Source: Streptomyces albogriseolus (GTDB lineage Bacteria; Actinomycetota; Actinomycetes; Streptomycetales; Streptomycetaceae). From it: DNA of 64,000 bases. Below are positions 1-64,000 of the stretch, piece after piece. The stretch's first letter is position 1. The number at the start of each line of letters is the position of its first letter. The notes under the pieces are model-generated. The model was given only the letters and a program-made list of their open reading frames with translations. It was not told the origin of the DNA and did no database searches. Where the stretch lies: contig BMVA01000006.1 in the NCBI GenBank assembly GCA_014650475.1, positions 310,001 through 374,000 of the forward strand, given 5' to 3'. A program made the position numbers and the translations under genes.

Positions 1-747
1 TATCCGCGGGTGGCCGTCGCGGCCGGATCCGTGGGCGCCGAGCTGGGGTTGCCCGGCCATGTGGGGCCGGACCTGACGCACCTGCTGGCCGAGCTGATCG
101 AGAACGCCTGCGAGTGCTCGGATCCAGAGACGCGGGTGATGGTGCGCGCGCAGCGGGTGCCACACGGGCTGGCCATCGAGGTCGAGGACCGCGCCATTCC
201 CATGCACCCGCAGACGCGGGCACAGATGAACCACCTGCTCAAAGCCCCGGACGAGGTCGACGTCAGCGGCCAGGTCCGGGCTGGACAGCTCGGCCTGCTG
301 GTCGCCGCGAAGATCGCCCAGTCACACGGGTTGTCCGTCCTCCTGCAGGAGAACGCGACGGGAGGCACCACCGCCCTGGTCGTCATACCGGCACGGCTCC
401 TGGTAGCCATTCCATCGATCGAGGACGCGGGTGCGCCGCAGCCCGAGGAAGCTCGCCTGTCCGGGCAGCAGCCGCATCAGGTGGCCGCGGCTCCTGCCGC
501 CCCAGGGGTGGGGCAGGTCGCACGCCCCGGCGCCGCTGGGGCATCGACCTCGGCGGGTCATTCGGCCGACGCGCCCGCTCTTCCCACGCGCACGCGTCGG
601 TCGGAACCTTTCCGTCCGCCACAGGAGCGGGAGCAAGCCCCCGTGTCCGCGGCGACGCCCGGGCTGGCAGCCGCCTTCCGCAGCGGCCTCCAGGCCGGCG
701 GCACCGCAAGTCCCCCTCCCGCCTCGACAGAAGACCCCACCCCCTGA
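1..747 (+). CDS. Conservon sensor histidine kinase-like protein, C-terminal part (5' end outside window)
   Basis: This is the C-terminal part of a CvnA-type sensor kinase. The frame is open from base 1, so the GTG at position 10 is probably internal. What remains is a GHKL ATPase domain: an N-box (LLAELIENACECS) near residues 24-36 of the visible part and a distal ATP-lid segment (QLGLLVAAKIAQSHG). A long Pro/Ala-rich tail of about 100 residues follows, as is usual for these conservon kinases. In Streptomyces conservons this protein is the membrane-associated partner of the roadblock, DUF742 and GTPase proteins encoded next to it, forming a GPCR-like signalling complex. The next gene begins about 70 bases downstream, so one operon is likely. 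The family call is firm; the signal is unknown. Confidence 0.85.
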   Translation, partial: YPRVAVAAGSVGAELGLPGHVGPDLTHLLAELIENACECSDPETRVMVRAQRVPHGLAIEVEDRAIPMHPQTRAQMNHLLKAPDEVDVSGQVRAGQLGLLVAAKIAQSHGLSVLLQENATGGTTALVVIPARLLVAIPSIEDAGAPQPEEARLSGQQPHQVAAAPAAPGVGQVARPGAAGASTSAGHSADAPALPTRTRRSEPFRPPQEREQAPVSAATPGLAAAFRSGLQAGGTASPPPASTEDPTP

Positions 748-815
748 CCCGCTTCTTCCGCGTTCCCGGCGGCCCAGTACACCCACTGGCCCTTCCCCCT
801 TCTGGAGCGATCCCC

Positions 816-1328
816 ATGAGCACCCACCCCGCGATGAACAACGTGACCGACGGCACGCCCGCATCCGCGACGACAAGCGGACAGCGGGACAGCATGGCTT
901 GGCTGCTGCGTCAGTTCGCCTCCGAGACGCCGGGCGTCACGCACGCCGTCCTGCTCTCGCGCGACGGACTGCGGCTGCTGGACAGCGACGTCGACAAGGA
1001 CTGGGCGGACGAACTGTCGGCCGCCTTCAGCGGGGTCGCCTCCCTCGCGGCGAACATCACCGGCCCCAGCCACAAGAAGAGGCCGGCCCGGCAGGTCATC
1101 ATCGAGCGAGACGACTGCCTGTTCTTCGTCCAGAGCGCCGGGCGCAGCGCGGCCTTCGACACCCACCCCGGTGCCGAACGCGGTGAGGTGGACACGATCC
1201 TCGCTGTCATCGCCACCAGGGACGCCGATGTGGGCACCGTCGGCTTCGAGATGGGGCGCCTGGTCCAGAAGTTCGCCCCGTACATGCTGATCCCCGTCCG
1301 CGTTGGCACGGGCGGAGAGGTCCGGTGA
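816..1328 (+). CDS. Roadblock/LC7 domain protein of a conservon (CvnB type)
   Basis: A 170-residue protein. The chosen ATG is preceded by a GGAG-like site (ctggagcga) and gives the N-terminus MSTHPAMNN, which fits the family better than upstream in-frame starts that lie within the kinase gene. After a short disordered stretch the roadblock/LC7 fold runs from about residue 25 to 140 (WLLRQFASETPGVTHAVLLSRDGL, continued by LAVIATRDADVGTVGFEM). CvnB proteins are proposed to act as regulators of the conservon GTPase, analogous to MglB-type partners. The last bases overlap the start of the DUF742 gene, which indicates translational coupling. Confidence 0.9.
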   Translation: MSTHPAMNNVTDGTPASATTSGQRDSMAWLLRQFASETPGVTHAVLLSRDGLRLLDSDVDKDWADELSAAFSGVASLAANITGPSHKKRPARQVIIERDDCLFFVQSAGRSAAFDTHPGAERGEVDTILAVIATRDADVGTVGFEMGRLVQKFAPYMLIPVRVGTGGEVR

Positions 1329-1732
1329 CCACGTACGGCCGCGCGGCCGAGGAGTCGGCGTTCGTGCGGACCTACGCCGTGACGCGCGGGCGTACCAAGC
1401 CGCGGCACCTGCTCGCTCTGGAAACCGTCCTGGAGGCCGGGCAGGGAAGGCCGGGCCCGGCGCAGGCCGAGGAGTGCGGGGAGATTCTCGCCCTGTGCCG
1501 GGAGCGCCGGCGGTCGGTGGTCGAGCTGGCGGGTCGCCTCGGCCGGCCCGTGACCGCCGTCAAAGTGCTCGTCTCCGACCTCCTGGACGCCGGCGCCCTC
1601 GTCGTCCCCCTGACCCAGTCCTATGCCGATACCGGCGCAGGGTCCGGTCCGTCTATCCAAATGCTGGCAGCGGTTTCCGCCGGCTTGAAGAGGAAGTGGC
1701 CTGATGCCGTCGCCTATCCCCAGGCCGGATGA
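1325..1732 (+). CDS. DUF742 protein of a conservon (CvnC type)
   Basis: A 135-residue protein starting at a GTG that overlaps the preceding stop codon (GTGA). It shows the DUF742 layout: N-terminal residues ending in FVRTYAVTRGRT, a winged-helix-like centre (ECGEILALCRERRRSVVELAGRLGRPVTAVKVLVSDL) and a hydrophobic strand (AGALVVPL). Typical family members end soon after this strand. Here about 30 further residues run into the GTPase gene, so the coding sequences overlap by 29 bases. The biochemical role is not known. Members are always found between roadblock and GTPase genes and are thought to link sensor and GTPase. Confidence 0.85.
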   Translation: MTTYGRAAEESAFVRTYAVTRGRTKPRHLLALETVLEAGQGRPGPAQAEECGEILALCRERRRSVVELAGRLGRPVTAVKVLVSDLLDAGALVVPLTQSYADTGAGSGPSIQMLAAVSAGLKRKWPDAVAYPQAG

Positions 1733-2366
1733 CCCGTCCACGGTTTCGCCGCACTCGCAGGCCGGTGCGCCGACTGTGCTGAAGATCGTGATTGCCGGCG
1801 GTTTCGGCGCGGGCAAGACCACCGCAGTGGGCGCCGTCAGCGAGATCACGCCGCTGAGTACGGAGGAGTACCTGACCGAGGCGAGCGCGGACGTCGACAG
1901 CCTGGCTGGCCTGGCGTCCAAGCGGACCACCACGGTCGCCTTCGACTTCGGCCGATTGAGCCTGCCCGATGCGCCCGTGCCGCTGGAACTGTTTCTGTTC
2001 GGCACGCCGGGCCAGGACCGGTTCGTCGACCTCTGGTACGACCTCTCCCGCGGCGCCGTCGGCGCGGTCGTCCTGGTCGACACCCGCCGCTTGGAGAGCA
2101 GCTTCACGCCCGTCAGCTTCTTCGAAGACATCGGCCTGCCCTTCGTCGTCGCGGTCAACCAGTTCGACGGCGCACACCGCTACCACCCCGAGCAGGTCCG
2201 CGCCGCTCTCGAACTCCCCGCCGCCGTGCCGGTGGTCACCTGCGACGCCCGCGACACGAATCACGTCGCCGGCGTTCTGCTGGCCCTCGTCGACCACGCC
2301 GTGAACAGCGCCGCCACCACCAATCGCGCTGGTCACACCCCTTCTACCACCCTCCAGGACGCCTGA
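1704..2366 (+). CDS. Conservon small GTPase (CvnD type, ATP/GTP-binding protein)
   Basis: A 220-residue Ras-like GTPase of the bacterial Cvn/MglA-related group. The P-loop GGFGAGKT is at residues 32-39, a G3-like segment LFLFGTPGQDRF follows the switch region, and the G4 motif is NQFDG where NKFD is the commoner form. It probably binds GTP and is regulated by the roadblock and DUF742 partners encoded just upstream. The start codon lies inside the DUF742 gene. The stop codon touches the ATG of the GAF protein gene (TGATG), so the five genes appear to be one translationally coupled unit. Confidence 0.9.
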   Translation: MPSPIPRPDDPSTVSPHSQAGAPTVLKIVIAGGFGAGKTTAVGAVSEITPLSTEEYLTEASADVDSLAGLASKRTTTVAFDFGRLSLPDAPVPLELFLFGTPGQDRFVDLWYDLSRGAVGAVVLVDTRRLESSFTPVSFFEDIGLPFVVAVNQFDGAHRYHPEQVRAALELPAAVPVVTCDARDTNHVAGVLLALVDHAVNSAATTNRAGHTPSTTLQDA

Positions 2367-3007
2367 TGTCACAGCACCCCAGCGACCCCTACCGCACGCC
2401 GCAGACTGCCCCGCCCGCCCGGTCCTTGCCTCGGCGCGACATGCGGGACACCAACCGTGGCCCGTTCACCCCGCCCGCCACCGCCCTCACCAGCCAGCGA
2501 CCTCAGCAGTCGCTGGAGCTGGCGCAGCGTTACGAGCTGCTCAACCGCCTGGGCGTGCCCCCGGTGGCCAACGAGGACTTCGACGAGCTGGCCCGCGACA
2601 TGGCCACACAGGCCGGGTTCTTGTACGGGTTCGTCAACCTGTTCCTGGAGGAGCAGACTTTCGTCGGGCTGCACCAGCCGCCGGCGGACAGCGGGTTCGT
2701 GATCGTCGGCCGCACCATGAGCCGGGACCACGGCTGGTGCCCGGAGGTCATGGCCCGCAGGAAGGCCCTCCCGCTGCACGACGTGCACGCGTCCCCGCGC
2801 TTCAGCGGCAACGCGGTGGTCGACGCCGTCGGGATCCGCTCCTACTTCGGCGCTCCGTTGATCCACGACAGCGGCACGGTGCTGGGCACGGTGTGTGTGA
2901 TCGACCCCGAGAAGCGGCCCCTGGCCGAGGCACGTCGTCTGCGGGACATCGTCATCAACGCCAGTGCACAGGTGATGGACCACATCGTCCGCGCCCCCGT
3001 CCGCTAG
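2366..3007 (+). CDS. GAF domain protein attached to the conservon
   Basis: A 213-residue protein with an N-terminal disordered section of about 45 residues and a GAF domain from roughly residue 55 to 205. Family-typical segments are RYELLNRLG at the start, GWCPEVMARRKALPLHDV in the ligand pocket region, and FGAPLIHDSGTVLGTVCVID near the end. GAF domains bind small ligands or mediate dimerisation; no ligand can be read from the sequence. The gene follows the conservon GTPase with overlapping stop and start codons. GAF proteins are known extra members of some Streptomyces conservons, so a sensory role in the same pathway is the simplest inference. Confidence 0.8.
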   Translation: MSQHPSDPYRTPQTAPPARSLPRRDMRDTNRGPFTPPATALTSQRPQQSLELAQRYELLNRLGVPPVANEDFDELARDMATQAGFLYGFVNLFLEEQTFVGLHQPPADSGFVIVGRTMSRDHGWCPEVMARRKALPLHDVHASPRFSGNAVVDAVGIRSYFGAPLIHDSGTVLGTVCVIDPEKRPLAEARRLRDIVINASAQVMDHIVRAPVR

Positions 3008-3093
3008 GCCGTTCCACAACTTCCCACCCGGGAGCCGTAGGCGTTCCCCGGCCGCTCCACGCGTTGCGACCTTCATCCAGGGAGAGGGAGACC

Positions 3094-4347
3094 ATGTCCG
3101 CCACACCCACCACGCCTCCACCGGCGCTGCGTCCCTACCTCACCGCCCGCCACGACATGCTGTGGCAGGAGGCGGACGCCTTCGCGGCCGAGTACGTCGC
3201 GCCGCGCGTGGCGCGGATGGAGGCCGCTCCGGGCAGGGTGGAGCGCAAGGTCGCCGACCTGATGGCCGCACGGGGCTGGTTCGCCGTCACCGTCCCGGCG
3301 GTCTTCGGCGGGCTGGGCGCCGGGCACGTGGCCAGGACCGTCTTGGTCCACCGCATCGCGCGGGTCTCGGCGGCTGCCGCGGCCATCCTGCAGGCCACAT
3401 TGATCCCCGTGGGCGCTCTGCTGCACTTCGCCACCTACGAGCAGAAGGGCCGCTGGCTTCCCCGGGTCGCGGACGGGTCCGTGCTGCTGTCGATCGCCGT
3501 GACCGAACCGCTCGCCGGCGGACACATCGGCGGCATCGAAACCACCGCCGAACGCGCCGGCAACGAGTGGGTGATCACCGGCAGCAAGATCCATATCGGC
3601 AACAGCCACCTCGCCGGAGCCCACCTCGTCGTCGCCCGCACCGCCGGGCCGGGAGTAAGCACCTCACAGGCGCTGACCGCGTTCATCGTCGAGGCCGACC
3701 GCCCCGGACTTTCCGTCTCCGACCACCGTGCCGGGCTCGGTCTGCATGGCTTCTCCGCCGGCCGCCTCGACCTCGATCACGTCCGCGTCCCCGAGGACAA
3801 CGTGGTCGGGGAGATCGGCCAGGGACTGGCCGTGGCCCAGAGCAGCAGCATCCTCTACGGCCGCCCCAACCTGGCCGCCGTCAGCCTCGGCATCCACGAA
3901 GCCGTCGTGGACACCACCACCGCCCGGCTCAAGACCCGCCCCCGCTACCAGGGCGCCCTGTCCGACCTGCCGGTCCTGCGGGACCGCGTCGGCGGCATGG
4001 AAGCCCGCCTGCGCGCCGCCCGGATACTCGCCTACCAGGCCGTGCACCTCCTCGACCAGGGCCTGCCCTGCGACGCCGACCTGATCAATTCGAAATACCT
4101 CGGCCACCAGTGGGCCGTCCAGTCCGCCCAGGACGCCATGGAGCTGCACGGCGCCCACGCCCTCGATGGCGACTACATCGTCCAGCGCCTGTGGCGCGAC
4201 ATCCAGCACACCTACCCACCGGCCGGAACCGGTGAGGTCCAGCGCATACGCCTGGCCGACGCCGCCTTCGCAGAGGACCACTTCCAGTGGTCCGAGCGCC
4301 TCGCCGCCGAAGCCGCCTGGGCACGACCCGATCCGACCGCCACATGA
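3094..4347 (+). CDS. Acyl-CoA dehydrogenase-like flavoprotein without the canonical catalytic Glu
   Basis: A 417-residue acyl-CoA dehydrogenase-fold protein. The start is set by a clear ribosome site (ggagagggag, 3 bases before ATG). It has the three family domains: N-terminal helical (RKVADLMAARGWFAVTVPAVFGGLG), middle beta (AVTEPLAGGHIGGIETTAER, then GNEWVITGSKIHIGNS) and C-terminal helical (QSAQDAMELHGAHAL). In most family members the C-terminal motif is YEGT, where Glu is the base that removes the alpha proton. Here it reads YPPAGTGEVQ, so Ala377 occupies that place. Either another residue is used, as in some family branches, or the protein does not dehydrogenate acyl-CoA. It lies downstream of the conservon and may be co-transcribed. 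Confidence 0.8.
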   Translation: MSATPTTPPPALRPYLTARHDMLWQEADAFAAEYVAPRVARMEAAPGRVERKVADLMAARGWFAVTVPAVFGGLGAGHVARTVLVHRIARVSAAAAAILQATLIPVGALLHFATYEQKGRWLPRVADGSVLLSIAVTEPLAGGHIGGIETTAERAGNEWVITGSKIHIGNSHLAGAHLVVARTAGPGVSTSQALTAFIVEADRPGLSVSDHRAGLGLHGFSAGRLDLDHVRVPEDNVVGEIGQGLAVAQSSSILYGRPNLAAVSLGIHEAVVDTTTARLKTRPRYQGALSDLPVLRDRVGGMEARLRAARILAYQAVHLLDQGLPCDADLINSKYLGHQWAVQSAQDAMELHGAHALDGDYIVQRLWRDIQHTYPPAGTGEVQRIRLADAAFAEDHFQWSERLAAEAAWARPDPTAT

Positions 4348-4472
4348 GCCCCCGTGCGCGGCACCCCGTGACTCCCCATCGCCGCGCACGGGCCCGTGCC
4401 GCCGGCCCCCGTCCCCCGCGGGGACCGGCGGCACCCCTCACCGTGACCATCCACTCAGCCGAGAGAGACACC

Positions 4473-4958
4473 GTGACCCCGCCCGTGACGACCAGCGCAC
4501 CGATCACGCCCCTGACGCCGACCCTGCAGCGCGTCGCCCAGCACCTCGCGAACGGCCTCACGGCCCAGGAGATTGCGGCAGAGGCCAGCCTGTCGGCCGT
4601 GACCGTCCGCCAGTACATGCGCGACATCCGTGAGAGCCTGCACTGCCCGCCCCGCTGCAAGCCCCCGGTGATCGTGCACCGCCTGTTCACCACCCAGCAG
4701 GTGGCCTCACCCACGGCGGACCGGCCAGCGCCATCCCTCACCCCGGAGCAGCGGCTGCTGCTCCGAGCCGTCGCCGAGCACAGCGACCCCCGTGACATCG
4801 CCGTCGCCGCCAAGCTCGCCCCCGCCGACCAGCGCGCCGCACTCGACCAACTCCTCGCCGACACGGGCGCGCGGGACACCACCCACCTGGTGATCCTTGC
4901 CCACGGCTGGAAGCTGCTGCCGACCGCCCCGGCGGCGCGGAGCGGAGCGAGCCAGTGA
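4473..4958 (+). CDS. LuxR-type helix-turn-helix protein
   Basis: A 161-residue protein. The GTG start is chosen because it has a purine-rich site (gagagagac) just upstream; earlier in-frame starts lack one. The first 65 residues hold a LuxR/GerE-like HTH (LQRVAQHLANGLTAQEIAAEASLSAVTVRQYMRDIRE). A second region near residues 90-140 (LTPEQRLLLRAVAEHSDPRDIAVAAKLAP) resembles a degenerate second HTH. It likely binds DNA, with unknown target. The stop codon overlaps the start of the next gene (ATGA), so expression with the next two genes is likely. Confidence 0.65.
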   Translation: MTPPVTTSAPITPLTPTLQRVAQHLANGLTAQEIAAEASLSAVTVRQYMRDIRESLHCPPRCKPPVIVHRLFTTQQVASPTADRPAPSLTPEQRLLLRAVAEHSDPRDIAVAAKLAPADQRAALDQLLADTGARDTTHLVILAHGWKLLPTAPAARSGASQ

Positions 4959-5605
4959 GAAGGCCCCCCACTCCCCTGGCCAACGAGGAGGCTCCGGCTT
5001 CCACCTCGTTCGCAGCGAAGTACCCGGGCGCCGTGTACGCGGTGCGCAGGTTACGTACGGACGCCGAGCGCGCGGAAGCCGCTGCCCTCGTGCAGGACCG
5101 GCAGCGCTGGCTCACCCTGCGCGGTCTCCCCGTGCCTGCCCAAGCCGACGTGCCGGCCCTGTTCCGCGACCCGCACACGACGTCGGCCGGTCTGTTCGAG
5201 GACGGAAAGCTGCTCGCCTGCATGGTCCCCGCGCGCGACCCCGGACTCAGCTGGGGCGAAGGCCCCTGCCTCCGCCTGGGCCACGTGCACACCCTGCCCG
5301 AGCAGCCCGACGACATCACCCGGCTGATCACTCTGTGGGCCTCCGACTTCGCCGCCCGGCAGAGCCTCCCGCTCGTACGGGCCGAAATCCTGGCAGGCCA
5401 CACCCTGCAAGCCGAACCCATCGCCGCCCTGCTGCGTCGGCTCACGGACATGGGCTGGGACGTGCGGGGTTCCGGTCCGGGACGGGAGGGGGACCGGGTC
5501 GCCCGCCTCGAACTGGCCGCCGAGCACCGCCCCCGACTCAGCACACTGATCAGCTGCCAAACCCAAGCTCCCCACCTTGCCGCGGAAGAAGGGAGCAGCA
5601 CGTGA
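4955..5605 (+). CDS. Putative GNAT-like acetyltransferase or related hypothetical protein
   Basis: A 216-residue protein coupled to the HTH gene (ATGA overlap). The fold suggested by the sequence is GNAT-like: an N-terminal strand and helix (VYAVRRLRTDAERAEAAALVQDRQ), a central strand (SAGLFEDGKLLACMVPAR), and a later helix-strand pair (SLPLVRAEILAGHTLQAEPIAALLRRLTDMGWDVRG). The usual acetyl-CoA pyrophosphate loop (R/QxxGxG/A) is not clear, so the assignment is tentative. The neighbouring regulator and DUF6624 genes give no substrate. Many Streptomyces genomes carry similar proteins of unknown function. Confidence 0.45.
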   Translation: MRRPPTPLANEEAPASTSFAAKYPGAVYAVRRLRTDAERAEAAALVQDRQRWLTLRGLPVPAQADVPALFRDPHTTSAGLFEDGKLLACMVPARDPGLSWGEGPCLRLGHVHTLPEQPDDITRLITLWASDFAARQSLPLVRAEILAGHTLQAEPIAALLRRLTDMGWDVRGSGPGREGDRVARLELAAEHRPRLSTLISCQTQAPHLAAEEGSST

Positions 5606-6177
5606 CAACCGAAAAGCCGCAGCGGCCCGACATCGCCCGCGAGCTGATCGCCCGCGCCACGGAATCGGCAGCGCACCGGGCCAGACGCGTGCGCAACCAG
5701 CTCGATGGCGTCCAACTCGGCCGTGGTCGGCACACCGACTACGCCAACGCCAAGTTGCTGCACCGCGTCCTGGGCGAATACGAGTGGCCCGGCCACCGCC
5801 TCGTCGGCCCTGCTGCTGCCCGAGCCGCCTGGAGCATCGCCCTGCACAGCGACCACGATCTCGTCTTCCAGCGCGCCGCCACCATCCTGCTCGGACGTGC
5901 GGTCGAGGTCGGCGACGCGCTCGTCCACCACTGGGCACACCTACACGACCGCACCCTCATCAACACCGGCCAGGACCAGGAGTACGGCACCCAGCTCCTG
6001 CTGAGCTCCGACCGCATCGAGCTGTGCCCACTGCGCGCGCCGGGATCCGTCGACAAACGAAGGGCCACGGTCGGTCTGCCGCCGATCGCTGTCGCACTGG
6101 AGACGGTGCGTAGCCGGTACATGCCTAACGGCTCTACCGATGAAGTCCCGAGCGTCGTCCTCGCGGAGGCCGCGTGA
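5602..6177 (+). CDS. DUF6624 family protein
   Basis: A 191-residue protein starting at GTG 5602, which overlaps the preceding stop (GTGA). Family-defining segments are VLGEYEWPGHRLVG, an alternating AARAAWSIALHSDHDLVFQ region, the YGTQ motif, and VDKRRATVGLPP near the C-terminus. The conserved His, Asp and Gln residues around HSDHD look like a possible catalytic or metal-binding set, but no activity is established for this family. It closes a three-gene run of overlapping genes starting with the HTH protein. Confidence 0.7.
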   Translation: MTTEKPQRPDIARELIARATESAAHRARRVRNQLDGVQLGRGRHTDYANAKLLHRVLGEYEWPGHRLVGPAAARAAWSIALHSDHDLVFQRAATILLGRAVEVGDALVHHWAHLHDRTLINTGQDQEYGTQLLLSSDRIELCPLRAPGSVDKRRATVGLPPIAVALETVRSRYMPNGSTDEVPSVVLAEAA

Positions 6178-6251
6178 ACAAGCGGAACACCGCGGTCCCC
6201 ACCATTCGGCCTTCATGCCGCACATCCGCTCTGCGAAAGGGTTGTTGATCG

Positions 6252-6719
6252 ATGAAGCTCCCTACCGCCGTCCTCGCTGCCGGTGTTGCCCTGTCCCTCA
6301 CGACCGCCGTGGTCGGAGCCGCCCGGCTCAGGCAGAACGCACGGCACCAGGCCGAGCGGCACGAGGCGCTCCTCGCGGGCAACCAGCTCGACTGGCTGAA
6401 CCGGGTGTCCACCAACGCCGACCTCGCCGAGCTGTGGAAGCCCGAGGACATGAAGGCCGAGGAGTACATGCAGCTCATGTCGGCCAACCGACTCATCTGC
6501 GCCCTCAGCCTCCGACACTGCCTCGGCCGCGTCCGCGACGGACAGCTGCCGTTCTACGCCGAGATGGTCATGAGCAGTGACGTCTGCCGGCGCTACTGGC
6601 AGCGCTTCGGCGACCTCCGCGCTCAGGAGGCCGAGGGCGACAAGCGGGCCGAGCACTTCACCCGGGTGCTGGACCAGGCCGCGAAGAACCATCCTCAAGC
6701 GCAGCCCGCGGCAGCCTGA
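6252..6719 (+). CDS. DUF6082-like small membrane-anchored protein
   Basis: A 155-residue protein with one N-terminal membrane segment (residues 4-24, TAVLAAGVALSLTTAVVGA) followed by a soluble helical part containing WLNRVSTNADLAELW and YAEMVMSSDVCRRYW. These resemble the Streptomyces DUF6082 family, which often sits near natural-product or signalling genes. A purine run (gaaaggg) lies about 12 bases before the ATG. Function is unknown. About 195 bases separate it from the first lanthipeptide precursor gene; that gap probably holds the lanthipeptide promoter, though I see no convincing -35/-10 pair. Confidence 0.6.
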   Translation: MKLPTAVLAAGVALSLTTAVVGAARLRQNARHQAERHEALLAGNQLDWLNRVSTNADLAELWKPEDMKAEEYMQLMSANRLICALSLRHCLGRVRDGQLPFYAEMVMSSDVCRRYWQRFGDLRAQEAEGDKRAEHFTRVLDQAAKNHPQAQPAAA

Positions 6720-6914
6720 CGGCGTATCTCGGTTCACCTTTCGGACTTCACTGTCCCGTCCCCAACTCCTCTTCCGGACAGCAGTTCTCGTGTCTGAAGA
6801 GGTGGCCGGCGAGGACCCGACTGGCGCAGGCCACACAGCTGCTGCCCACCGGGGTCGGCCGTACCGCAACACACCGAATCGAAGTGTTCCACCGGACCAA
6901 TCAGGAGGATTCCC

Positions 6915-7094
6915 GTGACTCCCAGGGTGACCGACCAGGGCATGAGGACCGCCTCGGCCTCTGCCGCGCAGGACCCGTTCGACCTCGACATCAGCGTCAT
7001 CGAATCGGGTGGCACGGTCGGGGCGAGTATCGCCTCCGACGGCGGCTGCGGCTCAACCTGCGGTGGCAACGCTTGTATCTCCAGCGGCTCCTGA
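6915..7094 (+). CDS. FxLD-type lanthipeptide precursor 1 (divergent)
   Basis: A 59-residue precursor peptide too short for routine gene calling. GTG start with a perfect AGGAGG site (tcaggaggattcccgtg). The leader contains FDLDISV (residues 22-28), the hallmark of FxLD lanthipeptides. The predicted core region after about residue 42 reads DGGCGSTCGGNACISSGS, with three Cys and several Ser/Thr for thioether rings. An Asp-Gly pair (SDGGC) sits where the two sister peptides have DDGC. LanB would dehydrate Ser/Thr, LanC would form the rings, and the fused methyltransferase may act on the Asp. It differs from the other two precursors in the core C-terminus. Confidence 0.85.
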   Translation: MTPRVTDQGMRTASASAAQDPFDLDISVIESGGTVGASIASDGGCGSTCGGNACISSGS

Positions 7095-7200
7095 CCGCAC
7101 CAGACCACCGGCACGACGCCCATGTCCTGTCGGCGCCGCCCACGCGGCACGTCCCTCGCGGCTCGATCGGAGCCGCGCACGGCAACGGAGGAATCACCAC

Positions 7201-7332
7201 ATGCAGATCGACGAATTCGACCTCGACATCAGCGTCCTGGAGTCCGACGACGGCTCCGCCACGCTGATCAACCTCACCGACGACGGCTGCGGCAGCACCT
7301 GCTCCAGCCCGTGTGCCACCAACGTGGCCTGA
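7201..7332 (+). CDS. FxLD-type lanthipeptide precursor 2 (short leader)
   Basis: A 43-residue precursor. ATG start with a GGAGG site ten bases upstream. The leader is unusually short, with FDLDISV at residues 6-12. The core region reads TDDGCGSTCSSPCATNVA at the C-terminus, with three Cys. Residues from FDLDISVLES onward are almost the same as in precursor 3, apart from positions between the cysteines. The Asp-Asp-Gly just before the first Cys is a plausible target of the isoaspartyl-type methyltransferase encoded downstream. Confidence 0.87.
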   Translation: MQIDEFDLDISVLESDDGSATLINLTDDGCGSTCSSPCATNVA

Positions 7333-7369
7333 TCATCTTCCACCGCACGACGAGTAGGGAGAAACCCGC

Positions 7370-7549
7370 ATGAACGCGAACACGATCAAGGGCCAGGCAC
7401 AGTCCCCGGCCGCCACGGCGGGCGGTGACGCGTTCGACCTGGACATCAGCGTCCTGGAGTCCGGCGACGGCTCCGCCACGGTGATCAACCTGACGGACGA
7501 CGGCTGCAAGCCGAGCTGCCAGGGGTCCTGCGCCACCAACGTGGCCTGA
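7370..7549 (+). CDS. FxLD-type lanthipeptide precursor 3
   Basis: A 59-residue precursor. ATG start with gggaga upstream. It has an N-terminal extension compared with precursor 2, then the FDLDISVLES leader motif at residues 22-31 and a core ending TDDGCKPSCQGSCATNVA. The three Cys and terminal CATNVA match precursor 2, while the ring-internal residues vary, as expected for a family of related products made by one enzyme set. The gene ends 18 bases before a strong hairpin that separates the precursors from the enzyme genes. Confidence 0.87.
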   Translation: MNANTIKGQAQSPAATAGGDAFDLDISVLESGDGSATVINLTDDGCKPSCQGSCATNVA

Positions 7550-7566
7550 CCTCGGCGCATTGATCT

Positions 7567-7601
7567 GCCAGCCCGCGCGGCCTTGCGCCGCGCGGGCTGG
7601 C
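7567..7601 (+). terminator. Perfect 14-bp stem hairpin between precursors and lanB
   Basis: Two 14-base arms (GCCAGCCCGCGCGG and its exact reverse complement) enclose a 7-base loop. There is no T-run afterwards, which is normal for Streptomyces terminators. Placed between small precursor genes and the large enzyme genes, it most likely acts as a leaky terminator or 3' stabiliser that keeps precursor transcripts in excess, as seen in many lanthipeptide operons. Confidence 0.75.
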
Positions 7602-7635
7602 ACCCACCCCAACACACCACAACCAGGGAGGGTGC

Positions 7636-10600
7636 ATGGGTTCCCGGAAGGACGGCCCGCTGTACCGGTGCGCGGATACTGCGCTGGTGCGCGCCGCCCG
7701 TTCCTCGAGGCTGCGGCTTCCCGCGTGGCCGGACCTCACCGACGACACCCCGGACTGCGAGGTGCGGTGGCAGACGTGGCTGCGCGACGTCTGGTCGCTG
7801 TCCGAGGCCGCCGACTCCATCGAGCAGGCCAGCCCTCTGCTCGCGCAGCAGGTTCAGACCCTGTGCTCGGTGGCCAGTCCCGAGACCCGTCAGTTGCGCC
7901 GCGCAGTGGTGTCGGTCATGCGGTACCTGCTGCGTATGACGGGCCGGGCGACCCCGAACGGTCTGTTCGCCGGTATCGCGCCCGCCTCGTTCGGGGAACG
8001 ACCGGGATGGTCCTGGGGTGAGTGGCATCGACCCGTCATCCGTGCCGACGGCGACTGGATCGCGGACCTGGTCGCCCGTCTGGAAGCAGATCCTGAACTC
8101 CTGCGGCACCTGCATGTGATGGCCAACAACACCATCTTCGTACGGGGCGATCGGCTGATCGTGCCCTACCCGCCCCGTTCATGCCGTACCGACGGCAGCC
8201 CAGCGGCCGAAGTGTCCCTCCGGTACACCAGCGCCGTACGTATCGCCGTTGATGCCACCGTTTCGCCCGTCCCCGTCCATGCGGTGGTCGCACTGATGAG
8301 GAGCGAGTTCCCCGACGTTCCCGCGGACCGGGTGGAAGGGCTCGTCAGCAGCCTCGTCGAACGCGGTGTGCTCATCAGCAGCCTGCACGCGCCCTCTGCC
8401 ACCGTCGACGCCCTGGACCACCTGGTCGAGCAGGCCGAAGCAGCCGCCGCCTCATCAGCCACGGACCTCGTGGCCGACCTGCGGACGGTCCGCGACGCCA
8501 TCGCCCGGCACAACCAGGTACTGGCCCCGGCGGACGGCCGGCACCTGCGTACCGCCTTACGTCGGAAAATGACCGCTTTGAGTAGCGTCAAGGCTCAGCC
8601 GTTCACGCTGGACCTTCGCATGGACTGCTCCCTCACTCTGCCCCCACAGGTTGCCCGCGAGGCGGAGCAGGCCGCCACGGTGCTGGCCCGGCTGAGCGCG
8701 TACCCCTTCGGCACTCCGGCATGGAAGGACTTCCACAACCGATTCTTCGAGCGGTACGGCATCAACTCACTCGTCCCGGTCCGGGACCTGGTGGACCCCG
8801 ATGTCGGCCTCGGGTTCCCGGTCGGATACCGCGATGCGCAACCTGAACAGGGTGAGGCCCTGACCGCCCGTGAACAGCGGCTGCTCTCCCTCGCCCAAGC
8901 GGCCGTCCTCGACGGCCGCGACGAGATCCGCCTGGACGAGGACCTGATCCGCACGTTGACGGTCGGAGATCGCAACGCCCCGCAGGTACCGGCCCACACG
9001 GAGCTGCGCTTTCGAATCCGTGCCGCTTCGCAAGAGGCCCTGGAGAGTGGAGACTTCGTTCTCCACGGCATCGCCCCGTCCCGCGGGATCGGCACCACGA
9101 TCGGCCGCAGCCTGGGGCTGCTCGCATCAGACGATCAGGCCCGCGTGGCCGTCATGCTGGAAGAGCTGCCGGTCAACACGCCCGGCGCGGTGCCCACGCA
9201 GGTCTCCTTCACCCCACTCGACCGGGGCGACACCAACGTCACCCGCGTTACAGAACTCCTGCCGGCCGTCATCAGCCTCGCGGAGCACCGTCCGGTCGAC
9301 GCGCGCACCATCCCGCTCGACGACCTCGCCGTGGGCTGCGACCGCCGCAGGCTCTACCTCGTCTCCCTCTCCCGCGCCTGCCTGCTGGACCCCATGACGC
9401 TGCACGCGCTGGACCTGCGCGGCCACACGCCGCCGCTCGCACGCTTCCTCACCGAGATCAGCCGGGCCCAGACCGCCGTCCTGACCGTCTTCCCCTGGGC
9501 GTTCGCTACCGCACTGCCGTACCTGCCGCGGGTGCGCTACGGCCGCGCGATCCTCTCTCCGGCGAGGTGGCGACTGGACCGGTCGGAGCTGCCCGACCGC
9601 CGCGCCTCCTGGGGGGAGTGGCACAAGGCGGCCGACGAGTGGCGTGCACGCCGCCGAGTTCCGGACGAAGTCGCGCTGGCCGAGGGCGACCAGCTTCTGC
9701 CGCTGGACCTCTCCGAGCGCGCGCACCTCGCGCTGCTGCGCGCCCACCTGGACACTCATGAATCGGTGATCTTGACGGAAGCGGAATCCGAGGAAGGCTG
9801 GTTCGACGGACGGTCCCACGAGATCATCGCCCCGATGACGGCCGTCCGCCCGCCGCAGTGGCCGGCCGTCCCTCCCGTCACCGCGGACCAGCTCGTCACC
9901 CGCGACCACGGTCACCTTCCGGGCGCCGCCTCCTGGCTGCTGGTCAAGCTGTACGGGCACGTCGAACGGCAGCCCGAGATCCTTGCCGACCACCTGCCCG
10001 CGCTGCTCGGCCAGTGGAACGAGCCGCCGACCTGGTGGTACATGCGCTACCGCGATCCCCGCTGGCACCTGCGCCTGCGCATCGCGGTCCCCAGCGAGCA
10101 GGACTTCGCCCTCACCGCACAGCGCGTGAGCGCCTGGGCGAACGGACTGCGCCGTGCCGGGCTCCTCGCCGACATGCAGTTCGCGACCTCCTACCCGGAG
10201 ACCGGCCGGTGGGGCCCCGGGCCGCTGATGAGCCTGGCCGAGGACGTCTTCGCCGCTGACTCCCGAGCCCTGGCCGTCCAGTTCGCCCAAAGCTCCCGTC
10301 CGCACCAACAGGCCCTCGCCGCAGCGAACTTCGTCTCCGTCGCCGCCGCCTTCACCGGCAGCACCGCAGTCGGCATGAATTGGCTGATCGCCCACGGCCG
10401 GATCACCGACCCGCGCCCTATGGACCGGACCGTGCGCGGTCAGGCGTTGCGCCTAGCCGACCCGGCCGACGGCTGGGCGGCCCTGCGCGCGGCCCCCGGC
10501 GGCGACGCCATCGCCAGCGCCTGGAGCGAGCGCGACGCGGCCCTGGCCCGCTACCGACAGAAGCTGGACGCGTTCGGTGGCATAGACCTAGACCTCGTTC

Positions 10601-10734
10601 TCGACTCGCTCTTGCACGCCCACCACATCCGCGCCGCCGGCATCGACAAGGACGACGAGCGGATGTGCGTACGGCTGGCCCACGCCGCCGCGATGGCCTG
10701 GACTCACCGAGGAGATCACCATGAATCTGCGTGA
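7636..10734 (+). CDS. Full-length class I lanthipeptide dehydratase (LanB)
   Basis: A 1032-residue LanB, start preceded by agggagg. The glutamylation domain spans about residues 1-700 and includes the RMTGRATPNGLFAG signature near residue 95. The C-terminal elimination (SpaB-C/thiopeptide-type) domain covers about residues 740-1020, with WLLVKLYGHVERQ and WWYMRYRDPRWHLRLRI. LanB uses glutamyl-tRNA(Glu) to activate Ser/Thr of the precursor core, then eliminates glutamate to give dehydro residues. Length is normal for one-piece LanB enzymes. The 3' end overlaps lanC by 14 bases. A second SpaB-C-like domain occurs in the fused protein downstream, so the cluster encodes two. Confidence 0.93.
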   Translation: MGSRKDGPLYRCADTALVRAARSSRLRLPAWPDLTDDTPDCEVRWQTWLRDVWSLSEAADSIEQASPLLAQQVQTLCSVASPETRQLRRAVVSVMRYLLRMTGRATPNGLFAGIAPASFGERPGWSWGEWHRPVIRADGDWIADLVARLEADPELLRHLHVMANNTIFVRGDRLIVPYPPRSCRTDGSPAAEVSLRYTSAVRIAVDATVSPVPVHAVVALMRSEFPDVPADRVEGLVSSLVERGVLISSLHAPSATVDALDHLVEQAEAAAASSATDLVADLRTVRDAIARHNQVLAPADGRHLRTALRRKMTALSSVKAQPFTLDLRMDCSLTLPPQVAREAEQAATVLARLSAYPFGTPAWKDFHNRFFERYGINSLVPVRDLVDPDVGLGFPVGYRDAQPEQGEALTAREQRLLSLAQAAVLDGRDEIRLDEDLIRTLTVGDRNAPQVPAHTELRFRIRAASQEALESGDFVLHGIAPSRGIGTTIGRSLGLLASDDQARVAVMLEELPVNTPGAVPTQVSFTPLDRGDTNVTRVTELLPAVISLAEHRPVDARTIPLDDLAVGCDRRRLYLVSLSRACLLDPMTLHALDLRGHTPPLARFLTEISRAQTAVLTVFPWAFATALPYLPRVRYGRAILSPARWRLDRSELPDRRASWGEWHKAADEWRARRRVPDEVALAEGDQLLPLDLSERAHLALLRAHLDTHESVILTEAESEEGWFDGRSHEIIAPMTAVRPPQWPAVPPVTADQLVTRDHGHLPGAASWLLVKLYGHVERQPEILADHLPALLGQWNEPPTWWYMRYRDPRWHLRLRIAVPSEQDFALTAQRVSAWANGLRRAGLLADMQFATSYPETGRWGPGPLMSLAEDVFAADSRALAVQFAQSSRPHQQALAAANFVSVAAAFTGSTAVGMNWLIAHGRITDPRPMDRTVRGQALRLADPADGWAALRAAPGGDAIASAWSERDAALARYRQKLDAFGGIDLDLVLDSLLHAHHIRAAGIDKDDERMCVRLAHAAAMAWTHRGDHHESA

Positions 10735-11980
10735 AAGCGCGCGGGCAGCCGCCGACACGATCGCCGAGCGGCTTGCCTCGCCGCAGGACGTACGGGAGCT
10801 GCATCACCGCCAGGGCTGGTGGCCGCAGTCGCTCGCGCACGGCGCAGCCGGTGTCGCGCTGCTGCACATCGAGCGGGCCCGCACCGACCAGGGGCCGTGG
10901 CAGCGCGCCCACGACTGGCTCGCCTGCGCCGCAGCCGAACCCGCTGTCGGCGGCCCGGACAGCCACCTCTACTACGGGGCGCCCGCGCTCGCCTTCGCCC
11001 TGCACGCCGCCGCCGACCGCCCCGGACGCTACGCCCGCGCCCTGGACACCCTCGACCGGTACGTCACGAAGGCGATCCGGGACCGGCTCGCGGACGCCCA
11101 CGCACGCATGGACCGCGGCGAGATGCCCGCGCTGGCGGAGTTCGACGCGATCCGCGGCCTGAGCGGGCTGGGCGGGCTCCTGCTGCACCGCGACGTCCAT
11201 ACCGGCGTCGTCCGCGAGATCCTGACCTACCTGGTCCGCCTGACCGAGCCGGTCAAGCAGGACGGGGAAGTTCTGCCCGGCTGGTGGAGCTCCCTAGCTC
11301 CCTCCGGCACGATCTCCCCGGAGTATCCGGAAGGGCACGCCAATAACGGCGTCGCCCACGGCATCGGCGGCCCCCTCGCTGTGCTCTCCCTCGCAGCCCG
11401 CCGCAGCGTCACCGTCGAGGGCCACCTCGACGCGATCACCCGCATCCTGGCCTGGCTCGACCACTGGCAGCAGGACGGCCCCGCCGGCCCGTGGTGGCCG
11501 TACTGGATCACCCGTGAGCAACTACGCTCCGGCACGATCGGCCCCGGACCATCCCGGCCGTCCTGGTGCTACGGCACCGCAGGATTCGCCCGCGCCCAGC
11601 AGCTCGCCGCCCTCGCCCTCAAGGACCCGGCGCGCCAACACGCCGCCGAATTCGCCCTCCTGCGCGCCATGACCGACCCCGGACAACTCGACGCGACCGT
11701 GGACGTCTCCCTGTGCCACGGCTTCGCCGGCCTGGCGCACATCACACAACTCGCTGCCACCGACGCCCTCACTCCCGGCCTCACCGAATGCCTGCCCCGG
11801 CTCCTGGCACCAATCACCGACACCACGCCCGGCGCCCTGGCGGACTCCCTGATCAACCCTCCCAGCGGCGGCGACATCGGACTCCTCGAAGGCGCCGCCG
11901 GCACCGCCCTCGCCCTGCACTCCTTCCACACCGGAACGCCGTCCGCGTCCGGGTGGGACACCTGCTTCCTGATCAACTAG
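10721..11980 (+). CDS. Lanthipeptide cyclase (LanC)
   Basis: A 419-residue LanC. It adds Cys thiols to dehydro residues to form lanthionine or methyllanthionine rings. Zinc ligands are visible as Cys283 (WCYG), Cys332 and His333 (CHGFAG), and the conserved His213 of AHGIGGPLAVL is present, so the enzyme looks active. The start lies inside the end of lanB with a ggagatcacc site, which indicates translational coupling of dehydratase and cyclase. Length is typical. Confidence 0.92.
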   Translation: MNLRESARAAADTIAERLASPQDVRELHHRQGWWPQSLAHGAAGVALLHIERARTDQGPWQRAHDWLACAAAEPAVGGPDSHLYYGAPALAFALHAAADRPGRYARALDTLDRYVTKAIRDRLADAHARMDRGEMPALAEFDAIRGLSGLGGLLLHRDVHTGVVREILTYLVRLTEPVKQDGEVLPGWWSSLAPSGTISPEYPEGHANNGVAHGIGGPLAVLSLAARRSVTVEGHLDAITRILAWLDHWQQDGPAGPWWPYWITREQLRSGTIGPGPSRPSWCYGTAGFARAQQLAALALKDPARQHAAEFALLRAMTDPGQLDATVDVSLCHGFAGLAHITQLAATDALTPGLTECLPRLLAPITDTTPGALADSLINPPSGGDIGLLEGAAGTALALHSFHTGTPSASGWDTCFLIN

Positions 11981-11998
11981 CCGACGAGAAGAGGAAAC

Positions 11999-14089
11999 AT
12001 GGCAGCGGACGAATGGCCGCAACGCCTCATCCGGTTCACCGACTGGAGCCGCGCGGAGGCCACCGCCGTGGAGCATCTGCTCCCAGTGCTGATCGCCCAG
12101 GAGTCGGAACTGACCCAGTGGTCATTCCTGCGAAAGTTCCCCTGGTGGCGGTTGCGGTACCGGGCCGCGGGCCCGGACACGGCGAAGGCCCTGGACGCTG
12201 CCCTGGACGAGCTGGTCGACGCCGGCGTCCTCGCTTCCTGGACGCGAGGCATCTACGAGCCGGAAGAGACAGCCTTCGGCGGCCCCGCCGCGATGAAGAT
12301 CGCCCACACTCTGTTCCACTACGACAGCCGTCACCTGCTGGAGGAGGCGGCCCGCCAGCAGGCAGTCACCGGTCCCCAGCTCGGCCGCCGCGAGCTGGCG
12401 GTGCTCCTGCTCAGCGTGGCGATGCGCGCGGCGGGTCTCGACTGGTACGAGCAGGGCGACGTCTGGGCGAGGATCGCGGCCGAGCGCCCCGGCGACGACA
12501 TCCGCACCCTGCAACGGCACCGGGCCGCTGTCCACCGGTTGATGACCACCGACGTCAGCACCACCAGCCGCAGCGTCACCCAGGGCCGACTCGCGCCGCT
12601 GGCCGAGTGGATAGCCACGTTCGAGTGGCTTGGCCAGCAGCTCGCAGACCTCAACCGTCAGGGCCGCCTGGAACGAGGGTTGCGGGCCGTGATCGCCCAC
12701 CACGGCATCTTCCACTTCAACCGCCTGGGCCTCCCCGCCCAGGACCAGCGCACCTTGTCAACACTCGCGAAAGAGGTAGTCATGGGAACGAGCGACAACA
12801 CCGCGTCCACCCGAGCTGAGGGGACGGCGAGCACTACGGTCAACGGGGTGAACAGTGACACCATCGAAGCCCCCTCCGCAGACCGTCTGCGCGCCCAGCT
12901 GATCGACCACCTGGTCGAGACCGGGTGCGTGCGCACGCCCCGGGTGGAGGAGGCCATGCGGACCGTACCCCGCCACCTCTTCGTCCCCAACGCCCCCCTG
13001 GAAAAGGCGTACGGCAACACACCCGTGGACACGAAGTTCGACGGATCCGGCCGCTCCATCAGCTGCGCCTCCCAGCCCGACATCGTCGCCATGATGCTGG
13101 AACAACTCGACGTCCAGCCCGGCCAGAAGATCCTGGAGCTGGGGGCCGGCACCGGCTTCAACGCCGGACTCCTCGGCTACCTCGTCGGCGAGACGGGACA
13201 CGTCACCACGATCGACGTGGACGAGGACATCGTGGACGGAGCGCGCGGCGGGCTGGCCGCCGCCGGCATCCACAACGTCGAAGTGGTTCTCGGAGACGGA
13301 GCCGTGGGCCACGCCTCCAACGCGCCGTACGACCGGATCGAAGCCACCGTTGGCGCCCACGGCGTTCCGCACGCCTGGCTCGACCAGCTCGCCCCAGGTG
13401 GACGACTCCTCACGCCACTACGCCTGCGCGGCAGCGTCTCCCGCTCGATCGCCTTCGAGAACCAGGACGGAGCCTGGCGCAGCGTCGGCAGCCAGATGAA
13501 CACGTTCATGCCGCTGCGCAGGGGCATCGCCGACGACCCGCGCGTCTTCGTTCCCCTGGACACCGACAACACCGTCACGCTCGTGACCAACGGAGACCAG
13601 AAGGTCGACGCGGACGCCCTGCGCGACATCTTCCGCCAGCCGCGCGCCGAGGCGTGGACGGACGTCACCTTCCGGGGCCCGGAATCGGCGGAGTACCTGG
13701 AGCTGTGGCTCGCCTGCGCCATGCCGAACGGCCTGAGCCGGATGCCCGCCAACAACGAGGCCATCGAGAAGGGCCTGGTCACCGCGCCCTACCCGTCCTC
13801 GACCGCGGTCTTCGAGGGTGGCACGCTCACCTACCTCACCCGGCGCCCCTACGCGAAGAAGGCCCCCGATGGCGCCACCCTGTACGAGTTCGGCGTCATC
13901 GGCCACGGCCCTGACGCCGAAGCCCTCGCCTCGGACGTCGCGGACCAGGTCCGCACCTGGAACCAGGGCTTCCGGGCGCTCGACGTCGGGTTCGAAATCC
14001 AACCACTCGACGCGACCCCGCTCGCCCCGAAGCCTGGCCGCTTCACCTTCGACAACCCACTGAACCGCATCGTCATCGAATGGCAGTGA
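11999..14089 (+). CDS. SpaB-C-like domain fused to FxLD-system isoaspartyl-type methyltransferase
   Basis: A 696-residue two-domain protein. Residues 1-255 resemble the thiopeptide/LanB C-terminal elimination domain (WSFLRKFPWWRLRYRAAG, and FHFNRLGLPAQDQ at the end). A low-complexity linker of about 40 residues follows. From about residue 295 it is a protein-L-isoaspartate O-methyltransferase relative of the lanthipeptide 'FxLD system' type: VPRHLFVP, the SAM loop LELGAGTGFNAG (GAGTG at 382-386) and APGGRLLTPL. Characterised relatives methylate Asp in lanthipeptides, giving aspartimide or isoaspartate. An in-frame ATG at 12782, with aaagagg a few bases before it, could also start a free methyltransferase. 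Confidence 0.85.
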   Translation: MAADEWPQRLIRFTDWSRAEATAVEHLLPVLIAQESELTQWSFLRKFPWWRLRYRAAGPDTAKALDAALDELVDAGVLASWTRGIYEPEETAFGGPAAMKIAHTLFHYDSRHLLEEAARQQAVTGPQLGRRELAVLLLSVAMRAAGLDWYEQGDVWARIAAERPGDDIRTLQRHRAAVHRLMTTDVSTTSRSVTQGRLAPLAEWIATFEWLGQQLADLNRQGRLERGLRAVIAHHGIFHFNRLGLPAQDQRTLSTLAKEVVMGTSDNTASTRAEGTASTTVNGVNSDTIEAPSADRLRAQLIDHLVETGCVRTPRVEEAMRTVPRHLFVPNAPLEKAYGNTPVDTKFDGSGRSISCASQPDIVAMMLEQLDVQPGQKILELGAGTGFNAGLLGYLVGETGHVTTIDVDEDIVDGARGGLAAAGIHNVEVVLGDGAVGHASNAPYDRIEATVGAHGVPHAWLDQLAPGGRLLTPLRLRGSVSRSIAFENQDGAWRSVGSQMNTFMPLRRGIADDPRVFVPLDTDNTVTLVTNGDQKVDADALRDIFRQPRAEAWTDVTFRGPESAEYLELWLACAMPNGLSRMPANNEAIEKGLVTAPYPSSTAVFEGGTLTYLTRRPYAKKAPDGATLYEFGVIGHGPDAEALASDVADQVRTWNQGFRALDVGFEIQPLDATPLAPKPGRFTFDNPLNRIVIEWQ

Positions 14090-14090
14090 C

Positions 14091-15200
14091 ATGGACGTCA
14101 GCCAGATAGCGAAGCGGTTCCCGCTCGTTGCCCGTCCACGTCCAGCGTGCCCGCCCCTCGCTGAACGCATCCGCGAAATCACCGACCTCGCTGCCGCCGC
14201 CGAGCGCGACGGCAACGTGACCTCCGCAACCGTCGCCCTGAACAAGGCGGCACTGATCGCAAGCGACTGCGGCATGCCGGACCTGGCACGCTCTCTGTGC
14301 TGGCGCCACGCCGAGGCCGTCCTGCGCGCCCAGCCCCTGGGCGCGCAGGAAGCCCGGTACGCCCTGGAACCCCTGGTCAACCTGGCCCGACTGCGCATCC
14401 GCGACGGCGACGGGACTGGCGCGTATCATCTGCTCGATTCCCTGAACCGAGCAGTCAGATCGAAGACGGAAGCGGTCATCGACGACCGCGCCACGTCCTT
14501 CCAGCGCCTCACGAAGTCGGCTTCTGACCATCAACAGGTATGCCAATGGCTGTGGGCCGTACTCCTCGGCGACGGAACCCGTGCCCTCGTCGCAGCAGGT
14601 GAATGGGACTACGCCCGGGCGCACAGTAGGCAACACCGGGGCGTGGGACAGCGCCTCTTCGACGGGCGCCAAGTCGAGGTGCTCGTCCGCTGCCTCGGCG
14701 AGCAGCCCAGCGACGCGTTGAAGTTCCTACACGAGAGCACCCTGGTGGAGCCATGGGAGCACGCCGTCGCGGCAGCCCTTGCCGTCCTCTGCCACAGGGC
14801 AGCCGAGGAGCAGCCAGTCGAGCCGATCAACAAGATGGTGCAGCACTACCTGGCTCTCGACTCGGCCCCCGACCTTGCCGTCTTCCGCTCTCGTGTAGGA
14901 CTAGTTGTGCTCGACCTCTCCCCAGAGTCCCGACAAGCCGAATTGATGCGCCGCCTCACCAGCGAAGCGACGACGCATCCCGACGGGTACATCGCACGAG
15001 ACGTCCTGGCCCACTCTGTGTGCCGCGAAGGGCTGAGCCAGGACGAGCGCAGAACGCTCTCCACTGCAGTCGCCTCCGCCGGCCTCGGACGGGGCAGCAT
15101 CCCCGACCCTCTGGATCAGGCCATACGGGACGCTTCAACAGTCGCAGCGGATGTCTGGCAACGCCACGCTAGCTGCCGAGCTAACGCCTGGCCCGCATGA
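14091..15200 (+). CDS. Hypothetical helical-repeat protein of the lanthipeptide cluster
   Basis: A 369-residue protein whose ATG starts one base after the previous stop codon. It is rich in alpha-helical, TPR-like segments (AERDGNVTSATVALNKAALIASDCGMPDLARSL; LNRAVRSKTEAVIDDRATSF), with no catalytic motif, signal peptide or membrane segment that I can see. The close spacing indicates co-expression with the methyltransferase fusion, so a scaffold or regulatory role in the peptide pathway is possible, but I do not recognise a characterised family. Confidence 0.6.
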   Translation: MDVSQIAKRFPLVARPRPACPPLAERIREITDLAAAAERDGNVTSATVALNKAALIASDCGMPDLARSLCWRHAEAVLRAQPLGAQEARYALEPLVNLARLRIRDGDGTGAYHLLDSLNRAVRSKTEAVIDDRATSFQRLTKSASDHQQVCQWLWAVLLGDGTRALVAAGEWDYARAHSRQHRGVGQRLFDGRQVEVLVRCLGEQPSDALKFLHESTLVEPWEHAVAAALAVLCHRAAEEQPVEPINKMVQHYLALDSAPDLAVFRSRVGLVVLDLSPESRQAELMRRLTSEATTHPDGYIARDVLAHSVCREGLSQDERRTLSTAVASAGLGRGSIPDPLDQAIRDASTVAADVWQRHASCRANAWPA

Positions 15201-15287
15201 CCGGCACCCCGAGCGGCGCACCCCGTCGTATGTCCACTGCAACCGCGGTTGGCCGTGCGAACACGACGCGAATCAACAGGAGTTCTC

Positions 15288-15776
15288 GTGAACGAGATGC
15301 GGCCCAGCGAGCAGATGCGCAAACTCGGCGTAGTCCAGGAAGGCGCCTCCGTCCTTACCGAGCCAGCACGCCCCTTCTCACTCCCTGCCGAACGTCAGGC
15401 CGCCGAGCAAGCCGTGGAAAGCCTGTTCACCTCCATGGCGCGCATCGCAGGCGTCCACACGTTCGCCAAGGGCATGGGCATTGCAGCCCCACAGATCGGC
15501 ATCCGCCGGGCCGCGGCCGTCGTCCAGCCCGCCGAGCCAGGAGCGGGCGCGATCGTACTGCTCAACCCCCGGGTCATCGCCGCCTCGCAGGAGACCGACG
15601 ACCAGTACGAGGGATGCCTGAGCTTCTTCGACGTACGCGGCCTCGCCCGTCTGGTCCACCACGAGATCGACCACCTCGACGGCCACCTGTACACAGCCCG
15701 GATGCGCCCCGGAGTGCAGCCCATCTCCGTGACCGAGTACCGGCAGACCGGACGGGCCTGGTCCTACGAGCACTGA
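15288..15776 (+). CDS. Peptide deformylase-like protein with an internal deletion
   Basis: A 162-residue protein. GTG 15288 is chosen because of the acaggag site upstream. All three deformylase motifs are present: GMGIAAPQIG (GxGxAAPQ), EGCLS, and HHEIDHLDG (HExDH), which together bind the metal and remove formyl groups from N-terminal Met. However, only about a dozen residues (FFDVRGLARLV) separate EGCLS from HEIDH, where normal deformylases have roughly 35-45. That span normally contains several strands beside the active site. An in-frame deletion, perhaps between repeated 'cggcctcg'-like bases, is likely, so the enzyme is probably inactive or altered. About 88 bases separate it from the preceding gene. 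Confidence 0.75.
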   Translation: MNEMRPSEQMRKLGVVQEGASVLTEPARPFSLPAERQAAEQAVESLFTSMARIAGVHTFAKGMGIAAPQIGIRRAAAVVQPAEPGAGAIVLLNPRVIAASQETDDQYEGCLSFFDVRGLARLVHHEIDHLDGHLYTARMRPGVQPISVTEYRQTGRAWSYEH

Positions 15777-15881
15777 AACCCAATCCTGCCGGCCCGCGAG
15801 CTCGGGGATGCAGGGGCCCGAAAGCCGGGTGAGATACCTGGGAGGCGTAGCGGTCGCTCTCAACCACGCCCCTCCTTCGGA

Positions 15882-16475
15882 TCAGCGCGCCAGGTGGAAG
15901 ACGGCTGCGGCCACGATGGTGCCGAGGATGGTGCCTGCGATCACTTGGTTGCGTGTGTGGTCCCGCAGCTCGACGCGGGACCAGCCGACGACGACGACCA
16001 ACAGGAAGCCAAGGGCCATCCACGGGCCGTAGGTCTGCACGAGCATCGCGCAGGCACCTGCGGACACGGCCTGGTGGACGGAGATCTTCCAGGCGAAGGT
16101 GATCGCGGTGAGAATCGCGAGCGTCACGAGCATCGAGACGATGAGGGCAACCATGGTGCGCGGCGCCCCCGCGACAAGCATCAGGACGATGCCAGTGGCT
16201 ACGGAGAGCAGGATGACGGCCATCACGACTAGCCGTGCTGGCTTCGCTCCGACGTGTCTGTCGCCCCAGTGACCCTTGCGAATGCCGTACTTGATGAAGG
16301 TGATCGGGATGACGGCCGCGAAGAGGGCGCCGACCACACCCCAAGCAACACCTGTCCATTTTGCGGTGTGCCAGCCGACCAGCAGCGTGACAGCGATGAT
16401 CCAGTTCTTCGGCTCAAGCCAGTCTGTAATGCGGCGGGCCAGCCGCGACTCGCCGGGGCGGACATCAGTTGCCAT
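15882..16475 (-). CDS. PAP2-like membrane phosphatase
   Basis: A 197-residue protein with about five membrane helices. The C-terminal motif WSRVELRDHTRNQVIAG matches the PAP2 superfamily SRxxxxxH block, and KISVHQAVSAG resembles the preceding motif, although the classic KxxxxxxRP stretch is weak. It may remove phosphate from a lipid carrier. The start overlaps the end of the upstream membrane protein gene by 11 bases. The same four-gene order (XRE regulator, ImmA-like, MAB_1171c-like, PAP2-like) recurs in Streptomyces, so the four probably act together. Confidence 0.7.
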   Translation of the reverse strand: MATDVRPGESRLARRITDWLEPKNWIIAVTLLVGWHTAKWTGVAWGVVGALFAAVIPITFIKYGIRKGHWGDRHVGAKPARLVVMAVILLSVATGIVLMLVAGAPRTMVALIVSMLVTLAILTAITFAWKISVHQAVSAGACAMLVQTYGPWMALGFLLVVVVGWSRVELRDHTRNQVIAGTILGTIVAAAVFHLAR

Positions 16476-17664
16476 TTGAGGAGATCCTTTCCGAAGCGCC
16501 CTGCTCGTGGGAAACGGACGAATGTTCTTGCCGGACGAATTCGGAAACGACTGGCGAGGAGAGGTACGCGCGGGCAACGGTGCGCAACCATGACAGTTCG
16601 CTCGCTCTGTCTCGGCCAGTGACGCCGAGGGGTGGATATTCAACTCCCCGCAGCCGTTCCCCATTTCGTGCGCTCTGGACGGCTGCACGCAACCAGCAGG
16701 CTTCCGCCACTGCGTCAGAGAGTTGCGCAACGACCCCTTCCTGACGGACGAACCTCCGGGCCTTTGTGTGCATGTCGACTGACACGTACTCGCGAAGCGC
16801 CAGGCAGGCATCCTCGATCTCGATGACGCACCGTTCCAGCCGGAAGCGGACACGCCACCTGCCTACAGATGTCGCCAGCACCACATACGGGGCTGCTTCC
16901 GTGAGCTGCACCCAGAGGGGACGCAGTTTCCGCAGGGTGCTCCACGCGGCGACGTATTCCACGGCGACGGAGAGAGGAGGCAAGCAGACGCCGACTGCGA
17001 CCGACAGGACGGTGGCTTGCTTGAGCGTTGTGGAGAGAAGGTTCTCCAAGGCTGGATAGCTGGTGCCGGAGGCAAGCTGAACCGTCACGAAGACGATGCG
17101 CTGGAGGGCGTACAGGCTTCCGAGCAGGGTTCCCAAGCCCAGAAATCCGAGGCCGGCCTTCCCCAGGAGAGTCCGGCTGTGGCGTACGCCGCCGAGGAAC
17201 AGCCATGTAGCGACGACCATGGCGATGCCGATGTACAGCGTGAAGACCGTCATGTAGAGGACGGGAAAGAGGGCGCCACGGCCCTCCCCAAGCCTGACGG
17301 GCCCTCCTGACGTCCAGTTGGCCAGGGCGTAGAAGGCGAGCATGAGGGGCAACGTCACGCCGGCGGCCACCAGCCGGGTGCGACTTGCCAGGCCCTGCGG
17401 TCGAACGACTGCGATGACGAAGTCGAGCAGATATGCCGCCGAGGTAACGCCGAGCAGGTGCTTCAGCAGCGGCGACAGCCTGGCGTCTGCGCCGACGGCG
17501 GCATCGACTGCCTCTTTGACCGGCGGAACCTCGAACGTCATGGCAGCCGCGAGAGCCACCAGGGTCAGCGCCAGACTTCGCTGCTTGCGAGAGTGCCGGA
17601 GGGACGGCAGTCGCCACACAGCCACCAGCCAGAGGACGCCGGCGATGAGGGTGGATGTACTCAT
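16465..17664 (-). CDS. MAB_1171c family putative membrane transporter
   Basis: A 399-residue protein with about seven N-terminal membrane segments (for example LIAGVLWLVAVWRL, LVALAAAMTF, TLPLMLAFYALANW, LYMTVFTLYIGIAMVVATWLFLGG, LSVAVGVCLPPLSVAVEYVAAW) and a soluble C-terminal region of about 150 residues containing IEIEDACLALREYV. This layout matches the MAB_1171c/DUF6545 family of unknown substrate. It lies between an ImmA-like gene, overlapping it by four bases, and the PAP2-like gene. A link to a peptide or lipid signal sensed by the XRE/ImmA pair is possible but unproven. Confidence 0.7.
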   Translation of the reverse strand: MSTSTLIAGVLWLVAVWRLPSLRHSRKQRSLALTLVALAAAMTFEVPPVKEAVDAAVGADARLSPLLKHLLGVTSAAYLLDFVIAVVRPQGLASRTRLVAAGVTLPLMLAFYALANWTSGGPVRLGEGRGALFPVLYMTVFTLYIGIAMVVATWLFLGGVRHSRTLLGKAGLGFLGLGTLLGSLYALQRIVFVTVQLASGTSYPALENLLSTTLKQATVLSVAVGVCLPPLSVAVEYVAAWSTLRKLRPLWVQLTEAAPYVVLATSVGRWRVRFRLERCVIEIEDACLALREYVSVDMHTKARRFVRQEGVVAQLSDAVAEACWLRAAVQSARNGERLRGVEYPPLGVTGRDRASELSWLRTVARAYLSSPVVSEFVRQEHSSVSHEQGASERISSNGN

Positions 17665-18215
17665 GAGCGGCGGTTCCTCCGTGGGTGGACCAGGGCGTCG
17701 TCGAGCCGCGCCACGGCACCGGACCGACCGCGTTCCCGGCCCGAGTGGGCAAGATCGTGAAAGAGCTCTCCCAGACAGGAGGCGGCCATCTCGGCGTCGT
17801 ACTCAGTCTCGCTGTCGTAGCTCGTCCGGCCGAGAGCGGAGAGCACGGCAGAGGGGTCGACCCCGTCAGGCAGGACTCCCACTAGAGACCTGACGACGCT
17901 CTCGTTGTTCCCGGCGTGCCCGAGCAGCAGGTGCGCTAGCTCATGGCGCACGATTTGCGCACGATGCCGCTCGCTGGTAGCCGCGACGTGAAAGACGTAA
18001 TCCCCGTGGTCGAACGAGAGGACCATTCCGCAGGGAGCGTTGGCCCCTCCGGTCTCAGGCAATTCGTGGAGGTGCAGGGGGCGGCCACGCTTGACGGCGA
18101 GCTGCCGGCATATTTCATCCACCGCGTAGGGATCGGATATCTCGACCCCCCGCAACTGCTCCTCACACAGTCGCCTCAGCTGCGCCTCTCTGCGCGCGAA
18201 TTGCCGCTTGAACAT
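17661..18215 (-). CDS. ImmA/IrrE-like metallopeptidase-type regulator protein
   Basis: A 184-residue protein with the zinc peptidase motif HELAHLLLGH near residue 91, preceded by a helix-strand region typical of ImmA/IrrE proteins (YAVDEICRQLAVKRGRPLHLHEL; GMVLSFDHGDYVFHV). Such proteins often cleave or inactivate a partner XRE repressor. The XRE gene lies about 180 bases upstream on the same strand, making it the likely partner. The 3' end overlaps the MAB_1171c-like gene. Active-site residues appear intact. Confidence 0.8.
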   Translation of the reverse strand: MFKRQFARREAQLRRLCEEQLRGVEISDPYAVDEICRQLAVKRGRPLHLHELPETGGANAPCGMVLSFDHGDYVFHVAATSERHRAQIVRHELAHLLLGHAGNNESVVRSLVGVLPDGVDPSAVLSALGRTSYDSETEYDAEMAASCLGELFHDLAHSGRERGRSGAVARLDDALVHPRRNRRS

Positions 18216-18395
18216 GGACGAGATCCTTGCTGTAGCCCCCGAATGAGCGCTGACACGGCCTGCGCTAACCGGAACCCACCATTCCGCGTGGTTCTAGCGG
18301 AGCTTTGCATAGGTACAGATGGTTGCCCAAGGCGATCTTGAAGATCCATGCGCGGCATACCAGTCAAATCCGCCCAGCAGGTGAGGGAGGTCACA

Positions 18396-18851
18396 TCACT
18401 CCCCGGGCTTGTCGAGCCCTTCCCACCGTCTCGCCTGATTGATCACATCCGTGATCATCCTCAAGCTGTCCGCCGAGAGGCCGTTGGCTCGAAGCGCAAG
18501 GCCGCGGACGTCGCTGTCGGCTACGGCCTCGATGAGTTCCATGGAGGCGCGCACCTTCTCGGCCTCCTCGGCGTCGTAGTCCGAGAAGAAGTACTGCTCT
18601 TTGACATGGAAGTGGCCGGCCAGTCGTTCCACCGTCGTGTAGGTGGGGTTGGACTTCGCACCGGTCCGCAGCTGCGAGATCGCACTCTCGGACACGGAGA
18701 TCGCCCGGGCGACCTCGGCATTGGTGTAGCGCTTGCCGGTCTCCGGGTTCGTCACGGTCTGGAACAGGTGGTTGAGCTTGTCGGCGAATGAGCGCCGAGC
18801 GTCGGCCGCGCCGCCGGGCGCCTCCGCCGGTCCGCTGGACTCCACCATCAC
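18396..18851 (-). CDS. XRE-family transcriptional regulator
   Basis: A 151-residue DNA-binding protein. The HTH is at about residues 42-75 (TNAEVARAISVSESAISQLRTG) and is followed by a helical region ending in DVINQARRW. It heads the minus-strand four-gene set and is divergent from the large rightward operon beginning after 18900. The intervening DNA carries operator-like inverted sites, so it may control both directions. The ImmA-like protein could relieve its repression. Confidence 0.85.
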   Translation of the reverse strand: MMVESSGPAEAPGGAADARRSFADKLNHLFQTVTNPETGKRYTNAEVARAISVSESAISQLRTGAKSNPTYTTVERLAGHFHVKEQYFFSDYDAEEAEKVRASMELIEAVADSDVRGLALRANGLSADSLRMITDVINQARRWEGLDKPGE

Positions 18852-18886
18852 CGACTCCTCTCATCTAGACGCCGACTCCGGACTGT

Positions 18887-18990
18887 ACTGCAGTGCAGTT
18901 CCCAGGACCAAAGGCCGAGACGCTTCACTTCAGTGTTGACAGACTGGGATCACTCTGGCGTAGGTTTTCGATCACAGCTTCACTGAAGTG
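18887..18990 (+). promoter_or_regulatory. Rightward promoter flanked by inverted operator-like sites
   Basis: A consensus -35 TTGACA (18936-18941) and -10-like TAGGTT (18961-18966) are separated by 19 bases, slightly long. The 10-mer CACTTCAGTG (18926-18935) abuts the -35 box, and its exact reverse complement CACTGAAGTG lies at 18981-18990, just after the -10. A further palindromic patch (ACTGCAGT) begins at 18887, nearer the XRE gene. The arrangement suits a repressor dimer at each side, possibly looping; the neighbouring XRE protein is the obvious candidate. From 18991 to 19204 I see no other feature. Confidence 0.6.
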
Positions 18991-19204
18991 TTGTGACGCC
19001 GACGGGGTGCGGTAAGCGCTCCTTGCCCGGCCGTCGTGGCCTACGTACGCGCTAGGACTCGCCCATGCTCGCTCCACCCCCGTCGCAGCAGCTCACGCGA
19101 CTTCTACAGGGTTTAAGAACCAACTCTGGACCTTGACGCGGAGCCGTGCGTATGTTCGTCGTCCCCCGCCGGGCAGACCGCCCGCGCGGACGAGCACAGG
19201 AGCA

Positions 19205-19291
19205 ATGACGTGCACAACCTCCGGGCCTCATAGGTCCCAGGACACAGCGACGGCGCCCGAGAGCGGCAACTCCCGGACGCCGGACGCTTAA
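19205..19291 (+). CDS. Possible 28-residue leader peptide
   Basis: A short ORF (MTCTTSGPHRSQDTATAPES and eight more residues) with a good site (acaggagca) before its ATG. It lies in the untranslated leader of the rightward operon, upstream of a hairpin and a second small ORF. It has no recognisable domain. It may be a true small gene, a regulatory leader, or chance. Confidence 0.3.
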   Translation: MTCTTSGPHRSQDTATAPESGNSRTPDA

Positions 19292-19332
19292 CGGCTGTAC
19301 CGCCCCGGCAAGGGCGGAGATCGCCACCATCA

Positions 19333-19368
19333 CCACGCTGATCCCTTCCACGGGGCGTCTCAGCGTGG
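19333..19368 (+). promoter_or_regulatory. Leader hairpin just upstream of a strong ribosome site
   Basis: CCACGCTGA (19333-19341) pairs perfectly with TCAGCGTGG (19360-19368) across an 18-base loop. It ends about eight bases before the AAAGGAGA ribosome site that serves the 48-residue ORF, so folding could influence translation of the operon. Confidence 0.4.
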
Positions 19369-19390
19369 CAACACCAAAGGAGATTCTTGC

Positions 19391-19537
19391 ATGCGCTCCG
19401 CCCTGCGCAAAAGGCCCTACCGTCCGGCCTGCGCGGCAGCTAGCTCCGCCTCGGCGCCTCAGCGCCCCGAGCCGGACCACACCATCCAGGCCCCCGCGAG
19501 CCGCCCCGCTCGCCCGCTTGCCGGGAGCGGACGATGA
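19391..19537 (+). CDS. 48-residue basic leader ORF coupled to the HTH_36 gene
   Basis: ATG start with an excellent AAAGGAGA site eight bases upstream. The product begins MRSALRKRPYRPAC and is rich in Arg, Pro and Ala, ending LAGSGR. Its stop codon overlaps the ATG of the HTH gene (ATGA at 19534-19537). The following gene has only a modest ribosome site of its own, so this ORF may drive its translation by coupling. No known domain; whether the peptide has a function is unclear. Confidence 0.5.
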   Translation: MRSALRKRPYRPACAAASSASAPQRPEPDHTIQAPASRPARPLAGSGR

Positions 19538-20433
19538 GCAGCGAAGCTCGCGAGTGGGTGTGGGAGCACAGCTCCAGCCGAGGGGCCGCGCGTCTGGTCC
19601 TGCTGTCGATCGCCGACCGGGTGGCCGACGACCAGTGCATCTCCTGGGCCTCCCTGTCCAGCCTGGCCAAGCGCACGCACGCCTCGGTCTCCACGGTCCG
19701 CGAAGCCATCGAACGCCTCGTCCTCGCCGGCGAGCTGGAACAGCTCGACGACCTGGTGGGCCCGCAGCGCAGCACGGTCTACCACCTGCCGCTCGCCGCC
19801 GAAGCAGTCGCACAGGCGCTGCGAGAGCAGCGGGAGGAAACGGGCGACACGGCGGTGCCGGACGAGCCCACTGGTCCTGCCAAGCTCCGGCTGTCGGCGC
19901 TGCGGCGGTGCGGAATCCGCCCGCGTGAGGTGCCGGAATCCCCCGCCAGGGTCCGGAAACCGGCAGTACCGGAAACCGGCAGGTCCAGGCGGAAACCGGC
20001 ACAGCGGCGTACCGGCCACCGGCACAGCGATGTACCGGCCACCGGCACACAGAACCGTAGTGAACCTGATTTGAACCGGAGGTACAGCAGTAGTGGTGGT
20101 GCTGCGGTCACCTCGGCTGCCGAGTGGCAGGTCGACCCTGCCACCCACACCTGGGCCCGCCAGCAGGGACACCTCGACCGCCTCGGCGAGCATGGCCTGC
20201 AGGCCGCCGACGCGAAGTGGCGTGCCCACCGGGCGGCCCACGCCCCGAGGCCGGCGGAAGCCTGGGCTGCCGACTGGCGAGCCTGGATCACCCGGGAACA
20301 CGCCCCCAACCGCCCGAACCTCTACGCCGTGCCCGGCCAGAACACCGCCGCGCCCGGTGGCATGACGCGGGCCGAGAAGCACACCGCCGCCCTTCTCGCC
20401 GCCCTGGACGAGCCGACCGGAACGGAGGGCTGA
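19534..20433 (+). CDS. HTH_36-type DNA-binding protein, candidate replication initiator
   Basis: A 299-residue protein. Residues 1-75 form a winged helix of the HTH_36 type (LVLLSIADRVADDQCISWASLSSLAKRTHASVSTVREAIERLVLAGELE). A Pro/Arg-rich, low-complexity centre encoded by iteron-like DNA repeats follows, then a C-terminal helical part (THTWARQQGHLDRLGEHGLQ; WAADWRAWITREHAPNRPN). Proteins like this are common near the replication or transfer genes of Streptomyces plasmids. The internal repeats recall linear plasmid pSLA2, where iterons lie within the rep1 gene. The replication role is an inference; a transcription regulator is the alternative. Confidence 0.6.
   Translation: MSSEAREWVWEHSSSRGAARLVLLSIADRVADDQCISWASLSSLAKRTHASVSTVREAIERLVLAGELEQLDDLVGPQRSTVYHLPLAAEAVAQALREQREETGDTAVPDEPTGPAKLRLSALRRCGIRPREVPESPARVRKPAVPETGRSRRKPAQRRTGHRHSDVPATGTQNRSEPDLNRRYSSSGGAAVTSAAEWQVDPATHTWARQQGHLDRLGEHGLQAADAKWRAHRAAHAPRPAEAWAADWRAWITREHAPNRPNLYAVPGQNTAAPGGMTRAEKHTAALLAALDEPTGTEG
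19953..20049 (+). repeat. Iteron-like direct repeats inside the HTH_36 gene
   Basis: Five direct copies share ACCGGCA. Two are CCGGAAACCGGCAG (19953-19966 and 19969-19982), a third is CGGAAACCGGCA beginning at 19990, and two identical 18-mers GTACCGGCCACCGGCACA lie at 20009-20026 and 20032-20049, spaced 23 bases apart. Spacings of 16-23 bases fit protein binding on related helix faces. The core CCGGAAACCGG also occurs in the divergent promoter region near 51530. Confidence 0.65.
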
Positions 20434-20435
20434 CC

Positions 20436-21149
20436 GTGGACCGCCGCGAAATCGCTGCCCTGCTGGCCTACATCGGCCGACTCGACCCCCGCAGCATCCG
20501 CACCGACGAGGGCGAGGCCCGCGACCAGCTCGCCCAGTGGCACGAGCTGCTCGGCGACGTGCCGATGGCCACCCCGCACGGCTGGGACGCCCGCGTCGCC
20601 GCCCGCCAGCACTACCGTACCTCGCCGTACCAGATCCAACCCGCAGACGTGGTCCGCCCCTGGGAGAGCTACCGGCGCGACCGCCTGGCCCTCCACTGGG
20701 ACCCCACACCGTCCGCGGACCCGGACGACCAGGCCGCCTGGACCGCCGAGCTGGTCGGCACCCGCCGTGCCGTCGCCGCCGGCATAGCGCAGCCCGCGTA
20801 TGCCCCGGCCATCACCAGCGGTCGCGACGGGATCGACCCGAGGCTGGAGGCGCGGCTGCGGGAGATCGGCTCCTGCATACCGCCCGCTGCCCGAGCCGCC
20901 CTCGCGCCCTACCGGCCCGCCCGAGCTGCCCGTGAGGCCGCCGTCGCGCAGGGGCTGCCCGACGCCCTGAGCGTTCGCTGCGGGTGGTGCCTGGCCCAGC
21001 CTGGCGAGCCGTGTCGCCGCCGCCGGATCGGCCCCAACGACGGGGTACGCGCCATCACGCCGCGCGCCACCCCGCACCCCGGCCGTGTGGACCTCGCCGC
21101 CCAGCAGGCCCAGCACGCCGAGCAGGCCCAGCAGCCCGCCCTGGCCTGA
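20436..21149 (+). CDS. Hypothetical element protein with a Cys-rich motif
   Basis: A 237-residue protein. The GTG start is three bases after the previous stop. The N-terminal half is helical (MDRREIAALLAYIGRLDPRS; VVRPWESYRRDRLALHWDP). Near the C-terminus a short zinc-binding-type stretch, CGWCLAQPGEPCR, is followed by a conserved PHPGR segment; the same module occurs in many Streptomyces plasmid and phage proteins. It probably binds zinc or DNA, but no function is established. Confidence 0.6.
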   Translation: MDRREIAALLAYIGRLDPRSIRTDEGEARDQLAQWHELLGDVPMATPHGWDARVAARQHYRTSPYQIQPADVVRPWESYRRDRLALHWDPTPSADPDDQAAWTAELVGTRRAVAAGIAQPAYAPAITSGRDGIDPRLEARLREIGSCIPPAARAALAPYRPARAAREAAVAQGLPDALSVRCGWCLAQPGEPCRRRRIGPNDGVRAITPRATPHPGRVDLAAQQAQHAEQAQQPALA

Positions 21150-21309
21150 CCGGCGCCTCCGGCGCGTGCATCCCGTCCGCTGCACCGCCGCAACCTCACC
21201 GTCCCGCACCGGATGCGGCGCACACCCACGCGCCGCAGCCGGCGCCCGACGCCGCACCCGCCAGGCACTGCGCCAGCCGGCCGGTGTGGCAGCACATCGG
21301 AGACTCGCC

Positions 21310-21951
21310 TTGCGCCACATCACCACCCACGACGCGCCGGCCACCGGCCTGCGCGGCATCGGAGACACCAGCTGGCACGTCCGCGGAGCGTGCCACGGCA
21401 TGGACGTCGAGGACGCCGACGCCGTGTTCTTCCCCGGTCCCCGGGATCACGAGGAGATCGCGGAGGCGAAGGAGCTGTGCGGCTGGTGCCCCGTCCGCCG
21501 CGCGTGCCTGGACTTCGCCCTGGAGAACGTCCTCAAGGAGGGCGTCTGGGGCGGGCTCACCGAAGCCGAGCGGCGCCCGCTGCACGACAACCTGCACCGG
21601 CGCCTGGACTACCGGCGTGTGACCGCCTTCTTCCAGGGACGCGACGTGCACCTGACGGAAGCCGAGCGGCAGGTGGCCATCGACCACGCCTACGTCCGAG
21701 GCTGGCAGCCCGACCGACTCGCCGCCGCCCTGCAGATCAGCCACAAGCACGCCCGCGACCTGCTCCGGCAAGCGGCCAACAAGGTCTTCGACCGGGACCG
21801 CAACTACGGCGTGCCCCGCTCCAAGAAGAAGCGGAAGAAGACCTCCAAGGCCAAGGGCACCCCCGCGCCCGCAGCTCCCGGCACTCAGCAGCCGACAGGC
21901 CGCCCGGCGGCGTCGACCCCGGCGCACGCCCCTCTCGGAAAGGCAGCATGA
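21310..21951 (+). CDS. WhiB-family iron-sulfur regulator with an extra C-terminal HTH-like region
   Basis: A 213-residue WhiB-like protein. TTG 21310 is chosen because of the ggaga site six bases upstream. The [4Fe-4S] ligands are in GAC, then LCGWCPVRRAC, followed by the G[VI]WGG turn (GVWGGLTEAER). After the usual Wbl core (about residues 20-90) there is an added helical segment near 110-165 (HLTEAERQVAIDHAYVRGWQPDRLAAALQISHKHARDLL) resembling an HTH, then a Lys-rich tail (SKKKRKKTSK). Element-borne Wbl proteins usually regulate element genes. The stop overlaps the DUF2637 gene start. Confidence 0.85.
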   Translation: MRHITTHDAPATGLRGIGDTSWHVRGACHGMDVEDADAVFFPGPRDHEEIAEAKELCGWCPVRRACLDFALENVLKEGVWGGLTEAERRPLHDNLHRRLDYRRVTAFFQGRDVHLTEAERQVAIDHAYVRGWQPDRLAAALQISHKHARDLLRQAANKVFDRDRNYGVPRSKKKRKKTSKAKGTPAPAAPGTQQPTGRPAASTPAHAPLGKAA

Positions 21952-23624
21952 CCCACCCTGTCCTCGCCTTCGGTGCTACTTCGGACCTCCCTCTCCTCCT
22001 CGCCGCCGCCGTGCCGGCCGCCCTCGCGCTCGTGCTGACCGCCTGGGCGATCCGGCGCCGGGGAACCCGCCCGCGGAAACGTCTCGGCGGCCCGGCGGTC
22101 AAGGTCGCCGCCGTCGCCGCCCTGGGCTGCACCGCCTACAGCGCCGACACCAGCTGGCGCTTCGCGGCCGACTACCTCGACATGGCCGGCACCGCCGAGC
22201 GCGCCGGCATGTTCGCCGCCGCCGAACTCGCCCTGTTCGCCACCGCGCTGATGGCACGGCAGAACCTCGCCGTCCAGGGCGCTCCCGGCCTGCCGGGCAC
22301 GCTGGTCTGGGTGATCACCACAGTGCAGGTGATCCCCGCCTACGCCGAGAGCGGCCCCATCGGCGGCACGGTCCGCGCCTTCGTCGGACCGGTCATGGCG
22401 GCGATGCTGTGGCACCTGGCCATGGGCATCGAACTGCGCCTGCGCACCCCGGGTGCAGCCTCGAACGGACTGCTCGCCGTCCTGGGCCGGGAGGCACGCG
22501 AGCGGCTGCTGTCCCGCCTGGGCATCGCCGCGCGGGACCGCGACGCCGCGCAGATCACCCGGGACCGGGCCACCGCCCGTGCGGTCACCCTCGCCGCCCG
22601 CCTCGCCGAGCGCACACCCGAGCAGCAGCAGAGCCGTCGCGGCCGGCGGCTGACGCGACGCCTGTCGAAGGCGGTCGGCAGGGCTTCGGTCGGCACCGAC
22701 CCTCACCAGCGGGCGCAGCTGCTCGACCAGCTCGCCGCTCGGCGACACGCGCTGGCGCTCGCCACGGTCCCGCTCCCTTCTCCCTGGTCCCCGGCGCACA
22801 GCAGCGCATCGGCGGCCACGGTCCCCGTACAGCCGACATCGGATGTGCCGGTCCCCGTCCCCGGTCCCGACGGTTCCGACGAGCCGGTCCCGGACCGAGG
22901 ACCGAGGGCTCCTCGGGGCTCCGTCCCCGAGAACCCGGAAGCCGAGGTCGACGCAAGGACCAAGGGCGACGCAACGGGAACGTTCGCGGGAACCAAGCCC
23001 TCTGAAGACGGTGCGGTCCCAGGGACCGTGCTCGCCGGACCGGGAGCCGCAGCGCGGGACGCAGCGGCCATGAGGACCGACCACAACACGCGAGAAGTGG
23101 CAGCTCAGGACCCGGATTCTCATCGGGGACCGGGCATCACGAAGTCGGGGACCGCGACCACCGAGGACCGAGGACCGACCGCCCCACAGTCCGGGACCGA
23201 GACCACCCAGGACCGAGGACCGACCGCCCCACAGTCCGGGACCGAGACCACCCAGGACCGAGGACCGACCGCCCCACAGTCCGGGACCGAGACCACCCAG
23301 GACCGAGGACACAAGGTCCCGCTTCGCCGGAAGCCGACCAGGACCTCCCGGACGAAGAACAAGGACAAGCGTGCACGGTCCCGCTCGCAGACGGAGCGCC
23401 AGGCACGCGAGCTGGGTGAATCCGAGCGCCAGCTTGTCCATGAGGTGCGTCCCCATGTGCCGGCTCTGCTCGAACGGGACGGCAACGGCGCGATCACCCG
23501 AGTGCAGCTGCGCGAAATCATCCGCCGCCAGGGCCTGACGGGTGTCGGTAACGACCGACTCGGCCTGGTCCTCCAGGAGCTGCGGAACGCGGACATCACG
23601 ACGACGAGGAGCACCGCCCGATGA
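21948..23624 (+). CDS. DUF2637 membrane protein with repetitive C-terminal region
   Basis: A 558-residue protein starting at an ATG that overlaps the WhiB stop (ATGA). The N-terminal 170 residues have about four membrane helices (PLLLAAAVPAALALVLTAWAI; MFAAAELALFATALMA; LVWVITTVQVIPAYA; VGPVMAAMLWHLAMGIEL), typical of DUF2637 proteins of Streptomyces mobile elements. A charged region with Arg-rich helices follows, then a disordered stretch containing 15-residue repeats (GTETTQDRGPTAPQS), and a C-terminal winged-helix-like domain (ERDGNGAITRVQLREIIRRQ; LGLVLQELRNA). Similar proteins have been linked to element transfer or spread, without firm proof. Confidence 0.75.
   Translation: MTHPVLAFGATSDLPLLLAAAVPAALALVLTAWAIRRRGTRPRKRLGGPAVKVAAVAALGCTAYSADTSWRFAADYLDMAGTAERAGMFAAAELALFATALMARQNLAVQGAPGLPGTLVWVITTVQVIPAYAESGPIGGTVRAFVGPVMAAMLWHLAMGIELRLRTPGAASNGLLAVLGREARERLLSRLGIAARDRDAAQITRDRATARAVTLAARLAERTPEQQQSRRGRRLTRRLSKAVGRASVGTDPHQRAQLLDQLAARRHALALATVPLPSPWSPAHSSASAATVPVQPTSDVPVPVPGPDGSDEPVPDRGPRAPRGSVPENPEAEVDARTKGDATGTFAGTKPSEDGAVPGTVLAGPGAAARDAAAMRTDHNTREVAAQDPDSHRGPGITKSGTATTEDRGPTAPQSGTETTQDRGPTAPQSGTETTQDRGPTAPQSGTETTQDRGHKVPLRRKPTRTSRTKNKDKRARSRSQTERQARELGESERQLVHEVRPHVPALLERDGNGAITRVQLREIIRRQGLTGVGNDRLGLVLQELRNADITTTRSTAR
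23148..23311 (+). repeat. 45-bp in-frame tandem repeat, about 3.6 copies
   Basis: Perfect units start at 23193, 23238 and 23283 (the last partial), with a diverged unit at 23148. Each encodes GTETTQDRGPTAPQS. The near-identity of copies indicates recent slippage or unequal crossing over, and copy number is probably variable between strains. Confidence 0.9.
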
Positions 23625-23812
23625 AGACCTGCCACCAGTTCAAGACGGTCCGCGCCGAGTACGAGCGCGAGATCGGATTCATGCTCGCTCACTCCGAGCG
23701 GTATGCGGGCAGGCCGGCGGCGAAGTCCAGCGCGAAGCAGGCAGCCTCGGCGAAACAGCGGATGGCCCGCGCGCTCAACAGCCACGTCGGACGCTGCCCC
23801 GAATGCGGCTGA
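23621..23812 (+). CDS. 63-residue zinc-ribbon-like small protein
   Basis: Begins at an ATG overlapping the DUF2637 stop (ATGA). The protein starts MKTCHQFKTVRAEYEREIGF and ends CPECG. Cys/His residues at both ends could bind a metal. It is basic and helical in the middle. Small proteins of this kind recur in Streptomyces elements; function unknown. Confidence 0.6.
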   Translation: MKTCHQFKTVRAEYEREIGFMLAHSERYAGRPAAKSSAKQAASAKQRMARALNSHVGRCPECG

Positions 23813-23896
23813 ACCGGCAAATCCCAGCACAAGGCCCGTATCCGTAAAGGTGGCCCGGCTCCACGCCGGGCCACCGCCCCGCTTAGGAGGTACGCC

Positions 23897-24133
23897 ATGA
23901 TTCCTCGTCCCCCTCGCTTTTCCGGGCCCACCACCGCCGAGGCCGGTGCCTGGGCGGACGCCTTGGTCCGCCGGCAACTCCTCCACGCCGTCGTCCTCAC
24001 GCCGACCGGGCAGTGGCTCGTCCAGGACCGTCCCAACAGACCGGTTCGCGTCCTTGCCAGCCCAGCCGAAGTTCTCGCGCTGGCCGCAACCATCCAGCAA
24101 CGCACCCGCTCTACGAGGCCCGAATCTCAATGA
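23897..24133 (+). CDS. Small hypothetical protein before mobC
   Basis: A 78-residue protein with a clear ribosome site (cttaggaggtacgcc) before ATG. It contains EAGAWADALVRRQLLHAVVLTPTGQWLV, a helix-strand-strand pattern. The stop overlaps the ATG of the mobC reading frame (ATGA). It is probably part of the mobilisation operon. No domain recognised. Confidence 0.6.
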   Translation: MIPRPPRFSGPTTAEAGAWADALVRRQLLHAVVLTPTGQWLVQDRPNRPVRVLASPAEVLALAATIQQRTRSTRPESQ

Positions 24134-24792
24134 CGAACGCACCCAAGAACGGCACCACCCCGGAACCTGATCGCGGCTCCAACTCGGTCTCGGGGCGAGC
24201 AAGTTATCGCAAGAGCATTGCTCCCGAGGGGAGCAATGCTCTTGCGTTCCCCGCCCCTGGAGTGGCGGGAGCGGAACGGCACCGGGGGGCGCCGATCCGT
24301 GAGGATGCGACCGAGGGCGGCTCGCATCCCGAGGGGCAGGACCAGCACGCCTGCCACAGTGCGCACTGCACGCACACCGCCCCTTCAAAGCCGCATGTGC
24401 AACAGCGTGAGCGCCTGCGCGACGAGAACAAGCGCATGCGCCAGCCCAGCTGCCGCATGAACGACGACGAGTACCAACTCCTAGCTCGTGCAGCCGCCGT
24501 GTGCCACATGAGCGTCGCCAGTTTCCTCGCCCACGCCGCTCTCAAAGCCGCCCACGATCTCGACCGTACGGCGGCGGAAATCGCCGCCCAACGAGAAGTC
24601 CACAACGAGCTCTTCGCTGTGCGCCGGCACCTCGGCCACATCGGCAACAACGTCAACCAGGTAGCTAAGGCCGCCAACTCCGGTGCCGACGTCCCCTACT
24701 CCGAAGCCGTACTCGGCGCCGTCCAGCGCGCCACCCAGCGCGTGGATGCCTTCATCCAGCACTACCTCGACACCGAAAGGCGAACCGGTTGA
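24130..24792 (+). CDS. MobC-like relaxosome accessory protein
   Basis: The C-terminal half carries the MobC hallmark HIGNNVNQVAKAANS and an N-terminal DNA-binding region (CRMNDDEYQLLARAAAVCHMSVASFLAHAAL) of ribbon-helix-helix type. MobC helps the relaxase open oriT. The ATG at 24130 is coupled to the previous gene and gives 220 residues. The first ~90 are atypical, low in complexity and encoded over a perfect hairpin, so the functional protein may instead start at GTG 24397 or ATG 24436. It overlaps the relaxase gene by four bases. Confidence 0.8.
   Translation: MTNAPKNGTTPEPDRGSNSVSGRASYRKSIAPEGSNALAFPAPGVAGAERHRGAPIREDATEGGSHPEGQDQHACHSAHCTHTAPSKPHVQQRERLRDENKRMRQPSCRMNDDEYQLLARAAAVCHMSVASFLAHAALKAAHDLDRTAAEIAAQREVHNELFAVRRHLGHIGNNVNQVAKAANSGADVPYSEAVLGAVQRATQRVDAFIQHYLDTERRTG
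24208..24246 (+). other. Perfect 17-bp inverted repeat, candidate oriT hairpin
   Basis: CGCAAGAGCATTGCTCC (24208-24224) and its exact reverse complement (24230-24246) enclose the loop cgagg. It is AT-richer than its surroundings and lies immediately upstream of the conserved part of mobC and the relaxase gene, where mobilisation origins usually lie. A terminator/attenuator is the alternative, but there is no T-run. The nick site cannot be identified by eye. Confidence 0.55.
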
Positions 24793-26531
24793 TCCCTCGC
24801 GTCCACAAGCGTGGCTCGAACACGTTTGGCCTGCTCATCTACCTCTACGGCAAAGGGACCCATGAGGAGCACGTCGATCCGCATCTCGTGGCGGCATGGG
24901 ACAGCTTCGCTCCCGACCCCGGTCGCGATCCTCAAGCTACGAAGAGACAGTTGCAGCAGCTCCTGGACCAGCCCGTCCAGACGCTCGCGGAGTCGCGCCG
25001 CCCGGCCAAGCACGTCTGGCACCTATCCGTCCGGGCCGCACCCGACGACCCGGTTCTCTCCGACGAGCAATGGGGGGAGATCGCCCGACGCATGGTCGCC
25101 GCGACCGGCATCGCTCCGGCCGCCGACGAGGCGGGATGCCGCTGGGCAGCCGTGCGCCACGCCGACGACCACATCCACATCATCGCCACGCTCGTCCGCG
25201 AAGACGGCCGGCGCCCCCGACTCAACAACGACGCCAAGCGATCCCAGGCCGAAGCCCGCCTGATCGAAGCCGAGTACGGGCTCAAGCAGCTCAGCACCGG
25301 GGACGGGACCGCAGCGCAACGACCGACCAGCGCCGAGCGCCACAAGGCCCAGCGCCAAGGCCGCGAGCGCACCGCCCGCGAGGAACTGCGGGAATCCGTG
25401 CGGCGTGCGGTGGCCGGCGCGAGAAGCGACGAGGAGTTCTTCCACCGCCTCGCCGCCGCCGGCCTCCTGATCCGCAAGCGCGCCGCGCCCTCCGATAACC
25501 TGCTCGGATACAAGGTCGCCCTGCCCGACGACCTGAACAAGGACGGCGAGCCGGTGTTCTACCCCGGCGCGCGCCTCGCTCCCGACCTGTCCTTGCCTCG
25601 CATCCGCGAGCGGTGGTCCGGTGATGCGCAGGATGTCCCTGCGGCCCGGCGGGAGGAAGCGATTCGTACGGGGCCGGGCAGTCCGGCCTCCGCGCGCCGC
25701 GGCACGGCATCGGCCGTGTGGCAGGCCGTGCTCGTCGTCGACCACGGCGAGGACGGGGTCGCCGCCGCCCACATCGCCGCGGTCGGCGAGGTCCTGGACG
25801 CCCTCGCGAAGACGTCCGCCGCTCACACCCGCCGCGAACTGCACGACGCCGCAACGGCCTTCGAACGGGCCTCGCGCTCTCACGTCCGCGCCGTACGCGG
25901 GCACGATCGAGCCCTGCGACAGGCCGCCCGCGACCTCGTCCAGGGCGGCCCGGCCCTCGGCCGCGGTGAGGACGGAGCAACCACGGCGATGGCGATCGAC
26001 ATGCTGTTCTTCCTGATCACCGCCACCGCGCACTGGCACTCCCGGAAGGGCCACGCCCAGCAGGCCGAGGCCGCCACCCGAGCTGCTGAACACCTGCGCA
26101 CCGCTTACCAGGCCGCCTCGGCCCAGCCGCTCGGTGTGCTATACCAGCGCGGCCGACGTCTGAGCCGGCCGATGCTCCAGCGGCAGACCGCGCTGCTGCG
26201 CAAGGCGCTCCCGGAACTGGCCGAGCAGATCCTCGCCGAACCCGGCTGGTACGCCCTGGCCGCGACCATCAGGGAAGCCGAAGCCGCCGGCCACGACCCG
26301 GCCGCCCTGCTGTCCGACGTTGCCGCTCGGCGCGAACTGGGCACCGCGGACTCCATCAGCGACGTGCTCGTATGGCGGATGCGACGGACAGCCGACCTGC
26401 CCGCCGATGCCTCCCAGCTTCCCGAGACCAGCACCGCAGCGAACCGGTCCGCGACGCGCAGGGCGACGACCAGGCCCTCCGCGCCCGGCAGGCGGCGCAG
26501 CGGAGAGGAGTCACCGCGTCAGGCCCGATAA
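24789..26531 (+). CDS. Relaxase/mobilisation nuclease
   Basis: A 580-residue relaxase, TTG start overlapping the mobC stop. The first 180 residues are the nuclease domain. The metal-binding histidine cluster HADDHIHII places His124, His128 and His130, and N-terminal tyrosines in GLLIYLYGKG fit the position of the nicking Tyr in actinobacterial MobA-type enzymes. It would cut oriT, stay bound to the 5' end and lead the strand into the recipient. The rest is helical and charged, with a hydrophobic stretch (MAIDMLFFLITATAHW) near residue 405. The C-terminus is disordered. Together with MobC it forms the relaxosome. Confidence 0.88.
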   Translation: MIPRVHKRGSNTFGLLIYLYGKGTHEEHVDPHLVAAWDSFAPDPGRDPQATKRQLQQLLDQPVQTLAESRRPAKHVWHLSVRAAPDDPVLSDEQWGEIARRMVAATGIAPAADEAGCRWAAVRHADDHIHIIATLVREDGRRPRLNNDAKRSQAEARLIEAEYGLKQLSTGDGTAAQRPTSAERHKAQRQGRERTAREELRESVRRAVAGARSDEEFFHRLAAAGLLIRKRAAPSDNLLGYKVALPDDLNKDGEPVFYPGARLAPDLSLPRIRERWSGDAQDVPAARREEAIRTGPGSPASARRGTASAVWQAVLVVDHGEDGVAAAHIAAVGEVLDALAKTSAAHTRRELHDAATAFERASRSHVRAVRGHDRALRQAARDLVQGGPALGRGEDGATTAMAIDMLFFLITATAHWHSRKGHAQQAEAATRAAEHLRTAYQAASAQPLGVLYQRGRRLSRPMLQRQTALLRKALPELAEQILAEPGWYALAATIREAEAAGHDPAALLSDVAARRELGTADSISDVLVWRMRRTADLPADASQLPETSTAANRSATRRATTRPSAPGRRRSGEESPRQAR

Positions 26532-26698
26532 GTACACCAGACGGCACGCAGGCTCCCCGGATCGCCGCTGTGCCGTACCGAGACATGCGTCGTGGCCTCC
26601 TCGTCACCCGGGCAGCCGAGAGGCCACACCCGTGCTGACCTGGCCGAAGGGACTGTGGACGTTGTGAATTGAAACCGCCGACGGCGTGGGGCACGATC

Positions 26699-27187
26699 AT
26701 GAAACGCGCAGGACGAGGTGCCGAGGTAGAGGAGGACGCCAGAGTGTTTCACCGAATACGCCGCAGGGCCAAGGGGCCGAGCCAAGCTCAGAAACGGTTC
26801 GCCGAGCTGCACGCGCAGATGCAGGGACAGGTCCCGCCCGGCATCGGAGTGCCGGCGCCCGAGCCGCAGCCCGCCGAGCCGACCGCCATCGTGGACGACT
26901 TCCTCCCGCCGGAGCTGCGGGTGCCGAGCCACGACCAGGTCGAAGGCAAGATGATGCCGTGGAAGCAGCCCCTGGTCCTCGACGGCGAGATGGCCACCTG
27001 CGCCGAGTGCGGCGCATACCGGGACTGGCTCATCCTCTCCACCCGCGGTGAGATCTGGCTGCGCTGCAGGGCCGGACACCAGCATCTGGAGACGCGCATC
27101 GACACCGCCTGGTACAACCGGCACTCCGGGCCGGCGGACTCGACGCACGCCACGTTCGAGGACTGCCTGCGCCACCTCGGGCACTGA
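26699..27187 (+). CDS. Hypothetical zinc-ribbon-type protein
   Basis: A 162-residue protein; ATG 26699 is preferred to an earlier TTG at 26669. The N-terminal half is charged, and the second half holds ATCAECGAYRDWLIL followed by WLRCRAGHQHLETR, a CxxC...CxxxH pattern suggesting a metal-binding fold. It may be transcribed with the relaxase gene, which ends about 170 bases earlier. Function unknown. Confidence 0.6.
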   Translation: MKRAGRGAEVEEDARVFHRIRRRAKGPSQAQKRFAELHAQMQGQVPPGIGVPAPEPQPAEPTAIVDDFLPPELRVPSHDQVEGKMMPWKQPLVLDGEMATCAECGAYRDWLILSTRGEIWLRCRAGHQHLETRIDTAWYNRHSGPADSTHATFEDCLRHLGH

Positions 27188-27266
27188 CCACCACTCCTAC
27201 GACCCCACCGGACCCGCGGGCCCGCACTGACCACCCGTCGCCTAGCACCAAGGGGTCAGTTCCGTC

Positions 27267-27959
27267 ATGCGCGTTCGCGTCGCCACCACCGCACTCGGCA
27301 TCACCGCCGCCCTCCTCGCCGTGCCCGCCTGCTCCACCGACACCCCCGGGTCCAAGCACCGGCCCGCCTCCTCCCGTACGGGAAAGCCGACCGAGGTCGC
27401 CCAGGAGCCGGCCGCGCTCTCCTCGGCCGCGCTCGAGTCCCGCCTGCTCGACCCGCGCGACCTCGGCAGCGGCTACCTTCCCCAGCCGGAGCGTCCGGCC
27501 CAGCACGATGACGTCACCGTCCTCGGCTGCCCGGCCCTGAGCGAGCTGGGCGGTGACGCGGCGACTGACGGCACACTCGCCTTCCCGCACAAGGCGAAGG
27601 CGGACTTCACCTACGGCTACAGCTCCTCGGAGATCTCCGAGGAGCTGTACAGCGACAACGTGAAGAAGCTCTCCGACGGCACCAGCCGGATCTTCGATGC
27701 CATGACAGGCTGCCCGGCCTATCAGGTCGTCGCCGGTGGCACCCAGTTCGACGTGACCTCGCAGAAGCTGCCCGCGCCCAGCGTCGGCGGTGATGAGCAG
27801 TGGAGCCTGCTTCTGACGTACATCGCCGGGGGCCGGAGCACCGTGGCCAAGCAGACCGCGATCCGCGACGGCAGCCTGCTGCTGGTCCTCTCCGGCTCCC
27901 CGGCCCTCGTCGACCGCCACCTCGACAAGGCCCTCGCCAAGGCCACGGCAACGAGCTGA
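27267..27959 (+). CDS. Secreted lipoprotein of unknown function
   Basis: A 230-residue protein with an N-terminal signal (VATTALGITAALLAVPACS) ending in a lipobox, Cys22 being the likely lipidated residue. The mature part has a disordered linker followed by a folded domain (LDPRDLGSGYLPQPE; FTYGYSSSEISEEL) resembling the sensor-like lipoproteins of Streptomyces. It is predicted to sit on the outer face of the membrane. A strong hairpin terminator follows. Confidence 0.75.
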   Translation: MRVRVATTALGITAALLAVPACSTDTPGSKHRPASSRTGKPTEVAQEPAALSSAALESRLLDPRDLGSGYLPQPERPAQHDDVTVLGCPALSELGGDAATDGTLAFPHKAKADFTYGYSSSEISEELYSDNVKKLSDGTSRIFDAMTGCPAYQVVAGGTQFDVTSQKLPAPSVGGDEQWSLLLTYIAGGRSTVAKQTAIRDGSLLLVLSGSPALVDRHLDKALAKATATS

Positions 27960-27976
27960 CCTGCGTGCACGTCACG

Positions 27977-28011
27977 CTGCTGCCTCCGACCGTCGCGGTC
28001 GGGGGCAGCAG
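27977..28011 (+). terminator. Rho-independent-type hairpin after the lipoprotein gene
   Basis: Arms CTGCTGCCTCCGACC and GGTCGGGGGCAGCAG pair with one T-G wobble around the loop GTCGC. It follows the rightward operon, with the leftward terminator just beyond, so the two strands converge here. Confidence 0.75.
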
Positions 28012-28063
28012 TGCGTTATGGGCTAAGCACTAACGACCCGACCGGCCACTTCGCCCGGGAAAC

Positions 28064-28102
28064 AAAAAAGTCCGGCACCCCCAACTGGGAGGATGCCGGA
28101 CT
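28064..28102 (-). terminator. Leftward terminator of the DUF317 operon
   Basis: AGTCCGGCA and TGCCGGACT form a 9-bp stem; on the minus strand the second arm runs into a run of Ts (aaaaaa at 28064-28069 on the plus strand). It lies just past the DUF317 gene stop at 28131. Confidence 0.8.
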
Positions 28103-28130
28103 GCGATCGTCGAGAGGGGTGCGCGGGACG

Positions 28131-28952
28131 TTAGATGGCCGGCGCGCGCAGGAGGCGCTCCTGGGTGGCCTCGGGCAGGACCCGCCGCAGGACCGGTGCG
28201 GTCGAGCTGAGGGACGCGGCGAAGGCGGCGACGAGATCGTACGGGACGCTGGCGGCGAACGAGGCCACCCACAGAAGCGGGGCGCCGAGTACGGGCTCGG
28301 CCCACGCCTGCCATCCGGCCGGTCCCCTCTCGTCGTCCTCGGCTGACAGGGCCCGTAGGTCGCCGTCCTGGATGAGGGGCGGCACCTCCCCCAGGCTGAT
28401 GTGCGAGGTGAACGTCGGGTCCACCGCCGCCGCCTCGGGCTGGTCGATGTCGCGGAACCAGCCGTGGGCGGCGACAGCGTCAAGGACCAGCTCGGTTCCG
28501 GCGAGCGCCGAGGCAGGCTGGTTGCTTGCGTCGAGCGCGACGAGGAAGTCGACCACCGCCTCGCCGGGGACGTCACGGGTGAAGTAGGCCGACCACTGGG
28601 CGAGCGGGCTGCTCGCCTCGGCTCGGGCGGAGATCTGCCAGGCGATCGGCAGCCCACCCAGGTGGAACGGCTCGTCCGCCAGCCCCCACTGGGCCCAACG
28701 CAAGGCGTCGGGGCTGATGTGCAGGACGGTGCTGCGCAGGACCTGGCGGTCCTCCGGTTCCTCGTCCGGCTCGTGCCGTCCGCGGACGATCGTCAGGCTC
28801 GTCCAGCCCAGGCCGGCGAGCGCGTCGACGACGACGTCGTAGAGGCGTCCATCGTCACCGGCTAGGTGCCGGGGGCCGACCCAGAACGCGGGCTGGCCGC
28901 CGCGCGGGGCGGACGGGTCGGGCGGAAGGTCGGGGTACAGGGGCGCCTCCAA
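28131..28952 (-). CDS. DUF317 protein
   Basis: A 273-residue protein with two DUF317-like halves: FWVGPRHLAGDDG, LGWTSLTI and PIAWQISARAEASSPLAQWSAYFTRDVPGEAVVDFL, then AAHGWFRDIDQPE and a second SVPYDLVAAFAASLSS. DUF317 domains are nearly restricted to Streptomyces and its mobile elements; their role is not known. It ends at a good terminator and is followed upstream by two further small genes that appear to form one leftward operon. Confidence 0.85.
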   Translation of the reverse strand: MEAPLYPDLPPDPSAPRGGQPAFWVGPRHLAGDDGRLYDVVVDALAGLGWTSLTIVRGRHEPDEEPEDRQVLRSTVLHISPDALRWAQWGLADEPFHLGGLPIAWQISARAEASSPLAQWSAYFTRDVPGEAVVDFLVALDASNQPASALAGTELVLDAVAAHGWFRDIDQPEAAAVDPTFTSHISLGEVPPLIQDGDLRALSAEDDERGPAGWQAWAEPVLGAPLLWVASFAASVPYDLVAAFAASLSSTAPVLRRVLPEATQERLLRAPAI

Positions 28953-28967
28953 GGGCTCGGTGCGTGT

Positions 28968-29258
28968 CTAGTTGCCGCCGGCACGGCGGCGAGGGCGGCG
29001 CGGGGGCGCCTGGACGGCGCCCTGCCACGTCAGGGCGATGGCGACCTCCGGCGGAAGGTGGCCGAGCTGTGCGTCCTCGTCCCGCCCTTCGGCGAGGTAG
29101 ACAACGGTCCGGCCGGTCTCGTCGACTGACTGCAGGACCTGCGCCAAGCGGTGCGCCATCGGGAAGAACGGGTTCATGGCCTGGCGGACCGGAGCGCTCC
29201 GGTCGCAGCCGGACAACAGATCGATGAGATCGCCGACGGTCATCTCCGGGGACGTCAC
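28968..29258 (-). CDS. Small hypothetical protein paired with DUF317
   Basis: A 96-residue protein, MTSPEMTVGDLIDLLSGCDR at the start and a basic tail (PPRRPRRRAGG). The middle part (DETGRTVVYLAEGRDEDAQLGHLPPEVAIAL) looks like a small alpha/beta fold. The stop is 15 bases before the DUF317 start, so the two are likely co-expressed. Unknown function. Confidence 0.6.
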   Translation of the reverse strand: MTSPEMTVGDLIDLLSGCDRSAPVRQAMNPFFPMAHRLAQVLQSVDETGRTVVYLAEGRDEDAQLGHLPPEVAIALTWQGAVQAPPRRPRRRAGGN

Positions 29259-29363
29259 GGACAGCCTCCTGGGGTTCGAGGGAAACGGGGGCGGTGGAGC
29301 CGGGCCGGCCTACGGCACCGCCAGCGCTCATAGGACGGGCGCTATGTATCGGTGGCCGCGCTG

Positions 29364-29717
29364 TCAGAGGCGGCGTGAGGTCTGCAGCACCCTCGCCACG
29401 GTGGCGGCGACGATGTCGGCCGGCGTCTCGGTGTCGAACGACATGTGGTAGCCGCGGACCTGGGCAGTGCCGGTGACAGCAATCTTCCACCCCTCGCCGT
29501 CCGTGCCGGGTCGGCCGTGCGGAAACCAACCGAGGTAGAACCGGCCGTCCTTGGAGCTGACGTGCACGTCCGCGCGATCATCAACGATCAGGTGGAAGTC
29601 CTCGGCCGAGAACTGGTCTATGACCAGAGTCGGCTGACCGGGGCCGAGCTGCCACTCCCGCAGTCGCAGGGCCTCGACAGTGGTGGAGAAACCGGGGCCC
29701 GCAGGGGCTACGGACAC
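29364..29717 (-). CDS. Single-domain DUF317-like protein
   Basis: About 117 residues, one DUF317 unit (FHLIVDDRADVHVSSKDGRFYLGWFPHGRPG; VRGYHMSFDTETPADIVAATVARVLQ). GTG 29717 is preferred over TTG 29723 because it leaves a better distance to the gagaggtga ribosome site. It lies upstream of the small gene and the longer DUF317 protein. The ~270 bases between this gene and the kinase fusion gene hold divergent upstream regions with no clear promoter pair. Confidence 0.65.
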   Translation of the reverse strand: MSVAPAGPGFSTTVEALRLREWQLGPGQPTLVIDQFSAEDFHLIVDDRADVHVSSKDGRFYLGWFPHGRPGTDGEGWKIAVTGTAQVRGYHMSFDTETPADIVAATVARVLQTSRRL

Positions 29718-30994
29718 GAGCAATCACCTCTCTGACCTGGGGTTTCTAGCAAGGTCGTCTACGTTGACATGCTCTCGCGCACGTTGGCCAGTCTTTCCGA
29801 GATCTTTCCTGTCTGCCCCCGGCGAACTGCCGTCCATCGATAGCAAAGCCACCGGGCGGCGACGGTCTTCGGCACCACCAGTGCGATGCGGCCCGATGCT
29901 GGCAGATGGATAACATGGCCCGCGGGATTCGGTAGCGGCGAACCCAACGCTTGAAGGATTAGGACTGATCGACCCGGGGGAAAAGATGGCAGTCAGGTTC
30001 GACCTGCATATCGCCCGCCAGACATTGGACGAGGCGTTTAGGCAAGCGATGGAAGCAACTTCGCTACCAGAGGCGTGGCTGCACCTTTCGCGCTCACTGC
30101 GCCAGGAAGAAGCGCCACGCACTTACACCCCCGCGCTGGGTACCGCACTCCTCGCTCGAACACTCGACGAGACCGTTGACCCTCGCTCTATCAAGCAGCA
30201 GACACACAATGCTCGATCCTATTCGGCTCGAACCCTATGCCACCGCGTACTTGTACCCGCTTCCGTGGAACTCGGTTTCGACCTGCACACCGCAGGAAGG
30301 GAACCTTTCAACAACCAGCCCTTTTTCCGCTGCGACCATTGGGACGAGATACCCCGACCTGAAGCGGAAAAGGGGACGCATTTCGACAGGGTCGATAAGG
30401 CGCTGAGACTTCTCGATCGGCAAGACTCGCAGGAATGCAAGTTGGCACTTATGGCCTTCCTGAAAGTCTGCTCCGAGCATTCAGAGTACGACAAGAAGCC
30501 GAAATTCACTGCCCGCCATATGGCTGGCGTGCGCAAAAATTACGCGTGCGATCCCATCCCTATAGATGGCGGCCAAGCTCAGGTTTTCAGGGCGAGGGAC
30601 AAGTCCACGGGATCCGTGGTAGCCCTGAAGAAGCTCCGCACACCGCTAGAGCGCCGCGTCGCCAGAATGAGGCGGGAGATTGAAGTCGGACTATTCCTGA
30701 GCGGTCATCCTCATGCCATGCCCATTCTGGACCACGCGCCAGATCATAGCTGGTTCGTCATGCCGTATGCGCAGGGAACGGCCCTGGACTACCGCGATGA
30801 CCTACGGAACGACGACGCGCTGGCCCTTCTCCTGCAATCCGTATGTTCGGTCCTTGAGGTAGCACACGAAAAAGGCTATGTGCACCGTGACATCAAACCG
30901 GCCAACATTCTTCTGCTGGACGGCCGGTGGGTGGTTGCTGACTGGGGCATTGTTAGAGGTCATCTCATTTGGCTACCTCGGTAGGCTGTGGGGC

Positions 30995-31803
30995 GTGGTG
31001 GGGATCGTTGAGCGGCTGGTGCCGGACGAATTGTGGGAGTTGTTCCAGCGGGTGGTGCCGGAGGCGCCTTCGCGGCCTCAGGGCGGTGGCCGCCGTCGGC
31101 ATGGCGACCGTGAGGTGCTGGCCGCGATCGTGTTCGTGGCCACGTCGGGCTGCACGTGGCAGCAGTTGCCCGCTGCGTCGTTCGGTCCGTCGGGGGCGAC
31201 GGCTCACCGCCGTTTTGCCGAGTGGACGAAGGCCAGGGTGTGGGCCAAGCTCCACCGCCTGGTCCTCGATGAGCTGGGCTGCCGCGGCGAGTTGGACTGG
31301 TCCCGCTGCGCGATCGACTCGGTAAACATGCGGGCCCTGAAAAGGGGGACCTGACGGGCCCGAATCCTGTCGACCGGGGCAAGTACGGATCGAAGATCCA
31401 TTTGATCACTGAGCGGACGGGTCTGCCCCTGTCCGTCGGCATCTCGGGGGCGAACCTGCACGACAGCCAGGCATTGATCCCCTTGGTGAAGGGCATACCA
31501 CCAGTCCGCTCCCGCCGCGGGCGGCGGCGACGCAGGCCGGACAAGCTCCACGCAGACAAGGGCTACGACTACTCTCACCTGCGGCGATGGTTACGAGGGC
31601 GAGGCATCAAACACCGCATTGCCCGCAAAGGGATCGAGACCTCGCAGCGACTCGGCCGCCACCGCTGGACCATCGAGCGCACGATGTCCTGGCTCGCCGG
31701 CTGCCGCCGCCTTCATCGCCGTTATGAGCGCAAGGCCGAGCACTTTCTGGCCTTCACGAGCATCGCCTGCACCCTCATCTGTTATCGGCGGCTCGTCTGC
31801 TGA
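30995..31803 (+). CDS. IS5-family transposase made by -1 frameshift
   Basis: The first frame (GTG 30995 to stop at 31354) begins VVGIVERLVPDELWELFQRV and holds the first catalytic Asp (WSRCAIDSVN). The second frame continues with HADKGYDYSHLRRWLRGRGI (second Asp) and RHRWTIERTMSWLAGCRRLHRRY (Glu). They join at AAAAGGGGG (31340-31348): reading AAA then stepping back one base gives the usual family sequence KKGDLTGPNPVDRGKYGSK. This is programmed -1 frameshifting as in many IS5 elements, so the enzyme is probably active. Confidence 0.88.
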
Positions 31804-32137
31804 TATGGGTCTGCAGCAGTTTCATCGCCAGGTCGTGACCGTAGTGACTGGCCATGTCCATGGGGGTGTGGCCGTCTGGGGCTGCGAGCTCTGGATCAGC
31901 CCCGAAGGCCAGCAACACGGCCGTGGTGTGCACAGTCAACGGCTGTCCGCTCTGCAGGGACCCATCACCCTCAACGTCGATCGCGTGTGTCAGCAGCGTC
32001 ATATTGGCGCAGACCTCATCGGGATCGGAACCAGCTGCCAGCAACCGGGCCAGGGCCTCTGCATCCTCCTGCTCGACCGCTTGATGCGCGGGGGTCCAGT
32101 AGTCACTCATCACGGCATTCAATCGTCCCCACAGCAC
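31775..32137 (-). CDS. Ankyrin-repeat passenger protein inside the IS
   Basis: A 120-residue protein, GTG start (an ATG at 32110 is the alternative), lying entirely inside the IS ends. It contains two to three ankyrin repeats: WTPAHQAVEQEDAEALARLLAAGSDPDEVC, MTLLTHAIDVEG..., and VLLAFGADPELAAPDGHTPMDMASHYGHDLAMKLL. Its 3' end overlaps the transposase end. Ankyrin repeats bind proteins; a role in regulating transposition or in the host is unknown. Codon quality and intact repeats argue that it is a real gene, not a shadow. Confidence 0.75.
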   Translation of the reverse strand: MLWGRLNAVMSDYWTPAHQAVEQEDAEALARLLAAGSDPDEVCANMTLLTHAIDVEGDGSLQSGQPLTVHTTAVLLAFGADPELAAPDGHTPMDMASHYGHDLAMKLLQTHISRRAADNR

Positions 32138-32658
32138 GCCTGCCAGCGACTATCTACATCATCAGTCGCCAATTGAGATGACCTCTTAGGCGTCCCCGAG
32201 GGATGACGACCGACCCTCAGAGGACGAGGATGGGTGTAGCTTTGGGATCGGCTGGGTTTGCCGCCCCCGAACTGGAAGACGACGCTCACAGCGCAGGGCC
32301 GCAGGCCGACATATACAGCCTGGGCCAATTCGTCGGGTGGGCAATCACAGGAAAGCGCCCCCGCGCGAATATTCCCCTCCTACCGGAGAGCGGCGCATGG
32401 CGTGCGGTCGTAGAGACCGCCACGAGAGACGACCCCGCCATGCGGCCCGAGTCCGTCACCGAGTTCCTCGAAATGGTCACCCGCGAAACACAAGTTCCCA
32501 TTAGGTCGACTTCTGGTTCTCATGTTCCAGCAGCCGAGTAATCCTGCGGGCTGCGACCACGCGTTTACCCACTGAGCGGATGCCAGCCGTCGCGGCTGCC
32601 CGCGGATCGAGAGGGGCGCTGGGTTAGCAGGCAGCTCGCCTCACGCGCTGGCGGCTGG

Positions 32659-33390
32659 TCAGGAAGCGCCCGCCCGCCAGGAACCACCGAGTTCGGCAAG
32701 ATGCCTGCGCAATGCGCCGCGCTGCTCCTCAAGATCCTGCGAGGCGGGAGACAGAAGATAGACATTGTCCCGGTAGGGACGGAAACCCAGGCTCTCCCAC
32801 CCCTGGGCGATTTTGGCGTTCACGCGGTCCCACTCGGCTCTGGCCGTCAGCCGATGGCTGCTGAGATCGGTGATGCCGGGCGAACAGGCTACGGCCCGGC
32901 AGCCGGCCATGAGCCGGGTGATCACCTCGCAGGCAAGCACGGCCGCCAGGCCGTGCCCGCGCCATGGCGGATCCAGCGTCACGCGATTCATGACGAGCAG
33001 CGCTGAGCCGACGTACTCCAACTGTTCGCTGACTTCGTCGGTGAAAGAACCCGTCTCGGGATCAAGGAGGACCTGCGCGGTCTCGTACAGTTCCTCCGAC
33101 TCCTCCTCCATGGCCCAGTAGGCGTTGCGGCCCCGGTCGAGGTGCACCCGGTAGAACGTCATGGAGCCGACGACTACGTCCTCGACCGTGCACGAGGAGC
33201 AATCAGCAGTCGTACACCCGCTGGAGCTGACCGGCTCGTGATGTTCACCATGAGCGCGTCGGCGGCGCAGGACGGCCACGTTCCAGCACTCCAGCGTGTC
33301 AGCCTGGGGAGTGTCCCAGGGTCCGTCGTCGTAGGAGATGCGCAGGTGTAGCTCGGAGGGGTCGCCTGGCAGCGGGGAGGGCTCGGTCAC
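32659..33390 (-). CDS. GNAT-like acetyltransferase-type protein
   Basis: A 243-residue protein. The C-terminal part fits a GNAT fold: VMNRVTLDPPWRGHGLAAVLACEVITRLMAG carries the acetyl-CoA binding pattern RGHGLA, followed by GWESLGFRPYRDNVYLL. The N-terminal half has an acidic region and a short Cys-rich patch (GCTTADCSSC). Substrate unknown. It faces away from the kinase fusion gene remnants and is preceded upstream by about 160 bases lacking features before the ligase pseudogene end. Confidence 0.65.
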   Translation of the reverse strand: MTEPSPLPGDPSELHLRISYDDGPWDTPQADTLECWNVAVLRRRRAHGEHHEPVSSSGCTTADCSSCTVEDVVVGSMTFYRVHLDRGRNAYWAMEEESEELYETAQVLLDPETGSFTDEVSEQLEYVGSALLVMNRVTLDPPWRGHGLAAVLACEVITRLMAGCRAVACSPGITDLSSHRLTARAEWDRVNAKIAQGWESLGFRPYRDNVYLLSPASQDLEEQRGALRRHLAELGGSWRAGAS

Positions 33391-34339
33391 GGCCGCAGCG
33401 TAACGAGGTGTCCGCGCGTTCGTGGATAACGGAGCCCCAGCTCAGAGATGGCGTGCCCACACCCACGCCGAAGCGAGGAGTTCGTGCGCTGGGACCCGCG
33501 GTCCTTCGCCGAGCTGAAGGCCAGCTATTCCTCCCGATTCGTCCGCGGCAGCTCACCGCACGCGCGTCACGGTGACCACGGCATGCCTCGTCGTCCCCGC
33601 CAGCACCTCGACGAGCAGTCCGGACTCCGCCGCCGTGAACGACTCGCCCCCAGCCGCCCGACCTCGCGCGGCCGGAGCAACGGCCACCAGCGCCGCCGCG
33701 ACCTGCGCGGCCAGCTGCGCCCCGAGCCGCTGAGACAATGCAACACGGCCGTCAGGCAACCGCACCGCCAGCGCCCGCGGCCGACCCGCCGCCCCCGTGA
33801 ACCCCACCACCTCCGCGTCGATCGTCTCCGCGTGTCTGACCTTCTTCCACGACGACGACCGACCCGCCCGGTACGGCGACCGCCCCGACTTCGCCACCAC
33901 CCCCTCCGCACCGGAGCCGGTCAGCGTCTCGTACCAAACCCGGGCGACCTCCACGTCTTCCGTCGCCGACACTGCCTGAATTGGCGACCCCTCCGGCAGC
34001 CCGGCCACCATGTCCAGCATCAAGGCGCGCTGCTCCTCATACGGACGCCCCCTCACATCCCCGGTGGGCAACGACAAAACGTCCCACACGATGAGCAGCG
34101 CAGGTGCCGCGCCGCCAGCTCCCGCGACCGTGCAGGCGAGGAAGCCGCCCGAGCCTGAGCGGCCTCGAACGACACCCGCCCGCAACCACGACGACTGCCT
34201 CGCCGTCCAGGACGACACCAGGCGGCAGGGCCATCCCCGCCACGGCAAGATCCATCCAGGGCGTCGTCACGTCCCGACCCGACCGCGCTTGAAGTCGAAC
34301 CGTCTCAGGCAGCCGCCACAAAACTGTCCGGTGACCGTC

Positions 34340-35928
34340 CTTCTCCAGACTTCGGCATGTCTCACGAGACAATCCGCGCTCCGTTGTAGAACCGGGCTGG
34401 CTGGTCGCTTGACCCTGCCCAGGACGCTGCGTCGACGCTGAGGCGTCAGGGGTTGCTGACCCTGAAGCGGCGGAACATGTCCGGTATGAACTGGCGCATG
34501 AGGTCCCGGGCGGCATCAAGGTGCTTCAATTCGTCATGGCCGAAGCGGAACACCTCGTACCCCCTGAGCTTGAGGTCGCGGTCGGCGGCAACCATCTCCG
34601 CGTACTTGGCGGTGTCCGGGATGCGGCCGCGGTCGCGGGTGTAGTGCTGCGATCCGTCGACCTCCAGCACGACGCGCTGTCCGTGAGGCAGCAGCAGGAG
34701 AAAGTCCATGCGGGAGCGCAGCAACGCCTCAGGGCCGCGCTCTTGGACGGTCTTATGGTCCCAGTGCAGCCACACTTCAGGGAGGAGAGCCGGCACCTCG
34801 ACTGAGGGTTTGAGAATCTCGTGGTAGGCGATGTAGAGATTTCTCTGGCCATCCGAGTTCTTGGGCAGGCTCTTGAGGAGTCGTTGGTAAAGGTTTTTCC
34901 TGGCGTCGATCTCGCTGCTGAACTTGCGGGTGGTCTGCCACCAGGCATGCACATCACGCCAACGCAGCCCCTCGATGGGAATTTCCCAGTCGTAGACGAG
35001 GATGTCGTCCGGGTCCCCTCCGGCGATCTCGATGTCGTTGTCGACCGAGGACCGGAAACGGATGTCCGGTTTGGCGAGAGAGGCGAAAATTATGTTCTTC
35101 GGTCGCCGGTTGCCGTGCAGTCGCGTCGACACCATGGTGAACAGGGGATAGCCGCCGTCATCGCCGGTTAGTCTCAACTCGACCCCAGCAGGGCGGAGAT
35201 AACCGTTGACCGTGCTGACGGTTGCTCGCTGTAGGTCCTCGTCAAGGAGGACGTCCGCCGATACCAGGCCCTCCAGGAAGCGGGCAAACCTGGCGTCTCC
35301 AGCCTCGAACACACCGAGGTTCTCGAAAAGGACTTCTGCTGACCAGTCCCCGGGGTTGCGGAAGACGTGCCGCTCAATGCGGTCTCTCAGCGTCACCGGC
35401 CGCCTCCCATTCAGCAAGTCATCGATGGAGGGGCCCGGCTCCTCGGTGATCCAAAACCGGTCAAGTAGCCGGAGGAAAGGTGCGTGGTTCCGGGCGAGCT
35501 CCGACAGGTCGAGGGCTCGCGCCAGCTCACGGCGAGCCTTTTTGGGTATCTTTAAGGGAGCGTCCTCTTCCCACAGCAGGTCCTCCATTTGATAGCGGAC
35601 CGACGCACTCACATAGAAGTAGCTCTGTTCCAATACGCGTCGCGTGACCTGCGGCAGCTCGGCATCTGCTACCTGACTGAAGCTCAGCTCAATCCGCTCG
35701 CGCTTGCTACCGGCGTCCTCAGGGACCGGTGGCATGCCCAGTTGTTCGAGGGCCGGGGTCAGCTCGCGGTGCGTCAGGCTGCCAAGTCCAGCGACGACCT
35801 CGCCGACCAGTGTGCGCAGCGCCGAACGATCCCTGATATCGACCATTGGCAGATGGTCGCAGAAGCCGAAGGAATCCGGCAGTGGCACCTGGGCATGGGC
35901 GATGAGACACATTGAGGTGTCTGGAGAA
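34340..35928 (-). mobile_element. Small TIR-flanked unit carrying only an AbiJ-like nuclease gene
   Basis: The insertion splits the ligase KLDG motif. Flanks carry the direct repeat ACCGTC (34334-34339 and 35928-35933; 4-6 bases depending on how the border is drawn). The ends carry inverted TTCTCCAGAC (34341-34350) and GTCTGGAGAA (35919-35928), with weaker similarity continuing inward (ATGTCTCA / TGTGTCTCAT). Removing the unit and one repeat restores the ligase reading KLDGHRTVLW. No transposase is encoded; the only gene is the AbiJ-like protein. A non-autonomous transposon mobilised in trans is the simplest reading. Confidence 0.7.
34446..35912 (-). CDS. AbiJ-like protein with C-terminal PD-(D/E)XK-type nuclease domain
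   Basis: 488 residues from ATG 35912, which lies in the terminal repeat region; translation could also begin at the ligase start (36017), because the frames are continuous. Layout: N-terminal helical region (RSALRTLVGEVVAGLGSLTHREL), a middle segment resembling AbiJ N-terminal domain 3 (IERHVFRNPGDWSAEVLFENLGVF; FARFLEGLVSADV; GGYPLF), and a nuclease domain at about 410-485 with RSRMDFLLLLPHGQRVVLEVDGSQHY, the Asp and Glu spaced as in DUF559/Vsr-like enzymes. Abortive-infection defence is the likely role. The domain match is from memory and moderate. Confidence 0.6.
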   Translation of the reverse strand: MCLIAHAQVPLPDSFGFCDHLPMVDIRDRSALRTLVGEVVAGLGSLTHRELTPALEQLGMPPVPEDAGSKRERIELSFSQVADAELPQVTRRVLEQSYFYVSASVRYQMEDLLWEEDAPLKIPKKARRELARALDLSELARNHAPFLRLLDRFWITEEPGPSIDDLLNGRRPVTLRDRIERHVFRNPGDWSAEVLFENLGVFEAGDARFARFLEGLVSADVLLDEDLQRATVSTVNGYLRPAGVELRLTGDDGGYPLFTMVSTRLHGNRRPKNIIFASLAKPDIRFRSSVDNDIEIAGGDPDDILVYDWEIPIEGLRWRDVHAWWQTTRKFSSEIDARKNLYQRLLKSLPKNSDGQRNLYIAYHEILKPSVEVPALLPEVWLHWDHKTVQERGPEALLRSRMDFLLLLPHGQRVVLEVDGSQHYTRDRGRIPDTAKYAEMVAADRDLKLRGYEVFRFGHDELKHLDAARDLMRQFIPDMFRRFRVSNP

Positions 35929-36059
35929 CCGTCGAGCTTCACTTCATACCACCAGCGCGGCCCGGTCGGCAGTTGCGGCACCAGCTCGGCCAGGGCGACG
36001 TCGACAGGGAACTCCACCCCGCCACCCTCAAACGCCGCCCGGGCCGCCCGCGCGCCGGA

Positions 36060-36403
36060 CTACTCCAGCAGGCCCAGCCGCGTGTCCGGCCGACACTTCG
36101 GCATGCCGGAACCTGCTGACGTATCGCGTCGCGTGCCTGCTCCCGCGTCGCTGGCATCTGGCGCTTACCCGGGCCCCAGCAGTCCCCCGTGTGCACCGCC
36201 ACCAGGCTGCTCCGGTCAAGGCCCCGCTCGATCAGCCACTCCGGGGGTGGCGGTCGCCGCTCCTCGGCCTGCCGTCGCTCGGCCTCGCGACGCTCCTCGT
36301 CCGCGATCCACCGGTCTAGCTGCCGAAGGCTCGCCCGCGCCTGCTGCTCGACCACGCGGCGCGTGAACTGCAGCAGTTCCAGACGGGATGGAATATCGCT
36401 CAC
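36060..36403 (-). pseudogene. DUF6233 protein with a 3' frameshift
   Basis: GTG 36403 begins VSDIPSRLELLQFTRRVVEQ. A charged helix (DEERREAERRQAEERRPPPPEWLIERGLDR) and the signature VAVHTGDCWGPGKR follow, as in DUF6233 proteins of Streptomyces. Near 36105 one base appears lost: the encoded tail diverges after VPACR, whereas the neighbouring frame gives CRPDTRLGLLE and a stop at 36060, the family's usual ending. As encoded the product runs on to 35939 inside the ligase gene. Function of the family is unknown. Confidence 0.65.
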
Positions 36404-36535
36404 ACGTTCGATTATAGAGGGGCGGTTCACAAACACCGAGGCCCCCACATCCAAGGAGGACGCTGTTGGCGGTCGCGAACAGCGTGTCCAGCTGGGGCTG
36501 CGGGGGCTCCGTGTAGTGAAGAAGGGTAGGTGCGG

Positions 36536-37552
36536 TCAGCTCCTGGTGTTGTCTTCTGTGTGGCTGTCGGTGCGGCTGCGGCGTGCCCCGGCGAGGGCGC
36601 CTCCGCCTGCCGCGATCAGAACGGCCGCGCCGGCGATCAGCCACAGCGAGGCGTCAGCACCGGTGTGGGCGAGGGAGCCCGTCGGCGTCTTCGGTGTGGA
36701 GTCGCCGACCGGGGTGGCGGCGATGGCGGAGGTGTCGGTTTCCGGTGTGTCGCTGTCCGATGCGGACGGCGTGGCCCTGTCCGTACCGCTGTTCGGCTTG
36801 CCTGGGCTGGAGGGGGCGGCGGTGGGCGTGTGCGTGGGCTTGCCCGAGGGTTCGGGCTTCGGGTTGGTGGTGGTCTTGGCGTTGGTGACGGTCACGGTCA
36901 CCGGGTCGCCGGGACCAGCGGTGAACGTCTTGGTGGGCTTGTACAGGTCGTAGCCGGCAGGGGCTTTGATCTCCTTGACCCAAAACTGGGCCTTCCGGCT
37001 CGACATGGGCAGCTCTCCGGAGGCCGTGCCCTTGGCTCCCGTGGTCAGGGTGAGCAGCGTCGAGCTGCCGGTGCCGATGTTCACGGTCGCTCCGGGCAGG
37101 AGCTTGCCGGTCTTGTCGTCCTTGGCCTGCAGGAGGACCTTGGCGGCCTTGAAGGGATCGGTGATCGTCAGCCGTGTGGTCGCGCCCGGGGTGACGATGA
37201 CGTCCTGGTCGGCGACGACCTCGTGGAGCGGGCTGCCGGAGTCTGTCTCCTTGAGCCGGTAGACGCCGGGCGCGAGGTCGGAGAAGGTCAGCTTTCCCTG
37301 TGCGTCGGTCTTCCCGTGTCCGGCTTCCTGGCCGGCGGAGTCGAGCAGCAGGAACACGGCGCCGGGCAGGACGTCTCCGGCCGTGTCCTTGGTGGTGATC
37401 TCGAGGCTGCCCGCGTCCGGGGCCGGAGTCTCGGCGGCGGAGGCTGAGGGGGTCGGTTCGGTGGGCTCGGCGCTCGCGGCCGGTGCCCAGGTGAGGGTGC
37501 CGGCCGCGGCGACAGCGATGGCGGCGGCGGATCGGACGAGACGTGCGTGCAC
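36536..37552 (-). CDS. Cell-wall-anchored SpaA-like (Cna B) surface protein with LAHTG sortase signal
   Basis: A 338-residue secreted protein. Signal peptide at residues 1-28 (AAAIAVAAAGTLTWAPAASA), then two Cna-B/prealbumin-type domains of about 75 residues each (GSLEITTKDTAGDVLPGAVFLL; KVLLQAKDDKTGKLLPGATVNI), a Pro/Thr-rich spacer, and a cell-wall sorting signal: LAHTG at residues 294-298, a hydrophobic helix and an Arg-rich tail. LAxTG is recognised by Streptomyces class E sortases. No sortase gene lies nearby, so the host enzyme would be used. It may act in mating contact or adhesion (inference). Confidence 0.85.
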   Translation of the reverse strand: MHARLVRSAAAIAVAAAGTLTWAPAASAEPTEPTPSASAAETPAPDAGSLEITTKDTAGDVLPGAVFLLLDSAGQEAGHGKTDAQGKLTFSDLAPGVYRLKETDSGSPLHEVVADQDVIVTPGATTRLTITDPFKAAKVLLQAKDDKTGKLLPGATVNIGTGSSTLLTLTTGAKGTASGELPMSSRKAQFWVKEIKAPAGYDLYKPTKTFTAGPGDPVTVTVTNAKTTTNPKPEPSGKPTHTPTAAPSSPGKPNSGTDRATPSASDSDTPETDTSAIAATPVGDSTPKTPTGSLAHTGADASLWLIAGAAVLIAAGGGALAGARRSRTDSHTEDNTRS

Positions 37553-37585
37553 GAGGAAGAGGACTCCTTGATCGGTCGGGGGAGG

Positions 37586-38386
37586 TTAGCGGGCGCGGCC
37601 GGCGGGGTGGGGTGCGGACGGCAGAGCGGGCGGCAGATGGCTGGGCTGCTGCGGGGCTGCAGCCGGTGCGACGTAGAGGTGACGACGGGTGTGGAAGGGG
37701 ATCTGCTTCACGGCCCGGTGCAGCGGTTCGGTGGAGATCAGCGAGGCGGTGAAAGCCGCGGCGAGGGTGGTGGGCGCGCCGGCAGAGAACTGGGCCTGCC
37801 AGTGCGGCTCGCTCGGGTATCCGCCCCAGGCCCGCCAGGCCGGACCGTCGGACCCAGTGGTGGCGTACCGGTGGCGCACACCGCCAAGGCCCTCTGGTGA
37901 CAGAAAGGTCTGCGCACCGTCCGTTTTGACGCTGTGGCTCCAGCCGTGGGTGAGGAGCGGCGTGTACACCTCGTGCGGGGCCGTCGGATCCTCGACCAGG
38001 TGATTCTTCTCGCTGTGGCGGTCTTCGAGATACAGGTCGAGCAGTTCGGTGTGGACGTCGCGCAGGAGTTCGGCGGGGGTGGTGGCGTCGAAGGTGATCT
38101 CCCAGGCCCGCGGGCCGAAGGGGGCACGGTCCATGCCGATGGTCCACGTGTCTGCGCCTCGCTCCTCGGGCTTGGGAGCGAAGCGGGTCCACAGCCGGGC
38201 GCAGGTGCTGATGGCGAACACCATCCCTTCGAGTCCCTGGTGAAGGTGCCATCCGTCGTCGAAGGGGAAGGCCCAGATCGTCTCCAGGTCTGCCTGGCCG
38301 GGACCGGCGAGGTGACGCGGGAGAACTCTCACGGTCTGGGCAGGGTCGAGATTGTTGAAGGGGTCGCGTGGTGGATCGGGCAACAC
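37586..38386 (-). CDS. DUF317 protein
   Basis: About 266 residues from GTG 38386, chosen because of an aggag site upstream. It has two DUF317-like units: TVRVLPRHLAGPGQADLETIWAFPFDDGWHLHQGLEG and LLTHGWSHSVKTDGAQTFLSPEGLGG, with AWRAWGGYPSEPHWQAQFSAGAPTTLAAAF between them and the C-terminus. It is part of a run of leftward genes with another DUF317 gene 0.6 kb upstream. Role unknown. Confidence 0.8.
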   Translation of the reverse strand: MLPDPPRDPFNNLDPAQTVRVLPRHLAGPGQADLETIWAFPFDDGWHLHQGLEGMVFAISTCARLWTRFAPKPEERGADTWTIGMDRAPFGPRAWEITFDATTPAELLRDVHTELLDLYLEDRHSEKNHLVEDPTAPHEVYTPLLTHGWSHSVKTDGAQTFLSPEGLGGVRHRYATTGSDGPAWRAWGGYPSEPHWQAQFSAGAPTTLAAAFTASLISTEPLHRAVKQIPFHTRRHLYVAPAAAPQQPSHLPPALPSAPHPAGRAR

Positions 38387-38433
38387 GAGGAGATGCTCCT
38401 GCTGAGTAGGTGGTGCGGGGATCGGGACGAGGC

Positions 38434-38976
38434 TCAGCGGGTGCGGGCCCCGGCGGGGGCGGTCGACGGAGCTGGAGTGCTGCGCGGCGTGGGGCCGGCC
38501 GCACGCTTGGGCGCGGAGGCAGCCCAGGCGCCGGGGAACCATACGGCCGTGTACTGCTCGATGGCGTCGCGCAGCCCGGTGGTGACGGCTCCGTCCCACG
38601 GGGGGCGGCCGGGGCGGTGGTAGGTGCCGAAGGTGCCGTACTGCTTGGTGTTCGGAGGGGTGTTGGTGGCTTCGTCGCGGCGGTGGAAGGTTCCGTGGTC
38701 CACGAAGCTGAGTGCCACCGCGTCGATCTCCCCGCGTTCCGGGTGGACGACTGCGACACGCAGCCCGCCGTAGGTGTCCGCGTGGATGGTTCGGGTGAAG
38801 TCAATCCGCAAACGCAGCGGCGTGCCCGGCACGGGGGCGGCGTAGTAGGTGTTGCCCACGACGGCGTGCTCGTGGAAAGGAAGGCACAGCTCGGTGAAGA
38901 ACTCGGGAGCCTGCAGGGACACGAGGGTCTCCGATCGGAGTTGAGTGGAGTCAGCGGCGTTGGCCGGGCAGGGCAT
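38434..38976 (-). CDS. Hypothetical element protein between DUF317 genes
   Basis: A 180-residue protein with a beta-rich centre (EHAVVGNTYYAAPVPGTPLRLRIDFTRTIHADTYGGLRVAVVHPE) and a C-terminal Pro/Ala-rich tail. Its start lies 26 bases inside the end of the upstream DUF317 gene, which suggests coupling. Similar proteins accompany DUF317 genes on Streptomyces elements. I do not recognise a function. Confidence 0.6.
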   Translation of the reverse strand: MPCPANAADSTQLRSETLVSLQAPEFFTELCLPFHEHAVVGNTYYAAPVPGTPLRLRIDFTRTIHADTYGGLRVAVVHPERGEIDAVALSFVDHGTFHRRDEATNTPPNTKQYGTFGTYHRPGRPPWDGAVTTGLRDAIEQYTAVWFPGAWAASAPKRAAGPTPRSTPAPSTAPAGARTR

Positions 38977-39817
38977 GTCGGCTGGTGGTGCTCCAGCGCG
39001 GAACGCTGGCCGCGGGAAGCGCGGCCGGGCGGCGGGACGCTGCGGCCCGCCGGACGTCGAGCGGGGTGGGCGTCGGCGGAGAGGGCGGGTGGATCGGGGA
39101 AGTCTGGGCGTAGTCCTTGACGTAGCTGGAGGTGTCGTCCCGCCATCGAGGCAGGGGGGCGGGGTCGGCCACGGCCTCGGTCACAGCTCGCAGAAGGGCT
39201 GCGGGGGTGTCGGTGCTGGCCGTGGCGTACCAGTAGGGCCGGGCTGAGGAGGTACCGGCCCACAGGTGCCAGCGCGCGTCGCGGGTGTCCAGTTCGATCG
39301 CCGGGTCGAGGTCGCCGGTGGTGTATTCCAGCGTGGCGAGCCCGTCGGGTGCGGTGATGGCGAAGGTCCTCAGATGCGGTCGGTCGAAGCGCCAGCCTCG
39401 GTTGATGAGCGGGTCAACGACCTGGAACGGGTCACGGTCGGTGCTTCCGGCAAGCGGGCGGGCAAGGTAGCGGTCTGGGCCCTGCCGGTACGCCTCGGCG
39501 AGGGCGGTGGTGAAGGCGGTGACGAACTCCGTGGGCGCGCTGTCGTTGAAGCAGACGCCCCAGGCCGGTGGGCCGAAGGCGTCCTTGTAGGCGTTGATGC
39601 GCCACAGTCCGTCGTCGTCGCCTTCGGGGAGGTAGCCGAGGCGGGCCTTGCCGTCGGGGGCCGTGAGGTAGGCGTTGCCGAGGTGGTCGTGGTGCAGATC
39701 CCAGCCGAGGTCGCGCAGCGGGTCGAGGCCGGGGTCGCTGACCGCGGTGGAGCGGGCCAGGTGGCGTGGGGAGACGTAGACGTCGCCGTCGATGGTGTCG
39801 TGGTCGTCGTGGGGCAC
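38951..39817 (-). CDS. DUF317 protein
   Basis: A 288-residue protein with two DUF317 units: VYVSPRHLARST..., LGWDLHHDHLGNAYLTAPDGKARLGYLPEGDDDGLWRINAYKDAFG, then INRGWRFDRPHLRTFAITAPDGLATLEYTTG and HLWAGTSSARPYWYATASTDTPAALLRAV. It has a basic tail. First gene of the leftward DUF317 run, starting about 30 bases after the HAD gene end. Confidence 0.85.
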   Translation of the reverse strand: MPHDDHDTIDGDVYVSPRHLARSTAVSDPGLDPLRDLGWDLHHDHLGNAYLTAPDGKARLGYLPEGDDDGLWRINAYKDAFGPPAWGVCFNDSAPTEFVTAFTTALAEAYRQGPDRYLARPLAGSTDRDPFQVVDPLINRGWRFDRPHLRTFAITAPDGLATLEYTTGDLDPAIELDTRDARWHLWAGTSSARPYWYATASTDTPAALLRAVTEAVADPAPLPRWRDDTSSYVKDYAQTSPIHPPSPPTPTPLDVRRAAASRRPAALPAASVPRWSTTSRHALPGQRR

Positions 39818-39844
39818 TGAATCCTGGGGGGGGGAGGAAGCGGG

Positions 39845-40474
39845 TCAGTTCGGGGGCTGCAGGGCGGTTGCGAGGTCGGTGGGGTGGCCGGTGTAGTGCA
39901 GGGTGCGCAGGCCCAGGTGGCGGGCTGCGTGGCAGTTGTCGTCTCGGTCGTCCACGAAGAGGACGCGGTCGGGGTCGGCGGCGCCGGTGGCGTTCATCGC
40001 GTGCTGGTAGGCGGCCGGGTCGGGTTTGCAGACCTGGAGCCGGGCCGAGTAGAAGGCGTGGGTCATCAGGCGGCGCCACGGGCGGCGGTCGAGGACATCG
40101 CTGAGGTGGCGGGGTGCGTTCGACAGCAAGACCAGCGGCAGCCCGGACTCGTAAGCCTGGTGGAGAACATCGATGACGTGATCGTCGATGGACGTCCACA
40201 TGTCGGTGTCGGCGTCGCGGAGTTCACGCAGCCTGCGGGCGCCGGGGTGGTGGTCGAGAACTTGGGCCCAGTACGCGAGGTCGCTGAGGTGGCCTGCGTC
40301 GTAGGCGGTGCGGGCGGTCCAGAAGGCGTGCTGGAAGGCGGGGAGGTCGTCCTCGGGCCACAGGGCGGTGCGGGCCAGGTGGAGCCACTGGTCGGTGGTG
40401 GGTTGCAGGCCGATGACGCCGTTGTAGTCGAGGATGACGGCGTCCAGGCCCGCGTGGGCAGTGGTGGGTGTCAA
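39845..40474 (-). CDS. HAD-superfamily hydrolase
   Basis: A 209-residue HAD-IA enzyme. Motif I reads VILDYNG (Asp16 nucleophile, Asn18 in place of the usual second Asp), motif II LLSNAP, motif III Lys in CKPDPAAY, motif IV FVDDRDDN. The second Asp of motif I is normally the general acid of phosphatases, so Asn there fits a weaker phosphatase or a different hydrolase branch, where DxN variants occur. A helical cap lies between motifs I and II. Its start overlaps the MFS gene stop by four bases, placing it in a cassette with two MFS transporters and an ATP-grasp ligase. Confidence 0.8.
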   Translation of the reverse strand: MTPTTAHAGLDAVILDYNGVIGLQPTTDQWLHLARTALWPEDDLPAFQHAFWTARTAYDAGHLSDLAYWAQVLDHHPGARRLRELRDADTDMWTSIDDHVIDVLHQAYESGLPLVLLSNAPRHLSDVLDRRPWRRLMTHAFYSARLQVCKPDPAAYQHAMNATGAADPDRVLFVDDRDDNCHAARHLGLRTLHYTGHPTDLATALQPPN

Positions 40475-41622
40475 GGGGTGGTGTTCTCCAGGGCGCGGTG
40501 GGCGAGGGCGGCGACGGCGGCTGCGAGGAGTGCGGGCAGCAGCAGGGCCGTGGGCAGGGTGGTGGCGCTGGCCAGGGCGCCGATGAGGGCCGGTCCGGCG
40601 AGGAGGCCGAGGTAGCCGGTGGCTGTGACCGTGGCCACGGCCTGGGCGCCTCCGGCGCCGGCCGCGGTGATGAGCGAGGGGACGGTGGTGGACAGGCCGA
40701 GTCCGAAGACCGCCCAGCCCGTCAGCGCCAGTGGGGTGCTGTTCCCGATGACGCCGAGGGTGAGTCCGGCCGTGGCGAGAAGGGCTCCGGCCCGTACGAC
40801 TGTCGGTGCGCCGAAGGCAGCGGTGAGCCGGTCTCCGGTCAGCCGTCCGGCCGCCATGGCCGCGCTGTACAGTGCGAACGCGGTGGCGCTCGCGGCCGTC
40901 GGGGCGCCCAGGGTGTGCAGGTGCACGGCGGCCCAGTCAGCGGCGGCGCCCTCGCCCAGCAGGCTCGCTGCGGCCAGCGCGGCCAGAAGCCAGAGCTTTC
41001 CCGGCGACGAAAGCAGGGGCAGCTTCCCGGCGCCGGCGCGCATTGCGGGGCGGTCTGCGCCGCTCAGGCTTCGGGTGACCGGCACCGCTGCGACAGCGGC
41101 CCCGGCCATGAGGGCGCCTGTTGCGGTGAAGAGTGTGCTGTGCGGGGCCTGGGCGGTGAGGGCGGCCAGGGCGGCGCCGGCGAGGGCGCCGAGGGAGTAG
41201 GCGGCGTGAAGACCAGACATGATGGGCCGGCCGAAGGCGTTCTGGCAGCGGACGGCCGCAGTGTTGGCGGCTACATCGAGGACGCCGTGCGCGAGACCGA
41301 ACGCGAGAGCCGCCGCCAGCAACGCGGACAGGCTCTCGCCTTGCCCCACCAGGACGAGGCACCCGGCCAGGGCGATGGACCCACTGGTGAGCTGGGCTGG
41401 TAGCCGCACCGGGCGGGCGTAGCGGCCTCCGAGCTGCAGTCCAGCGACCATGCCGACGGCGGCGGCCAGCAGGACCAGGGCCAGCCCTGCGGTGCCGAGG
41501 TGGGCAGCCTGCTGCACGGCGGGCATCCGGGCGCCCCACACCGCCATGATGGCCCCCAGGCCGAGGAAATAGCCGGTCAGCAATGCCCGGCTATGCCGGT
41601 CAGCCGCAGACACCGCGCTCAC
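40471..41622 (-). CDS. MFS transporter
   Basis: A 383-residue membrane protein with twelve predicted helices, beginning LLTGYFLGLGAIMAVWGARMPAVQQ and including a family motif between helices (FGLAHGVLDVAANTAAV). Related proteins export sugars or small products. The start overlaps the ATP-grasp gene stop (four bases), and its own 3' end overlaps the HAD gene, so ligase, transporter and hydrolase are made together. Export of the ATP-grasp product is a reasonable inference. Confidence 0.82.
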   Translation of the reverse strand: MSAVSAADRHSRALLTGYFLGLGAIMAVWGARMPAVQQAAHLGTAGLALVLLAAAVGMVAGLQLGGRYARPVRLPAQLTSGSIALAGCLVLVGQGESLSALLAAALAFGLAHGVLDVAANTAAVRCQNAFGRPIMSGLHAAYSLGALAGAALAALTAQAPHSTLFTATGALMAGAAVAAVPVTRSLSGADRPAMRAGAGKLPLLSSPGKLWLLAALAAASLLGEGAAADWAAVHLHTLGAPTAASATAFALYSAAMAAGRLTGDRLTAAFGAPTVVRAGALLATAGLTLGVIGNSTPLALTGWAVFGLGLSTTVPSLITAAGAGGAQAVATVTATGYLGLLAGPALIGALASATTLPTALLLPALLAAAVAALAHRALENTTP

Positions 41623-42863
41623 GCCGCAGCGCTACGGGGGCCGGAGGTCCGGTCGAGGACCGCGGTGACGGCACAAGCAGCCTGGTCGGCGCGTGCACGC
41701 GCCTGCTGGCCGGTGGTGGCGGTGGTGATGAGGTAGCCGATCCGGCCGGTGTACAGGTTTCCTCCGTCGGCGGGGAGGAGGAGCTGGTCACCGGGGCGGC
41801 ACTGGTAGTGCAGCCGGTCCAGCCACGTCGGGCGGGGCCCGTCGTAGGTGAGGTGGGTGAGGGTGCCGGAGGTGTCCGGATAGAGGAGCCGGATGGCGGC
41901 GGCCGAGGACCTGGTGGGCGTGAGGTCGGGGGTGCGGTCGCAGGCGATGTCGGCGGCGGCACGGACCAGGTCGATGCCGGTGGCGAGACGCACGAGGTGG
42001 CCGATCATGTCTCCGGCCAGGCGAGCGTTGACCTCGATGAGGCGGGGCCTGCCGTCGACGAGGCGCATCTCTATGTGGCTGACGCCGTCGGTGATGCCGA
42101 GGGCGTTGATCGCCGCCCGGGCGGCCGGCGCGACGGTCTCCCGGAGCGGGTCGTCGGCGTCCACACTGTGGGCCAGCTGCTCGAAGTGCGGCGGAGGGCT
42201 GATGGTCTTGCGGTTGACCGCCACCACCGTGGTGGCGCTGCGGTAGGTGACACACTCCACGGAGATCTCCGGCCCGTCGAGGAACTCCTCGACGAGGACG
42301 CTGGTGCTCTCGGTGCCCTGACCGGCCGTCCGTTCGGCCGCCCGGTAGGCGGCCGTGAGCTGGTCGCGGTCATCGACGCGGAGCACGCCGATGGCACCCG
42401 CGTGTGAGGCAGGCTTCAGCACCACGGGATAGCCGATCCGGTCGGCGGCGGCTTCGGCCTCCTGCCGGGTACGCACGCTCACCGAAGCGGCCGAGGGCAC
42501 GCCGTGGCGGGCGAACAGCGACCGAGCGGTGGCCTTGTTGCGGCACCCCTGCATCACTTCGGGCGCGGTGGTGGACAAGCCGAGCTGGCGGGCGAGTCGG
42601 GCGGTCGGGACCACACTCCACTCGTCCCAGGTCATGACACCGGCGAGGTCGTGGCGTGCGGCCAGGGCCCGGCCCCCCGCCAACAGCGCGGCAGGATCGC
42701 TGAGGTCCACGACGGCGTGATCGGTGATGTGCGGCTTCTCCCACGAGGGTTCGGTACCGGTGAGCAGCACGACTCTGTAGGCGTCGGCGACCTGCTCAAG
42801 GCAGTAGCCGCGGTAGTTCTCATCTCCGGGAGCGACGACAAGTACAACAGGGCGAGCGGGCAA
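41619..42863 (-). CDS. ATP-grasp ligase
   Basis: About 414 residues from TTG 42863, chosen because ggag lies nine bases upstream; no ATG fits. ATP-grasp features are GYPVVLKPASHAGAIGV (ATP lysine and glycine-rich loop), LVEEFLDGPEISVECVT, and the metal site MRLVDGRPRLIEVNARLAGDMIGHL. The N-terminal domain (VVLVVAPGDENYRGYCLEQVADAYRVVLL) is a pre-ATP-grasp fold. Such enzymes join a carboxylate to an amine or thiol through an acyl-phosphate, often dipeptides in natural products. Substrates cannot be read from the sequence. Confidence 0.85.
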   Translation of the reverse strand: MPARPVVLVVAPGDENYRGYCLEQVADAYRVVLLTGTEPSWEKPHITDHAVVDLSDPAALLAGGRALAARHDLAGVMTWDEWSVVPTARLARQLGLSTTAPEVMQGCRNKATARSLFARHGVPSAASVSVRTRQEAEAAADRIGYPVVLKPASHAGAIGVLRVDDRDQLTAAYRAAERTAGQGTESTSVLVEEFLDGPEISVECVTYRSATTVVAVNRKTISPPPHFEQLAHSVDADDPLRETVAPAARAAINALGITDGVSHIEMRLVDGRPRLIEVNARLAGDMIGHLVRLATGIDLVRAAADIACDRTPDLTPTRSSAAAIRLLYPDTSGTLTHLTYDGPRPTWLDRLHYQCRPGDQLLLPADGGNLYTGRIGYLITTATTGQQARARADQAACAVTAVLDRTSGPRSAAA

Positions 42864-42913
42864 GAGGGAATTCTCCGTATCAAGGGACGGCAGGGCAGGG
42901 AAAAGGGGGTGTC

Positions 42914-43216
42914 TCAGGCGGCGCGGCGCCGGCGCAGCTCGAACGCGTGGGACCAGTGGGGGTGGTCGTCGATGAGGCGACGGGCGTAGAGAGCGGTGAA
43001 GTTGTTGTTCAGCCCGGCGACGCCGTACGGGAGTTGGCGTCGCAGGTCTTCGAAGAGGTCCTTGAGGCTGATCCGGGTGGCGCCGGCGGCCAGGCGGCGG
43101 GCGGCCATGCGTTCGAGGGATCGGTACACGTGCGGGTTGCGGGCGTCGAAGGCGTGGAACTGCTCGGTGATGGTGCGGCCGGTCGCTCGGTGCGACCCGA
43201 GGGCGGCGATGGTCAT
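42914..43216 (-). CDS. Small conserved protein of phage/plasmid type
   Basis: A 100-residue protein (start MTIAALGSHRATGRTITEQF) with the pattern FDARNPHVYRSLERMAARRLAAG...ISLKDLFEDLRRQ...GLNNNFTALYARRLIDDHP. The NNN..YARL/RR pattern is common in small actinobacteriophage and element proteins of unknown function. It sits between the ATP-grasp and MFS genes on the same strand, with modest gaps. Confidence 0.65.
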   Translation of the reverse strand: MTIAALGSHRATGRTITEQFHAFDARNPHVYRSLERMAARRLAAGATRISLKDLFEDLRRQLPYGVAGLNNNFTALYARRLIDDHPHWSHAFELRRRRAA

Positions 43217-43245
43217 AGGGGTCCTCCACGGGCGGGACAGCCGGG

Positions 43246-44481
43246 TCAGGCGCGCAGGGCAGGGTCGGTGCGCAGGCGGGCGAAGGCGCAGAACAGGCCG
43301 AGGGTTTGCAGAGCGGCACAGGCGGTGATGACGTGGCCCAGCGCGTCGGGCGGGGTGAGCGCGGTGAGCACGCCGGCGAGGGGGAAGGGCAGCAGGAGGA
43401 TGAGGATGGTGGCCGACAGGGTGCTGCCGAATGCCTCCGGGGGGATCAGGCGGGAGCGCAGGGTGCGCAGGACGACCGCCAAGCCGCCATCGGCTGCCAT
43501 CAGGACCGCGACCATGACCAGGTAGGACAGGTAGTCGGGGGCCAGGGCGGCTGCGAGACAGGCGAGCGAAGCGATGACGGAGCAGGCGACTCCCACCGGC
43601 CACAGGCCCAGGCGGTCCAACGCGAACCGACAGACGGTGACGGCCACCAAAGTGGCCGCCGCTGCGGCGGACCACACCAGGCCGACGGCCGTGGTGGACT
43701 GCCCGAAGTGCTGGACGACGATCACCGGACCGGCTGCCTGGAGAAGGCCGATAGACAGGTTGGACAGGGTCAGCCCGGCCACCAACCAGCCGAGCGCGGG
43801 GAGCGCGCGGATGGTGCGCCACCCGGTGACGAGCCCGGCGCCGGGCCGCCCCTTCGGCGCGCGGGCCGGGGCCACGGGTGAGGGCGGTGTGCGCAGGGCG
43901 AGCAGCGCGGCAAGCAGCGAGAGCACGGTGACCACCGCGAGCATCGACGGCGGCCCGGCGAGCAGCAGCACGCCGGCGAGCGCCGGTCCGGCCAAGGTCG
44001 CCGTCTGGTCGATGCCGAGCAGGGCAGCCTGGACACGGTGAGCCCGAGGTCCCGCTCGGCGGCCGGCGGCGGCACCTGCAGTCTCGACGGCGATGTAGCT
44101 AAACTCAGTGAGCACACCGGTCGCCGCCGCCAGCACCATCACCGTCACGCTCGCCGCAGCACCGGACGGGTAGAGGTACAGCAGGACAGCGCCGGCGGCG
44201 AGAGCCAGCGCCCGTCCCAGGGAGGCGAGGTGGAAGACCACCGAGGCGCCGCGTCGGTCGACGATCGACCCGGCCCACCCGAACGCTGCCAGGCGCGGGA
44301 TCCACTCCAGGGCGAAGGCGGCCCCTGTCAGTACGGCGGATCCAGTCGTGGTCAGAACGAGCAACGGGATGCCGTAGGTGGACATCGCGAATGCCAACGC
44401 GTCCGCCGTGCGCGGCAGGTAAATGCTGCTCATCAGCCCGGCCGTGTGGCGTGCGTGCCGGGGTGTGACCGCTGCGCTCAC
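43246..44481 (-). CDS. MFS transporter
   Basis: A 411-residue membrane protein from GTG 44481, which overlaps the stop of the regulator gene (GTGA). Twelve helices; N-terminal STYGIPLLVLTTTGSAVLTGAAFALEWIPRLAAFGWAGSIVDRRG matches the enterobactin-exporter-like/NreB-type branch of MFS. Likely a drug or siderophore-like exporter. Because it directly follows two winged-helix regulator genes it may be induced by the exported compound. Confidence 0.82.
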   Translation of the reverse strand: MSAAVTPRHARHTAGLMSSIYLPRTADALAFAMSTYGIPLLVLTTTGSAVLTGAAFALEWIPRLAAFGWAGSIVDRRGASVVFHLASLGRALALAAGAVLLYLYPSGAAASVTVMVLAAATGVLTEFSYIAVETAGAAAGRRAGPRAHRVQAALLGIDQTATLAGPALAGVLLLAGPPSMLAVVTVLSLLAALLALRTPPSPVAPARAPKGRPGAGLVTGWRTIRALPALGWLVAGLTLSNLSIGLLQAAGPVIVVQHFGQSTTAVGLVWSAAAAATLVAVTVCRFALDRLGLWPVGVACSVIASLACLAAALAPDYLSYLVMVAVLMAADGGLAVVLRTLRSRLIPPEAFGSTLSATILILLLPFPLAGVLTALTPPDALGHVITACAALQTLGLFCAFARLRTDPALRA

Positions 44482-44993
44482 GCGGCCCGCTCGGGCTCGG
44501 CCCTGGTCACCTGGGGGTTGCCGGCCAGCCACTGGATCAGGTGCGTGCGGACGCGCGCTAGGTCCGCCTCAGCCTCCGCGCTGATCGGGTGCGCGTCGGG
44601 CAGGGGTGCGGGGCGGTCGGCGTTCCCGGGGGTGAGTGAGGGTGCCAGCAGGCCGAGAACGTGCTGGATGCGGCTGCTGAACTCGCAGACGGCGGCGGGG
44701 GTCGAGTGACGCCGCGCCCACCGGGCTAGCGCGTCGTACAAGTCGGCCAGTTCCATCCCGGAGTCCGTGAGTTCCAGACCGGCGCCGGGCGCGACCCGGA
44801 CGAGGCCGTGGGCACGGGCCGTGTCGGATGCACTGCGCAGTTGGTGCGCGGAAAGGTCGGGCAGGGTGCCGGCGAGCCGTCGCGGCGGTATGGCGCCGTT
44901 GTCGTCGATCTCGGTGACCAGACGGATCAAGGAGCGTGAGGCCAGCAGGTCGATGACCTGGCGCGCTTCGGCAGGGGGGAAGGAAGTGCTCAT
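44478..44993 (-). CDS. Winged-helix transcriptional regulator
   Basis: A 171-residue protein. ATG 44993 has a ggagg site nine bases before it. Helices ARQVIDLLASRSLIRLVTEI and LPDLSAHQLRSASDTARAHGLVRV plus a wing (LELTDSGMEL) fit a HxlR/PadR-like winged helix. The second half is helical and may mediate dimerisation. The start overlaps the stop of the preceding HxlR gene (ATGA), so the two regulators are co-translated. Confidence 0.7.
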   Translation of the reverse strand: MSTSFPPAEARQVIDLLASRSLIRLVTEIDDNGAIPPRRLAGTLPDLSAHQLRSASDTARAHGLVRVAPGAGLELTDSGMELADLYDALARWARRHSTPAAVCEFSSRIQHVLGLLAPSLTPGNADRPAPLPDAHPISAEAEADLARVRTHLIQWLAGNPQVTRAEPERAA

Positions 44994-45832
44994 CGGCGCG
45001 GGCCTCCCGCCGGGATGGCTGCCGTCGGGCGGCTGGTGGCAGCGTGCGAGAAGAGGTCGCGGTGGTGCCACACCGGGGACGACCCAACCGCCCGAGCAGG
45101 TGGAAGCGCCACGGGCGCCAGCCGTGACGGGCTGCTGACCCACGGCCTCGGCGCGCTCTTGGCCTGCGGCTGCCCCCAGACGGGGTGGCTGGCTGCCTGG
45201 TCGAGGGGTTGCCCGGCGGACCAGGCGGACAGCGTGCCGAGGACGGGGCCCAGGGCGTCGCCGGCGGCGGACAGCCGGTAGGGCCGGCCGTTTCCCTCGG
45301 TATCGGCCAGACCGTCGGCAACGAGCTGGCGCAACGGCGGATAGATGTTGGTCCAGTCGCTGCTGGGCATCACGATCCGGGCCAGAACCCGGCCACTGAC
45401 CTCCTTACGCGACTTGAGCACCCACAGGATGGCGGCTGCATGGCGCCGGGTGAGCAGGGTGAGGCTGTCTTCGATCTGCTCGATCGCGGCCAGCGGGCGC
45501 TCCGCCTTCTCCAGGTGCTCTTCGGCCCAGGTGACGATCATCGGCAGGATCGGCAGCAGGGCAGTGGCTCGCTCGGTGTGGCCGTAGGTGACGTGCCGTG
45601 CGGTGTGTTCGGTGCGCTCGACGAGACCGGCGCCGCACAACGACTTCAACTTGGGGTGGAGCTGGCCGTTCTGCAGCCAGGACACCTTGGCCGCCAACTC
45701 GCTGTAGCGCAGCGGCGGGCCGGAGAGGGCCAGCAGGATCCTCACGTTCCAGCGCGGGGTGATCATGGCGAGGGCCTCGGTGACCCGGGCGATGTCGGCG
45801 TCGGCATCGGGGGGCAGAGCGGTGATGGCCAA
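44990..45832 (-). CDS. HxlR-type regulator with two winged-helix domains
   Basis: A 280-residue protein. The first HxlR-like domain is residues 10-105 (ITPRWNVRILLALSGPPLRYSELAAKV; LVERTEHTARHVTYGHTERA), and a second one at about 115-205 (LLTRRHAAAILWVLKSRKEVSGRVLARIV; LADTEGNGRPYRLSAAGDAL). The C-terminal 75 residues are Pro/Ala-rich. Tandem HxlR proteins are uncommon. It likely represses or activates the downstream MFS/ATP-grasp/HAD cassette. Confidence 0.75.
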   Translation of the reverse strand: MAITALPPDADADIARVTEALAMITPRWNVRILLALSGPPLRYSELAAKVSWLQNGQLHPKLKSLCGAGLVERTEHTARHVTYGHTERATALLPILPMIVTWAEEHLEKAERPLAAIEQIEDSLTLLTRRHAAAILWVLKSRKEVSGRVLARIVMPSSDWTNIYPPLRQLVADGLADTEGNGRPYRLSAAGDALGPVLGTLSAWSAGQPLDQAASHPVWGQPQAKSAPRPWVSSPSRLAPVALPPARAVGSSPVWHHRDLFSHAATSRPTAAIPAGGPRR

Positions 45833-45879
45833 GGGAGGAACTCCTGGGTGAAAGAAGGGGGAATCGCCTGGGGGTCGGG

Positions 45880-46293
45880 TCAGCGGCTGTGCGCCGCGCT
45901 CTGCGCCATAAGGGGCGCGGCCGGAGCAGGCGGCGCGGGAGTCGGAGAGGCAGACGTCGGGGCCGGGACGCGGGCCAGGCTCTGCAGGACGGCTGCGACC
46001 GATGTGGCCTGGGCCTCGCGGACGGCGACGGCTTCGGCGAGCCGGCGGGTGCCGTCGAGGAGGTGGGACACCTCGTGCGGGCCGATCTGCCGCTCGGGGT
46101 GGACGAGCCGGGCCAGCTGGTCGCGGTGGAAGTCGATGCTGCGCTCGGCCAGGGCGAGGGCGCCGTGCATGCCGAGCAGGGCGGACAGCATGCCGGGTGG
46201 CTGTTCCTGTGCATGGGCTTCGAGGTCGGCGAGCGGTGCGCCGTACAGGTCCTCGATCCGGTCGGCTATGTCGGTGGACGTGAAGTGGGGCAA
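45880..46293 (-). CDS. Hypothetical element protein
   Basis: About 137 residues from TTG 46293 (weak ribosome site), 10 bases after the preceding gene. Mostly helical (DIADRIEDLYGAPLADLEAHAQEQPPGMLSALLGMHGALALAERSIDFHRDQLARLV), with a Pro/Ala-rich end. It follows two genes of similar style, and together they look like a small element operon. No domain recognised. Confidence 0.5.
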   Translation of the reverse strand: MPHFTSTDIADRIEDLYGAPLADLEAHAQEQPPGMLSALLGMHGALALAERSIDFHRDQLARLVHPERQIGPHEVSHLLDGTRRLAEAVAVREAQATSVAAVLQSLARVPAPTSASPTPAPPAPAAPLMAQSAAHSR

Positions 46294-46303
46294 TCGGGGG
46301 CTT

Positions 46304-46747
46304 TCACGGTCGGCGGGCCCGGGCCGCCCCGGCACGCTGGGGTGCCGGGGCGGCAGAGGGGGGCAGGGTGGCGGTGGCCTTGAGCTGTGCCGTGCGAGCG
46401 GGCCGGGTTTGCTTTGCAGGCGGGGGCATGGTGCGCAGCAGCTCGCCGAGGGCTGCGCGGTAGCCGTCGCGGGCCTCCAGTGCTGCTTCCAGCCACTGCG
46501 TGTCGAAGCGGAGCTTGTCCGCCGACAGTTCGCCCATGTCCCGCTCGGGGTCCATGTCGGCATGGACGCGGTCGCGGACGCGGGCGACCTGCTCCTCGGT
46601 GAGCGCCAGGAACGAGCGCAGCTCCAGGGCACGGGCTAGCTCGGGTGAGGCATCGTGGCCGGCAGCAACCTCGTACAGCTCGGGTACCGGGTTCCCGAAG
46701 ACCTTCTGCAGGTCGGTGTCCATGGTGCTGGCCATGTCCCGGCTCAT
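46304..46747 (-). CDS. Hypothetical helical element protein
   Basis: 147 residues from ATG 46747, overlapping the previous stop (ATGA). Helical segments LTEEQVARVRDRVHADMDPERDMGELSADKLRFDTQWLEAALEARDGYRAALGELL suggest a coiled or bundle fold. Disordered C-terminus rich in Ala, Pro and Lys. Unknown function. Confidence 0.55.
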   Translation of the reverse strand: MSRDMASTMDTDLQKVFGNPVPELYEVAAGHDASPELARALELRSFLALTEEQVARVRDRVHADMDPERDMGELSADKLRFDTQWLEAALEARDGYRAALGELLRTMPPPAKQTRPARTAQLKATATLPPSAAPAPQRAGAARARRP

Positions 46748-47226
46748 CGGGCGGACCTCGCCGGCCGCCACGCCGACGCCGGTGCGAGTGTCCCTGCCGG
46801 CCGGTTGGGGGCGCTGGTCTGCACCGCCGGGCCGCTTCGGGGCCGGAGGCGGGCCAGGCGCTCTGCGGCGAGGTCCTTCTTTCCCGGGGCGTCCGGGTCG
46901 AGGAGCCACCGCACGACCATGGCCCGGCCGTCGCGGGTGGTGACGGCGGCGTTCACCCGATGGGCGAGGCCCATCGTAGGGTCGTCGACCTCGCTGGGCT
47001 GGGTCTCAAGGGCGGCGAGGAGGTCTTCCTCTGCGCGCTCCAGCACGGACTGGGCCTCGACGAGAAGGCCGTGCCACTTGACGACGTCGGTGGCGTTGGG
47101 GTTCGCGGTCGGAGCGGCGGCGACCGCGGCCTTCAACTGGTCCATGCCCATGTCGAAGCGGGCCTCGATCCGTTCGGTGAGTACGCCCACGACATCCGCA
47201 GACTCATCGGATATGCCGTCGGTCAA
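46744..47226 (-). CDS. Hypothetical element protein
   Basis: 160 residues. Begins MTDGISDESADVVGVLTERI. It has a central helical part (GLLVEAQSVLERAEEDLLAALETQP) and a strand-rich piece (AHRVNAAVTTRDGRAMVVRWLLD), ending in an Arg-rich tail. Start of a three-gene overlapping set. Ribosome site aggagatcc precedes the ATG. Unknown function. Confidence 0.55.
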   Translation of the reverse strand: MTDGISDESADVVGVLTERIEARFDMGMDQLKAAVAAAPTANPNATDVVKWHGLLVEAQSVLERAEEDLLAALETQPSEVDDPTMGLAHRVNAAVTTRDGRAMVVRWLLDPDAPGKKDLAAERLARLRPRSGPAVQTSAPNRPAGTLAPASAWRPARSAR

Positions 47227-47326
47227 AAGGGATCTCCTGTTCTGGATGGGCCGGTGCCTGCGGAATGTGAGGGGCGGCTGTACTCGATGCCCCCGCCGCT
47301 GGGCGGGACGTGCTGGATCCGGTCAG

Positions 47327-47674
47327 TCAGTCCAGACACATGCGGACGTCGCGGTAGACGTAGGTGCCGGAGACCCAGCCCTTGACGCCGGTCGTCTTGT
47401 CCGTGATGTAGAGCCAGTTGCCGCTCTTCTTGGACACGCTGAACTTGTGGCTCTTGTAGAGCACACCGAGCGCGGTGGACTTCGAGCTGGCCTTGGACCG
47501 GATGGTCACGGCCTTGGTGTGCACCGCGTACGGGAGCGGCGGCAGGTTGTGGCAGCTCGGGGTGGCGGTTGCTGCGGTGGGTACGGTCGCGGCGCTGGCG
47601 GGCGTGGCGGACAGCGCCGGCAGCGCGAGCGTGCCGAGCATCGCCGCGGATATGGCGATTCGGGTGGAGCGCAT
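47327..47674 (-). CDS. Secreted SH3-domain protein
   Basis: 115 residues with a signal peptide (AAMLGTLALPALSATPASA) and an SH3b-type fold (VHTKAVTIRSKASSKSTALGVLYKSHKFSVSKKSGNWLYI; GVKGWVSGTYVY). Bacterial SH3 domains bind peptidoglycan. Ribosome site ggaggtttcttccgc before ATG. It may help the mating apparatus at the wall, or be an independent wall protein. Confidence 0.8.
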   Translation of the reverse strand: MRSTRIAISAAMLGTLALPALSATPASAATVPTAATATPSCHNLPPLPYAVHTKAVTIRSKASSKSTALGVLYKSHKFSVSKKSGNWLYITDKTTGVKGWVSGTYVYRDVRMCLD

Positions 47675-47821
47675 GCGGAAGAAACCTCCGTGAAGGCACA
47701 GGGAATGCGGGGAAAGTGCCGCGGGAGTTGTCCCGGCGGCTGTATAAGAGTCCGGAGAATCGGCGGTTTGGCTAACCGGCGATCGTCGGCTATGTTGCGC
47801 CGGCCGCGACTGGACCAGCGC

Positions 47822-48565
47822 TCAGCGAGAGCGGCCGGGCGGGTGTGGGGCAGGGGCCTTCGCTACACCTGCCGGGCGGCTGGGGGTGGCTGCCGGGCGG
47901 ATCGGCGGGAGCGGCCCGGCCTTGCCGGTGAGGCGGTCGTCGCACCACTGCAGGGCCTCACCGGCCGTGTCGAAGCCGCCCTCCCGCAGGGTGTGCGTCC
48001 ACGTCTCGGTATCGACCTCCTCGACCACCACGCGGAACGGGCTGGGGACTTGCTCGTCCTGTGCACCCAGTACCACGACGATGACCATGTCGTCCGGGTC
48101 GTCGCTGGTGTAGGAGTAGCCCATGGCGTAGTGGTCGCCGTCGCCGACGAGGCGTCGCTCCAGTGCTCGCGTGGCCTCGTCCGCCGGTGGCGGGCCCAGT
48201 TCGGGGTGGAGGCCGATGGCGTCGGGCGGGCAGCCGCGGTGGATGAGCCAGGACTGCGCCATCGCAGACAGCGGCAGCTGAGCGTGCTCGAAGCTGAACA
48301 TGCCTTTTTCGTGGTCCCGTTGCAGATGCACGGCGAGCACCTGGGGCATGCCGGGGCGTCCCCAGGTGGCGGTGCGGTCGAACAGCACGTAGTAGCTGTT
48401 CGGGCCGTCGTGGTGTTCGGCGAGGGGGACGAGCATGTCCTCGTGGACAGCGACCTTGCGATAGAAGTCGAGGTACCTCTCCTCGTCGGAGTCGAGGTCG
48501 TCCAGCTCGAAGTCGACGTGGGGGATGGCCTTCCGGGCCGGCGCCGGTTCGGTGGGGGACAACAA
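47822..48565 (-). CDS. Hypothetical acidic element protein
   Basis: About 247 residues from TTG 48565 or 48562, with gaaagg just upstream. Beginning LLLSPTEPAP, it has an acidic early part (FELDDLDSDEERYLDFYRKVAVHEDMLV), a central alpha/beta region (MPQVLAVHLQRDHEKGMFSFEH) and a strand-rich end (MVIVVVLGAQDEQVPSPFRVVVEEVDTETW). No recognised domain. Appears co-transcribed with the next gene upstream. Confidence 0.55.
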   Translation of the reverse strand: MLSPTEPAPARKAIPHVDFELDDLDSDEERYLDFYRKVAVHEDMLVPLAEHHDGPNSYYVLFDRTATWGRPGMPQVLAVHLQRDHEKGMFSFEHAQLPLSAMAQSWLIHRGCPPDAIGLHPELGPPPADEATRALERRLVGDGDHYAMGYSYTSDDPDDMVIVVVLGAQDEQVPSPFRVVVEEVDTETWTHTLREGGFDTAGEALQWCDDRLTGKAGPLPPIRPAATPSRPAGVAKAPAPHPPGRSR

Positions 48566-48590
48566 GAGCCTTTCGGTGGATCGGTGCAGT

Positions 48591-49289
48591 TCAGCGCCGC
48601 TTCGCTGGAGTGGACGGCGGGGCGCCGGGGCGAGCCGGGCTCGTCGGCGCATGCGTTGCAGGAGTCCGGCGGGCGTCCAGCAGTGCGGCTCGTCCGGCGT
48701 CGGTGAGGGAGACGGGCTGGCCGGCGTGCACAGGGTGGCTGGTGTCCCGGACGGTGAGGCCGGCACGTTCCAGCTGCTGCATCTGGGGATAGGGGATGCG
48801 GGTGCCGGAGAAGGCGGTCACGGACAGTCGGCCTGTCAGCAGGTGTTCGTGGAGCTTGGCACCGCCGGCGATGGCGAGCAGTGCCGCCCGGTCGTCGGTC
48901 GAGAGTCGTCCTTCGTCGGGCGTCGATGCTGCGGCGGCGGCCTCGATGGGCTCCAGGGCGGCGAGCACCTCTTGGGCGGCGGCGTCGCGCGCGTTGGCGG
49001 CTTCCTCCAGCTGGTCCACGGTGCGGTCGATGCGTACGAAGAGGGCACCGTCGACAGGGAACTCACCGCTCGTGAGACGGTTGAGCAGCTTGAGGTAGAA
49101 GGTGACGCCGATCTGGGCGTTGGCCAGGGTGCGGTGCCGGTCGACCAGCTGGGTGTGTGGCTCGTCGAGGGCGCCGCGGTCGCGGTAGGTCCACAGGGTG
49201 TCGATGTCGTGGCCGGTGATCGCTTCGAGGCGGTGGTCGAGCTGCGTGACCGCACGCCGGGTGGGTGTCGGCGCGGGTTGAGGGGGCAT
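48591..49289 (-). CDS. Hypothetical protein with a C-terminal winged-helix-like region
   Basis: 232 residues. The N-terminal half is helical (LDHRLEAITGHDIDTLWTYRDRGALDEPHTQLVDRHRTLANAQIGVTFYLKLLNRL). Near residues 165-215 the pattern PYPQMQQLERAGLTVRDTSHPVHAGQPVSLTDAGRAALLD resembles the wing region of MarR/PadR-type regulators. It lies between other element genes. Function unknown. Confidence 0.55.
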   Translation of the reverse strand: MPPQPAPTPTRRAVTQLDHRLEAITGHDIDTLWTYRDRGALDEPHTQLVDRHRTLANAQIGVTFYLKLLNRLTSGEFPVDGALFVRIDRTVDQLEEAANARDAAAQEVLAALEPIEAAAAASTPDEGRLSTDDRAALLAIAGGAKLHEHLLTGRLSVTAFSGTRIPYPQMQQLERAGLTVRDTSHPVHAGQPVSLTDAGRAALLDARRTPATHAPTSPARPGAPPSTPAKRR

Positions 49290-49307
49290 GGGCGGCGCTC
49301 CGTGCGT

Positions 49308-49793
49308 TCAGCGGGTGGGATGGTGCGCGGGGTTGGGTGCGGGACGGGGCAGGCCCGGCAGTGCGGCAGGCGGCGGACCGGGCCGGGGCTTGGGAGGACG
49401 GGTGGTCAGCTGCGGGGAACGCGAGCGGGCCGCGTGCGTCCGAGCGCTCAGCGGCCGGCGGGTCATCCCCAGGCGGCGGCCGACCTCGTCGTAGACGTCG
49501 TTGCCCGCACGCGGCCGTACCGCGACGACGTGAATCTCCTTGGGGTGGGCGGATTCCGCGGGCGCCGGGCGGACGCCGTAGACGACGCGCCAGTCCTTGC
49601 GGCGGTCCACGAACAGCTTCCGGAATCCCTCCAGGTCGCTGTCGAGGCGCTGTCCGAAGCGCTGGGCGTTCACGACCTCCTGCAGGTAGGCGAGGGTGAG
49701 GTCGCGGATATCGCTGGGGGCCTGGAGGAGATCGGTCAGCGCGCGGGGGTCGAAGCTCAGTCCGAAGGCGGGCTGTCCCGCTCCCGCGGTCAT
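49308..49793 (-). CDS. RelE/ParE-like protein with a proline-rich tail
   Basis: 161 residues from ATG 49793. Residues 10-110 fit the RelE/ParE toxin fold: FDPRALTDLLQAPSDIRDLTLAYLQEVV, GFRKLFVDRRKDWRVVYGVRP, IHVVAVRPRAGNDVYDEVGRRLGM. RelE relatives cut mRNA on the ribosome or poison gyrase. There is no antitoxin gene beside it: the upstream gene, coupled by ATGA, is a DUF4913 protein, so toxicity is doubtful or the antitoxin lies elsewhere. A Pro/Arg-rich tail of about 50 residues is unusual. Confidence 0.7.
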   Translation of the reverse strand: MTAGAGQPAFGLSFDPRALTDLLQAPSDIRDLTLAYLQEVVNAQRFGQRLDSDLEGFRKLFVDRRKDWRVVYGVRPAPAESAHPKEIHVVAVRPRAGNDVYDEVGRRLGMTRRPLSARTHAARSRSPQLTTRPPKPRPGPPPAALPGLPRPAPNPAHHPTR

Positions 49794-50440
49794 GACGTCG
49801 GCTCGCCCGGCTCGGCAGTGCCGGTGCCATCCGCCGTGGCCGCCGTCTCGGTGCGCACGGACGGCGGCGGGCCGGGCAGGAGACGGTGCGCGGGCCGGTC
49901 GGGGGAGGTCATGCAGGCCGACAGCGGTCCGCCCGGCGCGCGGATCGCGGCGATGGCGTGGGTGAGGAAGTCGCGGTGCCACACGAACAGGCCGGAGAGC
50001 CCGGCTTCGGGGTCCTTGTGCTGCTGGTAGGCGAGCCACAGGGCGTGGAGCCAGGCCACGACGTCGTCGTGTTCCTGCCACTGCAGGCACCAAGGTGCCG
50101 CGGTGGTGACCTCCGCCCCGTAGACCGGGAGGAAGAAGTCGTCGACCCAGTCCGAGAGGGCGTCGAGTTCGTCTTCCCGTTCCTCCCCGTCGAGTTCCAG
50201 GATCGGGCGGGGCTCCGGCGGAGCGGCGGCCGGAGGCCCGCCGAGTCCCGGCATGCCGAACGCGGCGAACGGTGACCCGCTCGGCGCCGGCGCGGATGCG
50301 AGGTGGTCGAGCTGCTGAGCCTGTTGCGCCGACTGCTCCATGAGCCGCCGCACGCTCGCCTCGATTCCCTCCAACTGCGGATCCGGAATACGAACCGGCT
50401 CCAACTCCCCATCGTCAGACGGCCTTGCGGATTCAGACAT
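49790..50440 (-). CDS. DUF4913 protein
   Basis: 216 residues. After an acidic, disordered N-terminus the DUF4913 domain spans about residues 95-170 (WVDDFFLPVYGAEVT...WCLQWQEHDDVVAWLHALWLAYQQ; GLFVWHRDFLTHAIAAIRAPGGPLSACM). The family is found on actinobacterial plasmids and conjugative elements, often between transfer genes; its role is unknown. It overlaps the RelE-like gene. Confidence 0.8.
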   Translation of the reverse strand: MSESARPSDDGELEPVRIPDPQLEGIEASVRRLMEQSAQQAQQLDHLASAPAPSGSPFAAFGMPGLGGPPAAAPPEPRPILELDGEEREDELDALSDWVDDFFLPVYGAEVTTAAPWCLQWQEHDDVVAWLHALWLAYQQHKDPEAGLSGLFVWHRDFLTHAIAAIRAPGGPLSACMTSPDRPAHRLLPGPPPSVRTETAATADGTGTAEPGEPTS

Positions 50441-50592
50441 TGAAAGTTCAGCCTCCTACGAGACACGGGTTGGGAGAAAGGCGACGGCGTCCTTGCACGG
50501 ACCGGGCAGTGAAATTGCACGTCCGCTCCGGCGGTGCTCCGCCGGCGGCTCAGCAGGGAGCCGGTTGCCTTGGCGGCAGGAGAGGACGCGGC

Positions 50593-51399
50593 TCAGGTTG
50601 CGAGAACCACGTCGTCCTTGGTGAGGGTGGCGCGGATCGTCTCGGTGAGCCGGTCGGCCGCGATCGACGCGTAGTGCTCGGTCTTCTCCACGCCGATGAA
50701 GTCCCGGCCTTCCAGCAGGGCGGCGACGCCCGTGGAGCCGGAGCCGGCGCAGAAGTCGAGGACCGTGCCGCCTTCGGGGCTGATCTTGACCAGCTCGCGC
50801 ATCACCTCGACCGGCTTCTGCGTGATGTGCTGGCGCTTGGACCCCGAGGGCTGCGAAGCCGAGTACATACCCGGCAGGTAGACCGGGTTCCGGGAGCCGT
50901 CGATCGGCCCCTTGGACGCCCAGACGATGAATTCGCAGTTCTGGGTGAACCGGCCCTTCTGGGGCCTGGCCTGCGGCTTGTGCCAGGCCAGCACACCCCG
51001 CCACAGCCACCCGGCCGCCTGGATCGCGTCCGTCGTCGTGGGGAGCTGGCGCCAGTCGGTGAACAGCAGCGCGGTCCCGCCGGTCTTCGTCAGCCGGTGC
51101 GCTTCGGTCATGATCTGCGTCAGCCAGAATCCGTAGGAGCGCTGGTCCATGTTCTCGCCGGTGAAGTCGGCAAGGTCGTTCTTGGAATCGGCGGAGGTGT
51201 ACTTCTGCTTCGCGGAGCGGGTGGTGCGCTCCTTCGCGGTCCGGCCGCCGCTGTTGTACGGCGGGTCGGTGATGACGGAGTCGACGCAGCCGTCCGGTAG
51301 GCCGGAGAGAACGGCCAGAGCGTCGCCCTGGTGCAGAGAAAAAGGCAAAGAGAAACCCCTATTCGGGTGCGGAAATCGCGGAGGGAAACCCCGCCTCAC
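50593..51399 (-). CDS. Beta-class DNA methyltransferase (N6-adenine or N4-cytosine)
   Basis: 268 residues from GTG 51399; a TTG at 51348, 7 bases after agggg, would drop 17 unconserved residues and may be the true start. Catalytic motif IV DPPY is at residues 45-48 and the SAM-binding motif FCAGSGST at 216-223. This order, IV before I, is the beta class. The middle region with TDWRQLPTTTDAIQAAGW and HKPQARPQKGRFTQNCEFIVWA helps target recognition. No restriction gene lies beside it, so it is an orphan methylase that may protect the element against host restriction. First gene after the divergent promoter. Confidence 0.85.
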   Translation of the reverse strand: MRRGFPPRFPHPNRGFSLPFSLHQGDALAVLSGLPDGCVDSVITDPPYNSGGRTAKERTTRSAKQKYTSADSKNDLADFTGENMDQRSYGFWLTQIMTEAHRLTKTGGTALLFTDWRQLPTTTDAIQAAGWLWRGVLAWHKPQARPQKGRFTQNCEFIVWASKGPIDGSRNPVYLPGMYSASQPSGSKRQHITQKPVEVMRELVKISPEGGTVLDFCAGSGSTGVAALLEGRDFIGVEKTEHYASIAADRLTETIRATLTKDDVVLAT

Positions 51400-51478
51400 A
51401 CAGGAGTCCTCGCGGGCCGGAAGCGGGAATGCAGAAGCCCGTGGCCGCAGACCGAGGAGGGCGAGGGGGAGTCAAAAA

Positions 51479-51583
51479 ATTGTAGAGGCGAATCCGCCGA
51501 CGACCAAGAAACCCTTACCGATGTACCGGTTTCCGGCACCTCACGCCGAGCTTTTTGGTCAACCGCCGATCCGCACCTACTGT
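51479..51583. promoter_or_regulatory. Divergent promoter pair with a shared operator-like motif
   Basis: Minus strand: TTGGTC (51502-51507) with TACAAT (51479-51484), 17-base spacing, reading toward the methyltransferase. Plus strand: TTGGTC (51555-51560) with TACTGT (51578-51583), 17-base spacing, reading toward the transfer genes. Between the two -35 boxes lies CCGGTTTCCGG (51526-51536), the reverse complement of the CCGGAAACCGG core found in the iteron-like repeats near 19955. The rest of 51400-51802 holds no gene on either strand that I can support. Confidence 0.65.
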
Positions 51584-51802
51584 TCTTGAACCGCCCGGCG
51601 CACACCGCCGCTGGCTACATCCTCGCCACACCTCGTGGAGATACCCCTGCCCCGGCACACCTAGCTCACAGCACGGCCGCGCGGAGCGAGCGGCAACTCC
51701 CCCGCACCGGCCCGCCTCCGATCGCCCACCCCGGCTGCCGCGCCCTTCCACCACGCCTCGCGCACGCGACACGCCGGACACCACATCCCGAAGGACTCGT
51801 TC

Positions 51803-51865
51803 ATGACGTCTGACCACCCATCCATGCCCGAACCCGCTGACCGGCGAGCGGTCCGCTCGGGTTGA
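51803..51865 (+). CDS. Short 20-residue leader ORF before the wall hydrolase
   Basis: ATG with a gaagga site nine bases upstream, encoding MTSDHPSMPEPADRRAVRSG and stopping at a TGA that overlaps the TTG of the hydrolase gene. Either a coupling leader, or the true N-terminus of the hydrolase separated by a one-base shift: the next frame continues LKALAAGIGVV, an RxG-LKALAAG join that looks natural. Confidence 0.45.
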   Translation: MTSDHPSMPEPADRRAVRSG

Positions 51866-52983
51866 AGGCACTCGCCGCCGGCATCGGCGTCGTCTTCCTC
51901 TCCCCGATCCTGCTCGCCGGCACCGGCATGATGCTCGCCTCCTCCGCCGAAGCCGTACAGAGCAGCAGCTCCTTCAGCAACTGCCTGACCGACATCGACA
52001 GCGACAAGGTCGCCGAGCAGGTCACCAAGATCCTCGACGGCGCGTCCGGCAAGGACGTTGACATTGAGGGCCTGGACCTGCCCGCCGAGCAGGTCCCCAA
52101 CGCGGCGACGATCGTGGCCGCCGGCCTCTCGCTCGACGTCCCCAAGAAGGGACAGATCATCGCGCTCGCCACGGCGATGCAGGAGAGCCGGCTGCGCAAC
52201 CTGGGCTACGGGGACCGCGACTCCCTCGGTCTCTTCCAGCAGCGTCCGTCCCAGGGGTGGGGCAGCGCCCAGCAGATCCGCGACCCAACCTACGCGAGCG
52301 AGCAGTTCTACAAGCACCTGCTCAAGGTGGACGGCTGGCAGCAGATGACCGTCACCCAGGCCGCGCAAGCCGTGCAGAAATCCGGCCTGCCGGACGCGTA
52401 CGCGCAGTGGGAGAACCTGGCCACCGCGCTGCAGGCCGCCATCGTCAAGACCTTCCCCGGCGCCGGGGATGCCACGGATGACAAGGACGAGAAGCCGTCG
52501 ACCAGTACGACCGGCTGCGCGCCGGGCCAGGACGGTTCCGGCTTCGGCCGCATCCCCGAAGGGAGCGTCCCCAAGGGCTACTCGATCCCCAAGGACGCCG
52601 ACCCGAAGGCCCGTAAGGCCATCGAGTGGGCGATGCACCAGCTCGGCACGCTCTACCAGTGGGGCGGATCCTGCACCAACGCGCACGGCCCCGACCCCAT
52701 GGGCCGCTGCGACTGCTCCAGCCTGATGCAGCAGGCGTACGCCCACGCTGGCATCACGCTCACCCGCACCACATACACGCAGGTCAACGAAGGCAAGGCT
52801 GTCTCGCCCGCTCACCTCAAGCCCGGCGACCTGATCTTCAGCCGCGGTACCGCCGCACGGCCTGAGCACGTCGGCATGTACATGGGCGAGGGCCTCGTGA
52901 TCGAGGCGCCGCGCACCACCAAGCCGGTGCGGATCACCCCGATCAAGGACTGGGACATTTTCGCCGTCCGCCGCGTCCTCTGA
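51862..52983 (+). CDS. Bifunctional cell-wall hydrolase: lytic transglycosylase-like plus NlpC/P60
   Basis: 373 residues from TTG 51862. An N-terminal membrane/signal helix (AAGIGVVFLSPILLAGTGMML) is followed by a lysozyme-like domain at about 85-200 (IIALATAMQESRLRNLGYGDRDSLGLFQQRPSQGWG, with the Glu of MQES), and an NlpC/P60 domain at about 240-372 with Cys285 (CDCSSLMQQAY) and His336 (EHVGMYMG). Such proteins open peptidoglycan locally so the conjugation channel can be assembled. It heads the rightward transfer operon after the divergent promoter. Confidence 0.88.
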   Translation: MKALAAGIGVVFLSPILLAGTGMMLASSAEAVQSSSSFSNCLTDIDSDKVAEQVTKILDGASGKDVDIEGLDLPAEQVPNAATIVAAGLSLDVPKKGQIIALATAMQESRLRNLGYGDRDSLGLFQQRPSQGWGSAQQIRDPTYASEQFYKHLLKVDGWQQMTVTQAAQAVQKSGLPDAYAQWENLATALQAAIVKTFPGAGDATDDKDEKPSTSTTGCAPGQDGSGFGRIPEGSVPKGYSIPKDADPKARKAIEWAMHQLGTLYQWGGSCTNAHGPDPMGRCDCSSLMQQAYAHAGITLTRTTYTQVNEGKAVSPAHLKPGDLIFSRGTAARPEHVGMYMGEGLVIEAPRTTKPVRITPIKDWDIFAVRRVL

Positions 52984-53121
52984 CGCCGCCCCGCCCGGTG
53001 CCAGCCCGGGCAAGCCGGGCTGACGCGGCCACTTCCGTGCCCTTCGCTCACCTCTCCCTCCGCTTTCACCTTCCCGTTGGGCCTCGCCGGGCCCGCGTAT
53101 GCAAGGAGCCTCGCACCACCT

Positions 53122-53436
53122 ATGTCCGTCCCTCTCTCAGACCGCGTCATCCAGCTCGCCTACGACCCAGGAATCACGCCCAAAGGCGGCGGGCTGCCTG
53201 GCCTCGCCGTGCTGAAGAACGTGGTCAACAGCATCAACATGTTCGGGATCATCGCCGTCGTCGGCGCCCTCGCCGTCTCGCTAGGCGTATGGGCCTGGGG
53301 CCACCACACCGGTGGACACCAGGCCGAGGCCAACGGGAAGAAGGGCGCCGTCGTCGCCGCCGGCGCCGCCCTCGGTCTGGGTGCCGCGAACGGCATCGTG
53401 GCCTTCTTCTCCGGCCTGGGATCGCAGGTCCACTGA
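53122..53436 (+). CDS. DUF6112-type small membrane protein
   Basis: 104 residues from ATG 53122 (MSVPLSDRVIQLAYDPGITP), with an aaggag site upstream. Two membrane helices (INMFGIIAVVGALAVSLGVWAWG and GAVVAAGAALGLGAANGIVAFF) flank a charged loop. This matches small two-helix proteins of actinobacterial conjugation clusters, comparable in size to VirB2-type pilin-like or VirB3 subunits. The stop overlaps the next ATG (TGATG). Confidence 0.75.
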   Translation: MSVPLSDRVIQLAYDPGITPKGGGLPGLAVLKNVVNSINMFGIIAVVGALAVSLGVWAWGHHTGGHQAEANGKKGAVVAAGAALGLGAANGIVAFFSGLGSQVH

Positions 53437-54128
53437 TGCGGAAACGCTTCCCCTCCTCTTCGCTGTCCTCGTACGGCTCGGGCTGGTCGACGAACCAGCG
53501 CATCGCGATCGGCGCCACCGTTGTCGCCGTTCTACTTGCCCTCGCCGGGGTCGTTGCCCTGCTGACCGGCGGTGGCAACAGCCAGCAGACTCCCGATGCC
53601 GCGCCACCGGCTCCCACGGGCGGCCCGTCCCACTCCGAGGCTGCTCCCAAGCCTTCCTCCGGGTCCGGGTCGGTGCCCAAGCCGCCGCAGATCGCCGAGC
53701 CGGTCGCCTACGCCAAGGCAGCGGCCCAGATGCTCTGGTCCTACGACACCCGCGACACCAGCCGCGACCAGCAACTCGCCGGCATGCGCGCCTGGATGAC
53801 CACCGAGACCAAGTACGCCGACTGGACCTCGGTCGCAGGCCAGGTCCCCGACGCCGTGCTGTGGTCACGGATGGCCGACCAGGACCAGCACGCCACCGCC
53901 CACATCACCGAAGGCCACTACCCCGGCGCGTTCAAACAGGCGCTGGCCGAGGATCCGTCCGCGATCACCGAAGCGTACATCTACGTCGTCACCGTCAACG
54001 GCAAGCAGACCCTCAGCTGGAAGAAGGGCGGCGGCGGAGCCGAGGAACGCGCCGTGACCCTGGCCGTCCAGTGCCGCCCGAACCACGACTGCACCCTGGC
54101 CGCCATCGCACCGAGCGTCACGCAGTGA
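53436..54128 (+). CDS. VirB8/TcpC-like conjugation protein
   Basis: 230 residues with one membrane helix (residues 22-44, IAIGATVVAVLLALAGVVALLTGG), a Pro/Ser-rich linker, and a C-terminal domain of about 140 residues (VAYAKAAAQMLWSYDTRDTSRDQQLAGMRAWMT; AYIYVVTVNGKQTLSWKKGGG). Architecture resembles the single-helix VirB8/TcpC channel components. It is translationally coupled to the DUF6112 gene. Confidence 0.65.
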   Translation: MRKRFPSSSLSSYGSGWSTNQRIAIGATVVAVLLALAGVVALLTGGGNSQQTPDAAPPAPTGGPSHSEAAPKPSSGSGSVPKPPQIAEPVAYAKAAAQMLWSYDTRDTSRDQQLAGMRAWMTTETKYADWTSVAGQVPDAVLWSRMADQDQHATAHITEGHYPGAFKQALAEDPSAITEAYIYVVTVNGKQTLSWKKGGGGAEERAVTLAVQCRPNHDCTLAAIAPSVTQ

Positions 54129-54164
54129 CCCGCGCCTGAGACACGAAAGGAGGAGTAACTCCTC

Positions 54165-55547
54165 GTGGGTTTCTGTGATTTCCCCCTGGCGGACAAACTG
54201 TGCGCCGTCGGCGACGCGGTGGACTTCGCCTCGGACCCGGGCAAAGCCATCGGTGACTGGATGGCGAAGTCCGCCGGTGAACTGGCAGCCGCCGCAGCCG
54301 ACCTGGCCGCCGAAGCCGTCAACACCACCACCAAGGTCGATCTGAACGCCGGGTGGTTCCGCGACAACTACAAAATGCTGTTGCCGCTGGGCCTGGTCCT
54401 GCTGGTCGCCACCTTCTGCGCGCAACTGGTCCGGGCCGCCATCAGACGCGACGGGCAAGCCCTTACCCAAGCATTCACGGGCACCGCGTCCGGAGTCCTG
54501 TTCGCCTTCTGCGCCATCGCCCTGACCACAGTCGCCATCGAGGTCGTGGACGCCGTCAGCGACGGCCTGTTCAAAGCCGCACACCTGAACATCGAATCGG
54601 CCGTGCGCCGCGTGGTGAAGGTCAGCCAAATCGGGGCGCTGTCCGGTCTCGGCTGGCTCGTCCCGGTCGTCACCGGGCTCGGCGCCGCCATCGGCGCCTT
54701 CCTCTACTGGTGCGTGATGATGGTCCGCAAGGTCGGCATCCTCGTCATGGTCACCCTCGCGGTCTTCGCCTCCGCCGGCGGCGGCTGGGAAGTCGCCCGG
54801 CGCTGGCGCAAGGGCTGGATCGAAGCCACCGCCACCCTCGTCGTCTCCAAGCTCCTGATGACCGTCATCTTCGTCCTCGGTATTGCCGCCATGGGCAAGA
54901 CCGAAGCCAATGACGGCATCGCCGCGCTCGCCGACGTCATGTCCGGCATCGTGATCATGGTCCTGGTGCTGTTGTGCCCGTACGCCGTCTTCAAATTCGT
55001 GCACTGGGCGGCCGACGGCACCGACGGCGAGTCCATCCACCGTGCCGGTGGCGCCGGGGCCCAGATCGCCAAGGCGCACGCCGAGAAGGCCGCCCGCAAG
55101 GCCGCCGCAGCCGCAGCCACCGCCGGAACCGGTGGCGCCGCAGCCGGAGCAGGTGGCGCCGCCGCCATGGGGAGTGCCGCACCGCAAGGCCCCGACGGCG
55201 GCGGATTCCCCGGCGACGTCGCCACCGTCCCGACCGGCGGCGAAGGCAAGGACGGTTCGCAGGGCGGTGGTACGGGAGGCTCGCCCTGCGGCGATGCCGT
55301 CAAGTCCGGCCTGGAGAAAGCCGTCCAGCCCGCGCCGACCAGCGTGTCCGACGACACCAGCGGCCAGGTGGGAGGCACCCCAGGTTCTGGCGGATCCGGC
55401 GCGAATGCCGCGTCCGGCCAGGGCGGCGGATGGCAGACCACTCCGCCGACAACGACACCGCCTCCACAGGGCGCACCCCCGTCCTCCGGCTCACAGGACG
55501 CCGCGTCGAGCGGGTCGGCACCGCCGCCGCCTCCGACCGGCCTCTGA
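54165..55547 (+). CDS. VirB6/TrbL-like polytopic conjugation protein
   Basis: 460 residues, GTG start after aaaggaggag. About seven membrane helices lie between residues 70 and 280 (MLLPLGLVLLVATFCAQLV; GVLFAFCAIALTTVAIEVV; WLVPVVTGLGAAIGAFLYWCVMMV; ILVMVTLAVFASAG; LLMTVIFVLGIAAMG; IVIMVLVLLCPYAVFKFV), then a Gly/Ala/Pro-rich tail of about 170 residues. The arrangement is that of VirB6/TrbL inner-membrane channel proteins. Neighbouring VirB8- and VirB4-like genes support this. Confidence 0.8.
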   Translation: MGFCDFPLADKLCAVGDAVDFASDPGKAIGDWMAKSAGELAAAAADLAAEAVNTTTKVDLNAGWFRDNYKMLLPLGLVLLVATFCAQLVRAAIRRDGQALTQAFTGTASGVLFAFCAIALTTVAIEVVDAVSDGLFKAAHLNIESAVRRVVKVSQIGALSGLGWLVPVVTGLGAAIGAFLYWCVMMVRKVGILVMVTLAVFASAGGGWEVARRWRKGWIEATATLVVSKLLMTVIFVLGIAAMGKTEANDGIAALADVMSGIVIMVLVLLCPYAVFKFVHWAADGTDGESIHRAGGAGAQIAKAHAEKAARKAAAAAATAGTGGAAAGAGGAAAMGSAAPQGPDGGGFPGDVATVPTGGEGKDGSQGGGTGGSPCGDAVKSGLEKAVQPAPTSVSDDTSGQVGGTPGSGGSGANAASGQGGGWQTTPPTTTPPPQGAPPSSGSQDAASSGSAPPPPPTGL

Positions 55548-55628
55548 CCCCTGCCCGACACCCGGGGGCGGAACGTGCACACCACCTCCCGCCCCCGGCC
55601 TCCACCCGCGCCTCCAGGACCCGCCCCC

Positions 55629-57101
55629 ATGACTGACCTCTCTGTTGCTCCGGTCACGGTGAAGTTCCCCCACCGGAGCCGCCGCGGCATCCTCCTCGGC
55701 CTTTCCCTGCCCCAACTCGTTCTCGTCTCCTGCACACTGGCCCTGCTGCTAATGACGGTGATCTCCACCGGGCTACTCGGCGTCGTTGCCCTGGCACCGC
55801 TGTGGGCGGCATCCGGTGCACTGGTCGCGGTCCGCCGGCACGGCCGCTCCCTCATCGACTGGGCACCGATCGTCACCCGGTACGCGCACCGCCGCCGCAC
55901 CGGCCAGATCCTCTGGCTCGCCCGGCCCGTCACCCGACCAAGGCAGGACGGCGTCCTCCACCTTCCCGGCACCGCCGCCTCCCTGAAGGTGGTCACCCCC
56001 GGCGACTCCGCCAACCAGGCTGCGGCCGTCCACGACCCGCACCAGCAAACCCTGACCGCCATCGCCCGCGTCACCAGCCGCGCCTTCGCCCTCCTCGACC
56101 CCGCCACCCAGAACCACAACGTCACCAGCTGGGGACGCGCCCTCGCCGGCATCGCCCGCACTGGGCACGTCGCCACCGTCCAGGTACTGGAGCGCACCGT
56201 GCCCGACAGCGGTGACACGCTCACCCGCCACTGGACCCAGAACGGGCAACCCCAAGCTCCCGTCGCTGGGCAGATCTACTCCGAACTGGCCGCCTCGGCC
56301 GGCCCGGCCGCCGCTCCGCACGAGACCTACCTCGCCATCTCCCTCGACCTCAAAGCCGCCCGGCGCCTGATCAACCAGGCCGGCGGAGGGCTGCCCGGGG
56401 CGTTCACCGTCTTGCAGCAGACCACCGCCTCCATCGCCCAGGCCGCCCGCAACGCCGGCCTGATGGTCACCGGATGGCTGAGCGCGCGGGAGATCGCCGC
56501 CGTCATCCGCACCGCCTACGACCCCAAGGCGCTCGCCGCGCTCCAGCAATGGTCCGAGACCGGCCGTGCCGAGGCCGACCCCGCAGCCGCCGGGCCCGTC
56601 GTGCAGTTCGAGGAGTACGACCGCCTCGCCAGCGACAGCGCGCGGCACGCGACGTACTGGGTGGAGAACTGGCCGAGGACCGAGATGGGGGCAGGGTTCC
56701 TGCACGGGATCATGTTCACGGCCGGTGTGCGCCGCAGCCTCTCCCTTATCTACGTGCCGCAGGGGCTCGAGTCGGCACTGCGGGACGTCCAGCGCAAGAA
56801 GGCCGCGATCATCGCCGACGCCAACGAGCGCGCCCGCCGCGGGCAGGTCGACTCCGAAGAGGATTCCGTCGAGTACGCCGACGTCAAGACCCGCGAACGC
56901 CAGCTCATCGCCGGGCACGCGGACGTGGCACTGACCGGCCTGGTCACCGTCACCGCCGAGACCGACGCGCTCCTGGACGCCGCCTGCGCACAGATCGAGA
57001 CCCACGCCGTCACCTCCGGCGTCGATCTCCGCAGGCTCAACTACCAGCAGTCGGACGCCTTCGCCCTCTCCGCGCTCCCGCTCGCCCGCACCGCCCTGTG
57101 A
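55629..57101 (+). CDS. SCO6880 family conjugation protein
   Basis: 490 residues from ATG 55629. Two N-terminal membrane helices (LLGLSLPQLVLVSCTLALLLMTVI; GLLGVVALAPLWAASGALVAV) followed by a large cytoplasmic part. The family, named after SCO6880 of S. coelicolor, resembles the VirB3-VirB4 N-terminal region of type IV systems and lacks Walker motifs (none seen here). It is found next to the separate ATPase gene, as here at 57683. The stop overlaps a small downstream ORF (GTGA). Confidence 0.85.
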   Translation: MTDLSVAPVTVKFPHRSRRGILLGLSLPQLVLVSCTLALLLMTVISTGLLGVVALAPLWAASGALVAVRRHGRSLIDWAPIVTRYAHRRRTGQILWLARPVTRPRQDGVLHLPGTAASLKVVTPGDSANQAAAVHDPHQQTLTAIARVTSRAFALLDPATQNHNVTSWGRALAGIARTGHVATVQVLERTVPDSGDTLTRHWTQNGQPQAPVAGQIYSELAASAGPAAAPHETYLAISLDLKAARRLINQAGGGLPGAFTVLQQTTASIAQAARNAGLMVTGWLSAREIAAVIRTAYDPKALAALQQWSETGRAEADPAAAGPVVQFEEYDRLASDSARHATYWVENWPRTEMGAGFLHGIMFTAGVRRSLSLIYVPQGLESALRDVQRKKAAIIADANERARRGQVDSEEDSVEYADVKTRERQLIAGHADVALTGLVTVTAETDALLDAACAQIETHAVTSGVDLRRLNYQQSDAFALSALPLARTAL

Positions 57102-57196
57102 ACCAGAGCGTGCCCTGGCCCACTGCCCTCCGGATCACCCGCGACGGGACTCCCGTCGCCGCCCTGCCGACCGGCAGGAAGGATTACCACCTTTGA
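57098..57196 (+). CDS. 32-residue small protein coupled between transfer genes
   Basis: GTG start overlapping the SCO6880-like stop, and its own TGA overlapping the TTG of the next gene. The product starts VNQSVPWPTALRITRDGTPV and ends ALPTGRKDYHL. A related stretch (AVAALPAGRKDHTL) is encoded near 60490 as part of a 150-base duplicated segment. Conservation of the peptide between the two copies, despite base differences, argues it is translated. Confidence 0.55.
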   Translation: MNQSVPWPTALRITRDGTPVAALPTGRKDYHL

Positions 57197-57252
57197 CCTC
57201 TCCCCCGCGCCCCGACGACGCGCACCCCTACCTCCGCGCCGCGAGCGCCGGC
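57103..57252 (+). repeat. Copy 1 of a ~150-bp imperfect direct repeat
   Basis: Resembles 60443-60592 (second copy) over about 150 bases, for example 'ctccggatcaccc', 'ccggcaggaagga' and 'ctctcccc(g/a)cgccccgacga'. It includes the 32-residue ORF and the first codons of the next gene. In copy 2 the TGA of the small ORF reads TGG, and the following gene is different. Confidence 0.75.
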
Positions 57253-57654
57253 ATCCGCCACCACGCACGAGCCCTGGCGCCGTCGGACGCAGACCCGCCC
57301 AGGCCCGTGGACCGTCCGCACATCGACGTACTGCACGCCCACCTCACCGCTCTGCTCCAGCTTCTGGACCTGCTCGCCGACCACACCCGGCCCCCTCACC
57401 CGGCCGCCGGACGCCACCTGGCCACCGCCCACACCAGGCTCTGGCAAGCCACCACCGAAGTCCACGCCGCCTTCCATCTGCTGCCCGACACGACCGAGGC
57501 CACCGCCAGGACGAGCGCCTGTCATCCGGAACGGCTCCCCGAGGGCCCGCCCGTGCTGACGATCTGCCAACGCCACCTCGCCGCCGGACACGTCGTCCGC
57601 CGCAAGACCACCCCCACCGACCTCCGCCCGCACACCACCGCCTGCGCGCGATGA
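57193..57654 (+). CDS. Hypothetical protein of the transfer operon
   Basis: 153 residues, TTG start overlapping the previous stop. It is His-rich and helical (IDVLHAHLTALLQLLDLLADHTRP; LATAHTRLWQATTEVHAAFHLL), followed by a possible CxxH-like end (ILT ICQRHLAAGHVVRRK). No recognised family. It lies between SCO6880-like and VirB4-like genes. Confidence 0.55.
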   Translation: MTSPPRPDDAHPYLRAASAGIRHHARALAPSDADPPRPVDRPHIDVLHAHLTALLQLLDLLADHTRPPHPAAGRHLATAHTRLWQATTEVHAAFHLLPDTTEATARTSACHPERLPEGPPVLTICQRHLAAGHVVRRKTTPTDLRPHTTACAR

Positions 57655-57682
57655 GCACCACCCGCAGAATCGAGGGCCCCCG

Positions 57683-59197
57683 ATGAGCCACCGGCCCGCC
57701 CGTCGCGCCCGCCGCGCGTCCGCCAGCCCGCTGTTCACCCCCCACGGCACCGACCGCGCCAGCCGCAAGGCCGCCCGCCGCCAGCTCGCCGAGGCCGCCG
57801 CCAAAGCCCGTGCCGAAGCCAGCGCCCACCAGAGCGAAAGCACCCGCCCCGAGCAGCAGATGCCCGTCCCGCTCTACCCACCGAGCGGACGCCCCGGTCC
57901 CGCCTCCGCCCGCGGGAACCGGCTGAAACTTCCGGCCCACCGCATGACCACCGCCGTCGCGGCCGGCGCCTATCCCTTCCTCGCCGAAGGCGGACTCGGC
58001 GCCGAGGGCATCTACATCGGCCGCGACGTCCACGCCGAGGCGTCATTCGTCTTCGACCCGTTCGCGCTGTACGGCAAGGTCGAGGGGTTCACCAACCCGA
58101 ACCTGCTGCTCGCCGGCGTGATCGGCCAGGGCAAGAGCGCGCTGGCCAAGTCTTTCGCGCTGCGGTCGGTCGCCTTCGGATACCGCGTCTACGTCCCGTG
58201 CGACCCGAAGGGCGAGTGGACGCCGGTGGCCGAAGCCCTCGGCGGCCGGTCCGTCGCCCTCGGTCCCGGACTGCCCGGACGCCTGAACCCCCTGGACGCA
58301 GCCCCGCGCCCGGACAGCGTGGCCGAGGCCGACTGGGTCAGCGAAATCCGCAAGCGGCGCCTGCTCCTGCTCGGCTCCCTGGCCCGGACCGTACTCGGCC
58401 GGGACCTGATGCCCATGGAACACACCGCCCTGGACGTCGCCCTCGACGCCGTCGTCACCCGCGCCGCCGACACACACCGCACCCCGCTCCTCGGCAACAT
58501 CGCCGCCACCCTCAACAACCCGACCGACCTCGACGAGGCCGCCGGGATGATGTCGGGCCAACTCGGCGACGCAGCCCGCGACCTGGCCCACGCCATGCGG
58601 CGCCTGGTCCACGGCGACCTGGCCGGCATGTTCGACGCCTCCTCCACCGTGAGCTTCGACCCCAACGCGCCGATGCTCACCATCGACCTCTCCCGCCTCG
58701 GCGGATCCGGAGACGACACCGCCCTCGTCCTCGCCATGACCTGCGCGAGCGCCTGGATGGAATCCGCCCTCTCCGACCCCAACGGCGGCCGGCGCTGGAT
58801 CGTGTACGACGAGGCATGGCGCCTGATGCGGCACGTCGGCCTGCTCCAGCGCATGCAAGCCCAATGGAAGCTCTCCCGCGGCCTCGGCATCGCCAACCTC
58901 ATGGTGATCCACCGGCTGTCCGACCTGCTCACCGCTGGCGACGCCGGATCACAGGGCCGCGCCCTGGCCGAGGGCCTCCTGGCGGACTGCTCCACCCGGA
59001 TCATCTACCGCCAGGAGACCGACCAGCTCCACGCCGCAGCCTCCCTGCTCGGCCTGACCTCCGTCGAGATGGACGCCATCGCCCACCTCAACCGAGGGCG
59101 CGGATTGTGGAAAGTCGCAGGTCGGAGCTTCATCGTGCAGCACCTCCTGCACAGCCACGAATTGGCGCTCTTCGATACCGACGCCCGTATGCACTGA
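57683..59197 (+). CDS. VirB4/TraC-like conjugation ATPase
   Basis: 504 residues. After a charged N-terminus the ATPase core begins near residue 95. Walker A GVIGQGKS is at residues 145-152, Walker B WIVYDEAWRLM with Asp376-Glu377, and a later arginine-rich motif (CSTRIIYRQETDQLHAAASLLGL). It energises the assembly or use of the type IV channel; in this cluster family it works with the SCO6880-type protein, which supplies the N-terminal VirB4-like part. Ribosome site near 57670. Confidence 0.88.
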   Translation: MSHRPARRARRASASPLFTPHGTDRASRKAARRQLAEAAAKARAEASAHQSESTRPEQQMPVPLYPPSGRPGPASARGNRLKLPAHRMTTAVAAGAYPFLAEGGLGAEGIYIGRDVHAEASFVFDPFALYGKVEGFTNPNLLLAGVIGQGKSALAKSFALRSVAFGYRVYVPCDPKGEWTPVAEALGGRSVALGPGLPGRLNPLDAAPRPDSVAEADWVSEIRKRRLLLLGSLARTVLGRDLMPMEHTALDVALDAVVTRAADTHRTPLLGNIAATLNNPTDLDEAAGMMSGQLGDAARDLAHAMRRLVHGDLAGMFDASSTVSFDPNAPMLTIDLSRLGGSGDDTALVLAMTCASAWMESALSDPNGGRRWIVYDEAWRLMRHVGLLQRMQAQWKLSRGLGIANLMVIHRLSDLLTAGDAGSQGRALAEGLLADCSTRIIYRQETDQLHAAASLLGLTSVEMDAIAHLNRGRGLWKVAGRSFIVQHLLHSHELALFDTDARMH

Positions 59198-59211
59198 GGA
59201 GCAAAAGGCCC

Positions 59212-59784
59212 GTGAAGCCCGATTTCCAACGCGACCTGATACCGCGCGACGACGCGCTCCACCTTATCGGCGCACTCAACGCCATGAAGGACAAACTGCA
59301 CGACGCCGCCCAGCGGTGGGAGCTGCTCGACGAGAACGGGCACGTTCCGGCCGCGCCGTCCTACACCGCGCTGCTCCAGCACGCCACCGATGCGCAGGAC
59401 CTCTCACGCGAGGTCCTCCGCCTGGCCGACGCCTTCGCCCGGAGCCCTCACCACACCACCTGGACCGGCCGGACCGTCCTGAAGCAACTCGCCACGGCCG
59501 CGACCATCTCCAGCCACGCAGCCCCGCACTTCACCGAGACCGCAGAGGCCGCCCTGACCCTGCCCCGGACCACGAACCCCACCGACCGGCACTACCTCAC
59601 GAATCGCATGGTCATCGACCACGCCTCAGCGCGAGCCTTTCTGCGGCGTGCCTCGGAATCCCTCCGCGACGCAGCCAAGGAACTCGACGACCACCTCGGC
59701 GTCCAGCGCTTCCTTGCGCCTCTGACCCGCCGGGAGGGACCGCCGGAACCACCGCCGTCCCGGCCTGGCGGTCTCCACCGCTGA
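59212..59784 (+). CDS. Helical hypothetical protein of the transfer operon
   Basis: 190 residues from GTG 59212, with gaggag upstream. Helices RDDALHLIGALNAMKDKLHDAAQRWELLDENG and ASARAFLRRASESLRDAAKELDDHLG. After the TGA at 59782-59784 the same frame stays open and reads RQSRELLVQQIATSVQSARND, which looks like protein, so the stop may be a recent change. Function unknown. Confidence 0.6.
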   Translation: MKPDFQRDLIPRDDALHLIGALNAMKDKLHDAAQRWELLDENGHVPAAPSYTALLQHATDAQDLSREVLRLADAFARSPHHTTWTGRTVLKQLATAATISSHAAPHFTETAEAALTLPRTTNPTDRHYLTNRMVIDHASARAFLRRASESLRDAAKELDDHLGVQRFLAPLTRREGPPEPPPSRPGGLHR

Positions 59785-59882
59785 CCGCGCCAGAGCCGTG
59801 AACTGCTCGTGCAACAGATCGCCACCTCGGTGCAGTCCGCCCGTAACGACCTGCAGCCCGCACCAGCCCGAAGGACTCCTGC

Positions 59883-60425
59883 ATCATCCCCCGCGACCCA
59901 GACTTCGAGCTCTACGACAACGTCGGCCGCGACGCCGACCAGATCCAAGCCGCCCGGTACAACCTCGCCACCCGCGGCGACCTGAAGCGGTGGGCACAAC
60001 GCGATGCACAGCCCTTCCGCGCCGCGTACCCCCTACCCGACCAGCCCTGGCCAGCGCCCGACCTCACCCCGTACCTGGACGCCCTCGCCGCAGCCCAGAC
60101 CCCGGCGGAGATCGACGCGGTCACCGACCACGTCCTGGACGCCGCCGAACCCGCACTGCGCGCCCTGAGCGACTACCTCGTCGCCGCCGCCCGCTGGAAG
60201 CAGGAAAACCGCGACGCGGCCAAGGGATCACCTTCGCACCTGCTGATGACAGCGGCCAGCCGGGCGCTGTCCGCCCTCGCTCTCGCCGACGAAGCCGGTC
60301 TGAACAGACTGCGCGCCGCCTATGACCCGGCCCCCGCCCCCACAGCGTCGGCCGACGCCTCGCGTGGAGCTACCGCGAGCTTGCCGCCCGCTCCCCCCTC
60401 CACCGGCCCCGGGCCTCGCCGTTAG
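59883..60425 (+). CDS. Hypothetical transfer-operon protein lacking a standard start codon
   Basis: An open frame of 180 codons from ATC 59883 to TAG 60425, with good codon bias: IIPRDPDFELYDNVGRDADQ, then ARYNLATRGDLKRW, LRALSDYLVAAARWKQEN and ALALADEAGLNRLRAAYD. An in-frame TAA lies at 59844, and between it and the ATC no ATG, GTG or TTG occurs in frame. A gaagga site lies seven bases before the ATC, so ATC may be the start, or a start codon was lost. The family resemblance is to other helical transfer-operon proteins. Confidence 0.55.
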   Translation: MIPRDPDFELYDNVGRDADQIQAARYNLATRGDLKRWAQRDAQPFRAAYPLPDQPWPAPDLTPYLDALAAAQTPAEIDAVTDHVLDAAEPALRALSDYLVAAARWKQENRDAAKGSPSHLLMTAASRALSALALADEAGLNRLRAAYDPAPAPTASADASRGATASLPPAPPSTGPGPRR

Positions 60426-60442
60426 CTCTTCTCCATCGGCCG

Positions 60443-60592
60443 TGCCCGTGCGCGCCCTGACCCACTGCACTCCGGATCACCCCGACGCCACAGCCGTCGC
60501 CGCTCTGCCCGCCGGCAGGAAGGATCACACCCTTTGGCCTCTCCCCCACGCCCCGACGAGCCGCACGCCTACCTCCGGGCCGCAAGCGGCGG
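60443..60592 (+). repeat. Copy 2 of the ~150-bp imperfect direct repeat
   Basis: Partner of 57103-57252. Here the peptide-coding frame (GTG 60448, VRALTHCTPDHPD... AVAALPAGRKDHTL) continues past the former stop and runs in frame into the following gene. Confidence 0.75.
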
Positions 60593-60609
60593 CAGCCGCA
60601 GGAGGAGCC

Positions 60610-61176
60610 ATGGCCGCTGACGAAACGACCACTCCAGAACCCGGCCAGATACCGCTCGCGCCGCTGCCCGACCACCGCAACGTGCACACACCGTGGTGGC
60701 AGGAGCTGTGGCGTCGCCACGCACACGTCATCACGCCGCTTCGGGCACGCGGACTGCAGTGCGACATCGAATTCGGCCTCAGCACCTACAACGTGCGCGT
60801 CTCGCTCCCCGACGACAGCTACCTGGTCATCAGCCCGCCGCACGACCCGCCCTCCGAGCGACCGCCCGGAGACCCGGAGGGCTGGATCGCCACTCGCGAG
60901 CACCCCGACGACCAGACGCTGTTCGAGGTCATCTACGACTCGGCGCCCTCCAACGATCCCGGTGCTCCCCAGCGGCCCGAAGCCCGCCACGGCGGCAGCG
61001 CCCAACCTCTGATCGAGGCGATCGACCACCGCCTCGCCCAGCTGGGGCTGCTACCGCACCCCGTCTTGCCCCACGAAAACTCACACGTTCCCCCAGCCCA
61101 GCCGTCACCCCTCCCGCCACGGGTCCTCCCGCCGGCATCGCCGAAAGCCGCCCCACCGGCCAGACGCACGCCCTGA
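60610..61176 (+). CDS. Hypothetical protein of the transfer operon
   Basis: 188 residues from ATG 60610 with ggagga just upstream; an in-frame GTG at 60448 would add the duplicated 32-residue peptide region and about 20 more residues. The folded part (NVHTPWWQELWRRHAHVITPLRARGLQCDIEFGLSTYNVRVSLPDDSYLVISPPH) has a helix-strand-strand pattern, and a second helix (PLIEAIDHRLAQLGLL) follows. Pro-rich tail. Not recognised. Confidence 0.55.
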   Translation: MAADETTTPEPGQIPLAPLPDHRNVHTPWWQELWRRHAHVITPLRARGLQCDIEFGLSTYNVRVSLPDDSYLVISPPHDPPSERPPGDPEGWIATREHPDDQTLFEVIYDSAPSNDPGAPQRPEARHGGSAQPLIEAIDHRLAQLGLLPHPVLPHENSHVPPAQPSPLPPRVLPPASPKAAPPARRTP

Positions 61177-61186
61177 CCTCTTCCCC

Positions 61187-62263
61187 TTGCGAACCCTTGG
61201 AGCCTCCATCCGCACCGCCCGCCGTACTCTGCCGCTGATCATCGGCGCCGCCTGCCTCACCCTGGCCCTCACCGGCTGCTCCGACGAAGACGGCCCAGCC
61301 CAGGCCCGGCAGACGCCCAGCGCCAGCACCGCCCCGAAGCCCGCGCCCGCTCTCAGCACCGCCCAGGCCCGCGACGTCATCACCCGCTATTCCAAGATCA
61401 ACAACGAGGCCAATGCGGACCGCGACCGGCGCCTCCTCCACACCGTCGAGGACGGGCCCCTGTACGCGATGTCCGTCTCGGACTACACCGAGACCGAAGG
61501 ACTCCCCGCCAAGAACCGCGAGCCGTACGAGCGCTGGTCCTACGACCTCGCCAGCGCCAAGCTGTACATCCCCCGCCTGGCCGACGGACAGGACCGCTGG
61601 TTCGCTGCCGCCCTCTCCAGCGAGAAGGGCAAGGCCCCCTCCCGCCTGGCCGTGTTCGCCGAACAGCCCCAGCACAAGCGCTGGGAGATGGTGTCCGTCG
61701 TCGACCTCGACAGCCAGAAGCTGCCCGACGTCGCCCTGGACCGCGAGGGATACGCGACGGCCGTCGCCGCCAACGACAACAAGCAGCTGGCCGCCGACGC
61801 CGACCTGCTGCGTACTGCCGTGCTGGACAACTTCACCACCGGAGGCACGAACACCGGAAGCAAGGTGTTCGCGCCGACCAAGGCCAGCAAGCGGCAAGTC
61901 AAGGTCCACAGCGATGCCGCAACACGCTTCGGCGACAAGGGAACCAGCGTCTTCGACGAAGCCGACAACCGCTTCACGGACGCCTACGCCCTCAAGACGG
62001 AAGACGGCGGCGCGCTGGTCCTCTTCTCCCACACGCACACCCAGACCGACGCCGTCGCGCACTCCGGCCTGCAGATCAACCCCGGCAAGGAAGACCGGGC
62101 CTGGCTCCACGACGTGCCCCGCATGTCCATCCAGTACACGTTCGTGTGCAACGACGCCGCCACCATCCCCGCGAAGGCCGAGCCCTCCCGCCTGATCGGC
62201 TACACCTGCGCCCGCACCGACGCCTCCGGCCCCCCGGTCCCCTCCTGGTCACACCGCGCGTAG
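61187..62263 (+). CDS. Lipoprotein of the transfer operon
   Basis: 358 residues from TTG 61187. Signal and lipobox: RTLPLIIGAACLTLALTGCS, Cys at about residue 31. A linker and a folded part follow (ALSTAQARDVITRYSKINNEANADRD; YTETEGLPAKNREPYERWSYDLASAKLYIPRL; NDAATIPAKAEPSRLIGYTCARTDASG). Similar lipoproteins lie downstream of conjugation ATPase genes on Streptomyces elements and may be part of the outer face of the channel. Function unproven. Confidence 0.75.
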   Translation: MRTLGASIRTARRTLPLIIGAACLTLALTGCSDEDGPAQARQTPSASTAPKPAPALSTAQARDVITRYSKINNEANADRDRRLLHTVEDGPLYAMSVSDYTETEGLPAKNREPYERWSYDLASAKLYIPRLADGQDRWFAAALSSEKGKAPSRLAVFAEQPQHKRWEMVSVVDLDSQKLPDVALDREGYATAVAANDNKQLAADADLLRTAVLDNFTTGGTNTGSKVFAPTKASKRQVKVHSDAATRFGDKGTSVFDEADNRFTDAYALKTEDGGALVLFSHTHTQTDAVAHSGLQINPGKEDRAWLHDVPRMSIQYTFVCNDAATIPAKAEPSRLIGYTCARTDASGPPVPSWSHRA

Positions 62264-62332
62264 CCGCACCCGCCCGCCACTTCGACGGCCACCGAGGACA
62301 TCCCCCGCCCCCTGCTCGCTCCGGAGAACTCC

Positions 62333-62917
62333 CTGTCCACACACTCCTTCATCGCCCGCCCCACCGCCGGCACGGGGTACAGCGGCATCCACGTCCAGCT
62401 CGACGGCGTGCCCAGCAACCACCTCCCGCTCCTCCTGGCCGCCTACCAGTACAAGTTCGGACGCGACGTCGAGGCCATGTGCCGGCACCTCATCGACGAC
62501 ATCGCCGTCGGCTGGGACGAACTCGGCACCGATCTCCTCGACGACGCCCCGCCCACGCTCGTGGCCGTGCTGACCGGCGGCGAACACTGGCCCAGCCGGA
62601 CCCTCGATCACCTGATCACTCCGGACGGCTCGCCCCCGGTGCGCATGACGGTCACCGACACCACCGCCAGCGACCTGGGCATGCCGTGGGGCTACATCCT
62701 GCATCCGCAGGGCATCGAAGTGATCAGCATGGCTCACACAGGCGCGGGCCCCCTCGTGGCCTGGGACACCGACCCCAGCACCCCCTTCAGCGACCACCCG
62801 GCGCACTGGCCCGCCATCACCACACGCCGGACGCCCACCACCTCGCGCACCGCGCGCCCACCGCGGCCCGCTGCCGGTGCAGCGCCGACCGGGCCCCACA
62901 CGGCTGCCCGCCGCTGA
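62333..62917 (+). CDS. Hypothetical element protein with a probable CTG start
   Basis: About 194 residues from CTG 62333, preceded by ggag at six bases. The first residues (L)STHSFIARPTAGTGYSGIHV fit the start of known relatives, whereas the first GTG lies well inside. The protein has NHLPLLLAAYQYKFGRDVEAMCRHLIDDIAVGWDELGTDLLDDAPPTLVAV and GMPWGYILHPQGIEVISMAH. Common on Streptomyces plasmids, function unknown. Confidence 0.65.
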   Translation: MSTHSFIARPTAGTGYSGIHVQLDGVPSNHLPLLLAAYQYKFGRDVEAMCRHLIDDIAVGWDELGTDLLDDAPPTLVAVLTGGEHWPSRTLDHLITPDGSPPVRMTVTDTTASDLGMPWGYILHPQGIEVISMAHTGAGPLVAWDTDPSTPFSDHPAHWPAITTRRTPTTSRTARPPRPAAGAAPTGPHTAARR

Positions 62918-62948
62918 CCCGCACCGCCCCTCATTGCCGGAGACTTCC

Positions 62949-63704
62949 CTGCCCGCTCCCCTGATTACGGTCGTCATCGCCACCCGCCTGCGCGACGACC
63001 GCCTCGACTACCTGACCGCCATGCACGCCAGCCTCACCCGGCAGTCCGTGCCGTGGGAGGCCGTGATCGCGCTCGACGGCACCACACCCGAACGCCTGCC
63101 GACCGCGCTCGCGCAGGACTCCCGCATCCGCACACTGACGCTGCCCCGGCCGGTCGGCGCCGCCTGCGCCAGGAACCTGGCCCTCACACACGTGCGCACC
63201 CCCTACGTCAACTGGGCCGACGATGACGACCAGTTCACCGATGACGCCATGACCGTACGGCTGAGCACCCTGGAATCCACCGGGGTCGGCTGGTGCGCGG
63301 GCTGGAGCGAGGACCAGCACCCCGACGGCTCGACCCGTCTGTGGCGCTGCCCGACCCCGCCCGGCCGGCACGAGGCCGGCGACGTGTGGGCCTATTGGAA
63401 GACGCCGACGGACACGATCCCCATCGGGCCGACCACGATCCTCGCCCGCACCGACCTCGTGCGCGCCGCGCCGATGGGCGGCCTCGTCCAGGGCGAGGAC
63501 TACTGCGCGGCCCTCGGCGTCACCACGCTCGCACCCGGAATCCTGCTGCCGGTCCCTGTGTACCGGTACCGCAAGCACCCCGGGCAGATGACGGCCCAGG
63601 TCGGGTACGACCAGCTGGAGGCGGCGGCCCGGCAGCACGCCTGGGCGTACGGGCGCAGCCTGCGCGCCGTCCTGCGCGGTGGCGAGGACCTGGTCCGTGG
63701 CTGA
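62949..63704 (+). CDS. GT-A family glycosyltransferase, probable CTG start
   Basis: About 251 residues from CTG 62949, which has almost the same upstream sequence (ccggagacttccctg) as the CTG of the previous gene. The Rossmann start PLITVVIATRLRDDRLDYLTAMHASLTRQSVPWEAVIALDG, the GAACARNLAL segment and the DxD metal site VNWADDDDQF identify a GT2-like enzyme. It probably transfers a nucleotide-sugar-bound sugar; the acceptor is unknown but wall or surface modification at the mating site is possible. Confidence 0.75.
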   Translation: MPAPLITVVIATRLRDDRLDYLTAMHASLTRQSVPWEAVIALDGTTPERLPTALAQDSRIRTLTLPRPVGAACARNLALTHVRTPYVNWADDDDQFTDDAMTVRLSTLESTGVGWCAGWSEDQHPDGSTRLWRCPTPPGRHEAGDVWAYWKTPTDTIPIGPTTILARTDLVRAAPMGGLVQGEDYCAALGVTTLAPGILLPVPVYRYRKHPGQMTAQVGYDQLEAAARQHAWAYGRSLRAVLRGGEDLVRG

Positions 63705-64000
63705 GGCGCAGATCATCCTGTCGCACAACCGGGAGTCGGGGATCGTCGCCATCGCCTCGGGCGAGCAGTATCCGTGGGCGCACACCGCCCTCGCCGAGAG
63801 CGGCTTCCAGCGAGACGACGACGGCGTCTGGCACCTGCCCGCGGACGGCACCCAGACCACCGTGGTCGATCTGGTCACGTGCGCAAAGCGGCACCGCGCC
63901 AGCGTGCACACGAGCAGCCGGCGGTACATCGGCGACGCCGCCCGTGACCTCGCGCGCCTGCTGCCCGGCCAGTGGCACGCCTCGGTCGAGATCTATGCGC
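63697..64000 (+). CDS. Hypothetical protein, 5' part (runs out of the window)
   Basis: GTG 63697 overlaps the end of the glycosyltransferase gene by eight bases. The first 101 codons read VAEAQIILSHNRESGIVAIA, then QYPWAHTALAESGFQRDDDG and LVTCAKRHRASVHTSSRRYIGDAARDLARLL. An alpha/beta pattern without a recognised motif. The 3' end is outside the window. Confidence 0.55.
   Translation, partial: MAEAQIILSHNRESGIVAIASGEQYPWAHTALAESGFQRDDDGVWHLPADGTQTTVVDLVTCAKRHRASVHTSSRRYIGDAARDLARLLPGQWHASVEIYA

Follow-up and report, generated by a model that had tools for sequence, protein, structure and literature searches.

The window, that is, the whole stretch of DNA that was analysed (64,000 nt of Streptomyces albogriseolus, GCA_014650475.1, contig BMVA01000006.1, positions 310,001-374,000 of the forward strand), contains an ATP-dependent DNA ligase gene whose KxDG motif is split by a small unit with inverted ends. 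The features of the locus are:

34341..35928 (-), probable non-autonomous cassette of 1588 bp; the ligase sense runs from A end to B end
35902..35928 (-), A end, TTCTCCAGAC-9 nt-TGTCTCAT, on the ligase N-terminal side; exact pattern match
34341..34371 (+), B end, TTCTCCAGAC-7 nt-TGTCTCACGAGACA with the near-palindrome TGTCTCAYGAGACA, on the ligase C-terminal side
35929..35934 (-), left core attL, CGACGG, within the ligase codons AAG CTC GAC GG (KLDG)
34335..34340 (-), right core attR, GGACGG, first base different from attL
35929..36017 (-), N-terminal part of the ligase (GTG at 36017 up to KLDG), whose frame continues into the cargo ORF
33553..34340 (-), C-terminal part of the ligase (PF01068 in 33553-34248; LigD-type C half in 34190-34339)
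34446..35912 (-), cargo ORF, 488 aa from ATG at 35912, AbiJ-NTD3 plus PD-(D/E)XK-type nuclease-like protein
35043..35552 (-), AbiJ_NTD3 domain PF18860 (E=2.7e-33, 115.2 bits against a cut-off of 32.5)
34641..34712 (-), putative nuclease motif RMDF...EVDGxQHY (D403, E417 and D419 in the 488-aa numbering)

The 1.6-kb insertion described in the initial annotation is real, and its ends recur in other genomes. They carry TTCTCCAGAC at 34341-34350 (+) and 35919-35928 (-), inverted at 10/10 positions, and their similarity extends over about 25 nt if one 2-nt gap is allowed (read by eye). Two distinct end types, A and B, are present, which had gone unnoticed, and both are well conserved; the A end was set beside those of 20 other complete units, and the B end matches end-only loci in other genomes at the DNA level. 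The window holds 752 perfect inverted 10-mer pairs spaced 0.5-3 kb, 15 of which share a flanking 5-mer (this unit included, overlapping pairs counted apart), so that the significance of the unit comes from comparison and not from its ends alone. On the forward strand the unit is flanked by CCGTCC (34335-34340) and CCGTCG (35929-35934), in which five nucleotides are identical and the sixth is different. The target repeat ACCGTC proposed earlier is thereby reduced to CCGTC, which does lie outside both ends, the right-hand ACCGTC borrowing the last base of the end. These five nucleotides favour the model of the initial annotation, in which the unit would be a MITE or a transposon of DDE type, bounded by 10-bp terminal repeats and a 5-bp target duplication (GACGG) and served by a transposase encoded elsewhere; this model is weighed below.

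Joining the flanks by script with one core kept gives ...WWYEVKLDGHRTVLWRLPETVRLQARSG... and restores KLDGHRTVLW, exactly as had been stated. Reading the C-terminal part across 33553-34338 runs into a stop, so it is not a single open frame, and the ligase is decayed besides being interrupted. On the other side, the ligase frame continues open into the cargo, forming a previously overlooked 523-aa ORF (34446-36017), and translation of the cargo possibly begins at the captured start of the ligase, in the same frame.

The cargo ORF is intact. Its earlier description as an AbiJ-like nuclease stands as regards the AbiJ_NTD3 domain; an AbiJ (HEPN) protein proper was rejected, since Pfam shows only AbiJ_NTD3 and a weak DUF559 match at the C-terminal end (E=0.011, below cut-off), without a HEPN domain. 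The nuclease-like end bears a putative motif: across an alignment of 15 sequences, one of them from the window, R-M-D-F and E-V-D-G-x-x-H-Y show no variation except at the x and Q positions. Comparison of a fold model (mean pLDDT 72.8) with the PDB gave no significant match (best E 0.51), and PADLOC nothing better than E=0.065. Fusions of AbiJ-NTD3 to a restriction-endonuclease-fold domain (DUF2726) have been described (PMC3710099); the nuclease-like end found here is closer to DUF559 than to DUF2726, and the relevant passages of that paper make no mention of carriage on a mobile cassette. The protein is probably an anti-phage effector. As the initial annotation had it, the unit encodes no transposase: Pfam on the cargo ORF found neither transposase nor recombinase, and tblastn of the unit with the four recombinase-operon proteins introduced below gave a best E of 0.18.

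The end motif is present in 35 of 392 Streptomyces genomes, the window's included, and a reversed control in none. From 55 ends, 52 were examined (three were not re-fetched). A ligase-motif context was found at 46, supported by tblastn for 43 and by the in-frame motif alone for three, and six lie outside ligases. The same KxDG codons are occupied across three ligase types, so the insertion is no accident of one locus; it is site-specific, with these codons as the commonest target. The earlier proposal that homologues flanked by the same ligase everywhere would speak against a mobile unit is not applicable, because three ligase types are targets. The asymmetric A and B ends are common to the units and the cargo varies, comprising genes for a methyltransferase, LysE, a SpoIIE phosphatase, TetR with a thioesterase, MMPL and GPP34, in mixed orientation. 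The SpoIIE cassettes of G308 (LigD site) and G339 (LigB site) match at 89% over their full length, and the LigC unit of G318 matches this cassette at 82-83% over 1333-1454 bp; among the 600-bp flanks of these cassettes no match involving G308 was better than E=0.3. Three candidates were rejected on inspection: three independent copies in G486 are a single 5.3-kb duplication, a 15.8-kb transposon in G149 consists of two outward-reading B ends of one palindromic region, and the four pattern matches in viral contigs that would point to viral spread are flanked by AT-rich sequence (by eye) and have the appearance of chance matches.

A search for a full transposon with the same ends, proposed in the initial annotation, was successful: the relatives of full size that it found have genes for tyrosine recombinases. 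From the A end, the gene order is an integrase of about 490 aa (gene 1), a 630-aa protein (gene 2), an integrase of about 700 aa (gene 3), a protein of about 140 aa (gene 4), optional cargo and the B end. Both integrases carry R..HxxR..H..Y, with the presumed catalytic residues invariant in both families (seven sequences each), and the ~140-aa protein begins with a helix-turn-helix-like segment and finishes with one resembling a coiled coil. The gene 2 product displays no recognisable motif and no detectable relation to tyrosine recombinases; a PDB sequence search and a profile comparison of its family with the integrase family gave nothing, and no relatives were confirmed in viral contigs. 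In Paraburkholderia pBPHYT01, an operon of four genes includes a distant homologue of this protein (25%). Six full-size copies have both ends, of which two lie in ligases (8820 bp on the NBC_01023 plasmid NZ_CP108672.1, in KMDG; 21.6 kb in G355, with gene 3 interrupted, in LigC) and four outside them (G175, NBC_00998, NBC_00455 and S. avidinii); a fifth plasmid, of NBC_00080 (59%), has a B-like end only. Four small units (G017, G226, G486 and G478) retain remnants of gene 1 and/or gene 4. Gene 2 occurs at ≥60% identity in only two of the 392 genomes (G175 and G355), and the window's genome assembly contains only distant relatives (31-33%) and no close recombinase, so many units may be relics.

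The left and right 6-nt cores are unequal in 11 of 16 ligase units and equal in the other five. Mismatches fall at third codon positions in 11 of 14 cases (p=7e-4), and the right core conforms to NGAYGG in 16/16 units while 4/16 left cores deviate. For one orthologous group of four, the right core was counted as CGATGG although two members read CGATCG; together with the right core CGGCGG of the G486 unit, found later, this indicates that drift accounts for part of the core differences. A DDE-type element is compatible with the identical cores of the five ligase units and of three of the four full-size copies outside ligases (NBC_00998, NBC_00455 and S. avidinii). Against it stand the tyrosine-recombinase genes of the full-size units that share these ends, and the 11 unequal core pairs, which differ mostly at third positions, as different ligase genes do. 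A strict single-codon-motif target is also unusual for DDE elements, and this model is improbable. The unequal cores would fit strand-biased circularizing elements (SEs), unlike a target duplication. What remains of the earlier single-gene, non-autonomous transposon is a small, transposase-free mobile unit with one defence-type gene, ends shared across genomes and full-size relatives; the plain target duplication and the DDE transposase give way to site-specific insertion, probably by tyrosine recombinases.

Inteins and introns typically sit at active-site codons of conserved enzymes, and the unit ends are able to pair. Both points speak for a rival in which the ligase motif houses an intein or a group I/II intron and splicing lets the enzyme be produced all the same. 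In 15 of the 16 units, however, the ligase frame reaches a stop after at most 33 codons, which excludes an intein there; in the window it is open for 494 codons and then meets a stop inside the unit. Rfam gave no match at gathering scores (four sources, units of four genomes, the window's included). The mixed cargo orientation and the stops or frameshifts in some ligase remnants add to the case against splicing, which is very improbable.

Elsewhere, the abiJ gene is found beside the A end at loci with an exact (L004 and L006) or a decayed copy of it (L012, L031 and L139), a recognisable B end being absent at all five. For L004 and L006, the A end is where homology to the window gene sets in, and the flanks of the three loci differ; the gene has therefore stood next to A ends in three contexts or more. 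The suggested search for copies with the same ends in different flanks is thus answered in part: units in other genomes share the ends, but among the homologues examined no second abiJ cassette has both. The window unit could accordingly be a dead relic: a single capture would have set abiJ between A and B ends, without later circulation, in a family that is or was mobile. The lack of a close recombinase in the assembly and the decayed ligase agree with this; the conserved ends, the intact ORF and the repeated adjacency of abiJ to an A end disagree. Such a relic, whose origin would be compatible with derivation from a tyrosine-recombinase transposon, is possible but the less likely state.

Three kinds of known element come closest to such a transposon. 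In SEs the module intA-tfp-intB-srap lies at the motif C end, with the target core at attL and the donor core at attR (PMC10214605, relevant passages); SEs are also marked by strand bias, and no empty site is left after attL x attR recombination. The full-size relatives resemble it in the order and type of their genes (integrase, further protein, large integrase and small protein with a terminal coiled coil), and the units share the 13-19 bp imperfect inverted end repeats, the 6-nt core and the few preferred sites. By contrast, Gammaproteobacteria are the sole SE hosts reported in the passages concerned, and PSI-BLAST found neither Tfp nor Srap outside them; the host here is Streptomyces, and the unit is not classed as an SE. 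None of the four module genes is present in the window unit. The words ligase, Streptomyces, autonomous and MITE are absent from the main text of that paper. GInts, by the description in the relevant parts of PMC5385486, similarly have a four-gene operon at one end, variable cargo, imperfect att repeats, site-specific insertion (an ABC-transporter gene, ssb) and a 6-7 nt staggered exchange. They differ in a cargo of 2.5-70 kb and in a poorly conserved 3' end, unlike both ends here. The paper mentions the phyla Bacteroidetes, Firmicutes, Verrucomicrobia and Proteobacteria, and its main text lacks the words ligase, Streptomyces and Actinobacteria.

Tn554, with relatives known in Streptomyces, combines an ordinary-size and a large tyrosine recombinase with a small TnpC-like protein and a strict site (PMC3414803, passages concerned), and its footprint is likewise 6 nt (as given in PMC10214605). 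It has TnpA, TnpB and TnpC only, whereas the full-size relatives have three large genes and a small one, with the 630-aa protein between the two integrases and ligase KxDG codons as commonest target; the word ligase is absent from the main text of PMC3414803. The RIT archetype, as characterised in PMC10214605, has three recombinases of 315-410 aa, all with a catalytic tyrosine, unlike the proteins of about 490, 630 and about 700 aa here, of which the 630-aa one is without a recognisable motif.

The window unit is probably derived from a Streptomyces site-specific tyrosine-recombinase transposon of SE/GInt/Tn554-like type; it would be a non-autonomous form, internally deleted and bearing cargo. 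The sequences themselves show that the ends are shared, that the target recurs and the cargo is diverse, that a single cassette occupies all three ligase types, that relatives of full size have the same ends and that some small units retain remnants of recombinase genes. In the proposed mechanism, the recombinases would bind the inverted ends (TTCTCCAGAC/TGTCTCAT) flanking the 6-nt core and join them into a circle, which would enter a matching target core, mostly the x-D-G codons (NGAYGG) of an ATP-dependent DNA ligase, presumably in a copy-out/copy-in mode. The target core would become attL and the core from the previous donor site attR, as described for SEs; the first-base difference of attR in the window would be expected if it had been copied from an earlier KWDG-type ligase site. 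Units without recombinase genes would be moved in trans, and the abiJ cargo would serve in defence.

On a broader reading, for which the case is evenly balanced, Streptomyces would possess a gene-cassette shuttle comparable with integrons but unrelated to them. In this shuttle, elements with a four-gene tyrosine-recombinase set and conserved, asymmetric ends would act in trans and bring small cassettes of one or two genes (for defence effectors, phosphatases, methyltransferases and transporters) into the KxDG motif of several ATP-dependent DNA ligase families, the right core recording the last ligase left. The units would be a concrete vehicle by which single genes, including defence genes, possibly spread among Streptomyces chromosomes and plasmids without a transposase of their own. 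Through them, the catalytic motif of accessory DNA ligases is linked, as a recurrent target, with a recombinase family; the history of transposition may be readable from six nucleotides per insertion, a claim that can be tested. Interrupted accessory ligases in Streptomyces may then be cassette sites and not random pseudogenes.

The 1588-bp cassette at 34341-35928 (minus strand) lies between the two halves of an ATP-dependent DNA ligase gene. As the initial annotation had claimed, inverted ends TTCTCCAGAC are present at 34341 (+) and 35928 (-), CCGTC flanks both, and cutting out 34341-35928 together with one core (the 6 nt beside each end) restores the ligase motif in an unbroken ...WWYEVKLDGHRTVLW... 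This GC-rich window holds 752 perfect inverted 10-mer pairs spaced 0.5-3 kb apart, 15 of which, the pair of the unit included, also have a common flanking 5-mer; the end pattern alone is weak evidence here, and the argument otherwise rests on comparison. No remnants of recombinase-operon genes were found in the unit. Elsewhere in the window, what we take from its ORFs to be a Ser/Thr-kinase-like gene (29986-32541, +) is apparently split by an IS5-type transposase unit (start of the gene, 29986-30984; transposase-like ORFs, 30878-31803; kinase-like rest, 32203-32541).

There are 55 occurrences of the pattern TTCTCCAGAC-N3-11-TGTCTCAT, spread over 35 of 392 Streptomyces genomes, and none of the reversed control pattern. 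An order-wide draw of 147 genomes contains it in nine, some of them also among those 35, and in two of five genera, with the reversed control again at zero. The ends are of two types, A (spacer mostly 9) and B (spacer 7, then mostly GAGACA), and in units at ligase sites the A end lies towards the ligase N-terminus and the B end towards the C-terminus. Of the 52 ends classified (one end of genome G254 and two of G308 were left out), 46 have K-x-D-G, the ligase motif, or a close variant of it in frame before or after them. Ligase sequence is supported by tblastn (E<0.01) at 43 of these 46, and the motif stands alone at three (loci L073, L115 and L137). The 46 ends outnumber the events, several insertions being orthologous, such as the AAGTGGGACGG group spread over seven genomes. 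Three ligase types are targeted, named here LigB (KWDG), LigC (KFDG/KLDG) and LigD (KLDG). The six ends away from the motif belong to G175 (three), G308, G104 and G128 (one each). G007 has a ligase-like sequence (66% nucleotide identity) whose site is uninterrupted and which has its own stop just 5' of the motif.

Full-size relatives carry four adjacent recombinase-operon genes between A and B ends, and are found in G175 (L071), in G355, where the third gene is interrupted, and on plasmids of NBC_01023, NBC_00998, NBC_00455 and S. avidinii; a plasmid of NBC_00080 has the four genes, but only a B-like end was seen. The gene 1 product passes the Phage_integrase cut-off and that of gene 3 matches weakly, with R, HxxR, H and Y invariant in both integrase families (seven sequences each). 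The gene 2 product (633 aa) matched no family, nor was any relation to gene 1 detected, and for that of gene 4 the helix-turn-helix and coiled-coil matches are weak and stay below cut-off. Two of the six copies are sited in ligases.

Full-size copies and their sites
NBC_01023: 8820 bp, in a ligase (KMDG)
G355: 21.6 kb, in LigC
NBC_00998 and NBC_00455: another site, common to both; equal cores AGTTGG
S. avidinii: a third place; equal cores GCACCG
G175: outside ligases; cores AATGGG/AGTGGG

Because only NBC_01023 and G355 have ligase sites among the six, targets differ by group, the near-identical G175, NBC_00998, NBC_00455 and S. avidinii copies (95-100%) going to other targets and their sister group (about 63%) to ligases. 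The family also recurs at a second target, with cores AGTTGG (in G175 AATGGG/AGTGGG), at L238 7434-14738, L239 7441-16366 and L071 1606-8854, where no ligase sequence was found. NBC_00455 and NBC_01023 (L239/L240) share annotated cargo (MFS transporter, GntR, DUF6191) and have near-identical B ends at different targets, the pattern that an exchange of cargo plus B end would leave. A LigC-type ligase of G492 harbours a B end with genes 3 and 4 (54-70%) behind it. A unit of G405, from another family of the order (L259 4729-9093), has A-like and B ends and gene 4 remnants, with no ligase match. Distant operons (35-49% identity) at 13 loci (L168-L180) keep genes 1-4 in order, gene 1 being partial in L172 and L180; their fetched stretches gave no ligase match, and they would represent a wider actinobacterial family.

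The complete small units (n=17, four orthologous) measure 545-4628 bp (median 1458). Seven of nine cargo proteins scanned pass a Pfam cut-off (methyltransferase, LysE, SpoIIE phosphatase, TetR, thioesterase, MMPL, GPP34), and two have no family above it. Over its full length, the SpoIIE unit shows 89% identity between G308 (LigD site) and G339 (LigB site), and both match the LigC unit of G318 at 82-83% over 1333-1454 bp. In the 600-bp flanks, matches involving G308 are never better than E=0.3, G318/G339 resemble each other weakly in ligase sequence (E 0.002), and G255/G339, both LigB, agree at 70% over 392 bp. This SpoIIE cassette, found in three ligase types, is the clearest sign of movement. 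Some small units keep recombinase-gene remnants: G017 joins a gene 1 start (87-89% amino acid identity to G355) to a gene 4 end, G226 and G486 retain the gene 1 start, and in G478 fragments of both gene 1 and gene 4 remain. Such units may be read as derivatives of full-size elements. The cargo of a unit in a LigD-type ligase (L258 6649-6897) weakly matches parts of another ligase, perhaps from nested insertion.

Cores were compared in 16 ligase-site units: the 17 complete ones, with the orthologous group of four taken as one, together with G355 and NBC_01023. The set does not include the three full-size copies that have equal cores at sites outside ligases. Left and right cores are equal in five and different in 11, and third codon positions, two of the six core sites, take 11 of the 14 mismatches (binomial p=7e-4). 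All 16 right cores are NGAYGG, although two of the four orthologous members have CGATCG and CGATGG was used in the count; four left cores depart from it. Two later-found units have equal cores (G478) and different cores with right core CGGCGG (G486). In strand-biased circularizing elements (SEs), the 6 nt of the target become attL and the left 6 nt of the donor become attR, according to PMC10214605. From this model and the right core GGACGG (left, CGACGG), we infer that the window unit would earlier have stayed in a ligase whose GAC follows a codon with G as its last base, KWDG for instance; its core difference may also come from drift after insertion.

Judged by architecture and core behaviour, the family appears to work in the manner of SEs, GInts and Tn554. 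On this comparison we do not assign it to the SEs, from whose host range it differs. It also falls outside Tn554, the full-size relatives having an extra large gene, and outside RIT, which differs in protein sizes and motif. No description of ligase KxDG as a target was found in open-access full text among the matches listed (titles and abstract starts; most subscription journals lie outside the search), nor, among those listed in the same form, of single-gene derivatives of such elements.

The 488-aa product of the window unit passes the AbiJ_NTD3 cut-off, and its C-terminal RMDF...EVDGxxHY motif is invariant in 15 aligned sequences. Fusions of AbiJ-NTD3 to nuclease domains are named presumed defence proteins in PMC3710099. 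AlphaFold gives a model of moderate confidence (pLDDT 72.8; residues 1-26 below 50), for which Foldseek found no significant PDB match. Homologues (E<=1e-60) occur in 17 of 295 genomes, the window's own included. Homology between the window, L004 and L006 starts at TTCTCCAGAC, and the flank upstream of it differs in all three; in L012, L031 and L139 the TTCTCCAGAC end is decayed and lies within a flank common to them. None of these five loci has a recognisable B end. The window's genome has three further ligase genes, all with intact KxDG, so that loss of the interrupted one is probably tolerable to the host. The cargo shares its reading frame with the ligase start at 36017, and the ORF is open over 34446-36017 (-), so that translation could yield the defence-type protein with about 30 ligase residues fused to it. 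Such an open frame is unusual, the ligase frame stopping within 33 codons in 15 of 16 units.
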